This document shows, piece by piece, positions 1-42,971 of a stretch of DNA of 42,971 nucleotides (positions within the stretch are counted from its first letter, which is position 1; every line of letters starts with the position of its first letter). The notes beneath the pieces are model-generated. The model saw only the letters and a program-made list of their open reading frames with translations. It was not told where the DNA came from and ran no database searches. The stretch is from positions 1-42,971 of the forward strand of contig NZ_JAUSKL010000059.1 of NCBI RefSeq assembly GCF_030646925.1. Reading direction: 5' to 3'. The position numbers and the translations under genes were made by a program. The DNA comes from Candidatus Binatus sp. (GTDB lineage Bacteria; Desulfobacterota; Binatia; Binatales; Binataceae).

Positions 1-285
1 CCGCTGAATCAGTGGTCGCACGTCGCAGGTGTCTTTACCGGAAGCGTGCTGCAACTCTATGCGAACGGCGTCCTGGTTGGACAGGTCACGCTACCAGCCG
101 GCAAATCCAGATCCAGCCGCATCGGCGTCGGACGGAACGCAGCCGGAGCATCGTACGGCGGCGCTGGCGGATTCAACTTCTTTTCGGGCTTGATCGACGA
201 CGTCCGAATCACGGCGCGCGCGCTCTCGCCTGCGGAGTTCGGACCGATTAATCCGCTCTCACAGAAACCTGCCCTGCCGCAGTAG
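1..285 (+). CDS. C-terminal fragment of a LamG/concanavalin A-like domain protein
   Basis: The reading frame is open from the first base, so the N-terminus lies outside the window. About 94 residues are visible. They show the end of a LamG-type jelly-roll: a WSHVAGVF strand, then LYANGVLVGQ, an RIGRN-like strand and the closing FFSGLIDDVRITARALSPAEF segment, which is typical of the last strands of LamG domains in secreted or surface proteins. These domains bind carbohydrates or other ligands and usually sit at the end of large exported proteins. A short Pro/Gln-containing tail follows. No catalytic part is visible, so the function of the whole protein cannot be told. Confidence 0.8.
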   Translation, partial: PLNQWSHVAGVFTGSVLQLYANGVLVGQVTLPAGKSRSSRIGVGRNAAGASYGGAGGFNFFSGLIDDVRITARALSPAEFGPINPLSQKPALPQ

Positions 286-420
286 GAGCAGGCGTTGTTG
301 GCGGTTCGCTGGGCCCGTGCGCGTTTCGCGCTGATTAATCTGACCGCGTCGTCAGCGTTGTTCGCGGTCGCAATCACATCGGGCAAATCGTGATTATCTT
401 TACTTCCAGGAGTATCGATA

Positions 421-1467
421 ATGCGTTCCTCATTGAGATTGATTTCGGACGCCGGCGCCACCAATTCCGGCCGTCCGTATCCGCCTGATTCGTCCGACGA
501 CCGATTGTTCGACGCGTATTCGCGCGCCGTCATCGGCGCCGCCGAATCGGTCAGCCCGGCAGTCGTGAATATCGAGGTTGGCCGGCCTTCCGCGTGGCGA
601 TCGGCCGCCTCGCAGCATCCGGATTCGCCCGCCGGCAGTGGCTCGGGCTTCATCGTGGCGCCAGACGGGTACATCATCACCAACAGCCACGTCGTTCATG
701 GCGCCTCGCGAATCTCCGTCACGCTTTCCGACGGGCGCAAATCGCAGGCGGAACTGATTGGCGACGATCCCCACACCGACCTTGCCGTGATTCGAATCGT
801 CGGGTCCGATCTGTCGGCCGTGTCGCTCGGCGATTCGCAGGCGATTCGCGTGGGTCAATTGGCGATCGCGATCGGAAATCCTTACGGCTTCCAATGCACC
901 GTCACGGCCGGCGTCGTTAGCGCCCTCGGACGCTCGCTCCGCACGGCGTCGGGTCGGCTGGTGGATAACGTCATCCAGACCGACGCCGCGCTGAATCCCG
1001 GCAACTCCGGCGGACCGCTGGTCAATTCGCGCGGCGAGATTATCGGCGTGAACACGGCGATCATCCTGTCCGCGCAGGGAATCTGCTTCGCAATCGCGAT
1101 CAACACCGCCAAGCTGGTCGCGGGCCATCTGATCAAGGACGGCAAGATCAGCCGCGGCTATATCGGAATCGCCGGCCACAATGTCGAATTGCCGCGCCGC
1201 TTCGTGCGCTTCTATCGATTACCCGCCGACACCGCGGTGCGTGTCGCCGCGGTGGAGACGGACAGTCCGGCTGCGCTCGCCGGCATCAAGGAAGCCGACC
1301 TCGTGATTCGGCTCGGTGACACGACAATCGCCGGCATCGACGATTTGCAGCGCTACCTCACGATGAGCCAGGTCGGGATTCGCACGCCGGTCGCATTGAT
1401 TCGCGGCACGGAGCGTCTGACGCTCGAACTGGTTCCGGTCGAAGCGGCCGCCAAATCGCGCGCCTGA
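421..1467 (+). CDS. HtrA/DegP-like S1C serine protease with one PDZ domain, no signal peptide
   Basis: A 348-residue trypsin-fold protease followed by one PDZ domain. The triad is visible: His90 in TNSHVVHG, Asp120 in HTDLAVI and Ser196 in GNSGGPL. The PDZ domain covers roughly residues 245-340, with DSPAALAGIKEADLV as its core. An AGGAG sequence about 8 bases before the ATG supports this start. HtrA proteases degrade or refold damaged proteins, normally in the periplasm. Here the N-terminus is polar, with no hydrophobic signal or anchor in about 45 residues before the protease core. The protein therefore looks cytoplasmic unless a distant start is used. It converges on the monooxygenase gene at 1528. 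Confidence 0.88.
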   Translation: MRSSLRLISDAGATNSGRPYPPDSSDDRLFDAYSRAVIGAAESVSPAVVNIEVGRPSAWRSAASQHPDSPAGSGSGFIVAPDGYIITNSHVVHGASRISVTLSDGRKSQAELIGDDPHTDLAVIRIVGSDLSAVSLGDSQAIRVGQLAIAIGNPYGFQCTVTAGVVSALGRSLRTASGRLVDNVIQTDAALNPGNSGGPLVNSRGEIIGVNTAIILSAQGICFAIAINTAKLVAGHLIKDGKISRGYIGIAGHNVELPRRFVRFYRLPADTAVRVAAVETDSPAALAGIKEADLVIRLGDTTIAGIDDLQRYLTMSQVGIRTPVALIRGTERLTLELVPVEAAAKSRA

Positions 1468-1527
1468 TTCGAGCACTTCGCCGAATAGCTTGTGTCGAGA
1501 CGGCACTTACTTCATTAACTTAGCTGG

Positions 1528-3300
1528 CTATTTCCTGGTGAACGAGAAGTGCTCGTCCATCCGCGCTTTCACCTCGTTCAGGTGGTTGCAGTACTGGAAG
1601 AAGCCGCCGTTATAGTTGCCATCCTGGCGGCGCTGGAACTCGCCCTCGAAGTTATAGTAGCCCGGCGTGCAATCCTGGTTGCGAGTGGTCTTGCCGCGAT
1701 GCTCGATTACTTCCTGCACCCACCACTCCTCGGCTTCTTTGGTCGCATCCATGGATTGATAGCCATGGCGGCGGGCGTAATCGATACAGGTAGCTATGTA
1801 ATCGCCTTGAGCTTGCAGCATGTCAGTCAGGTTGAACTGGAAGGACGCCTGGTAGCCGCCCATGATGAACAGGTTGGGATAGCCCTCCGAATGGATCCCT
1901 AACAGCGTGCGGATGCCCTCGCGGTACTTATCATTCAGCTCGAGGCCGCCTATGCCCTTGATCTGGTTATAGATGCCGGTCTTCTGCACCTCGAAGCCAG
2001 TAGCATAGATAAGTACGTCCTCTTCGTACTGCTTGCCTTCCAACACCGGGCCTTTCTCGGTTATCTCCGTGATGCCCTTACCGTGCGTGTCCACCAGATG
2101 GACATTCGGCCGGTTGAAGGTAGGCAGATAATCGTTGTGAAAGCACGGCCGCTTGCACATCAGCATGTACCACGGCTTAAGCGCGTCCGCGGTGGCCTTG
2201 TTCTTCACAATTTCATCGATGCGCTGATGGATTTTCATCATCGCTTCGATGTTGGCGTTCTCCTGCAATCGAATCTTATCATCGTGCGACATCGCGTCGA
2301 GCTTGGCTTTCTGCGCGGGACTCATCATCATCTGGGGCGCCATCTTTGCCCGTTCGCGCCGCTTCGCCTGCCATCCTTTCGGCAAGCTCTTCGCCCATTC
2401 GGGATCGGTCTCCCAGTCATCGCGAATATCGATTGAAGAAGGTGTGCGCTGAAAGACATATAGCTCCTTCGCCGCCGCACCTAGTCCGGGGATAGCCTGT
2501 ACGGCTGTCGCTCCGGTGCCGATTATCCCGACTACCTTGTCTTTCAGGCCCGACAAATCAGGCTTGGTGTAGGCATAGTCCCAGCGCGATGTGTGAAAAG
2601 AATGGCCCTTGAAGATTTCGAGCCCTTTTATCTTCGCCAGCTTAGGCTTCGATAGTGTGCCATTGGCGCAGATCACGAACCGCGCCTTCATGTGGTCGCC
2701 CCGGTCGGTGGTCAGGTGCCACATCTGCTCGGCTTCATTCCACTCAGTCGAAGTAACCGTGGTCTGAAACACGGCTAGCTCGTAGAGGTTGTACTTCCTC
2801 GCGATAGCCTGGCAGTGTGCGTAGATCTCAGGACCTTTCGCGTAGTGATCCTTAGGCACGTAGTTCATCTCGTCGAGAAGCGGCAGGTAGTCATAAGCGA
2901 CGACGTCGCACGCGACCCCCGGATAACGGTTCCAATACCAGGTACCGCCAACATCGGCGCCTTTCTCGACGATCCGGATGCTCTCGACGCCAACCTCGCG
3001 CAATCGCGCGGAAGTAAGCAGTGCCGAGAACCCGCCACCGATGAACAGGCATTCGACGGTGTCGTTGATCGGCGCGCGCGGCTTGACTTCGCCGCCATAC
3101 GGATCGATTTCGTATCTGGCCAGGTCGCCGCTAAGGTCGGATATGTATTGCCTGGTGCCTTCCGGGCGGTAGTTCAGCCGGAGATCGCGTTCCTCGGCGA
3201 ACTTCTGCTTGACGCTATCGTAGAACTCCTGGTTCCGCGTGGGTCTTGCGGCGAGTCCGATAGGTTTCTCGATCTTGGGCCTCTCTTGCGCCTCTGCCAT
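1528..3300 (-). CDS. Baeyer-Villiger-type flavin monooxygenase (class B, cyclohexanone monooxygenase-like)
   Basis: A 590-residue FAD/NADPH enzyme. It has an N-terminal Rossmann GGGFSA motif (88-93), then GTWYWNRYPG (119-128), the BVMO fingerprint FKGHSFHTSRWD (230-241), and a second dinucleotide-binding GTGATA (261-266). The fingerprint places it with enzymes that insert oxygen next to a ketone, giving esters or lactones; the true substrate is unknown. GGAGG lies about 9 bases before the ATG. The upstream gene on the same strand is an LLM oxidoreductase (3447-4331), so the two may be co-transcribed across a gap of about 150 bases. A second paralogue lies at 30228-32051. The codon choice looks less CG-rich than in the neighbours. 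Confidence 0.9.
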   Translation of the reverse strand: MAEAQERPKIEKPIGLAARPTRNQEFYDSVKQKFAEERDLRLNYRPEGTRQYISDLSGDLARYEIDPYGGEVKPRAPINDTVECLFIGGGFSALLTSARLREVGVESIRIVEKGADVGGTWYWNRYPGVACDVVAYDYLPLLDEMNYVPKDHYAKGPEIYAHCQAIARKYNLYELAVFQTTVTSTEWNEAEQMWHLTTDRGDHMKARFVICANGTLSKPKLAKIKGLEIFKGHSFHTSRWDYAYTKPDLSGLKDKVVGIIGTGATAVQAIPGLGAAAKELYVFQRTPSSIDIRDDWETDPEWAKSLPKGWQAKRRERAKMAPQMMMSPAQKAKLDAMSHDDKIRLQENANIEAMMKIHQRIDEIVKNKATADALKPWYMLMCKRPCFHNDYLPTFNRPNVHLVDTHGKGITEITEKGPVLEGKQYEEDVLIYATGFEVQKTGIYNQIKGIGGLELNDKYREGIRTLLGIHSEGYPNLFIMGGYQASFQFNLTDMLQAQGDYIATCIDYARRHGYQSMDATKEAEEWWVQEVIEHRGKTTRNQDCTPGYYNFEGEFQRRQDGNYNGGFFQYCNHLNEVKARMDEHFSFTRK

Positions 3301-3446
3301 GGTCAGAATCCTCCGTGCGTATGGTCATTGCCGTGCCGGTTCAGCAGCGGTCAATGCCGATGAGCCGATCGATTTTGCAGCTTGCCACGAGATCGATCGA
3401 GATTTCCAGTGCGAAGGCACATCAGGAACGACCGAGCCCCGGGCCG

Positions 3447-4331
3447 CTATTTGATCCTGGCGGCGCGCTCGACCGTCGGCGCCAGCCGGCGCACGATCTC
3501 GAGCGTCTTGCCGGCTGCCATTTTGATCGCGTCGCCCTGCGAAAACAGCACCAGCCGATGCGCACCCGCATCCTTGTACAACTTCAGATCCTCGAGCGAT
3601 ATTCCGTCCTCCGGCGGGCCGACAAATCCGCTGACGTGGATCGTATCGGGATTGCGGCCGCGCTCGACGGCGACCTGCTTGAGCGCATCGATATCGCGCT
3701 TGAAGCTCGACGGCCGGCCCGCAAGCGGCACCCATCCATCGTAAGTGCGCACCACCCGTTCGAGCACCTTGGGTCCGCGCCCGCCAAGCAAAATCGGCGG
3801 CCCCGGCTTCTGAACCGGCTTGGGATCGCATCGTAGCGCCGGAAACTTCACCAACTCGCCCTGATAGCTGGGCTCCGACTGGGTCCATAGCACGCGCATC
3901 GCCTCGACCGTCTCGCGGAGCCGCTTCCAGCGCGTTTCAAACCGCGCGCCCATCGCCTCGGTCTCTTCGCGCAACCATCCCGCGCCGACGCCCAGGATCA
4001 CGCGGCCACCCGACAGGATGTCGAGCGTGGCGATCGTCTTCGCGGTGATGATCGGTTCGCGCTCCGGCAGCAGGCAGATTCCAGTGCCGAGCTTGACGCG
4101 CCGGGTAACCGCGGCGGCGACACTGAGCGCAACGAACGGATCCATCCAGCGCCCGTAATGCTCGGGCAGCGTGCCTCCGCCGCCGCCGGGCAGCGGCGTC
4201 TTGAAGCCGACCGGAATCACTGGATGCTCGGGGATGAAGAAGGACTCGTAGCCGAGGTTTTCGACTTCGCGCGCGATTTCCGCGATGTCTCCCGATTCTG
4301 CGGTCGCCGCGATCATTATTCCTATGTCCAT
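3447..4331 (-). CDS. LLM-class F420-dependent oxidoreductase (paralogue 1)
   Basis: A 294-residue luciferase-like TIM-barrel protein. Family features seen are FFIPEHPVIP near residue 31, DPFVALSVAA, KLGTGICLLPEREPI, GGRVILGVGAGWLREE and PKPVQKPGPPILLGG. These match the TIGR03619-type group, thought to use coenzyme F420; cofactor use is inferred from the family. An AGGAG sequence precedes the ATG. It lies 38 bases downstream of nudC and upstream of a BVMO gene on the same strand. Two close paralogues, at 12357-13223 and 18942-19811, share all these blocks. The substrate is unknown; hydride transfer to or from ketones or alcohols in the surrounding degradation pathway is plausible. Confidence 0.88.
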   Translation of the reverse strand: MDIGIMIAATAESGDIAEIAREVENLGYESFFIPEHPVIPVGFKTPLPGGGGGTLPEHYGRWMDPFVALSVAAAVTRRVKLGTGICLLPEREPIITAKTIATLDILSGGRVILGVGAGWLREETEAMGARFETRWKRLRETVEAMRVLWTQSEPSYQGELVKFPALRCDPKPVQKPGPPILLGGRGPKVLERVVRTYDGWVPLAGRPSSFKRDIDALKQVAVERGRNPDTIHVSGFVGPPEDGISLEDLKLYKDAGAHRLVLFSQGDAIKMAAGKTLEIVRRLAPTVERAARIK

Positions 4332-4369
4332 AGTTCCGGCTCCTGTCGATTAGCTAGTCGCATATCCAG

Positions 4370-5293
4370 TCACTGCTCGCCGAGCGCCCATGTCCTGATC
4401 AGGTGGTACGCGATCGCGATCGGCGGCGGCACTCGCACGCCGTCCACCGCCTTGCCTTCGACCAGTTCGCGCGCGACGCTGCGCTCGATCCATCGCACTT
4501 CGGCAAGCTCGGTCTCGTCGGCCTTGACGTCGCGGCTTTCCGCCTTCGCGAAGCATCCGATCATCAGCGAAGAGGGAAACGGCCACGGCTGCGTCGAGTA
4601 GTAGGTCACCTCGCCCACCTTGACCGAAGCTTCTTCCATCAGTTCGCGGCGCACCGCTTCCTCGACCGTTTCGCCGGGTTCGATAAAGCCGGCCAGCGCC
4701 GAGAACATCTCGGGCGGAAACAGCTTGCCGCGTCCGACCAGGCACGCCTCGCCGTGAGTCGCGAGCATGATCACCACCGGATCGACGCGCGGGAAATGCT
4801 CGGCGTTGCATTTACCGCATAGCCGGCGATACCCGGCGTCCATCAGCTTGGTCGGCTCGCCGCATCGCGGACAAAAGCCGTGGCGCTGATGCCAATCGAT
4901 CAGCGCCTTCGCCTGTCCGATGATGGCGGCATCCTTGATCGACACATTCGATGCCGCCACGCGCGCGTCGCGAAAATGGCCGAGTCCCGCGAGCGGTCCC
5001 GCGTTCATTGGATCGCCGGCGTCCGAAACGTCGAGCGCGAATACCGCGCGCTCGCCGTCGAGGCCCAGGAAGATGCACGGCGCGTTGCTGCCAGCGAGCG
5101 AATCCGCGATGCCGGGCTTCAGCAGCCCAAGCTCGAGCTGAGCGCTCGACTTTTCCGAGCCAAGCAAAAAAGGCTCAAGGCGCCACATCGGGAGTATCAG
5201 CGACGACGGATCGCGCCGCTTGGATTCGATCCAGTTTGCGTCGATGCGCTTTTCACTCGCGCGATCCAATGGATTACCGGCAAAAGGAATCAT
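4370..5293 (-). CDS. nudC: NAD(+) diphosphatase / NAD-decapping Nudix hydrolase NudC
   Basis: A 307-residue NudC-type protein that hydrolyses NAD(H) to NMN(H) and AMP and, in characterised members, removes NAD caps from RNA. A zinc ribbon is formed by Cys141, Cys144, Cys159 and Cys162. The Nudix box starts at Gly202 and runs through REL-x-EE (216-221). The NudC signature TQPWPFPSS (234-242) follows and sets it apart from other Nudix enzymes. The Nudix box ends EEASV where the consensus has EExGV, so one Gly is replaced by Ser. GGAGAA lies upstream of the ATG. It is the first gene of a minus-strand run with the LLM gene and is divergent from the pilin gene. Confidence 0.92.
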   Translation of the reverse strand: MIPFAGNPLDRASEKRIDANWIESKRRDPSSLILPMWRLEPFLLGSEKSSAQLELGLLKPGIADSLAGSNAPCIFLGLDGERAVFALDVSDAGDPMNAGPLAGLGHFRDARVAASNVSIKDAAIIGQAKALIDWHQRHGFCPRCGEPTKLMDAGYRRLCGKCNAEHFPRVDPVVIMLATHGEACLVGRGKLFPPEMFSALAGFIEPGETVEEAVRRELMEEASVKVGEVTYYSTQPWPFPSSLMIGCFAKAESRDVKADETELAEVRWIERSVARELVEGKAVDGVRVPPPIAIAYHLIRTWALGEQ

Positions 5294-5572
5294 TCAGCTT
5301 CTCCAAGGAAATGGCCTATCGATGTCCCGCTCAAACTAGCCCGATTTCACGACCGATTGCACGCGCGAGGTCCATCGATCGCGAAGGGTCCACGTTGGGA
5401 CACGATGTCCCGTCATGACACTGCGCTTCGATGCAATTCTGGTCATGAGTTCGAATCAACTCGAATTTCACAACACTACTCAGTAGGCCGCGACGGCACG
5501 GCGGATGCAGTAGTTAGTCATCAGAACTGACAACGACAAAACAGCGCCAACACGGTGCAAAGGGGAATAAAA

Positions 5573-5743
5573 ATGGACTACCTGACTAAACTCTTCGTCG
5601 CAATCCGCGAGAACCGCAAGGGCCAGACGATGACCGAGTACGTGCTGATCCTCGCCGCGGTCGCGGTCGCCGGCATGACGGCCTACACGCTGCTTGGTGG
5701 AAAAATCACCAGCGAGATCTCGACCGTCACTGCCGCCTTCTAA
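5573..5743 (+). CDS. flp: Flp-type IVb pilin, stand-alone
   Basis: A 56-residue class IVb prepilin. A short charged leader ends in KG, followed by QTMTEY, the canonical Flp cleavage site (G, four residues, then Glu5-Tyr6), and then a hydrophobic helix (VLILAAVAVAGMTAYTLLGG). The ATG at 5573 was chosen because AAGGGG lies just upstream; a GTG 18 bases earlier would lengthen the leader by six residues. Flp pilins assemble Tad pili for surface attachment. No prepilin peptidase, secretion ATPase or other tad gene is present in this window, so the assembly machinery must be encoded elsewhere if the pilin is used. A hairpin follows directly. Confidence 0.9.
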   Translation: MDYLTKLFVAIRENRKGQTMTEYVLILAAVAVAGMTAYTLLGGKITSEISTVTAAF

Positions 5744-5755
5744 CTTCCTGAGTTG

Positions 5756-5784
5756 TGCGGTGGGGGATCGAAACCCTCGCCGCA
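5756..5784 (+). terminator. Terminator-like hairpin after the flp gene
   Basis: An 11-base stem (5756-5766 with 5774-5784, two G-U pairs) with a 7-base loop starts 13 bases after the pilin stop codon. There is no clear U tract, so it may instead stabilise the transcript end. It would isolate the short pilin transcript from the hydrolase gene. Confidence 0.5.
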
Positions 5785-5916
5785 CCCGCACACAAAATCC
5801 GTCACCTCCCTCTCAACTCGATTCATACCGTCTGCGCCCTCGGCGATCTCCTGATTCCTTGACGATCGCCGCGCCGGGTTGTAGTTCCGCTTGAGCAGTC
5901 GAAAGAGGAACTCGCA

Positions 5917-6825
5917 ATGGAACGAACCGATGAACTCGAGATGTTCCGCACCACGCTCAGGATCGCCGATCTTCATCCCGACGCGATCGCGTTGCCCGAC
6001 GATTGCCAGGTGATCGTCGGCGCGATGCGCCTGCATTACCTCGACTGGGGCGGCTCCGGCGCGCCGATCCTGTTTCTGCACGGCGGCGGCCTGACCGCGC
6101 ATACCTGGGACTGCGTCGCGGTGATGCTGCGCGGGCGCTATCGATGCGTCGCGCTCGATCAGCGCGGTCATGGCGACAGCGAATGGTCGCCGGTCGTCGA
6201 TTATCGGGTCGCGGCTCATCTTGGCGATATCGAGGGCTTCATCGACGCGATGAAACTGGACCGTCCGATTCTGGTCGGGCAATCGATGGGCGGTCTCAAT
6301 TCGATCGCGTATGCGACGCGCCATAGCGATCGGATGCGCGCGATGGTGATCGTCGATGTGGCGCCGGAAATCAGCGCGTCAGGCGCGGACCGCATTCGAG
6401 ACTTCGCCGCCACTCTGGAACTCGACTCGCCAGAGGAGTTTCTGGAGCGCGCGGTGAAATTCAATCCGATCCGCGATCCCGCGGTGCTGCGCCGCAGCCT
6501 GCATTACAACCTGCGCGAGACGCCCGCCGGCAAATGGATGTTCAAGCACGATCAGCGGCGCCGTACCGACGAAGCGATGCGGTCGTTCAGCGATGATCGC
6601 GCGCGGCTCGTGTCCGAAGTCTCGAAGATCAAATGCCCGACGCTGGTTGTGCGCGGCGCGCTCAGCGACATCCTCACCGACGAAGGCGCCGAGAAGTTCG
6701 CGCGCTCGCTTCCCGATGGCCGATGGGTGCGGATCGAAAAATCGGGGCATAACGTGCAAGGCGACAATCCGCGCGCGCTGCTCGACGCGATGCTCAAGTT
6801 TTTCCGCGATGCCGGAATTTCCTGA
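5917..6825 (+). CDS. Alpha/beta hydrolase
   Basis: A 302-residue alpha/beta hydrolase. HGGG at 55-58 forms the oxyanion region, the nucleophile elbow is GQSMGG with Ser123, and the catalytic His lies in KSGHNV near the C-terminus. An acidic partner is likely in the LSDILTDE segment. The sequence between DQRGHGDS and the elbow is typical of esterase or C-C bond hydrolases of the MhpC/lactonase type. AGAGGA precedes the ATG. It is followed after about 60 bases by two CoA-transferase genes on the same strand, so it may release an acid that the transferase then activates. The substrate is unknown. Confidence 0.88.
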   Translation: MERTDELEMFRTTLRIADLHPDAIALPDDCQVIVGAMRLHYLDWGGSGAPILFLHGGGLTAHTWDCVAVMLRGRYRCVALDQRGHGDSEWSPVVDYRVAAHLGDIEGFIDAMKLDRPILVGQSMGGLNSIAYATRHSDRMRAMVIVDVAPEISASGADRIRDFAATLELDSPEEFLERAVKFNPIRDPAVLRRSLHYNLRETPAGKWMFKHDQRRRTDEAMRSFSDDRARLVSEVSKIKCPTLVVRGALSDILTDEGAEKFARSLPDGRWVRIEKSGHNVQGDNPRALLDAMLKFFRDAGIS

Positions 6826-6884
6826 TCGTTCGAAAGCACGTCGCGCTTGAATGCGGACCTCGATTTCGAGTACCGGATAAAGTG

Positions 6885-8198
6885 ATGAGTATTGGCGATG
6901 CGAAAGGCGGACGAGCGCTCGAGGGCGTGCGGATTATCGATCTCACCTGGCTGCAGGTCGGGCCGCAGGCGACGCGCCTGCTTGCGTCGTTCGGCGCGCA
7001 GGTGATTCGAATCGAATGGCGCGAGCGCAAGGCGATCGATTTCATCCGCTATTCGCCGCCATTCGCGCCCGATCACGCGCGCCCAGACGGCGGGATAAGC
7101 CAGGGAGTGTCGCACGGCCACGGTATCCGCGGGAATTTCGATCGCGGCGCGTACTTCAACAACACCAATCCCGGCAAGTACGGAATCACGCTCAACCTGA
7201 ATCATCCGAAGGGGCGCGATCTGCTGCGGCGGATGGTGCGCGACGCCAACGCGATTACCGAGAACTTCAGTCCCGGCCAGATGGACAAGTGGAATCTCGG
7301 CTACGAAGAACTGCGCAAGATCAATCCGCGCATCATCTATATGCAAACCACCGGCGTCGGTAAGGCCGGCGTTTACAAGGACTACGTCAGCTACGGACCG
7401 ACGGCGCAGGCGTTCTCGGGCCTGACGTTTCTCTCAGGCCTGCCCGAGCCGCGTCCGCCCGCGGGATGGGGCTATTCGTATCTCGATCATTCGCCCGGCT
7501 ATTTCGGCGCGATCATGCTGATGGCCGCGATTCGCCGGCAACGCGAGACTGGCGCCGGATGCTATATCGACATGTCGCAATCGGAAACCGGCCTGATGCT
7601 GTCGGGCACCTCAATCGTCGAGCATCAAATCACCGGCAAGCCCACCGCTCGTTACGGAAACCGGATGCCGTTTCGCGACTGGTCGCCGCACGGCGCTTAT
7701 CGATGCGACGGCGACGACAACTGGATTGCGATTTCGATTCAATCCGACGAGCAGTGGCGCGCGCTGATCGAGGAGATGGGTTCGCCGGAGTGGGCGCGTC
7801 ACGATCAATTTGCAAGCGCGGCCGGTCGCAAGCAACACGAGGATGCGCTCGACGAGATGCTCGCGACGTTCACGTCCGCGTGCGAGCGCTACGACCTGAT
7901 GAATCGATTGCAGGCGCGCGGGATTGCTGCGGGCGTCGTGCAGAAGGCCTCGGATCGATTCGACCGCGATCCTCAGCTCAAGGCGCGCGGCTACTTCGTC
8001 GAGTTGCCGCACAGCGAAATCGGCACCTGGCCCATCGAAGGATTCCCCGCCAAGCTGTCGCGATCGCCAGCCAACGTCGGCGGAGCAACCGGCCGCGCCG
8101 CGCCCAAACTCGGCGAGGACAACGACTTCGTTTACGGCAAGCTGGTCGGCCTCAGCGCGGATGAGATGTCATCGCTGGCAGAGGAAGGTGTGATTTGA
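6885..8198 (+). CDS. Family III (CaiB/BaiF) CoA-transferase, catalytic subunit
   Basis: About 437 residues with the family III fold: an N-terminal Rossmann part (GVRIIDLTWLQVGPQATRLL, then FGAQVIRIE), LNLNHPKGRDLL, and the mid-protein block SYLDHSPGYFGA. Asp201 of that block aligns with the catalytic Asp of formyl-CoA transferase-type enzymes, which carries the CoA-acyl anhydride. The ATG at 6885 is preferred over the adjacent GTG at 6882 because of spacing from GGA. The stop overlaps the start of the next family III gene, suggesting translational coupling and a heteromeric enzyme comparable to BbsEF of toluene degradation. Likely role: transfer of CoA from a CoA thioester to a carboxylic acid substrate. 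Confidence 0.88.
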   Translation: MSIGDAKGGRALEGVRIIDLTWLQVGPQATRLLASFGAQVIRIEWRERKAIDFIRYSPPFAPDHARPDGGISQGVSHGHGIRGNFDRGAYFNNTNPGKYGITLNLNHPKGRDLLRRMVRDANAITENFSPGQMDKWNLGYEELRKINPRIIYMQTTGVGKAGVYKDYVSYGPTAQAFSGLTFLSGLPEPRPPAGWGYSYLDHSPGYFGAIMLMAAIRRQRETGAGCYIDMSQSETGLMLSGTSIVEHQITGKPTARYGNRMPFRDWSPHGAYRCDGDDNWIAISIQSDEQWRALIEEMGSPEWARHDQFASAAGRKQHEDALDEMLATFTSACERYDLMNRLQARGIAAGVVQKASDRFDRDPQLKARGYFVELPHSEIGTWPIEGFPAKLSRSPANVGGATGRAAPKLGEDNDFVYGKLVGLSADEMSSLAEEGVI

Positions 8199-9460
8199 AC
8201 GATCTAGATCACAACGGCAATCTCGGATCCTCGCTTGCCAATTTCACGATCCTGGAAATCGGCAATCAGCTTGGCGATTACGCGGCCTTGCTGCTCGCGG
8301 GCCTCGGCGCCGAGGTCATCAAAATCGAGCCGCGCGACGGCGCGGAGTCGCGACGAATCGGTCCGTTCGCGACCGCCTCCGACGACATCGAGCAGAGTCT
8401 TTTTTTCTGGCGCTACAACCTGAACAAAAAGAGCGTCGTACTCGACGTCGATGATGCCGCCGCGATCCCCGTGCTCACCGCGCTCGCCGCCACCGCCGAC
8501 ATCGTGCTCCTCTCCGGCGAGTTCGAGACGGTCGAGCGGCGCCTGCCGCTCTGGCGCAAAATCGCCGCCGACAATCCGCGGCTCATCGTATGCACGATCA
8601 CGCCGTTCGGACTCGACGGTCCTTATCGCGCGCTGAAAGCCACCGATCTGGTGCAGATGGCGCTCGGCGGAATCATGGCCGTCTGCGGTTACGATCCCGC
8701 CGACGACGGAGTTTACGACACGCCGCCGATTGCGCCTGCGATGTGGCATTCGTATCACTTGGGCGGCGAATACGCGGCGGTCGCGATGATGGCGGCGATC
8801 AACTTCCGCGAACTCAGCGGCGAAGGCCAGTTCATCGACGTGTCGGTGCATGAGGCGGTCAATACCTGCACCGAGGTCGCGATTCCGACCTACATCTACA
8901 GCGGGCTAGTCCTGAAGCGGCAGACTGCGCGCCACGCCGCACCGAGCGTCACGCACGCGCGGCTCTCGAAGAGCGCCGACGGCGTCTTCATGCTCGCGGG
9001 CCTCAGTCCCTTCGAACGCGAGATGCGCGCGCTCGGGGAACTTGCCGATCAAGTTGGAATCGGGCACGTGCTGGGAACACCGGAATTTGTGCAACTCGAA
9101 AAAGAGGATCGCGTCGCCGCCGCCATCTATCGCAACGACTTGCTCGGCGAGGTAGTCGAGAGCCGCTCTGCCGATGAGATTTTCAGGCGCGCGCAGTCGG
9201 TCGGTCTCGCGTGGTCGCCGATTCGCCGGCCCGAGGATAATCTCGACGATCCGCACTTCGCCGCGCGCGGCAGCTTCGCGACGATCGAGCATCCGGAGTT
9301 GGGCCGCAGCTTGCGCTATCCGGGCACCGTCGCCAGCGACGGACAGTCGCCGCATTTTTCCTACACCCGCCGCGCCCCGCACCTCGGCGAGCACACCGCC
9401 GAAGTTCTCACCCGCGCCGGCGTAACTGCCACCACCATCGCATCACTGCGCAAGTTGTAA
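8195..9460 (+). CDS. Family III CoA-transferase, partner subunit lacking the catalytic Asp
   Basis: 421 residues of the same family as the preceding gene (LEIGNQLGDYAALLLAGLGAEVIKIEPRDGAESR; TITPFGLDGPY; GQFIDVSVHEA). The start is a TTG that overlaps the previous stop codon as TTGA, with GAGGAAGG just upstream. At the position of the catalytic Asp the sequence reads SYHLGGEYAA, so Tyr187 stands where the partner has Asp201. This is my alignment by eye on the shared Gly and Ala residues. In heteromeric family III enzymes such as BbsEF one subunit is known to lack the Asp, so this is probably the structural partner rather than a second active enzyme. Confidence 0.85.
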   Translation: MNDLDHNGNLGSSLANFTILEIGNQLGDYAALLLAGLGAEVIKIEPRDGAESRRIGPFATASDDIEQSLFFWRYNLNKKSVVLDVDDAAAIPVLTALAATADIVLLSGEFETVERRLPLWRKIAADNPRLIVCTITPFGLDGPYRALKATDLVQMALGGIMAVCGYDPADDGVYDTPPIAPAMWHSYHLGGEYAAVAMMAAINFRELSGEGQFIDVSVHEAVNTCTEVAIPTYIYSGLVLKRQTARHAAPSVTHARLSKSADGVFMLAGLSPFEREMRALGELADQVGIGHVLGTPEFVQLEKEDRVAAAIYRNDLLGEVVESRSADEIFRRAQSVGLAWSPIRRPEDNLDDPHFAARGSFATIEHPELGRSLRYPGTVASDGQSPHFSYTRRAPHLGEHTAEVLTRAGVTATTIASLRKL

Positions 9461-9541
9461 CGGCGCACTGCGATCTGACGATCGCGCGCGTACGCCTGAC
9501 GCGACGGATGACCCTCGATCGCGATTCTATGGGGGCGCTCT

Positions 9542-10222
9542 TCAAAGTCGTGGAGTATCTCGCCCCAGCCGGGGATCGTTGGTCTCGATACATTTTGCAT
9601 TAGCCATCTCGAGCGAAAACGTCCACTGAAGAGTATCCATACGAGAAGGAGTCTGCTCCATATCCTTCGGCGCTTTCCGTAGAGTGTCGATTGCGGTCTT
9701 CGCAAGAGGCGCGCGCGATTTCTCGCAAAGCTCATTCGAGATGTAGACAATCGGAGTACCGTCAGGCCCCTTCTCTATTTGCCATTGGTCGAGAGGTGCG
9801 TCGAGGTTCGCCTTCATATAGGTTACGCCCGAACGGACGACTAGTGGAGGTACGACCATGCACCACGCGGTATAGGCCGACTCTTTCGAAAGTCGTTCCG
9901 AGCTGGCTGTGACTCGCCAGGGGAAACTCACCGCGAAGATTGAAATTCCCGCGGCTCCCGCCAGTCCGGTTAGTTTGCGCACCTTGAGATATCTGAGTTG
10001 GCGTCGCCCGATCTCAACGCGCGCGCGATGCGAGAAAGTAAGTCCGCATAACAGTGCAGCGATGAGCCCGACCATGCCGGCAAACGTGGCGGATTGGCGC
10101 ACCAAGCGCACTCCCGATAGGCAATAGACTGCGGCGAGAACCAACCCATAGACCACAAGAAGCTTGCTCCCGCTGCTGAGGGCCCCAAGCTCGGTCGCGA
10201 CACGTTTTAGTGTTATCCGCAT
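9542..10222 (-). CDS. Hypothetical membrane protein
   Basis: A 226-residue protein with no recognisable family. Three hydrophobic stretches are visible: about residues 21-37, 47-62 and 88-104. The first two form a hairpin and the third follows a basic segment (SHRARVEIGRRQLRYLKVRK). The remaining 110 residues are polar and contain three Cys. The layout suggests a small inner-membrane protein with a soluble C-terminal domain. The ribosome binding site is weak. It converges with the CoA-transferase gene, and a long palindromic element lies upstream at 10337-10436. The base composition is lower in GC than the neighbours, consistent with an accessory gene. It could be spurious, but the frame is long and has a plausible membrane topology. 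Confidence 0.55.
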   Translation of the reverse strand: MRITLKRVATELGALSSGSKLLVVYGLVLAAVYCLSGVRLVRQSATFAGMVGLIAALLCGLTFSHRARVEIGRRQLRYLKVRKLTGLAGAAGISIFAVSFPWRVTASSERLSKESAYTAWCMVVPPLVVRSGVTYMKANLDAPLDQWQIEKGPDGTPIVYISNELCEKSRAPLAKTAIDTLRKAPKDMEQTPSRMDTLQWTFSLEMANAKCIETNDPRLGRDTPRL

Positions 10223-10336
10223 AGTTCGAGGAAGGCACTGATAACATCAAGTCAAGGCAAAACGCCAGCAACTCAGCTGTTGGGACGCTTACTTACTCAT
10301 CCGCTCAGAGTCTGTGAACTTTTTGTACGCCCCACA

Positions 10337-10436
10337 TTTGTCATTCTGAGCCGAAGGCTGCGCAGGCGAAGAATCCCGGAGGGATGCCGAGCGAAGTAAA
10401 AGATCCGGGATTCTTCGCTGAGCTCAGAATGACAAA
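10337..10436. repeat. REP/MITE-like imperfect palindrome
   Basis: A 100-base element with two nested inverted repeats: outer arms 10337-10350 and 10423-10436 (TTTGTCATTCTGAG and its complement) and inner arms 10366-10380 and 10404-10418 (GCGAAGAATCCCGGA and its complement), both perfect. Unequal spacers of 15 and 4 bases separate the arms. Folded, it gives a long hairpin. The TCATTCTGAG...GAAGAATC words are common in dispersed short palindromes of several soil bacterial phyla (from memory). The rest of the 338-base gap at 10223-10560 holds no gene that I can support. Confidence 0.85.
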
Positions 10437-10560
10437 AGTGATTTGCTGATGCAGTTTTCATTTGGGTTCGCTCAAACGTGCCGACCTGAGCGCTGCTTGA
10501 TCGAGATCCTTCGACTTCGGCAGCCTCCGCTCAGAGCGGCTCCTTGAATTGTGGACCCGG

Positions 10561-11034
10561 CTACTCTTCGAAGCGCCACGTATTTTCCGCGCTGCCGGTG
10601 ATGCGCCAGCGGGGCATCACGATCTTCGGATCATTCGTTGCCTCGAACAGCACCTCGCATGGCAGCCCGATCGCGACTTCCGCCTCGTCGTTAGTCAGCA
10701 CTCCCGCGACGCGCGTGACGGTGCCATCAGCTTCCTTGCAATCATCCAGTTCGATCAACGCGACGACATAAGGCACCGACTCGATGAATGCGCCCACGAT
10801 CGGCTGCGTCACGACCACATAGCTATGAATCACGCCTTTGCCCGCAGTCTCGAACCATCCGACATCCATCGACATGCATTTGCTGCACGCGGGGATGTTC
10901 GGCGGAAACCACTTATGGCCGCATTTATTGCACTGATGCACCAGGTATTTGTGCTGGCGCGTCGCCTCCCACCATTCGCGCGTGTCGGGATCAGGGAGGA
11001 TGCGGAGTTTCGAATAGTCAATCGTCACCGGCAT
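10561..11034 (-). CDS. DUF35/OB-fold zinc-ribbon protein, probable partner of the thiolase-like aldolase
   Basis: A 157-residue DUF35-type protein: an N-terminal helix (EWWEATRQHKYLVHQC), a rubredoxin-like zinc ribbon with Cys35, Cys38, Cys50 and Cys53, then an OB fold starting at GKGVIHSYVVV. DUF35 proteins bind SCP-2-type thiolase-fold proteins and, in ChsH2, help hydratase and aldolase partners act on steroid side-chain CoA esters. It lies 52 bases downstream of the thiolase-like gene at 11087-12316 on the same strand, the usual arrangement for such a complex. AAAGGA stands upstream of the ATG. Which acyl-CoA it handles is not visible. Confidence 0.88.
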   Translation of the reverse strand: MPVTIDYSKLRILPDPDTREWWEATRQHKYLVHQCNKCGHKWFPPNIPACSKCMSMDVGWFETAGKGVIHSYVVVTQPIVGAFIESVPYVVALIELDDCKEADGTVTRVAGVLTNDEAEVAIGLPCEVLFEATNDPKIVMPRWRITGSAENTWRFEE

Positions 11035-11086
11035 AAGATGAATCCTTTTGAATCTGTATCGCGCGATTCTTGGAACCGCGCGAAGG

Positions 11087-12316
11087 TCACGCGGCGATGC
11101 CTCGCAGGATTAGACAGCTAGCCATGTTCTCCCAACCCCACGCCATCCCGCAGCAGATGCGCGCGTTCTTCACCTGCCGGCATCCTTGATCGCGATTGTA
11201 AGTGTGGTTACCTTCGCGCCATCCGGGGCAGGCGTCGTCCGCGCGATGCCGCAGTTGCCGCACGTTTTCGATCACCATCTGCACGCCATGCGTATAGCCT
11301 TCCGACAGATGCCCGCCCGAAAGATTGCTTGGTAACTCGTGATCGATCTTGAGCCGTCCGCCCTTGACGAATTCGCCCGCTTCGCCGGGTCCGCAAAAGC
11401 CGTTCGCCTCGAGCTGGATCAGCGTGGTGAAAGTGAACGCGTCGTAGCATGAGACGAAATCCACATCCTTATGGCTGATGCCGGCCATGCCGAACGCGCG
11501 CTTCCATCCGTAGTTGCCCGCGACGTAGTGCAGCACCGGCCGCGAGTAGTTCCAATTCGGCGATTCGGTCATCGTGCGCGCATAGCCACCCATGATGAAC
11601 ACCGGCGGATGCCGCAAGTCGTAGGCGCGCTCGCGCGACGTCACGATGATCGCGGCCGACACGTCGGTCTCCTGGCAGCAATCGAGCAGGCGAAACGGCT
11701 TGACGACCCATCGCGAGCGCTGATGATCCTCGATCGTGATCGGCGAGCGATGTCGCGCCTTCGGATTGAGGCTCGCGTGATAGCGATGCGCCACGGCGAT
11801 CTCGGCGAACGCCTTGGTGGTGCATCCGGTGTCGCGCAGGTAGCGCATCGCGGACATGCCGAAGCGCTGCGCCGGCGTCGTCCAGCCCCATCCCATGTTG
11901 AACTGGTTGTCGTCGGTGGCGGTCGCGACCGGAATCGGTCCGCCGGGAATCTGTCCGCCCATCCTGCGCCCCGAGCGTCCGTTCATCGAGCGGAAGCACA
12001 CGATCGTTTTCGCGTAGCCCGCTTCGATAAGGCCAATCGCGTGCGCAACCAGTGCCTCGGTGCTCGAACCGCCGCCGAAAATATCGAGGCAGTAGTTGAG
12101 CCTGAGCCCGAGCGCCGTCGCGACGTGCGCCGACGAGGTGGAGTCGCCGATCTGGTAGCTCGTCATCCCGTCGATGTCCGACGCCGCGAGCCCCGCGTCG
12201 CGCATCGCGTTGCTCACCGATTCGCACGCCATCGAAAGCGTGGTGCGGTTCGAGGGCCGCATCTGCGGCGTCTCGCCCACTCCTACGATGCAATATTTAT
12301 CCGTGAGTGCGCCCAT
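11087..12316 (-). CDS. Thiolase-fold lipid-transfer protein, predicted Ltp2-like retro-aldolase
   Basis: 409 residues of the SCP-2/lipid-transfer thiolase group. The nucleophilic Cys of true thiolases is absent: the equivalent loop reads CLDIFGGGSSTEAL (76-89). Two Tyr remain at the sites that, as I recall, are catalytic in the Mycobacterium aldolase Ltp2 (Tyr294 and Tyr344): Tyr291 in SCYDAF and Tyr341 in SEGYTHG, with the same spacing of 50. Ltp2 cleaves the hydroxylated propionyl side chain of steroids and needs a DUF35 partner; the next gene downstream is DUF35. GAGGAGAACG precedes the ATG. It lies 40 bases after an LLM gene, so a three-gene operon is likely. Without the DUF35 context it would be called acetyl-CoA acetyltransferase. 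Confidence 0.85.
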   Translation of the reverse strand: MGALTDKYCIVGVGETPQMRPSNRTTLSMACESVSNAMRDAGLAASDIDGMTSYQIGDSTSSAHVATALGLRLNYCLDIFGGGSSTEALVAHAIGLIEAGYAKTIVCFRSMNGRSGRRMGGQIPGGPIPVATATDDNQFNMGWGWTTPAQRFGMSAMRYLRDTGCTTKAFAEIAVAHRYHASLNPKARHRSPITIEDHQRSRWVVKPFRLLDCCQETDVSAAIIVTSRERAYDLRHPPVFIMGGYARTMTESPNWNYSRPVLHYVAGNYGWKRAFGMAGISHKDVDFVSCYDAFTFTTLIQLEANGFCGPGEAGEFVKGGRLKIDHELPSNLSGGHLSEGYTHGVQMVIENVRQLRHRADDACPGWREGNHTYNRDQGCRQVKNARICCGMAWGWENMASCLILRGIAA

Positions 12317-12356
12317 CGTTCTCCTCAGCCAGATTTTTTCTTCGACGAGTTAATCG

Positions 12357-13223
12357 TTACAGCTTCGCGGCGCACTCGACGATCGATTCGAGTCCGCGCA
12401 CTACTTTGACGCCGTCTTCCGACACCGCCGATGCCGCCACGACGAGCCGGCTCACGCCCGCTTCTGCGTATTGCTTCATCGCGTCGGCGGTCGGCCCGTC
12501 GCCGCCCATCAGCAGCACCGAGAATTCGAGCTTGTCGGGATCGCGCCCGAATTCTTTCGCCATCGATTTGATTTGCGGGATACACTCGCGCGCCTTCTCG
12601 ACACTAAGGCCGCCCGGACACCATCCGTCGGCGTAACGCGCGACTCGTTTCAGCGCGTACTTGGGATCGTGCGCGCCGAGCAATATCGGCGGTCCCGGTT
12701 TCTGCACCGGCTTAGGCCCGAGCTTCACCGGCGGGAACTTGACGAACTCGCCCGCATAGCTGACGTCGTCGCCGCTCCACAGCATTCGCAGCGCCTCGAC
12801 CGACTCGCGCAGATGCTGCCAGCGATGCGCGAAATCGACACCCATGACTTGCGCCTCTTCGCGGAACCATCCGGCGCCGACGCCCAGGATGAGCCGCCCC
12901 TTCGAATACAGATCGATCGACGCCGTCACCTTCGCCGTCTCGATCACATCGCGCTGCGGCAGCAGGCAAATCGCGGTGCCGATTTTTATTCGCGAGGTCG
13001 CATCGGCGGCGATCGCCAGCGCGACGAACGGATCGATCAGACGCGCGTAGAACTCGGGAACCTTGCCGTCGCGCGATCGCGGATAGTGCGTCGTGTAAGT
13101 GCTCGGCACCACCATGTGTTCCGCGACGAAGAACGATTCGAAGCCGAGGTTCTCGGCCTCGCGCGCGATCGCGCCCGGATTTCCCGATTGCTCGGTGAGA
13201 AATACCAACGCGCCAATTTTCAT
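12357..13223 (-). CDS. LLM-class F420-dependent oxidoreductase (paralogue 2)
   Basis: 288 residues from MKIGALVFLTEQSGNPG. The frame is open a further 78 codons upstream, but that would overlap the divergent aldo/keto reductase gene. The ATG at 13223 has GAGGT at good spacing and gives the family's normal N-terminus. Blocks seen are SFFVAEHMVVPSTY, DPFVALAIAADATSRIKIGTAICLLPQRD, GVGAGWFREEAQVMGV and KPVQKPGPPILLG. It is the first gene of the minus-strand operon with the Ltp2-like aldolase and the DUF35 protein, which suggests that it handles an intermediate of the same pathway, for example alcohol or ketone redox before side-chain cleavage. F420 use is inferred from the family. Confidence 0.88.
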   Translation of the reverse strand: MKIGALVFLTEQSGNPGAIAREAENLGFESFFVAEHMVVPSTYTTHYPRSRDGKVPEFYARLIDPFVALAIAADATSRIKIGTAICLLPQRDVIETAKVTASIDLYSKGRLILGVGAGWFREEAQVMGVDFAHRWQHLRESVEALRMLWSGDDVSYAGEFVKFPPVKLGPKPVQKPGPPILLGAHDPKYALKRVARYADGWCPGGLSVEKARECIPQIKSMAKEFGRDPDKLEFSVLLMGGDGPTADAMKQYAEAGVSRLVVAASAVSEDGVKVVRGLESIVECAAKL

Positions 13224-13356
13224 CGATACGACCTCGCTCGTGGCGTTTTGATCGAGCGCCACCATAGCACCGAATCGTGCGTAACAGGTTGCGCCGCGAA
13301 CTTCTCGGCGCTCGCCACAAAGCGCTAGTATCCCGCCAGAATCGCGGAGAAGAAAA

Positions 13357-14373
13357 ATGGCGCTAACGCAATCGAGTCGATTCCAGTTCACGCCCGATCT
13401 CAGCATCTGCCGCGTCCTGAACGGGATGTGGCAAGTCTCCGGCGCGCACGGGCGCATCGATCCCGCGCGCGCAGTGGCTGAGATGTTCGCCTATCACGAC
13501 GCCGGCTTCACCACCTGGGACCTCGCCGATCACTACGGCCCCGCCGAGGATTTCATCGGCGAGTTCCGTCGCGAGTTCGCCGCGCGCCACGGCGCTGAGC
13601 GACTCGCCGAGATTCAGGCATTCACCAAGTGGGTGCCGCGGCCGGGCCGAATCACGCGGCGGATGGTCGATGACGCAATCGGGCGCTCCCTGTCACGGAT
13701 GAACGTCGAGCGTCTCGACCTGCTGCAATTTCATTGGTGGGATTACGCCGACGCGAGCTATCTCGACGCGCTCAAGCATCTCGCCGACTTGGCTAGCGAG
13801 GGCAGGATTCGTCATCTCGCGCTCACCAACTTCGACACCGAGCGCGTGCGCATCATCACCGACAGCGGCATCCGCATCGTGTCGAACCAGGTGCAGTACT
13901 CGATTGTCGATCGGCGTCCCGAAGTCCTGATGGCGCCTTACTGCCGCGCTCACAACATCACGCTGCTCACCTATGGCACCGTGCTCGGCGGATTGCTCTC
14001 GGAGAAATTTCTTGGTCGCAGCGAGCCGAATCGCGGCGAACTCAACACCGCGTCGATGCAGAAATATCGCAACATGATCGACGCGTGGGGCGGATGGGCG
14101 CTCTTCCAGGAATTGCTCGGCGCGCTGAAACCGATTGCCGACAAGCACCGCGTGAGCATCGCGAATGTCGGCGTGCGCTACATCCTTGATCGTCCGGCGG
14201 TGGCGGGCGTGATCGTCGGCGCGCGGCTCGGAGTCGCCGAGCATATCGCGGACAATGCGCGCGTGTTCGGCTTCGCGCTCGACGCCGACGATCGCGCGAG
14301 CATCGACGCAGTGCTTGCGCGATCGCGCGACCTGATGAATTCGATCGGCGATTGCGGCGACGAATATCGCTAG
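13357..14373 (+). CDS. Aldo/keto reductase
   Basis: A 338-residue (alpha/beta)8 barrel NAD(P)H-dependent reductase. The conserved tetrad is visible: Asp55 and Tyr60 in DLADHYG, Lys91 in FTKW and His126 in LQFHWWD. The C-terminal part has the usual barrel end (GVRYILDRPAVAGVIVGARLGVAEHIADNARVFGF). The family reduces aldehydes and ketones, including steroid and sugar carbonyls; the substrate here is open. It is divergent from the LLM/aldolase operon with a gap of about 130 bases that must hold both promoters, so the two units may be co-regulated. Confidence 0.9.
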   Translation: MALTQSSRFQFTPDLSICRVLNGMWQVSGAHGRIDPARAVAEMFAYHDAGFTTWDLADHYGPAEDFIGEFRREFAARHGAERLAEIQAFTKWVPRPGRITRRMVDDAIGRSLSRMNVERLDLLQFHWWDYADASYLDALKHLADLASEGRIRHLALTNFDTERVRIITDSGIRIVSNQVQYSIVDRRPEVLMAPYCRAHNITLLTYGTVLGGLLSEKFLGRSEPNRGELNTASMQKYRNMIDAWGGWALFQELLGALKPIADKHRVSIANVGVRYILDRPAVAGVIVGARLGVAEHIADNARVFGFALDADDRASIDAVLARSRDLMNSIGDCGDEYR

Positions 14374-14513
14374 CGCGATCAGAAAACGATCGGCAATTCC
14401 AGGTACTTCGTGCGCGAGTGAGTGTTTCCTGATCATCCAAGATAGTCAGCGGCTTTCAAATCACGAGCGCCCCTGCTATCGAACAAATATTCCCGCGAGG
14501 AGACTATTCATAA

Positions 14514-15263
14514 ATGGATCGTCTGAAAAACAAAGTGGCGCTGATTTCGGGCGGCGCGCGCGGACAAGGCGCGGCCGAGGCGCGATTGTTCGTCAACGAG
14601 GGCGCCAAAGTTGTGATCGGCGACGTGCTCGACGAACAGGCCGCCGCCGTCGCGCGCGAAATCAATGTGAAGGATCGCGCAGTCGTCGCGGTCCACCTCG
14701 ACGTGACCCGCGCTGACGATTGGCGGAGCGCGGTCGCGCTCTGCGAGAAGGAATTCGGCGGCCTCGACATCCTGGTGAATAACGCCGGCATCTTCAACAC
14801 CTCGGGCCTCGAGGACACCAGCGAGGAACTCTGGGACGCCATCGTGAGCATCAATCAGAAAGGCGTGTGGCTCGGGATGAAAGCGGCGATCGCGGCGATG
14901 CGGCGTCGCGGCGGCGGCTCGATCGTGAATATCTCGTCGGTCGCGGGACTTACCGGTTCCACCGGCTCGACTGCTTACCACGGCACCAAGGGCGCGGTGC
15001 GGCTGCTGACCAAGGCCGCGGCGGTTCAGTATGCGAGCGCGGGGATTCGCGTCAACTCGGTGCATCCGGGGCTTATCGGAACGCAGATGATCGACATCAT
15101 CCCGAAAGAGCAACGCGAGTGGTACGTCAAAAACGTGGTGCCGATGGGACGCGAAGGCACGCCTGAAGAAGTCGCCAAGCTGGTGCTGTTCCTCGCGAGC
15201 GACGACGCATCCTACTGCACCGGCGCGGAGTTCGTCGTCGATGGCGGCATGACCGCGACCTGA
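14514..15263 (+). CDS. Short-chain dehydrogenase/reductase (classical SDR)
   Basis: 249 residues. The NAD(P) motif is GGARGQG (13-19), NNAG is at 89-92 and the catalytic residues are Ser142, Tyr155 and Lys159 (YHGTK). Asp37 at the end of the second beta strand favours NAD(H) over NADP(H). The sequence has the look of 3-alpha/20-beta-hydroxysteroid or cyclohexanol dehydrogenase-type SDRs, but a substrate cannot be read off. GAGGAG stands about 11 bases before the ATG. The P450 gene follows 29 bases downstream, so the pair is probably one transcript: hydroxylation followed by alcohol oxidation. Confidence 0.9.
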   Translation: MDRLKNKVALISGGARGQGAAEARLFVNEGAKVVIGDVLDEQAAAVAREINVKDRAVVAVHLDVTRADDWRSAVALCEKEFGGLDILVNNAGIFNTSGLEDTSEELWDAIVSINQKGVWLGMKAAIAAMRRRGGGSIVNISSVAGLTGSTGSTAYHGTKGAVRLLTKAAAVQYASAGIRVNSVHPGLIGTQMIDIIPKEQREWYVKNVVPMGREGTPEEVAKLVLFLASDDASYCTGAEFVVDGGMTAT

Positions 15264-15292
15264 CATCGATTGCACCAGCCAGGAGGTGTCAC

Positions 15293-16534
15293 GTGCATCT
15301 GGACGAAATCGATTTGCTGGATGCGGAGCGCTTCGAGCAAAGCGTTCCGCACGAATGGTTCACCTGGCTGCGCCATCACGCGCCAATCTACAAGCATCGC
15401 GAGCCCAACAACGGACCAGGCTTCTGGGTGATCACGCGCTACGATGATGTAGTCCAGGTGAATCGCGACGGAGTGACCTTTTCGTCGGAGCAGAGCCGCG
15501 GCGGCGTCGTTGCGATGGAAGATGCGGCCGCGGCGGCGGACTTGAGCGCGCAGGGGCGCATGATGCTCACGATGGATGCGCCCGACCATACGCGCTACCG
15601 CTCGCTCGTGAATCGCGGTTTCACGCCGCGGATGATCAACGCGCTCGGCGGACGCATCCGCGAGATGGTGATCAAAATCCTCGAGCCGGCGCTCGAGAAA
15701 CGCGATTGCGATTTCGTCGTTGAGGTCGCGTCGGAGTTGCCGCTACAGGTCATCGCCGAGATGCTCGGTGTGCCGTTCGAGGATCGCCACAAGCTGTTCG
15801 AGTGGAGCAACCGCATGATCGGCAGCAAGGATCCCGAATATGCGGTGAGCGAGCAGATGGCGCAGCATGCCGCGATCGAGATGTACATGTACTCGAACGA
15901 ACTCGCGAAGCAGCGCCGCGAGGACCCGCGCGACGATATCGTCACCACGCTGCTGAAACCGGATGCGAACGGCGACAGCCTCTCCGAGATGGACTTCAAC
16001 GTGTTCTTCCTGCTGCTGGCGGTGGCCGGCAATGAGACGACGCGCAACGCGCTCTCGCACGGCGTGCACGCGCTGATCGATCATCCGGCGCAGTATCGCA
16101 AGCTGGTCGAGAATCCGTCGCTGGTGACGTCGGCAACCGAAGAGGTCCTGCGCTGGGCGTCGCCGGTGATGTATTTCCGCCGCAACGTGACGAAGGATAC
16201 CGAGGTGCGCGGGCAGCAGATCAAGGCGGGCGACAAGGTGGGCATCTGGTACATCTCCGCCAATCGCGACGAGGAGATTTTCGAAAATCCCTTTACGTTC
16301 GACATCGCGCGCTCGCCCAACGAGCACGTGGCCTTCGGCGGCGGCGGTCCGCACTTTTGCCTCGGCGCGAGCCTCGCGCGGATGGAGATAAGCATCCTGC
16401 TCGAGGAACTCGCGAAGCGGGTCGGCGCGATCGAGCAAATCGGCGAGGTGAAGCGCCTTCGCTCGAACTTCATCAACGGGATAAAGCATCTGCCGGTGCG
16501 GCTGACGCCGTCGAGGCGCGACGCGTCGCACTAG
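15293..16534 (+). CDS. Cytochrome P450 (CYP125/CYP142-like)
   Basis: 413 residues, soluble bacterial type with no membrane anchor. The I-helix oxygen-activation motif is AGNETT (245-250), the K-helix ExxR is Glu284-Arg287, and the heme loop is FGGGGPHFCLG with axial Cys356. The AVAGNETTRNA segment and the GPGFWVITRYDDV start resemble the CYP125/CYP142 and linalool-type groups that oxidise terminal methyl groups of sterols or isoprenoids (resemblance from memory). Translation starts at GTG with a strong AGGAGGTG. No ferredoxin or reductase is encoded nearby, so electrons must come from elsewhere. It overlaps no gene and converges on the thiolase-like gene 10 bases away. Confidence 0.92.
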   Translation: MHLDEIDLLDAERFEQSVPHEWFTWLRHHAPIYKHREPNNGPGFWVITRYDDVVQVNRDGVTFSSEQSRGGVVAMEDAAAAADLSAQGRMMLTMDAPDHTRYRSLVNRGFTPRMINALGGRIREMVIKILEPALEKRDCDFVVEVASELPLQVIAEMLGVPFEDRHKLFEWSNRMIGSKDPEYAVSEQMAQHAAIEMYMYSNELAKQRREDPRDDIVTTLLKPDANGDSLSEMDFNVFFLLLAVAGNETTRNALSHGVHALIDHPAQYRKLVENPSLVTSATEEVLRWASPVMYFRRNVTKDTEVRGQQIKAGDKVGIWYISANRDEEIFENPFTFDIARSPNEHVAFGGGGPHFCLGASLARMEISILLEELAKRVGAIEQIGEVKRLRSNFINGIKHLPVRLTPSRRDASH

Positions 16535-16544
16535 GCAGGCATCA

Positions 16545-18023
16545 TCACGCGGGCTCGAACAGGTTGATGCCGTCGGCGTTGCGGACGCGGCCGCGGCGTC
16601 CGACGAATTCCTCGCGCTCGAGATCGGCGAGAATCTCGCGAGGTGCGCGCGCGAAGAATCGCTGGCCGGTCGCGAGGCGTCCAATCACGATCGCGCTTGC
16701 GGGAAGGCCCGCGCGATCGTGCTCGACGGTGTAAGTCTCGATCGTCGCGGGACCTTCAGCCTGTTCGATCACGGCAACCGCCGGATGGGCCGGCTCCTTG
16801 AATGCGGAGTAAGCGAAGTCGCGCTCGGGCGACCGCGTGTTGTAGATCGCAGCCGCGTGCTTGGTGAAGTACCAGCCGAGGCCGGTCGTCATGCCGAACT
16901 CGCCGGGATGGGCGCGCAGGCGCGAAGTCATCGCGGCGATCGAATGGGTCACGTAGTTGTTGGCGGGGCCGCCGGCGAAGGGCAATCCGCCGGTCACGCT
17001 GAAGCCGCGCCGCTCGCCGAGCTTCATGCCGACTGCCTCCATCGCAAATTCGACCGCAACCGGAAAGCAGCTATAGAAGTCGAAGTGTGAAACCGCGGCG
17101 GCATCGATCGCCGCGCCGCTCAGCGCCGCATCGACGCAGTTTTGCAGCATCGGGGAGCGCGCGAAACTCATCCGCTCGCTCATCCACCATCCGTCGGTCG
17201 CGTCTGCTGCGGCATGAATGTAAACGAGCTTGTGATTGGGAACGCCGAGACGGCGCGCCTCGCTCTCGCTCGCGAGAATCACCGCGGCCGCGAGATCGAC
17301 TTCCATGATCGCGTTCATCAGCTTCGTGTAGGGAAAACATATGATGCGATTGTCCGGCGTCGCGGTGGCGATTTCGCCAGCGGTGCGCTCCTTCGGGAAC
17401 CACGCGTACGGATTGGCCGCGGCAACCTTGCTCATCGACGACCACAACTGGCCGAGGCGTTCGCGATGCTCGGCTAGGGACCATCCGTTTCGCGCGCGAT
17501 AGGCATTCTCGTAGAGCGGATAAACCTGGATCGGCATTCGCGCGCCGTGACGATCTTCGTAAGCATTCGAGCCCATGCGCGGATCGCCCATCATCTCGGG
17601 CTCGCCGGTTCCGCGGTTCAAATCCCAATTGACGCCACCGGTCTTTTGCGCGTGACGCTGCGAGTAAATAGCTTCGGCGCCGACCACGATCGCGGCGCGA
17701 ATTTTTCCGGCGGCGATTTCGCCCGCAAGATAATTGACCAGGAATTGCGGCGTGTTGCCGCCGAAGGTGGTGTAAATCTTTCGCTTCGGATCGATGCCGA
17801 GGCGCTGTGCCAGTGCGTCGGGCGCGTTCTGATATCGCGCGGAAACGATACTCGGGATGGCGATGGCGTCGATCGACTTGAGCAGATCCGGTGCGCCCGA
17901 ATCTTCGGCCGCGGCGCGCGCGACCAGCTCCATCATAGCGAGCGGTTCCGGCGCCATCGCGAGACCCGCCGCTCTCGGATTGTACTGCGCGACTCCTGCG
18001 ATTACTGGAAGATTTGTTTGCAT
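16545..18023 (-). CDS. Thiolase-like protein type 1 (TLP1) with C-terminal OB domain
   Basis: About 492 residues from MQTNLPVIAGVAQY. A longer frame to 18140 adds 39 unlike residues and is not favoured. The N-terminal thiolase fold lacks the nucleophilic Cys: the loop reads TTFGGNTPQFLVNYLAG. Other thiolase landmarks are present but altered: HFDFYSCFPVAVEFA in place of the NEAF loop and GGLPFAGGPANNYVTH in place of the GGHPxGASG loop. The last 80 residues (VEHDRAGLPASAIVIGRLATGQRFFA) match the extra C-terminal domain of mycobacterial TLP1. These proteins are often annotated as acetyl-CoA acetyltransferase but probably bind acyl-CoA for another reaction. It is divergent from pncA. Confidence 0.82.
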   Translation of the reverse strand: MQTNLPVIAGVAQYNPRAAGLAMAPEPLAMMELVARAAAEDSGAPDLLKSIDAIAIPSIVSARYQNAPDALAQRLGIDPKRKIYTTFGGNTPQFLVNYLAGEIAAGKIRAAIVVGAEAIYSQRHAQKTGGVNWDLNRGTGEPEMMGDPRMGSNAYEDRHGARMPIQVYPLYENAYRARNGWSLAEHRERLGQLWSSMSKVAAANPYAWFPKERTAGEIATATPDNRIICFPYTKLMNAIMEVDLAAAVILASESEARRLGVPNHKLVYIHAAADATDGWWMSERMSFARSPMLQNCVDAALSGAAIDAAAVSHFDFYSCFPVAVEFAMEAVGMKLGERRGFSVTGGLPFAGGPANNYVTHSIAAMTSRLRAHPGEFGMTTGLGWYFTKHAAAIYNTRSPERDFAYSAFKEPAHPAVAVIEQAEGPATIETYTVEHDRAGLPASAIVIGRLATGQRFFARAPREILADLEREEFVGRRGRVRNADGINLFEPA

Positions 18024-18171
18024 CGGAAGCACCGCGCCGAGGTAAGTGAATCGATCACCTGATCGAACACATAAATTGAAAATGCCGAAGTGGAGATTCC
18101 TTTTCGCGGATTCTAGAATGAAGCTTGGCGCCGCGTCCAATTCAACGAACGAAGCAATCCGCTAAAGAGTG

Positions 18172-18855
18172 ATGAAAGAAAAAATAATTCCGTTGGGCAA
18201 CGATCGCTCGGCGCTGCTGGTGGTCGATATGCAGCCGGATTTCATGCCGGGCGGCGCGCTCGCGGTGCAAGGCGGCGATGAGATCGTTGCTCCGCTCGGA
18301 GCGCTGATGGAATCGGGGCTGTTCGATGTGATCGTTGCGACGCAGGATTGGCATCCGCGCGATCATGTTTCATTCGCCAGCAATCATCCGGGGCGGATGC
18401 CGTTCGAGACGATCGAGCTTTACGGATATCCGCAAACGCTGTGGCCCGATCATTGTGTGCAAGGGACGCCCGGCGCCGAGTTGCACTCAGGATTGCCGTG
18501 GCATCGAGCTAGCGCGATCATCCGCAAGGCGACCGACGCGTCGACCGATTCGTACAGCGCGCTGCGCAACAACTGGAATCCGCACGGTGAACGTCCGCCG
18601 ACCGGCCTCGGCGGTTATCTGATCAACCGCGGAGTCGAGCACGTCTTCGCATGCGGCCTCGCGCGCGATTACTGCGTCGCGTGGAGCGCAGAAGACGCGC
18701 GCGATGCGGGGTTTAGCGTGTCGGTGATCTGGGATCTGTGCCGCTCGATCGATCCTTCAAGGGACGATGCTCTTCGCGACGATTTGGATGCGCGAGGTAT
18801 CGCGATCGTCACCGCCGCGCAGGTTGCGCAATTGCTCGCATCTGCATGCGAGTGA
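18172..18855 (+). CDS. pncA: Nicotinamidase / isochorismatase-like cysteine hydrolase
   Basis: A 227-residue PncA-type amidase that converts nicotinamide to nicotinate in NAD salvage. The triad is visible: Asp19 in VVDMQPDF, Lys119 in IRKATD and Cys168 in ARDYCV. The metal site is formed by Asp59, His61 (QDWHPRDH) and His94 (WPDHC). The ATG at 18172 directly follows a GTG at 18169 that could also start. It is followed after 86 bases by an LLM gene and then by an amidase. Together with nudC at 4370-5293 this gives two NAD-turnover enzymes in the window, but they are not adjacent. Confidence 0.9.
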   Translation: MKEKIIPLGNDRSALLVVDMQPDFMPGGALAVQGGDEIVAPLGALMESGLFDVIVATQDWHPRDHVSFASNHPGRMPFETIELYGYPQTLWPDHCVQGTPGAELHSGLPWHRASAIIRKATDASTDSYSALRNNWNPHGERPPTGLGGYLINRGVEHVFACGLARDYCVAWSAEDARDAGFSVSVIWDLCRSIDPSRDDALRDDLDARGIAIVTAAQVAQLLASACE

Positions 18856-18941
18856 TCGCGCGCGTGCGCTGGCAAGACCGATTCAAATGCGCTATCGAAC
18901 CTTCAGGAATTTAAATCCCCGCATCGCCGAGACAGACAAAA

Positions 18942-19811
18942 ATGAAAATCGGACTCCTCGCCTTCGTCACAGAAACCACAGTCGATCCCGGCGCGGTCGC
19001 GCGCAAATGCGAATCGCTCGGCTTCGATGCGATCTTCATCCCCGAGCATCCCATCATCCCGGTCACGCATCGCACGCCTTATCCGGCCGGCGACGGCAAA
19101 ATTCCCGAAAATTATTCTCACATGCCCGACCCGTTCGTCAGCCTCGCGATCGCCGCCGCAGCCACCTCGAAGATCAAGCTCGGCACCGGCATCTGCCTTG
19201 TCCCCGAGCGCGATCCGATTCTGCTCGCCAAGGAAGTCGCGACGCTCGATTTCTACTCGGGCGGCCGCTTCATCTTCGAAATCGGCGCAGGATGGCTCGC
19301 GGATGAATCCGAGATCATGGGAATCGATTTCAAAAAGCGATGGCCGATCACGCGCGAATACGTCCGCGCGATGAAGCAGCTATGGACCCAGCCCGAGCCC
19401 AGCTTCGACGGCGAGTACGTGAAGTTCCCGCCTGTCAGGCACTATCCGAAGCCCGTGCAGAAGCCTCATCCACCGATTCATATCGGCGCGGGCGGCAGCG
19501 GGCTAGGTCCCAACGATCGCGCGCTCAAAAATGTCGTCGCGATCGCCGATGGATGGAGCCCGATCGGAATCAGTCCTGAGGCGCTCGTGCCGGAATTGGA
19601 AAAGCTGAAGCAGATGTGCGGCGAAGCCGGCCGCGACTTCTCCAAGCTCACGATTTCGATCTACCAGCTAGCCGCGCAGAATGATCCGAAGCCGGAGATC
19701 GCGCGCTATGAACGCGCGGGTGTGCATCGCATCATTATATCTACTAACCACCTCGAGCCCGGCAGAGCCGACCGCGAGCTTGAGTCGCTTGCGCGGATCT
19801 ACTTGAACTAG
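18942..19811 (+). CDS. LLM-class F420-dependent oxidoreductase (paralogue 3)
   Basis: 289 residues. Same blocks as the other two copies: IFIPEHPIIPVTHRTPYP, DPFVSLAIAAAATSKIKLGTGICLVPERDPI, FEIGAGWLADESEIMGI and PKPVQKPHPPIHIGAGG. By eye it resembles the copy at 3447-4331 more than that at 12357-13223. The gene lies 18 bases before an amidase gene on the same strand, whose start has its own GGAGG, so the two are probably co-transcribed. F420 use is inferred from family membership and the substrate is unknown. Confidence 0.88.
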   Translation: MKIGLLAFVTETTVDPGAVARKCESLGFDAIFIPEHPIIPVTHRTPYPAGDGKIPENYSHMPDPFVSLAIAAAATSKIKLGTGICLVPERDPILLAKEVATLDFYSGGRFIFEIGAGWLADESEIMGIDFKKRWPITREYVRAMKQLWTQPEPSFDGEYVKFPPVRHYPKPVQKPHPPIHIGAGGSGLGPNDRALKNVVAIADGWSPIGISPEALVPELEKLKQMCGEAGRDFSKLTISIYQLAAQNDPKPEIARYERAGVHRIIISTNHLEPGRADRELESLARIYLN

Positions 19812-19829
19812 CATCGACAGGAGGCCGCC

Positions 19830-21269
19830 GTGTCCGAGCTTGCCTATTCCAGCGCAATCACGATCGCGAACAGAATTCGCAGCCGCGAAATCTCCAGTAG
19901 AGAGGCGCTCGACTACTTTCTCGCGCGCGTCGAAGCACTCGACCAGCGAATCAATTGTGTCGTGACGATCGACGCCGAGCGCGCGCGCAAGGAAGCTGAT
20001 GCTGCCGACGCGGCGCTCGCGCGCGGCGAAGTAAGCGGTCCGCTGCATGGCGTGCCGATAACAATTAAGGACTCGTTCCAGACCAGGGGAATGAGAACAA
20101 CTTCAGGCGCGCCCGAACTTGCTGATTTCGTGCCTGAAGAGGATGCGTGGCCGGTCGCACGCCTGCGTGAAGCAGGAGCAATCATCTACGGCAAGACCAA
20201 CGCGCCTATCTATGCGGGCGACTTACAAAGCTACAACGAAGTATTCGGTACCACCAACAATCCCTACGACGTGTCGCGAACTCCCGGCGGTTCATCCGGC
20301 GGCTCGGCCGCGGCGCTCGCATGCGGCTTTACTCCACTCGAACTGGGCAGCGATATCGGCGGCTCGATTCGCCTGCCGTCTCATATGTCGGGTATCGCAG
20401 GCCATAAGCCCAGCTATGGAATCGTACCGGCGCACGGACAGATTCCCGGCCCGCCGGGAACGCTTACGATGGCCGATCTTGCCGTCGCAGGACCGATGGC
20501 GCGCACTGTCGAAGATCTCGAGCTAGGGCTCGATCTTATGGCCGGTCCCAATCGCTGGGAACGTCCGGCATGGCGCCTCGATTTGCCGCAACCGCGTCAT
20601 CAGAGCCTTAAGCAATACCGCATAGCAGCCTGGCTCGACGATCCACGTTGCCGGGTAGAACCAGAGATGCGCGATCTGCTGGAGAAGGCAACACGGATGC
20701 TCGCTCAGGCTGGCGCGTGGGTTGACTATGAGGCGCGGCCTGCCTTTACCTTGGAGAAGGCAGTCGACACCTTCTTTGCCCTGTTACAAGCTGCGCTCGC
20801 GGGTGGCGTAGCTCTTAACCGGATCGAGGGCTACGCCGCGTCGCCGGGCGATACCCCGGCTGCGCGCACGAAACGCCAACTGGCGATCAGGCATCGCGAG
20901 TGGCTGACCTACAATGAGCGGCGTTTGCAGATGCGCAAACGCTGGGAGGAGTTCTTCACGCAGTGGGACGCCATCTTGTTACCCGTGATGCCTTGTCCCG
21001 CGATTCCGCACGATCATAGCGAGCCTCAAGCTACCCGTATCGCGTGGGTCGGTGGTGAGCAGCGCCCTTACTGGGATCTTACCGCTTGGATGGCGCCGGC
21101 CGGCGTTTGCTACTTGCCGGCTACCGTGATCCCGGTCGGATGCCTTAGCACCGGGCTGCCAGTCGGCATCCAGATTGTAGGTCCCTATTTGCACGATCGC
21201 ACGACACTTAGTCTCGCCAAACACTTTCTTGCCCTGCTAGGAGGTTGTCCCCGTCCACCCGGCTTTTGA
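19830..21269 (+). CDS. Amidase (amidase signature family)
   Basis: 479 residues. The Ser-cisSer-Lys triad is visible: Lys80 in ITIKDSF, Ser155 in PGGSSGGSA and Ser179 in GSDIGGSIR, with the family's 24-residue gap between the two Ser. The family hydrolyses amides, from fatty-acid amides to aryl amides and Glu-tRNA amidotransferase substrates. No gatB or gatC is nearby, so a catabolic amidase is more likely. It starts at GTG with GGAGG upstream. It follows the LLM gene by 18 bases. Its codon use (more CTA, TTA-like and AGC codons) looks less CG-rich than the genes before it. Confidence 0.92.
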   Translation: MSELAYSSAITIANRIRSREISSREALDYFLARVEALDQRINCVVTIDAERARKEADAADAALARGEVSGPLHGVPITIKDSFQTRGMRTTSGAPELADFVPEEDAWPVARLREAGAIIYGKTNAPIYAGDLQSYNEVFGTTNNPYDVSRTPGGSSGGSAAALACGFTPLELGSDIGGSIRLPSHMSGIAGHKPSYGIVPAHGQIPGPPGTLTMADLAVAGPMARTVEDLELGLDLMAGPNRWERPAWRLDLPQPRHQSLKQYRIAAWLDDPRCRVEPEMRDLLEKATRMLAQAGAWVDYEARPAFTLEKAVDTFFALLQAALAGGVALNRIEGYAASPGDTPAARTKRQLAIRHREWLTYNERRLQMRKRWEEFFTQWDAILLPVMPCPAIPHDHSEPQATRIAWVGGEQRPYWDLTAWMAPAGVCYLPATVIPVGCLSTGLPVGIQIVGPYLHDRTTLSLAKHFLALLGGCPRPPGF

Positions 21270-21291
21270 GTAAGTCGTGCGATAGTGATGA

Positions 21292-21321
21292 GAGTCCGAA
21301 ACCCATAGGCGGTTCGGATTC
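21292..21321. terminator. Hairpin between convergent amidase and SDR genes
   Basis: A 9-base stem (21292-21300 with 21313-21321, one G-T pair) and 12-base loop lies in the 79-base gap between two convergent genes. No long U tract is seen on either strand. It may act as a bidirectional terminator. Confidence 0.45.
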
Positions 21322-21348
21322 TTGCTCCTCGTATCCGACTTACATGGC

Positions 21349-22107
21349 CTAGCCGCGGCCGACTAAAGGCATCTTGGTCGCCATCACGGTCATGAATTGC
21401 ACGTTGGCATCGAGCGGCAACGTCGCCATGTAAATCACCGCGCGTGCAACGTGCTCTGCGTCCATGGTCGGCTCGGCAACTATCGAACCGTTAGCTTGAG
21501 GGACGCCTTTGCTCATCCTGCGCGTCATCTCGGTCGCGGCATTCCCGATATCGATCTGCCCGCAAGCGATATCGTACTTGCGGCCGTCGAGCGATGTCGC
21601 TTTGGTCAGGCCGGTCATTCCGTGCTTGGTCGATGTATAGGGAGCAGAGTTAGGTCTGGGGCTGTGCGCGGAAATCGATCCATTGTTGATGATACGTCCG
21701 CCGCGCGGATCCTGGTTCTTCATGATCCTGAAAGCTTCCTGGGTGCAGAGAAACGCGCCGGTCAGATTGATATCGACCACCGCCTTCCATTGCTCGTAAG
21801 TGAGATCCTCAAGCGGTATCGGCGGCGCACCGACTCCCGCATTGTTGAATAGCAGGTCGAGCCTACCAAAGGCCGTGGCCGTTTCGGCGAAAAGAACTTT
21901 CACCGCGGCCGGATCGGCTACGTCAGTCGGAACGACCAGCGTCGGCGATCCTGATCCCTTCCCGTCTGCGGCCGTTGCCTCAAGCGGTTCCTTGCGGCGT
22001 CCGGCGAGTACAACCGCATAGCCTTGCTGCATGAGAGCTAGCGCGACCTGTTTGCCTATGCCCGTTCCCGCGCCTGTTACAATGGCAACTTTAAGATTCG
22101 GTTCCAT
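21349..22107 (-). CDS. Short-chain dehydrogenase/reductase (classical SDR)
   Basis: 252 residues. It has the cofactor motif TGAGTGIG (11-18), NNAG (88-91) and catalytic Ser144, Tyr157 and Lys161 (YTSTK). Arg37-Arg38 after the second strand suggests NADP(H). The C-terminal [11 protein letters not shown] region resembles the substrate-binding loop of 3-oxoacyl-ACP reductase-like SDRs of broad function. A HAD hydrolase gene starts 29 bases upstream of its ATG on the same strand (22136-22771), so they may form a unit. Confidence 0.9.
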
Positions 22108-22135
22108 CCCGCGATTCCTTAAGAGTGTCGAGCAC

Positions 22136-22771
22136 CTAGATTAACTTTATGCCGGTAGTAGCTTCAAGCTCAGCTATAGCTTGAGGCCCGTTCTCCACCT
22201 TGATTGTCGCCATACCCATCGCGCGCGCCGGTTTGAGATTGACTCCCAAGTCATCCAGGTACACACACGCTTCGGGCCTGACCCCAAGCTTGTCGCACAT
22301 CATCAGATAGATGCGCGGATCGGGTTTGCGGATGCCGATCTTGGACGATTCTATCAACTCGTCGAACAGTTCCATGATTTCGCGCGCATAGAGCGACCGG
22401 TCCGCCGTGTCGCCGCTCGCCGCGTTCGACGGCATGTTGTTAGTGATGCATCCAGTCTTGAACCTGGTCTTGAGGCGGCGCAGCGCCTCGATCATCTCCG
22501 GCCGGAAATCGCCCGCCAGCAGCGCGACGACGTCGCGGCCCGGTATATGATGGCCAAGCGCCATCGCTTCCGCCGCGAAGGCAAGGTCGAAGCCGTCAAG
22601 GTCCAGATGCGAGCGCTCGAACTTGGCCCACGCGTTGTTTTCATGATTGGTGGAATTGATTTTGCGGATCAGTCCAACCGGAATCCCCTTCTCGCGCTCG
22701 TAGCGCTCGAACGCGTGGAACGGTGAGGTCGTGAACACGCCGCCGAAATCCCATATCACAGCTTCGATCAT
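22136..22771 (-). CDS. HAD-IA family hydrolase (phosphatase-like)
   Basis: 211 residues. Motif I is WDFGGV with the nucleophile Asp8; the usual second Asp is Gly, as often seen in HAD-IA members annotated as epoxide hydrolase N-terminal-like or ACAD10-like phosphatases. Motif II is the ITNN segment in the middle of the protein, motif III the Lys in [14 protein letters not shown], and motif [12 protein letters not shown] helical cap lies between motifs I and II. The substrate is not determinable. It is the first gene of a minus-strand pair with the SDR and is divergent from the flippase-like gene across about 150 bases. Confidence 0.88.
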
Positions 22772-22920
22772 ACGATTCTCAATAACATTGATCCGCTGAA
22801 GAGCGAATATGGTCGCTCCGGGAGCCGGTCTGTGATTTTATAACTGCCACCCGGAGTCGAAAAGTTGAAAGCGCCGAGAAAGTTCTGCGAGCTTCGTAAA
22901 ATCATCGGGCGAGGCCGCGG

Positions 22921-23943
22921 ATGAATAGCCGCCGGCAACGCGCCGCATGGACGATGCTGGGCGTGGCGCTGCTCTGCATCCTGATCTACGAATCGGGGCC
23001 GCGTCGGATCGTCACGGATCTCTCTTCGGTTGGCATCGGGCTGGTAGCGATAATCCTGCTTGAGTTCATCGTCGACGGATTCAACACGCTGGGATGGTGG
23101 TTCACTTTCCCGTCCGAACTTCGGCGTGGCAGCTATCGGCGACTCTTCTTCGTGAGACTAGCCGGCACCGCGCTCAATCAGACCATTCCGGCCGCGTCGA
23201 TCGGCGGCGAGCCGGCCAAGGTGTATCTACTAACCCCGGATTTTCCAGTCGCGACCGCTATCGCCAGCGTGCTCACGTCCAGCATGACCTTCAGCCTGTC
23301 GAAGGTCGTGTTCATCGCGTGCAGCGTAGTCGTTACTTGGCCTCGGTTTCATCTGCCGCACGGATTCTCGGTCGCGGTGCTGAGCGGCTTCATCGTTACG
23401 CTGGGCGGAATCCTCGTATTGCTGGTCTTTCAACTGCGCGGTTTCACCACCGCGACCAAGCTTATCATCGCGCGAATCCCGATGCCGGAGCGATGGCGGC
23501 AAGGCATCCACCGCCTCACTCCAAACGTCGATCAGGAGATCATCGACTTCTATCGCTCACGTCCGCGCGATTTGCTACTCGCCGCGCTGTCGCATCAACT
23601 TGCCTTCGGATGCGGCGTCATCCAGGTTTGGCTGCTGCTCGGCTGGCTCGGACTGCCTCGCGAACTAGTGACTTGCCTTGCTATAGAATCCTTCACGATG
23701 CTGCTCGGCTTTGTGACCTTCGTGGTTCCTGATTCGATTGGAGTGCAGGAAGGAAGCAGGCTGATCGCATTCACCGCGCTAGGAATGCCCGCCGCGGCCG
23801 GCGTAGCTGTTGGAATAGCGTTCCGGCTGACTTCGATCGTAGGCGCGGCTGCAGGCCTGTTAGCTTTTTCGATTTTGAAAGGACGGCGGCCAGCCGACTT
23901 AGTTAGTGGCCGGACCAATCAAGCTATTGCGCCACCGGGCTGA
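22921..23943 (+). CDS. Flippase-like integral membrane protein (lysylphosphatidylglycerol synthase TM domain / UPF0104 type)
   Basis: 340 residues with about eight hydrophobic segments. The sequence has the hallmarks of the AglD/MprF membrane-domain family: a first helix with a GPRR loop, RLAGTALNQTIPAASIGGEPAKVYLL near residue 77, and VPDSIGVQEGSRLIAF in the last third. MprF-type domains flip modified lipids across the membrane. Only the membrane part is present, with no aminoacyl-transferase domain. GAGG stands just before the ATG. Its 3' end faces the CDP-alcohol phosphatidyltransferase gene 5 bases away, and the two probably serve the same lipid pathway (inference from context). Confidence 0.85.
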   Translation: MNSRRQRAAWTMLGVALLCILIYESGPRRIVTDLSSVGIGLVAIILLEFIVDGFNTLGWWFTFPSELRRGSYRRLFFVRLAGTALNQTIPAASIGGEPAKVYLLTPDFPVATAIASVLTSSMTFSLSKVVFIACSVVVTWPRFHLPHGFSVAVLSGFIVTLGGILVLLVFQLRGFTTATKLIIARIPMPERWRQGIHRLTPNVDQEIIDFYRSRPRDLLLAALSHQLAFGCGVIQVWLLLGWLGLPRELVTCLAIESFTMLLGFVTFVVPDSIGVQEGSRLIAFTALGMPAAAGVAVGIAFRLTSIVGAAAGLLAFSILKGRRPADLVSGRTNQAIAPPG

Positions 23944-23948
23944 TGTGA

Positions 23949-25205
23949 CTAACTGGTAATTCCGGTGCCGGTCCTTTCAACAGCCTCGCCGACGCACCAC
24001 CATGCATGAATCGCGGCTGTGATACCTGCCCATGCGACTGCCATATAGAAGCCATAGGCCGGGAGTCCAATCAAAATCCAGGGCAGGAACAACCAGTTGT
24101 AGATGTTTCTCCGGCCGGCAATCAGGCGGAACCGGGCTAGAAAGTGAGTCGCGTTGTCCACGCTGCGTCCCCATCTGACGTCAGCTACCGAGTAAACGAT
24201 ATTGTCGATCAAATCGAACGCTACCATTAGAACCGCGGCGGTCCATGCGAACTCAAAGCCACTGCGGGGCAGGTAGAATCCCAATGCAATGTACCAGGAG
24301 TTCTCATAGAAGAAGTCGAGCACGTGTTCGTACTCGCCAGCCTTTGAGGTCGTGCGGGTGATGCGCGCGAGTTTGCCATCCACACCGTCCAGCACCTCGA
24401 CAAATACCGCAAGCAGTACGCCGAAGCGCAACCATCCGGAGTAGTAGAGCAGGCTCACCACGAAACCTAGGGCCGTGGTTATAAGAGTGACCTGGTTCGC
24501 GGTAATCGCAGTAGGTGCGAGCCATCGAACGAGCAAACTCTCGAAGTAGGGGTCAAAGTATTGCGCTGGCAGTTCGAGCGTGCGCCTTTGGATGTAGTCT
24601 AACAGGATTGGCCAACAAGCTTCGGCGTCCGCTTCGGTGGCGATCCGGCGAAGATGGAATGGAACCTCGCCGTGCATCGCGTCCCAGTAAGTGGGCATCG
24701 CACTGACCGCCGCAACTTCGATACGCGCAGCGTCGAAGCTGGTAGCATCGAGCGATCGCGCATGGAGAACGGCCGCGACCTCGGGAGCCTCGCCGGCTTT
24801 TGGACTTAGGATCGTGTCGATACTTTGTTCAGCGAGCCACGCTAGCAGCCGCTGATCGATTAGCAGATCCGCAGCAACTGCGATGAAGCGATCGGCGAGA
24901 TAGGGGCGCGCGTCGCGCATCATTGCCCATGCGTCGGAGCCCGCGGCATCGTGATAGGTGACTGCTTTGCGGACTCGCTTCGATGGCTTCGGCAAGGACG
25001 AATCGCGAGGCTTCAGCAACGAGATTCTATCGACGGCTCCCAGTTCGGATAGCTGGCGCAGTAACCGCTCGAGCAGGGTAATCCCGCCGACCAGCCGCAA
25101 AGTATTGCCCATCTCTGGGGCATATACGACGACCGCCTGAATTCGCGCAGGAGCGACACCTCGCTCACTGTAGGTGTCCGGGAGATGTTCGAGCGCCTCA
25201 CCCAT
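23949..25205 (-). CDS. Fusion of nucleotidyltransferase-like domain and CDP-alcohol phosphatidyltransferase
   Basis: 418 residues. Residues 21-200 resemble a degenerate sugar-phosphate or inositol-phosphate nucleotidyltransferase (AVVVYAPEMGNTLRL; a signature GxGTRL is not intact). Residues 225-400 are a membrane CDP-alcohol phosphatidyltransferase: DGVDGKLAR (273-281) fits D1xxD2GxxAR. After Gly290 the motif reads EYEHVLD, so the third Asp appears as Glu293 and the fourth as Asp297, with one residue fewer than usual between Gly and the third acid. The domain order is like the bifunctional IPCT/DIPPS enzymes of inositol-phosphodiester synthesis. It starts 3 bases after the radical SAM gene, so the two are almost certainly co-translated. 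Confidence 0.82.
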   Translation of the reverse strand: MGEALEHLPDTYSERGVAPARIQAVVVYAPEMGNTLRLVGGITLLERLLRQLSELGAVDRISLLKPRDSSLPKPSKRVRKAVTYHDAAGSDAWAMMRDARPYLADRFIAVAADLLIDQRLLAWLAEQSIDTILSPKAGEAPEVAAVLHARSLDATSFDAARIEVAAVSAMPTYWDAMHGEVPFHLRRIATEADAEACWPILLDYIQRRTLELPAQYFDPYFESLLVRWLAPTAITANQVTLITTALGFVVSLLYYSGWLRFGVLLAVFVEVLDGVDGKLARITRTTSKAGEYEHVLDFFYENSWYIALGFYLPRSGFEFAWTAAVLMVAFDLIDNIVYSVADVRWGRSVDNATHFLARFRLIAGRRNIYNWLFLPWILIGLPAYGFYMAVAWAGITAAIHAWWCVGEAVERTGTGITS

Positions 25206-25208
25206 GAA

Positions 25209-26213
25209 CTAAGGCTGCTGGTGCGCAGCGACGGGCCGGCGCCCGTTGCGAGTGCTGCGTCCGATACCGGTCGCGAGCGAGATGCTGCTGCGCAGGCTTT
25301 TGAAGGGTTCACCTAGCGAGTGCGAGATCATGCGGACGCATCCGAGACAGCATCCTTCTTCACAGGGCTTGTGGCGATTGTTGCGCCGAAGTTCGGCCAG
25401 GTCCAACTCTGCCAGCGGGAATGAATAGTCGCGCTGCTGGGCGCACCATTGCACCGAGCCTTTGGAGTTAACGTACAGGAACTTGAAGCCCGCGAGACAC
25501 TTCCACTTTCTCGAAAAGTCGCCCAGCAGCATCTCCTGTAAGTGCTCGCCGTAGAAATTCATGCCCTCGAAGACGCCGTAGCGGCGCAGGATGCTGAGAA
25601 ACTTTTCGCCTCTGATCGCGAGGCGACCGCCGCGCCCGTGCATGATCGAAAAGCCAAAGGCGAACGGAAATTCCTTCAAGTGATCGCGGAAGCGATCATA
25701 ATCCGGCAGTGTTTCCTCGTTCAAAACGGTCTGGACTTCGACCTGGAACCTGGCGTGCGCGGCGAGCAGCTTCATCCGCGGCATCAGCGACTTGAGCGAC
25801 TTGACCGAGCGTGGGGTGGGCTCGATCGAATCAACCGATAGCTGCATGAAGTCGAGGCCGGAATCGTTGAGTCGCTCGATCACTCGCTCAGTCAGAAAGA
25901 AACCGTTGGTGATGACGGTCGTGACGTTCGACCCGCCGCGCTTGGTCTTGATATGCGCGATCAGCTCGGGCAGGCCAGGGTGCATAAGCGGTTCGCCGCC
26001 GAGCAGGTCGTACACCAACACGCCAAGCTGGTCGAGGTCGTCGATGCGAGTTTTCAGATCGGGCAGCGGGACGGTAGGTCCACCGGGCGTGTACTCGTCA
26101 CAATAGTCGCAGGTTAGATTGCAATCGTCGGTTACTACTACCTGAGCGTACATCGGGCGCGAGTCCAACACGCGCTTCGCGCCGGTTAGCAAGAATTGGC
26201 GATCGACCCCCAT
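25209..26213 (-). CDS. Radical SAM protein with SPASM-like C-terminal cysteines
   Basis: 334 residues from MGVDRQFLLTG; the ATG at 26213 was chosen because GAGGGAG stands just upstream. The [4Fe-4S]-SAM motif is CNLTCDYC (Cys31, Cys35, Cys38), followed by LLGGEPLMHPGL, the GGE block that contacts SAM. The C-terminus has KCLAGF, WCAQQ and a dense Cys group at 284, 288, 289 and 292, which could hold an auxiliary iron-sulfur cluster as in SPASM enzymes. The overall look is close to HpnH/MoaA/PqqE-type proteins. It is followed after 3 bases by the CDP-alcohol phosphatidyltransferase fusion, which suggests a role in making or modifying a polar lipid head group or tail. The reaction is unknown. Confidence 0.87.
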   Translation of the reverse strand: MGVDRQFLLTGAKRVLDSRPMYAQVVVTDDCNLTCDYCDEYTPGGPTVPLPDLKTRIDDLDQLGVLVYDLLGGEPLMHPGLPELIAHIKTKRGGSNVTTVITNGFFLTERVIERLNDSGLDFMQLSVDSIEPTPRSVKSLKSLMPRMKLLAAHARFQVEVQTVLNEETLPDYDRFRDHLKEFPFAFGFSIMHGRGGRLAIRGEKFLSILRRYGVFEGMNFYGEHLQEMLLGDFSRKWKCLAGFKFLYVNSKGSVQWCAQQRDYSFPLAELDLAELRRNNRHKPCEEGCCLGCVRMISHSLGEPFKSLRSSISLATGIGRSTRNGRRPVAAHQQP

Positions 26214-26319
26214 CGAAGCCCTCCCTCGGAAACAAAGTGCCGAAACTTCCGATGCAGATAGCACAGCAAGTTTATAAACGCATCTGGGTGGTCGAGAGGG
26301 TTGGCGCGGGAGCTCCCCG

Positions 26320-26337
26320 ACGTTTCACGTGAAACGT
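26320..26337. other. Predicted parS centromere site (ParB binding)
   Basis: A perfect 18-base palindrome, ACGTTTCACGTGAAACGT. Its central 14 bases (26322-26335, GTTTCACGTGAAAC) match the chromosomal parS core recognised by ParB in many phyla; the usual 16-base consensus is TGTTTCACGTGAAACA, so only the two outermost bases differ. It lies in the 172-base gap between the radical SAM gene and the ABC transporter gene. I saw no second copy in the window. parS sites usually cluster near oriC. Confidence 0.85.
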
Positions 26338-26385
26338 TCTGATGCGCACGATCATGGTGTAGAAAAAGGGTCGCCGATAGCGGCG

Positions 26386-28200
26386 TTATCGATACGCGGC
26401 GGCCTGGATTCCGTACAGTTCGGCGTACTGGCCGCCCTTCGCCATTAACGCTTCATGCGTGCCGACTTCGGCGACGCGCGCGCCGTCGAGCACGACGATC
26501 TGATCGGCCATCCGCACCGTGCTGAAGCGATGCGAGATCAGGATCGTGATGCGCCCATCGCGGCCGTTGCCGATGCCGCCATTATGCCCGCCGCCGCGAG
26601 CCGCCGCGGCGTAGCGCTCGAAGAGTGCGTGCTCGGTCTCGGCGTCGAGCGCCGCAGTCGGTTCGTCGAGTATCAGCAGCAGCGGATGATCGCGCATGAA
26701 GCCGCGCGCGAGTGCTAATTTCTGCCACTGGCCGAAGCTCACCTCGACTCCGTCGGGCCAGGTCGGACCAAGCTGCGTCTCGAGGCCCGCGGCGAGCCGC
26801 GCGATCACGTCGTCGGCGCCCGCGCGTTCGACCGCGGTGAGGACGGCCGCCTGATCGTAGAGTCGCGGAACGTCGCCGACGCCTACTGAGTGGCGCGCGC
26901 GAAACTCGAACTTAAAAAAATCCTGGAACGCGCCCGCGACGTGCGCCCGCCAATCCAGCGCTGGAATCCGCGCGAGATCGATTCCATCGACGAGGATTCG
27001 TCCGTGGTCAGGTTGATAGAGCCGCGCGAGCAGCTTGACCAGCGTGCTCTTGCCCGCGCCGTTCTCGCCGACGATCGCGACGACCGATCCCGGTTTCAGA
27101 TTCAGGTTCACGTCTTCGAGCACGTGGCGAGTCGTGCCGGGATACGCGAAGGAGACGTGTTCGAACCGGATTCCATCGACCAGCCGCTCGGGCGCCGGCG
27201 TGTCGGCATGCTCCTCCAGCGACGCGGCATAATCCTCCAGCCAGGCGAGACGTTTCGAGCCGTCGAGCCAGATGCCGCGCAGGAATCCGATCTCGCCGAC
27301 CGTCGCGCCGATATACGCCGACAGCCGCGAGCCCGCCGCCAGCACCAGCAGCACCTGTCCGGGCGTCGCGCGGAGATTCACCGTCACGAACACCACCGCG
27401 CCGATATAGCCGGCGCCGAAAATCAGCCACGCGATCGTATGCCATCCCGCGCTGCCCCATCGCGCCGACGCCACCGGCCCGTACCATCGCTCCCACGCCT
27501 CGCGCCGCAGTTTCACCAGCCGATTCCCGATCCGCGTGACGCGCACTTCTTTGCCGGGCGGCGCAGTGGTGGCGATGGTGAAGAGATGCCGCGCGAGCCG
27601 ATTCGCCGATGCGCCTTGTTCCTCCGCCGCGCGCTCGATACCGGGGCGCCATGTCGAAGTCAGCACAGTAGGCAGCGCGAACGCCGCGAGGAGCGCCAGC
27701 GCCGGATTGATCGACATCAGCAGCGCGACCGTCACGCCGAGCCGCAGAATCCATCCGCAGGTCGAGAACAGCGACATGTACATATGATCGAGCACGAACA
27801 CCTGGTCGCGCAGCACCGCGAGCCGATCGAGATACTCGGGGCGCTCATGATGAGCGATCGTTGCGACCGTGGCCTGCAGCCGCGCGACGTGCGACTCGAG
27901 CGCGATCGTCAGCCGATCGCGAAACCGGCGCTGGATACGGTCGCTCGTCACACGGAGAAACCAGGTGCCCACCGCCGACACGCCAAGCCCAATCGCGGCG
28001 GCGAACAACTCGGTGCGATGATGGCCCGTCACTCCGTCGGCCAGCAGCATCAGCCACAATGCCATCAGCGCGTCGGGCAGCGCCGACAGCAGCGACAGCC
28101 CGAACGCGACCGTCAGCAGGCGCGGCTCCGCTTGGTAGCCGCGCTTCAGCGCGCGCCACATCGCGGGTATCGCAGCCGGCAAATCGTCACGCGGGCTCAT
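26386..28200 (-). CDS. ABC exporter half-transporter with variant signature motif
   Basis: About 604 residues: an N-terminal membrane domain of about six helices (residues 30-320) fused to an ATPase. Walker A is GENGAGKS (378-385). The signature reads VSFGQ (487-491) instead of LSGGQ. Walker B is LLILDEP with Glu513 and the His loop is ISHRFST. The ATG at 28200 is chosen; the frame is open to 28236, but that would deepen the overlap with the gene upstream, and GGAGG lies about 12 bases before this start. It overlaps the preceding ABC gene by 14 bases, so the two are translated together and probably form a heterodimer that exports a lipid, peptide or drug. Confidence 0.88.
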   Translation of the reverse strand: MSPRDDLPAAIPAMWRALKRGYQAEPRLLTVAFGLSLLSALPDALMALWLMLLADGVTGHHRTELFAAAIGLGVSAVGTWFLRVTSDRIQRRFRDRLTIALESHVARLQATVATIAHHERPEYLDRLAVLRDQVFVLDHMYMSLFSTCGWILRLGVTVALLMSINPALALLAAFALPTVLTSTWRPGIERAAEEQGASANRLARHLFTIATTAPPGKEVRVTRIGNRLVKLRREAWERWYGPVASARWGSAGWHTIAWLIFGAGYIGAVVFVTVNLRATPGQVLLVLAAGSRLSAYIGATVGEIGFLRGIWLDGSKRLAWLEDYAASLEEHADTPAPERLVDGIRFEHVSFAYPGTTRHVLEDVNLNLKPGSVVAIVGENGAGKSTLVKLLARLYQPDHGRILVDGIDLARIPALDWRAHVAGAFQDFFKFEFRARHSVGVGDVPRLYDQAAVLTAVERAGADDVIARLAAGLETQLGPTWPDGVEVSFGQWQKLALARGFMRDHPLLLILDEPTAALDAETEHALFERYAAAARGGGHNGGIGNGRDGRITILISHRFSTVRMADQIVVLDGARVAEVGTHEALMAKGGQYAELYGIQAAAYR

Positions 28201-30004
28201 CGAGCGCGACACCTCCTTCCGCGTCGTCCGCGGCATCGGTGAAGCGCGACGCCTGCAACTCGAACATCGTGCGATAGCGTCCGCCGGCCGCCATCAACTC
28301 ATCATGCGTGCCGAGTTCGATCACGCGGCCGTGCTCGAGTACGCAGATGCGGTCCGCGTGACGCACGGTCGAGAATCGATGCGATATCAAGATCGTCGTC
28401 GCATGATGCGTCGCCTTCAGAATCCGCTCGAAGATTTCCTGCTCGCCGCGCACGTCGAGTTGCGCGGTCGGCTCGTCGAGCAGCACCACGCCCGCGCCTA
28501 GCCGCACCGAGCAGAGCGCCCGCGCGAGCGCGATTCGCTGCCATTGCCCGCCCGACAGATCGGTGCCGCCCGGGTAGCCGCGCGCGAGAATCGTATCGAG
28601 CGCTGCGAGACGTGACGCGCCGGCCTCAGCGAGCGCCTGCTCGATCTCGGCGTCGGGCGCTCCCTCAGGTGACACGTTGTCGCGGAGCGGCAACTCGAAC
28701 TTCGTGAAGTCCTGGAACACCGCCGTCACGCGCTCGCGCCACGCGTCGAGATCGATTTCCCGCAAATCGATCCCATCGATCTCGATTGCGCCTTCCTGCG
28801 GATCATAGAGCCGGCAGAGCAACTTCGCGAGCGTCGTTTTGCCCGCGCCGTTCTGGCCCACGATCGCGAGCGACGAGCCAGCGGGAATCGTCAAATCGAA
28901 ACCGTCGAGCACTGGCTCGCCGGTGGTTGGATAGGCGAAGCGCACGTTCCGAAACCGGATCTCCCGCGCCGGCATATTCGTCGCGGCTTGTTCGCCGCGC
29001 ACGAGATTGCCCGCCAGGGTCATCGCATCCTGCAGCCGCAGCACCGCGCCCGCCGGCGCCGACGCACCATCGAGCGCCCACGACAGTCCACCGAATGCGA
29101 TCATGCTCGTGCTGACCGCCGCGCTCGCGAAGGTGACGACTTGCCCCACCATGATACGTCCCGCCGCGGCGTCGCTCGCGATCGCCCAGAACACCAGCAG
29201 GTTCGCCGATAGCACGAGCAGCAGGCTCCAGAGCACTGGCCGCTCGCGCAGCCGCGTCGCCTCCCAGCGCAGATCGAACAGACGCCGCCGCCTCGACGTG
29301 AATCGCTCGATCGTCCATCCCGCGAGCCCGAACAGGCGCAGTTCCTTCGCCGCCGGCGGATCGACCGCGAGCCGGTATGCGTAGTCGGCGTGGCGCTGCG
29401 CCTCGCGAACCTCGTCAGTATTGCGATCGCGCCACACGCCGCTCTCCCGCAGCAGCCAATGCGTCGCGAGCCACGCGCCAGCGAGCAGAATCGGCGCCCA
29501 CCACGCATACGCGGCGAGCACCAACGCCGATAGCAGTCCGCCGACCATCTCGACCAGGCCCGACGCGATGAAGTCCATCGAGATACTCATCGGCGGTCCG
29601 CTGATTCCAAGATCGAAGTCGCGCGCCATCGCGAGGTCGGTCGTGAGTCGCGGGTCTTCGAGATGCCCCATGCCGGGCGGAGTGACGCAGGCGGTCGTCA
29701 ATTGATCGTAGAGCCACGCCGCAGTGCGGCTGCCGAGATTCGCGCCAACCGCATGATGAAGCGGCGGCAGGATCTGCAGCAGGACGAACACTGCGCCGAC
29801 GGCGAGCAGCGGCGCCGCGAGCGAATTGCCGCGCTGCACCGCGCCGACCAGCACGCCCATCGCGATCGCGAACAGCGCCGGCAACAGTCCGCGCAACCAG
29901 AGCGCGGCCCACCATGCGATCGCGAGCGCACGATCGGCTTGCAGCAAAACGCCGAGAAATTTCCACTCGGCGCGCGCTTTCAGGCGATCGATCATCGGCA
30001 TCAT
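28187..30004 (-). CDS. ABC exporter half-transporter with canonical ATPase motifs
   Basis: About 605 residues: membrane domain (residues 30-310) then ATPase. Walker A is GQNGAGKTT, the signature is LSGGQ, Walker B is VVLLDEP and the His loop is ISHRFST, so all ATPase motifs are intact. It pairs with the downstream gene, which has VSFGQ in the signature. In a heterodimer the two ATP sites would therefore differ, as in other asymmetric exporters. Several ATG and GTG codons near 29993-30007 could start; the first ATG, 30004, is used. It is the first gene of a two-gene operon, and the divergent BVMO gene begins about 220 bases upstream. Confidence 0.88.
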   Translation of the reverse strand: MMPMIDRLKARAEWKFLGVLLQADRALAIAWWAALWLRGLLPALFAIAMGVLVGAVQRGNSLAAPLLAVGAVFVLLQILPPLHHAVGANLGSRTAAWLYDQLTTACVTPPGMGHLEDPRLTTDLAMARDFDLGISGPPMSISMDFIASGLVEMVGGLLSALVLAAYAWWAPILLAGAWLATHWLLRESGVWRDRNTDEVREAQRHADYAYRLAVDPPAAKELRLFGLAGWTIERFTSRRRRLFDLRWEATRLRERPVLWSLLLVLSANLLVFWAIASDAAAGRIMVGQVVTFASAAVSTSMIAFGGLSWALDGASAPAGAVLRLQDAMTLAGNLVRGEQAATNMPAREIRFRNVRFAYPTTGEPVLDGFDLTIPAGSSLAIVGQNGAGKTTLAKLLCRLYDPQEGAIEIDGIDLREIDLDAWRERVTAVFQDFTKFELPLRDNVSPEGAPDAEIEQALAEAGASRLAALDTILARGYPGGTDLSGGQWQRIALARALCSVRLGAGVVLLDEPTAQLDVRGEQEIFERILKATHHATTILISHRFSTVRHADRICVLEHGRVIELGTHDELMAAGGRYRTMFELQASRFTDAADDAEGGVALDEPA

Positions 30005-30227
30005 CACTCTATCGTATAACCGTTTTGAGCGTGCGCGGGTTACGCGCTCGAGAGAATAGACCCGACTAATCCAGTGTCTGCAACCGCTGACCGAATTTGC
30101 CGTAGCGGTTCGGTATCTGCTTGAATATTATCGCCGATTTGAGTATCGCTCAGTAACTATCCGATCGTTCAATAACGCGTCTCAACAATCCGCGTGTGCT
30201 GCCCGCCACGCCCGATGGAGTTCGCCA

Positions 30228-32051
<1,824 letters not shown>

Positions 32052-32060
32052 TCGATTCGT

Positions 32061-32093
32061 CGGGAGCCGAGGCCGATCCGCCCGCGGCTCCCG
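32061..32093 (+). terminator. Terminator-like hairpin after the second BVMO gene
   Basis: A perfect 9-base inverted repeat, CGGGAGCCG (32061-32069) and CGGCTCCCG (32085-32093), with a 15-base loop, starts 10 bases after the stop codon. There is no U tract, so termination may be Rho-assisted or the hairpin may protect the transcript 3' end. Confidence 0.5.
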
Positions 32094-32324
32094 TCGAACC
32101 CGCAAGACATCGCGAATCGCGCGCTCGATCCCATAACCGGACCAGAGTGTATCGGAACGCGACACTGGCTCAGCGCTTTGGTGCGAACGGAGCCTCGGTG
32201 GCCTTTGACACACTCAAGACGCGCGAAAAGTGAAGTCTTTGCGCATAGACAGATTGCACTTCGGCGCGGCTCGGCGTGGCAGTTGTTTTGCTCCACTTCC
32301 TTCGCTCATCGAGGTGAGGTGACC

Positions 32325-32720
32325 ATGATGCAAATGCTCCATGTAATGACAAAGCATCCCGAGACCGTCCGATCGGGCGATATGTTACTGAAGGCTAAGG
32401 AGATGATGGATGCCGGCAAGTTCCGCCGCCTGCCGGTGGTCGATGAGGGTCGCGTCGTGGGAATTCTCACCGAGCGCGATCTGCGCGAGCACGCGGGCTA
32501 CCTCGACTCGACGAAAGTAGATGCAGCTATGAAGGCGCCGGTCGTAAGCGTCGATTCGAAAACTTCGGTGGAAGAAGCTGCGCGATTGATGCTGGTGCAC
32601 AAGATCGGCGGACTGCCGGTCGTAGATGGCGGCAAGTTGGTCGGCGTCGTCACCTCGAGCGATATGCTGAGAGCATTCCTCAACGTGGTCGAGGCAACCC
32701 AGAAGATCGTCGAACATTAG
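32325..32720 (+). CDS. Two-CBS-domain protein
   Basis: 131 residues made of two CBS repeats: residues about 5-60 (LPVVDEGRVVGILTERDL) and 70-125 (LPVVDGGKLVGVVTSSDML). Paired CBS domains bind adenine nucleotides such as AMP and ATP and sense energy state. There is no attached catalytic domain, so it would act alone or by binding a partner. The frame is open upstream to 32178, but the ATG at 32325 has GAGGTGAGG at good spacing and gives the natural domain start. It is followed after 17 bases by a cytochrome c gene. A broken half CBS domain of similar sequence lies at 36337-36426. Confidence 0.88.
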   Translation: MMQMLHVMTKHPETVRSGDMLLKAKEMMDAGKFRRLPVVDEGRVVGILTERDLREHAGYLDSTKVDAAMKAPVVSVDSKTSVEEAARLMLVHKIGGLPVVDGGKLVGVVTSSDMLRAFLNVVEATQKIVEH

Positions 32721-32737
32721 CGAACGGCGGGGGCACA

Positions 32738-33163
32738 ATGTCGGTGAAAAGGGCGATAAGTTCGAGCGGATATGCGCTTATCATCTCGATTATAGCCGGT
32801 ACTTGCCTTCCTTCGATTGCTGCCGCGCAGAGCGGGAAGCAGGATTACGACGCGTATTGCGCGGACTGCCATGGTGCGAGCGGCAAAGGTGACGGACCGG
32901 CCAACCAGGCAATTGCAATGACTCCATCGCCACCGGATCTGAGGCGACTCTCGGCACGCAACGGCGGCAAATTTCCGTTCGACGAGGTCGTCGACATCGT
33001 AGACGGCCGAAAGGCGATTCCGTCGCACGCGCGCCTGCAGATGCCGTTTCTTGGGGTGAAGCTTCAGAAGCCGGGCGAAGAGTTCAGTCCCGGCAGTGAC
33101 GCCGATGTTGCGCGCAGGCTTGCCGCGATCGCTCGCTACGTCGAAAGCCTTCAGCAGAAATAA
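32738..33163 (+). CDS. Small periplasmic c-type cytochrome
   Basis: 141 residues with a signal peptide: a basic start (SVKR), a hydrophobic core (GYALIISIIAGTCLPSIAAA) and cleavage near AAAQ. One heme-binding CADCH (Cys41, Cys44, His45) is present, with Met102 in QMPFLG as a probable sixth ligand. It is a class I monoheme cytochrome of about 11 kDa after processing that could pass electrons to an oxidase or from a dehydrogenase. It is 17 bases downstream of the CBS gene and converges on the CoA-transferase gene at 33225. Confidence 0.9.
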   Translation: MSVKRAISSSGYALIISIIAGTCLPSIAAAQSGKQDYDAYCADCHGASGKGDGPANQAIAMTPSPPDLRRLSARNGGKFPFDEVVDIVDGRKAIPSHARLQMPFLGVKLQKPGEEFSPGSDADVARRLAAIARYVESLQQK

Positions 33164-33224
33164 ATCGTCGGTCCGGCTGACGATGAACTCAGACCGTGCG
33201 CGATATCTCCACTTGCGCCTCGGC

Positions 33225-34535
33225 TCAGAGATAGCCTAGTTCCCGCGCGGCGCGGTGAAGTTCTTCCCGAAAATTCGGATGAGCTATCGCGATCAGCGCT
33301 TCGGCGCGCTCCGAAGTCGATTTGCCCGACAGGCAAGCCACGCCGTACTCGGTCACGATATACTGAGTATCTGTTCTTGGATCGGTGGTAGGTCCTTCAA
33401 TCTTTGCGACGATGCGCGAGATGGTGCCTTTGTTCGCGGTCGAGTACGCCGCGAGTATCGACTTGCCGTCCTTCGATAACTGCGCGCCGCGCACGAAATC
33501 GAGTTGTCCGCCGGGCGCGCTGTATTGTTTTCCCTGGATTGCTTCGGAATTGACTTCGCCGCCCAGGCCGACCTCGAGAAACGCATTGATCGAGATTACG
33601 CGATCGTTCTGCCCTATCACGTTCGGGTCATTCACGTAGTCAACGCCGCGAGCCTCCATGCTCGAATTGTTGTTCAGAAACTCATAGAAAGGTTCGTCCC
33701 CCGCCGCCAGCGTGTACACGTTCTTGTATCGATTCAGGGCCTTGTACTTGTTCGTCACGGCGCCTGATTGAATCAGCGCCGCCAGCGACGGCATCATCAG
33801 CTCGGAGTGGATGCCCAAATCCTTGTGCCCGTGCAAGGCCGCGCATACCGCGGCAGGTACGCCGCCGATTCCTACCTGCAGCGTCGCACGGTCCGGGACC
33901 ATTTCGACGATGTGCTTGCTGATCGCCTGATCCAGCGGCGTCAACAGCCGGGGAGGCAGCGCGAACAGCGGGCTGTCGTTCTCGACGATTGCTGCGACTT
34001 CGGAGATATGCACCGACGAATCGCCGAATACTCGCGGCATCCTCGGATTGACTTCGACGATCAGCTTCTTTGCGATTCGCGCCGTCGGGATCGTGTAGTC
34101 GCCGTTGGTGCCGCAACTGAAGAACCCGCCCTTGTCCATCGGCGCGACCATCATCACGAAAGCGTCGATACCTATTTCGCGCAACGTGCGTGGCATCGCG
34201 CTGAAATTGCCCGGCATATAAAAGACCACGCGCCGATTGTCCTTCTGGCCCTGTTCGAGCAGCCGTCGTTCGACGATGGTCGGAAAGAATGGATGCGGCT
34301 TGATGACGTCCATGTATTCGTACTTGAGAATCGTCACGGCCGCGGCCGTTACCGAGTGCGAATAGTAAACGCGAAGCTCCTCGATTTGGCCGGCCTTCAC
34401 TCGCTTTTCGAGCGCCGCTAACACCGCGGGCGGTTCGCTGACCGCCATGCCCATCGAGAGATTGCCGCGCGATGGGATCATCTCCACCGCCGCCGCCGGC
34501 GTCATCAACTTGGACTTGTATTCCGTTTCATACAC
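33225..34535 (-). CDS. Acetyl-CoA hydrolase / 4-hydroxybutyrate-type CoA-transferase (family I)
   Basis: About 436 residues. MYETEYKSKLMTPAAAVEMI at the start, GNFSAMPRTLREIG, and the GVPAAVCAALHGHKDLGIHSE block with Glu245, the likely catalytic Glu that forms the CoA thioester. The family swaps CoA between acetate and acids such as 4-hydroxybutyrate or butyrate. The GTG at 34535 was chosen because GGAAAG stands upstream and the N-terminus then aligns with known members; a frame with 15 more residues exists. It is divergent from a ferritin-like gene. It could make acetate for ATP formation or recover CoA during starvation. Confidence 0.9.
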   Translation of the reverse strand: MYETEYKSKLMTPAAAVEMIPSRGNLSMGMAVSEPPAVLAALEKRVKAGQIEELRVYYSHSVTAAAVTILKYEYMDVIKPHPFFPTIVERRLLEQGQKDNRRVVFYMPGNFSAMPRTLREIGIDAFVMMVAPMDKGGFFSCGTNGDYTIPTARIAKKLIVEVNPRMPRVFGDSSVHISEVAAIVENDSPLFALPPRLLTPLDQAISKHIVEMVPDRATLQVGIGGVPAAVCAALHGHKDLGIHSELMMPSLAALIQSGAVTNKYKALNRYKNVYTLAAGDEPFYEFLNNNSSMEARGVDYVNDPNVIGQNDRVISINAFLEVGLGGEVNSEAIQGKQYSAPGGQLDFVRGAQLSKDGKSILAAYSTANKGTISRIVAKIEGPTTDPRTDTQYIVTEYGVACLSGKSTSERAEALIAIAHPNFREELHRAARELGYL

Positions 34536-34941
34536 GCGTTCTTTCCGTTGCTCAGCGGCATCACAGGCGGATTGCCTCACAGGAGCCGACGAGCGGACCG
34601 CATAGCGACAATAATCAGGAGGCGGTTAGCGGCTTCCATGCCAGCTTGAAACCGGGCCAAACGCCGCTTGATAGCACCTCCGCACAGCCTACCGGTGTCG
34701 AATTGCGGCACCAGGAGACGCAGTCGTTGTATCCGATCGCGTCATTTGGAGGCGCCTGCGATTGCAAGTGAGGACAGAACAGCGCTCCCGATCGTGGCAT
34801 TAATGACCCCAGGCGCATCAGCGGCGGCCCCTTTCGATAAATATACCAGTTATTCCGGTTCGGGTTGCGGAGGGCGGCCATTTGGTCCGCGGTTTGCTCT
34901 CTAGTTCGGGAACATCAATCAGCGAGCCGAGGAGAATAACC
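34536..34941. other. 406-base divergent intergenic region
   Basis: It separates the CoA-transferase gene (minus) from the ferritin-like gene (plus) and must hold both promoters. Open frames of 60-90 codons exist on both strands but lack a good ribosome binding site and a protein-like composition. AAATATACC near 34840-34850 could be a -10 region, but I see no matching -35. No repeat or RNA gene was recognised. Confidence 0.5.
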
Positions 34942-35580
34942 GTGAACAGAGATTTCGAGATCAGACAACTGCTTCGCGCCTACCGCAGCGGCTTGATGAG
35001 CGAGGCCGCGTTCGAAGAGGAGATGACGAAAATCGAACAGGAATCAGCCGCGCCGGGCCAGTCGCGAGAGCCGGGATTCCAGGCGCTGGGGCAGATGTAC
35101 CGCTCCGAGCGCGAGGCTGTAATTTCCTTTCTCGACGAGTTGCACGCAACCCAGATGGACGCTGCGATCGCATTCGCAAAATGGGCTGCGGTATGCCGCA
35201 CCAGGGGCTTGCGGACTTGTCTCATGATGATCGCAGAGCGCAAGGCCTATCACGCGCGGATGATCGAGCGCCGCGTTCATGAACTGGGTGGAATGCTGCG
35301 CGCGACCTCGACTGAGTATGGCAATAAACTGGTTGATCTACTCGCCAATGCCGAGATCGCTGAAGCGCAAAAGTTTGGCGCGCTGGCATCGCTGGTCCAG
35401 GAGCCGCAGCAAGCCGTAGCGCCGATCATGGAATTCGCGGCGGCGCTGACCAACGATATTGAAACCAAGCAAGCGCTGCGTCTGCTGGCGGAAGACGAGT
35501 TGTCGTCGGCCGCGTGGTTGCACGAGATCGCAGCGGCGCTCAACGCGGCTGAGGGCTCAGCGCCAAAGGCGCCGCAATAG
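34942..35580 (+). CDS. Ferritin-like four-helix protein with a SHOCT-like start
   Basis: 212 residues. The N-terminal 32 residues (EIRQLLRAYRSGLMSEAAFEEEM) resemble the SHOCT pattern, a short helix pair found next to other domains. From about residue 50 the protein is a helical bundle with acidic and His positions spaced as in ferritin-like proteins: Glu66, Glu99 and His104, Glu138 and Glu141, Glu185 or Glu187, His194. The exact ExxH motifs are not present, so iron binding is uncertain. The GTG at 34942 with GAGGAG upstream is favoured over an earlier start. Neighbours are stress-response genes. The family role is unknown; it could sense or store iron or protect against oxidants. Confidence 0.6.
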   Translation: MNRDFEIRQLLRAYRSGLMSEAAFEEEMTKIEQESAAPGQSREPGFQALGQMYRSEREAVISFLDELHATQMDAAIAFAKWAAVCRTRGLRTCLMMIAERKAYHARMIERRVHELGGMLRATSTEYGNKLVDLLANAEIAEAQKFGALASLVQEPQQAVAPIMEFAAALTNDIETKQALRLLAEDELSSAAWLHEIAAALNAAEGSAPKAPQ

Positions 35581-35591
35581 CAGTTCGTGGG

Positions 35592-35741
35592 ATCAATGCC
35601 ATCAAGGGGCCGCGGGAAAACCAGGGCGTCGCGGCAAATCGGAGAAAACGCCCGACTGAACCCGGCGAAGGGGACATCGGCGAGCCCTCGCGCTATATCT
35701 GGACGCCGCCTGAGGAACTGAATCAGGAGCTGGACAAGTAA
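35592..35741 (+). other. Open frame without a start codon, protein-like tail
   Basis: This 49-codon stretch has no ATG, GTG or TTG in frame between the nearest upstream stop and its end, yet it ends in EPSRYIWTPPEELNQELDK, which looks like real coding sequence. It lies just after the ferritin-like gene and before the universal stress protein gene. It may be a decayed small gene, a frameshifted 3' part, or chance. Confidence 0.2.
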
Positions 35742-35840
35742 TCTTGCCTGACGAATGTAATCGGCTTGTTTCAATGCGGCCTGCCGCCGCGTGACTCCCC
35801 GCGTGGTCAATGCCGTTCCGGGATTCAGCAGGAGGAAACG

Positions 35841-36299
35841 ATGACTCAACTTTTCCGCAAGATCCTGTGTCCGATTGACTTTGCGGAGCACTCGTTGGCG
35901 GCTCTTGAAGTCGCACTGCAATTGGCGCAGCAGAACGATGCCGCTTTGCATTTGCTAAGCATCGCGCCTACGCCAGCGGGCGCGGCCGGCTTTCAGCCGG
36001 TCCCGATGGAACCGTATCCCTACGTTGAGAAGGACATGCGCCAGCAGCTCGATAACCTCGCGCGCGAACGGATTCCCCCTACGACGCGCTGCGAAACGCA
36101 CGTGGTCAGCGGCGATCCTGCCGAGAGGGTGCTCGCCGCGGCGCGTGACCTCGGCGTCGATCTGATCGTCATGGGCACCCACGGACGCAAAGGCTTGAGT
36201 CACCTGGTGCTCGGGAGTGTCGCCGAGCGGGTGGTGCGCGAATCACCAGTCCCGGTCCTGACAACGCATTCGACTGCTCGCGTCCGAAAGATCGCTTGA
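35841..36299 (+). CDS. Universal stress protein (UspA family)
   Basis: 152 residues, single Usp domain. The start is KILCPIDFAEHSLAALE and the end carries the ATP-binding signature GTHGRKGLSHLVLGSVAERVVRE followed by SPVPVLT, i.e. G-2x-G-9x-G-S/T as in ATP-binding members. These proteins help cells survive starvation, low oxygen and oxidative stress. AGGAGGAAACG precedes the ATG. It converges on the region with a broken CBS domain and on the phosphorylase gene, fitting the stress cluster. Confidence 0.92.
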   Translation: MTQLFRKILCPIDFAEHSLAALEVALQLAQQNDAALHLLSIAPTPAGAAGFQPVPMEPYPYVEKDMRQQLDNLARERIPPTTRCETHVVSGDPAERVLAAARDLGVDLIVMGTHGRKGLSHLVLGSVAERVVRESPVPVLTTHSTARVRKIA

Positions 36300-36336
36300 G
36301 CGGTTTGCTCACTCGATGGTGGCCGCTTCGAGCAGG

Positions 36337-36426
36337 TTCCGCCAGCGTGACAATTTCCACCAGGCGGCCGTCCTCGACGACCGGCAATCCCTCGATTTTT
36401 CGCTCGCGCAGAATACGCGCGGCCGA
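36337..36426 (-). pseudogene. Remnant half of a CBS domain
   Basis: Read on the minus strand, 30 codons just after the phosphorylase stop codon give SAARILRERKIEGLPVVEDG and then RLVEIVTLAE. This is the second half of a CBS domain (compare LPVVDGGKLVGVVT in the gene at 32325), with the usual Gly before IVT changed to Glu. The first half is missing: upstream the frame runs into the 3' end of the phosphorylase gene out of frame, and downstream the sequence becomes non-CBS. There is no credible start. It is probably a relic of a CBS gene that followed the phosphorylase. Confidence 0.7.
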
Positions 36427-36428
36427 CC

Positions 36429-37937
36429 TTACTCGAAGTGGATAAGATGACGCACCGAATCGCAGTATTCGAGCGCGTTCTGAAGCTGAGAATCGTTGTC
36501 GGCGTGGATCTCGAAAATCGGCTCGCCCCGCGTCACATTATCGCCCACGTTTTTATGCAGCTTCACCCCTGCAGAGACATTGGCCGGGGCGCCCGCGCGT
36601 TTTGCGATTCGCGATATTTCCCAGCAATCGATCTGCTGAATCCGGCCGCTTTGCTCCGCGGCAATCTGCCGCCGCACAGGCGCTTCGGGAGGCAGCTCGC
36701 GTCGTCCCTGCGCCGCCACGATTCGGTCGAACCTCGCGAGCGCGGCGCCCGAATCGAGAACCCGGCGTGCAGCCGCATAGCCGCGCGACGGCGGTTCGAC
36801 GCCCGTAATTTCGAGCAAACGTCCGGATAGCATCAGCGCCTTTTCGCGCAGATCCGCAGGTGCGCCCTGTTCGCATCGGAGGACGGAGAGCACGTCCAGC
36901 GCTTCCAATCGCGGCCCGATACCGTATCCGATCGGACCCAGCGCATGGGTTGTCACGATCTCCAGCCTGAGACCTATCCGCTCGGCCACGGCCCTGAACA
37001 ACCCTCCGACATGCTCGGCAAGTTCGAGTGTTCTGACTTTGGTCGAAGGTCCGACGGGGATGTCGATTAGCACGTGCGTCGCGCCGGCGGTCTTCTTTTT
37101 AGCGAGAATTGAGGCGACCATCTGCGCTTCCGTGTCGATCTCCATCGGGCGCTCGACCGTGATGAGAATGTCGTCCGCCGGCGCCAGCTCGAGTGCGCCA
37201 CCCCATGCGATGCAACCGCCGACTTCATCGACCACCCGGTACAGCCGTTCAGGCGAAAGCGCGACGTCGGCCAGTACCGCCATCGTATCGCCGGTGCCCG
37301 ACGGACTGGTGATCGCGCGCGAGGACGTTTTCGGAATCTTCAGTCCGAGTTCCGCGAGAATCGGCACAATGATCATGGTGGTTCTGTTGCCGGGAACACC
37401 GCCGATACAATGCTTGTCTGCTACAATCGGATCTGCGAACCTGAGCTGCTGGCCGGTTGCGATCATTGCGAGCGTGTAGTCCGTCAGCTCTGCCAGATCG
37501 ATTTTCTGAAGAGCACAACCCAGCACGAACATCGAAAGTTCGACGCGTGAATAACGCCGCGCCGCCACGTCGGCGAGGATCGCGTCGAAATCCTCGCGTC
37601 TGAGCCGTTTTCCGCGGAGCTTTGCCCTGACCAGATCCACGCTCCGCGGTGCGACGGCGAGACTTGCTCCTACCGCGGCGCCTTCAGGCAAGCCGAGATC
37701 GTGAAATGCTTCCTTCGACAGACCGATCTCGTCGGCTTCAAGCAAGTCGTCGCTGCAGATGTTCAGAACACCGGTAATTTCCCGCTGTTTGCCGGTTTCG
37801 CGATCGGCGCCGAAGACGCGCGCGCGATCGAGCGGACGCAAGCCGAGGTTTCCGTCATGCACGGCACGCTCGTGAATAATGATCACATGCTCGCGCATCG
37901 TATCGAGCGGCAGATGTCTCAGCCGAAAGTCCGTCAC
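36429..37937 (-). CDS. AMP phosphorylase / thymidine phosphorylase-like enzyme (long form)
   Basis: About 502 residues, the length of archaeal AMP phosphorylase and of the bacterial long-form thymidine phosphorylases, rather than the 440 of DeoA. The N-terminal 90 residues (FRLRHLPLDTMREHVIIIHERAVHDGNLGLRPLDRARV) are the extra domain of that group. The phosphate and nucleoside loops are DKHCIGGVPGNRTT (174-187) and SSRAITSPSGTGDTM (205-219). The reaction would release a base and make ribose 1-phosphate or ribose 1,5-bisphosphate from nucleosides or NMPs. The GTG start 5 bases after the nuclease stop is inferred from the domain start. No R15P isomerase or RuBisCO is seen in the window. Confidence 0.86.
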   Translation of the reverse strand: MTDFRLRHLPLDTMREHVIIIHERAVHDGNLGLRPLDRARVFGADRETGKQREITGVLNICSDDLLEADEIGLSKEAFHDLGLPEGAAVGASLAVAPRSVDLVRAKLRGKRLRREDFDAILADVAARRYSRVELSMFVLGCALQKIDLAELTDYTLAMIATGQQLRFADPIVADKHCIGGVPGNRTTMIIVPILAELGLKIPKTSSRAITSPSGTGDTMAVLADVALSPERLYRVVDEVGGCIAWGGALELAPADDILITVERPMEIDTEAQMVASILAKKKTAGATHVLIDIPVGPSTKVRTLELAEHVGGLFRAVAERIGLRLEIVTTHALGPIGYGIGPRLEALDVLSVLRCEQGAPADLREKALMLSGRLLEITGVEPPSRGYAAARRVLDSGAALARFDRIVAAQGRRELPPEAPVRRQIAAEQSGRIQQIDCWEISRIAKRAGAPANVSAGVKLHKNVGDNVTRGEPIFEIHADNDSQLQNALEYCDSVRHLIHFE

Positions 37938-37942
37938 AGTAG

Positions 37943-39334
37943 CTAGCCTATACGCACCTGTTCGAGATTGCGCGGCGCCACGGCGTTCCATCCCAGCTCA
38001 TGCACGATACGGGCGCGCAGAGCTTCGGACGCCGCTGGCGCGCCGTGGACGACATAAACTAATTGCGGCCGAACTTTAGCCTGCTTCAGCCAGTTTACGA
38101 TTTCGTTCTGATCGGCATGCGCGGAAAACGCGGGGACCTCGACCACTTCCGCAGACACCGGAACGTAGGCACCCAGCATCTTCACCATCTGAGCGCCCTC
38201 GAGCAAAGACCTGCCACGTGTGCCCTCGGTTTGATACCCGACCAGGATCACCGTGTTGCGGCGGTCGGGCAGCCGCCTCTTGAGATGATGAAGGACGCGG
38301 CCGCCCGACGCCATTCCCGACGCCGAGATGATTATCATCGGTCCCGGCATCGCGTTCAGCCGCATCGACTCTTCCACCGTTTTGATCTCAGTCAAATCCC
38401 GATCATTGAAGAAATTCCTGGTGTGCGCGATGTCATCGCGGATTTCGGGACTGCCGCGCTCGATCGAGTCTTCGTAAATCCTGAGCGCCGCTAGCGCCAT
38501 CGGGCTATCGACAAAAATTGGAACTCGCGGTATTCGGCCCGCGGCGCGCAGACCCGCCAAATGGTGCAGGACGACTTCGGTCCGATCAACTGCATATGAA
38601 GGAATCACGACTACGCCGCCGCGCTCCACGGTCTTTGCAATCGCGTCTGCGAACCGCTGAAGCGACGAAGTATCGTCATGAATCCGATCGCCGTAGGTGG
38701 ATTCGATCACGATCACTTCGGCCGCGGGAGGCGGTGCCGGAGGCCGCAGCAGTGGATGATATGGGCGGCCCAGATCGCCGGAAAAGAGCACTCGCCGGGC
38801 CGAATTTATCTCCAAACATATCAGCGACGACCCGAGGATATGCCCCGCGCGCAGAAAACGAGCGGTGATCGGACCCACCTCAACTTTTGCATCGAATTCG
38901 ACTGAGGAAAAATATCCGAGCGAATTCCATGCGTCGCTTTCGCGATAAAGGGGCAGGGCGGGAGAGTGCTTGGAGTATCCTTTCAAGTTCGCGTAGTCGG
39001 CCTCTTCCTCCTGCAGATGGCCGCTGTCGGGCAGCAGGATCCGACACAGCGCCTGTGTGCCGGGTGACGAAATCACCTTGCCGCGGAAGCCGTCACGCAC
39101 CAGGCGAGGAATAAACCCGCTATGGTCCAGGTGTGCGTGCGTCAGCAGGACAGCGTCAATAGCCCTCGCATCCAGCGGCAACGGTTCCCAGTTCATCAGG
39201 CGCAGTTGCTTGAGACCCTGGAACAAACCGCAATCCACCAGTACCCGATGGTCACCGAAGGTAAGCAGAAACTTGCTGCCGGTGACAGTGCCGGCAGCAC
39301 CCAGAAACCTGAGTATTGGAGCGGGCGCGGTCAC
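37943..39334 (-). CDS. Beta-CASP metallo-beta-lactamase fold nuclease (RNase J/CPSF-like)
   Basis: 463 residues. Metal site HAHLDH (66-71), beta-CASP features FVDSPMA and SASGMASGGRVLHHLKRRLPD, and the C-terminal RMMBL-type FSAHADQNEI. The family cleaves RNA with one or two zinc ions. The start MTAPAPILRFLGAAGTVTGS matches the normal family N-terminus. It is the first gene of a pair with the AMP-phosphorylase-like gene, 5 bases apart. In several bacteria these two occur together in oxygen- or energy-stress gene clusters (from memory), where they could recycle RNA-derived nucleotides. Confidence 0.92.
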   Translation of the reverse strand: MTAPAPILRFLGAAGTVTGSKFLLTFGDHRVLVDCGLFQGLKQLRLMNWEPLPLDARAIDAVLLTHAHLDHSGFIPRLVRDGFRGKVISSPGTQALCRILLPDSGHLQEEEADYANLKGYSKHSPALPLYRESDAWNSLGYFSSVEFDAKVEVGPITARFLRAGHILGSSLICLEINSARRVLFSGDLGRPYHPLLRPPAPPPAAEVIVIESTYGDRIHDDTSSLQRFADAIAKTVERGGVVVIPSYAVDRTEVVLHHLAGLRAAGRIPRVPIFVDSPMALAALRIYEDSIERGSPEIRDDIAHTRNFFNDRDLTEIKTVEESMRLNAMPGPMIIISASGMASGGRVLHHLKRRLPDRRNTVILVGYQTEGTRGRSLLEGAQMVKMLGAYVPVSAEVVEVPAFSAHADQNEIVNWLKQAKVRPQLVYVVHGAPAASEALRARIVHELGWNAVAPRNLEQVRIG

Positions 39335-39773
39335 GATGAACTCCCCATCAGGGCCCGAGCCGTAAGCGGGGCCGTCCTAATCGTGTCGGTTGAATGATCG
39401 ATGGTATCACACGAGGCGATCCGTCGAACGCCGGCGCGTCGAAGGCCGCAAAAACCCGTGCTCCCGATGTCATCGATCATGACGACGCTTCCATCCGCAG
39501 GCAATTCGTCGGAATCAACCTTGATCCTTTTATCCGCGAGACGGCGCTTGCGCCCGACGATTCATTCGATACCCGCGCAACGCTGCGCTGAGCAGTAATG
39601 CCGTTTCGCCATACGGTCGCGAAAATAGTTGAATCCGCGATGCATGTCATCCGGGGCATCGCTCGCAGAGCCGCTTGTGATGCATCTAACTGTAGAACGC
39701 TATAGTGTCTTGGTCATCTGGCGGCAAAGACGACCCATCCGTTCTTGATATGGGTTGAGGCCGCCAACCTGAC
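39335..39773. other. 439-base divergent intergenic region
   Basis: It lies between the nuclease gene (minus) and a P-type ATPase gene (plus). Open frames of about 65 codons exist on both strands but have no clear ribosome binding site. A 7-base inverted repeat, GCGATGC (39637-39643) and GCATCGC (39656-39662), could be an operator or hairpin. The region probably holds two divergent promoters; none can be assigned with certainty. Confidence 0.45.
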
Positions 39774-42377
39774 ATGACTTCGGCAGCGAATCAGCAGGGG
39801 GGCGCGATTCATTCGGATTCCGCGCACGAATCCGCAATTCCGCGGGGATTTTCTGAAGCGGAAGCTGCGGCCCGCCTCAAATCAGAGGGATTCAACGAAC
39901 TTCCGCAGAGTTCCCGGCGGACATTATTGCGAATCGCGCTCGAAGTGTGCGAGGAGCCGATGTTTCAGCTCCTGATCGCCGCCGGTTCTGTGTACCTGCT
40001 ACTGGGCAGCTTCGGCGAAGCAATCGTACTGCTTGCGTCAGCAGCAATCACCGTTACGGTCGCGATCGTTCAGGAATCCCGGACCGAGCGCGTGCTGGAA
40101 GCGCTTCGCGATCTCTCAAGTCCTCGTGCGCTCGTCGTCCGCGATGGAGTCCGAAAGCGAATCGCAGGCAGAGAGGTAGTCCGTGGCGATACGATTATCC
40201 TTACCGACGGTGATCGCGTTCCCGCCGACGCGATTCTGACTGTCAGTCATGATCTGCAGGCCGATGAGTCGTTGCTAACTGGCGAGTCCGTGCCTGTACG
40301 AAAGACGGCGGCACGCGACACGCCCAGCTCGACGCGCCTCGGAGGCGACGATCTTCCGTTCGTATTCTCCGGCAGCTTGATCGTGCGCGGACAGGGAGTC
40401 GCAGAGGTCTATGCGACCGGTTCGGCGACTGAGATTGGCAAGATCGGCACTACGCTTATCGACATAAGAGAAGAGCCGACCCCTCTCCGCGCTCAGACGC
40501 GGAGGTTGGTCCGGGTCCTGGCGACCGTCGGAATTTCGATAAGCGTCGTGACGATAATTCTCTACCGGCTGTTGCGCGGCTCGTGGCTCGACGGGCTCCT
40601 CGCGGGAATCGCCCTTGCGATGTCGATCATCCCCGAGGAGTTTCCTCTGGTTCTGACGATTTTCCTCGTGATGGGCGCGTGGCGTATTTCGAAGGCGCGC
40701 GTGCTGGCGCGGCGTTCCGCGGCTATCGAGACACTAGGTGCAGCCTCGGTTTTGTGCACTGACAAAACGGGAACGTTGACCCTCAATCAGATGTCCATCG
40801 CAGCGCTCCGGGTGGGCGACGAGCTGTTGCTGATGGCGGCCATGGAGCCGCGCCACCTTCCTGACAAATTTCGCACGCTGCTGGAATACGGAATTCTCGC
40901 GAGCGAGATCGACCCGTTCGATCCCTTGGAGAAAGCTTTCCACGCACTCGGACAGCAATCGTTCTCCACTGCGGAACACATCCACCTTGATTGGTCGCTC
41001 GTGCACGAATACGGCCTGACGCCGCAGCTCTTTGTAATGTCTCACGTGTGGAAGGCCGCCGGCCAGCGAGATTACATCGTAGCTGCAAAAGGCGCTCCTG
41101 AATCGATCGGCGAGCTCTGTCATCTAGATAGCGCTGAGCTTGGCAAGATGCTGCAAGCAGCCGACCAGATGGCATCCCAGGGCATGCGCGTCCTCGGCGT
41201 CGCCAGAGCAGTCTTTCCTGGAACTGCCTGGCCGCAGTCGCAGCGTGACTTCGATTTCGAGTTCCTCGGGCTGGCAGGCCTGGCCGATCCAATTCGTCCT
41301 ACTGTTCCACAAGCGGTTCGCGAGTGTCGCGAGGCTGGAATCGCGGTTGTGATGGTCACCGGTGACTATCCAGTGACGGCGCGGGCAATCGCGGAGCAGG
41401 CGGGCCTCGACGTCAGTGGCGGCGCTATCACCGGTGAGCAAGTCGCCAGGATGACCGACACGGAACTTGGCGAATGCGTTCAAAGTGCCGCGATCTTCGC
41501 CCGCATCACACCGGACCAGAAGCTTCGGATCGTGAACGCATTCAAGGCGAATGGTGCAGTCGTAGCGATGACTGGCGACGGCGTGAATGACGCGCCGTCT
41601 TTGAAGGCCGCACATATCGGGGTTGCCATGGGGGGTCGCGGCACGGATGTAGCCCGCGAAGCCGCGGCGCTCGTGTTGCTCGATGACGACTTCGGCTCGA
41701 TTGTCAAAGCAATCCGGCTGGGCCGGCGCATCTACGACAATCTGCGCAAAGCGATGGGCTATCTGCTTTCCGTCCACGTGCCAATCACCGGCCTTGCCCT
41801 GTTACCGCTTTTTCTGGGCTGGCCGCTTGTACTATCGCCGGTCCACATCGCGTTCCTCGAGCTGGTGATCGATCCGGTATCGTCAATCGTCTTCGAGGCG
41901 GAGGTCGAGGAAGGCGACGTGATGCGCCGGCGTCCGCGCGATCCAGGGATGCCGCTGTTTTCTCCCGCACTGATCGGCCGGAGCCTTCTGCAAGGGACGG
42001 TAGTCCTCATGCTGACGGCCGGCGTGTTCATGGGCTCGATGCTTCATCGAATGCCTGAGGAGGAGGTCCGTGCACTTACCTTCGCGTCGCTCGTTGCGGG
42101 CAACTTCGGACTCGTCCTGGTCAATCGCAGCTTCACCCCTTCGATCCACGCCGCGCTTGGGCGACCAAATAGAGCACTCTGGATAGTTCTTGGGTCAGCA
42201 GTCCTGCTGTTGGCCATAACGTTGACGGTTCCATCCGCAATGACGGTGTTTCACTTCGGCGACTTGCATGCCCACGACTTGATGGTCGTTCTCGCCGTGG
42301 CAGCGGCGACCGTATCGATCCTCGAATTGTTGAAGGGCGTTTCCTCCTCAGTATCGCGTCGGAGCCAGAGGATATAG
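39774..42377 (+). CDS. P-type (type II) cation-transporting ATPase
   Basis: 867 residues with the whole P-type layout: actuator loop LTGESVP (TGES starts at about residue 169), phosphorylation site DKTGT with Asp330, hinge MTGDGVNDAPSLK and about ten membrane helices. The ion-binding helix M4 reads IPEEFPLVL, in place of PEGLP of SERCA-type calcium pumps, so the ion (Ca, Na/K, or Mn) cannot be told. There is no N-terminal heavy-metal domain. The ATG at 39774 follows TTGAGG at loose spacing. A second P-type ATPase gene starts 70 bases downstream on the same strand. Confidence 0.92.
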   Translation: MTSAANQQGGAIHSDSAHESAIPRGFSEAEAAARLKSEGFNELPQSSRRTLLRIALEVCEEPMFQLLIAAGSVYLLLGSFGEAIVLLASAAITVTVAIVQESRTERVLEALRDLSSPRALVVRDGVRKRIAGREVVRGDTIILTDGDRVPADAILTVSHDLQADESLLTGESVPVRKTAARDTPSSTRLGGDDLPFVFSGSLIVRGQGVAEVYATGSATEIGKIGTTLIDIREEPTPLRAQTRRLVRVLATVGISISVVTIILYRLLRGSWLDGLLAGIALAMSIIPEEFPLVLTIFLVMGAWRISKARVLARRSAAIETLGAASVLCTDKTGTLTLNQMSIAALRVGDELLLMAAMEPRHLPDKFRTLLEYGILASEIDPFDPLEKAFHALGQQSFSTAEHIHLDWSLVHEYGLTPQLFVMSHVWKAAGQRDYIVAAKGAPESIGELCHLDSAELGKMLQAADQMASQGMRVLGVARAVFPGTAWPQSQRDFDFEFLGLAGLADPIRPTVPQAVRECREAGIAVVMVTGDYPVTARAIAEQAGLDVSGGAITGEQVARMTDTELGECVQSAAIFARITPDQKLRIVNAFKANGAVVAMTGDGVNDAPSLKAAHIGVAMGGRGTDVAREAAALVLLDDDFGSIVKAIRLGRRIYDNLRKAMGYLLSVHVPITGLALLPLFLGWPLVLSPVHIAFLELVIDPVSSIVFEAEVEEGDVMRRRPRDPGMPLFSPALIGRSLLQGTVVLMLTAGVFMGSMLHRMPEEEVRALTFASLVAGNFGLVLVNRSFTPSIHAALGRPNRALWIVLGSAVLLLAITLTVPSAMTVFHFGDLHAHDLMVVLAVAAATVSILELLKGVSSSVSRRSQRI

Positions 42378-42447
42378 CCGCGAACTCAGATGATAATGCG
42401 GGGCGGACACGCTGAGGAGGGGAGATTCAAGCCATCAGGTGGAGCAC

Positions 42448-42971
42448 ATGGATCAAGCGCCACTAACTCGCGCTCCGGAGCCGAGTGATACGATCTCCAG
42501 CGGGAGCCAATCTGACGCCGGCCTCTCCAGCGCGGAGGCGCAACGCCGCTTTGTTCGATTCGGTCCCAACGAGCCGGTGCGGGCGAAAGTCGCCGGCCCG
42601 CTTTTTCAATTCCTGCGCTTCTGCGCCAATCCCCTGGTCCTGATACTGCTGATCGCGAGCGTGACCTCGGCGCTGGTGGGCGAGGCGGTGGGCTCGATCA
42701 TCATTGCCGCGATGGTCGTGCTGAGCGTCGTGCTCAACTTTGTCCAGGCCTATCGCTCTGAAAGAGCAGTGCGGCGCCTCAGAGATCAAGTAGCTCCCAC
42801 CGCGAGCGTCAAGCGCGACGGCAACTTTGTCGAACTACCGCGCCGCCAGCTCGTGCCCGGCGACATCGTGCGGCTTTCGGCCGGTGATCTGGTTCCGGCT
42901 GACGGCCGCTTGCTGCGGAGCCAGGATCTTCATGTTCAGCAGGCGGCTATGACCGGTGAATCGATGCCGGT
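42448..42971 (+). CDS. P-type ATPase, MgtA-like, truncated by window end
   Basis: The frame is open from ATG 42448 (GGTGGAG just upstream) to the last base, giving about 174 residues. The N-terminal ATPase domain is seen: LSSAEAQRRFVRFGPNEP, then a first membrane hairpin (FCANPLVLILLIASVTSALVGEAV and SIIIAAMVVLSVVLNFVQAY), ELPRRQLVPGDIVRLSAGDLVPADGRLL and the actuator loop MTGES. NPLVLILLIAS and SALVGE resemble MgtA-type magnesium importers. The phosphorylation site lies beyond the window. It follows another P-type ATPase gene, so the two may be co-transcribed. Confidence 0.85.
   Translation, partial: MDQAPLTRAPEPSDTISSGSQSDAGLSSAEAQRRFVRFGPNEPVRAKVAGPLFQFLRFCANPLVLILLIASVTSALVGEAVGSIIIAAMVVLSVVLNFVQAYRSERAVRRLRDQVAPTASVKRDGNFVELPRRQLVPGDIVRLSAGDLVPADGRLLRSQDLHVQQAAMTGESMP

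Follow-up and report, generated by a model that had tools for sequence, protein, structure and literature searches.

A perfect parS palindrome as a probable ParB loading site in a Binatus lineage with dispersed parS sites

We propose that a perfect 18-base palindrome, ACGTTTCACGTGAAACGT, at positions 26320-26337 (no strand assigned) of the window, which is the whole 42,971-nucleotide stretch analyzed and corresponds to contig C59 of the 4.58-Mb, 126-contig draft genome of Candidatus Binatus sp. (G000), is probably a genuine site of ParB loading and that parS sites are dispersed in this lineage. The 24 perfect sites of this genome would be distributed along the chromosome and not restricted to a compact cluster at the origin, and for the two statements jointly we estimate a probability of roughly 0.75. 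By its sequence the palindrome is a parS site of a chromosomal ParABS system, as its 14-base core (26322-26335) matches the palindrome GTTTCACGTGAAAC, which we take to be the parS consensus, and the bases at 26319-26321 and 26336-26338 fit the outer pattern R-A-Y / R-T-Y that most of 131 exact sites share. The core is the sole match in the window with 0 to 2 mismatches, a single match with 3 mismatches being found at 15286, and an order-3 Markov model built from the sequence fetched for this genome gives expectations for the window of 0.0002 cores and 6e-7 18-mers. The original prediction had placed a perfect palindrome at exactly these positions, identified its core as the ParB-binding core and considered a chance match very unlikely, and on all three points it is borne out, the identity of the core by sequence and by its recurrence at the genome's own parAB genes.

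Genome-wide there are 24 perfect cores, with 0.02 expected under an order-3 Markov model, and 11 more with 1 or 2 mismatches, or 35 within 2 mismatches in total. A backward-read control pattern occurs 4 times within 2 mismatches in G000 and has no exact occurrence in any of 58 genomes, and a chance match is rejected on the basis of this control and the Markov expectation. Contig C69 carries mnmG, rsmG, parA, and parB in that order, and seven perfect cores and one with a single mismatch precede parA, forming the densest parS cluster of the genome. The parA gene was assigned from its position and sequence, without a family scan, and the ParB protein matches ParB_N (E 3.9e-30) as well as solved ParB/Spo0J chains. 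A ParB relative is present in 57 of the 58 genomes and an SMC hinge is found in this one. The absence of ParB, which the original prediction had named as evidence against itself, is not what we observe. Three weak further ParB_N matches (25.8-26.8 bits) are located on contigs C14, C22, and C53 (L012-L014) of G000. Among 131 exact sites from eight genomes, of which 34 belong to par loci, positions -2 and +15, which lay outside the searched core, are occupied by A in 128 and by T in 124 cases, respectively.

Because the genome's own parAB locus has the same core, ParB loading at the window site is naturally expected, and to this extent the prediction of a ParB-loaded domain is supported. In other species it is established that ParB loads as a CTP clamp, slides and recruits SMC. 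By analogy, a dimer of the ParB encoded on C69 would recognize the palindrome and load there, the loaded protein would slide onto neighboring DNA as a CTP clamp, and it may recruit the SMC condensin. If the sites are dispersed, several such ParB domains per chromosome would be expected.

The window site is intergenic: an ABC transporter gene (26386-28236, minus strand, Pfam PF00005) stops about 50 bases away, and on the other side an adjoining radical SAM gene (25209-26264, minus strand, Pfam PF04055, start codon uncertain) begins, the site being upstream of this second gene. At E 1e-60 a close relative of the radical SAM gene is present in no more than 2 of 41 family genomes, its own genome counted, and the ABC gene has one good congeneric match, in G002, where a 3112-base stretch contains no parS-like sequence with up to 3 mismatches. 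Contig C59 could not be placed via these neighbors, as the radical SAM gene is too rare and the ABC match lies on a 7-kb contig. Other genes in the window encode, among others, CoA-transferases, a thiolase-like protein, luciferase-like monooxygenases, and a P450. Among the 28 window proteins scanned against Pfam, drawn from 95 mechanically called open reading frames of at least 120 amino acids, none matches the ParA, ParB, DnaA, or MnmG families, in agreement with the earlier statements that the origin and par genes are outside the window and that the site is away from the par operon, which is on C69 and not on C59. An unusual-looking pair, a 520-residue nucleoside-phosphorylase-type protein adjoining a beta-CASP metallo-hydrolase, is encoded at 36429-39334.

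The 24 exact sites of G000 fall into 14 clusters, one per contig on 14 contigs. The minimal arc of chromosome that must contain all exact sites can be calculated, independently of contig order, as the summed length of the site-bearing contigs minus the two largest outer flanks, a bound that presumes correct binning and a single chromosome. For G000 this arc is 0.93 of 4.58 Mb (at least 20%), and for relatives, whose genome sizes are rounded, it is 1.69 of 3.4 Mb in G013 (at least 50%), 1.51 of 3.9 Mb in G026 (at least 39%), 0.92 of 3.7 Mb in G005, 0.80 of 3.7 Mb in G006, and 0.90 of 4.5 Mb in G003, with only 0.13 Mb in G001. Confinement to the origin region is therefore not found in G013 and G026, and since the bound is only 0.13 Mb in G001 and only 20% in G000, origin confinement is possible in some genomes. 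The assemblies are drafts of metagenome type in which misbinning could bring in foreign contigs (G000 has a stated contamination of 3.5%); the composition of the site-bearing stretches is broadly alike, with contig C14 of G026 as an outlier. There is no single-contig assembly among the 41 family genomes, and GC skew together with the polarity of GGGNAGGG in 41 sampled stretches of G013 placed neither origin nor terminus (forward/reverse counts of 2/17 on C20, 19/2 on C19, 14/3 on C32, 12/6 on C14, and 5/5 on C25). We infer that the sites of G000 extend over most of its chromosome. The genome-wide scan with up to 2 mismatches thus revealed the many scattered copies that the original prediction had itself named as counting against it, and its origin-proximal part is unsupported, as the 24 perfect copies on 14 contigs take up an arc of at least 20% of this chromosome and those of a relative at least half of its own. 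Since the sites spread widely in this bacterium and in some relatives, the window palindrome is no proof of origin proximity, and contig C59 may happen to lie near the origin even with dispersed sites.

The number of sites differs greatly within the family. Exact sites number 9-29 in ten of 36 family members and 0-6 in the other 26, and 22 genomes from other families of the class have 0-3 each; as exact sites alone were counted, the low counts in relatives are lower bounds. Regions around the sites were fetched for eight genomes (G000, G001, G003, G004, G005, G006, G013, and G026), with G002, G027, and G029 (9-16 sites each) left out, and regions were regarded as counterparts if at least two reading frames within 6 kb of the sites were shared at 45% identity or more. 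The par locus is recognized in this way in seven of the eight genomes, and for 16 of 78 dispersed regions a counterpart with parS is found: 2 of 13 in G000, 3 of 16 in G003, 3 of 9 in G005, 3 of 7 in G006, 2 of 3 in G001, and all 3 in G004, together with 0 of 12 in G013 and 0 of 15 in G026, which are little informative since the set contains no congener of either. One position, for example, is common to four genomes (contigs C18 of G005, C37 of G006, C11 of G004, and C152 of G003), and there is one apparent empty site, on C30 of G001, the counterpart of the C5 region of G005 without its parS element, for which the downstream anchor is strong (1575 bases, 91%) and the upstream one weak (38 bases of repeat). 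A codon classifier designates 94 of 97 dispersed sites as noncoding, compared with 1239 of 3000 positions drawn at random from the fetched loci, and is wrong for at least the C18 site of G005, where parS is in the frame of a CcmH gene, and probably also for its counterparts in G006, G004, and G003. At that site (L057 4844-5428) the palindrome is inside the CcmH gene and is read as VSRET near the N-terminal end of the protein.

The flanks of the dispersed sites are often repeated within a genome. With parS cores masked and a match defined as at least 14 of 16 bases shared with a flank from a different region of that genome, 96 of 194 dispersed flanks and 6 of 68 par-locus flanks are matched, compared with 0 after shuffling; an unmasked version, run without G004, gave 110 of 188 and 8 of 68 and counted neighboring parS cores. 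The matched dispersed flanks amount to 15 of 18 in G005, 24 of 30 in G026, 24 of 52 in G003, 7 of 14 in G006, 5 of 10 in G001, 3 of 6 in G004, 10 of 30 in G013, and 8 of 34 in G000. All six matched par-locus flanks are from G000, where they represent 6 of 14, and repeated flanks in that genome are therefore not special to dispersed sites. Within the genus, TCTCCTGAACT has 29 occurrences no more than 100 nt from an exact parS and 2 farther away, in the 712 kb fetched around sites, and G026 has another repeated flank beside parS. Boxes like CCTGTGGATA, which we take to resemble DnaA boxes, occur about 30 nt from dispersed parS sites in 10 of 12 regions of G013 (loci L070, L073, and L075-L082), often as pairs about 21 bp apart. 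These motif patterns were chosen after reading the same flanks and are descriptive, not a test, and the G013 pattern also matched the par locus of that genome. Alignments of three flank groups reveal blocks of similarity without clear element ends, and the flanks of the window site have no repeat match (best 0.62 over 16 bases). We infer that parS was dispersed through short parS-carrying elements, of which the window copy bears no trace. A short intergenic repeat unrelated to parS, at about 5106-5318 of L054, has copies in G001, G004, and G006, with at least dozens per genome.

Transposons of the IS1595 family, with both ends and exact 8-bp target duplications, adjoin parS at five sites, on contigs C24 of G000 (21 nt from the parS core), C65 of G003 (8 nt), and C5, C14, and C30 of G026 (31 nt each). 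These elements have the DDE_Tnp_IS1595 domain, inverted ends, and an 8-bp duplication. Their ends were located by an end motif together with the duplication, an earlier search for IS ends having given nothing convincing. Of the eight rows obtained, that at 5046-9339 of L110 (C14 of G026) was read as a tandem pair of two different elements with the same 8-bp duplication, AAACAGTT, and that on C25 of G013 was dropped, its 'duplication' being one base at the locus end. On C46 of G000 one element end lies about 12 nt from a pair of parS sites, and the other end was not found. There are 28 transposase copies (31 matches with fragments merged), eight of them at parS-adjacent places: 2 of 10 in G000, 1 of 7 in G003, 0 of 2 in G005, and 5 of 9 in G026. 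Three of the five in G026 are on C14, where one is on the other side of parS with its gene start 89 nt away. At the other transposase loci, about 1.5 kb to each side of the copy contains no core even with 1 mismatch allowed, except for C124 of G000, where two perfect cores are about 450 nt or more from the transposase copy. As parS is outside the element ends, the IS1595 elements settled next to parS and were not what carried it there, and no IS1595 element was found at the window site.

Three other explanations have to be weighed against a dispersed set of ParB loading sites. We regard it as unlikely that the sites, and contig C59 with them, are all within the origin-proximal fifth of the chromosome, although most species keep parS there according to a review (PMC7022226), the densest cluster of this genome is at its own par locus, and the strict bound of 0.93 Mb about equals 20%. 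The relatives far exceed a 20% domain, and when 14 clusters were placed at random on contigs whose lengths were partly drawn at random, each cluster had a contig to itself in 1 of 6000 trials for such a domain, in 6% when half of the chromosome was open to them and in 24% when all of it was. Even in this last case the site-bearing contigs of the simulation reach the observed total of 1.11 Mb or more in only 1.4% of trials, which means that the contig-length model is imperfect. It is very improbable that the palindrome is the operator of a local transcription factor of the radical SAM or ABC gene and merely resembles parS: an intergenic site upstream of the radical SAM start would suit an operator, but the same core and outer bases recur at the genome's par locus and, beside unrelated genes, at 23 other positions.

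A further possibility agrees with our preferred reading on binding and differs on function, namely that the dispersed sites are a by-product, in which parS rides along with short repeats or persists through drift and is bound by ParB to no purpose. We consider this somewhat unlikely. The repeated flanks, the apparent empty site on C30 of G001, the small share of dispersed regions with a parS-bearing counterpart (16 of 78), and the range from 0 to 29 sites within one family all point toward it. It fits less well with the near-perfect palindrome and outer bases at the dispersed sites, though the selection of exact cores favors that result, with the window site, which has no repeat flank, and with sites common to several species, such as the one in G005, G006, G004, and G003.

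If the distal sites are occupied, the lineage represents a marked variant of chromosomal ParABS. More tentatively, it is conceivable that the chromosomal centromere of this family has become diffuse, in that parS is multiplied and moved by short elements that carry it along with partner motifs particular to each lineage (the paired DnaA-box-like boxes in G013), that ParB and SMC load at many points of the chromosome, and that IS1595 transposons use parS, or the ParB on it, as a landing mark. A lineage with many dispersed sites would make testable both the folding and segregation of such a chromosome and the spread of parS like a mobile element, and a lone parS site is an unsafe marker of origin proximity. 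According to PMC5815017, segregation in Caulobacter suffers when an additional parS cluster lies far from the native one, and PMC8357415 calls wide scattering counterproductive for avoiding SMC collisions.

Within the open-licence literature we found neither repeat-borne parS nor transposons at parS described. IS1595 family members produce 8-bp duplications, as stated in PMC8101967, and the elements seen here share the domain, inverted ends, and 8-bp duplications, with several copies ending 8-31 nt from parS as neighbors and not as carriers. The origin-clustered systems of Caulobacter crescentus and Pseudomonas aeruginosa have the same core, parAB beside mnmG-rsmG, and a dense cluster at the par locus, whereas here further sites extend over at least 20-50% of the chromosome. 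The review cited above (PMC7022226) places by far most parS sites in the 20% around oriC, and according to PMC5815017 Caulobacter tolerates a second parS cluster mainly where it lies within about 500 kb of the native one, with mid-arm positions disfavored. Wide scattering is described in PMC8357415 as restricted to few lineages, and the same source gives eight parS sites over about 0.75 Mb for Bacillus subtilis. Bacillus subtilis and other Bacilli likewise have multiple single sites away from the par locus, but the genomes studied here differ from them in the wider spread in G013 and G026, in more copies, in the large differences between related genera, and in the shared flank elements.
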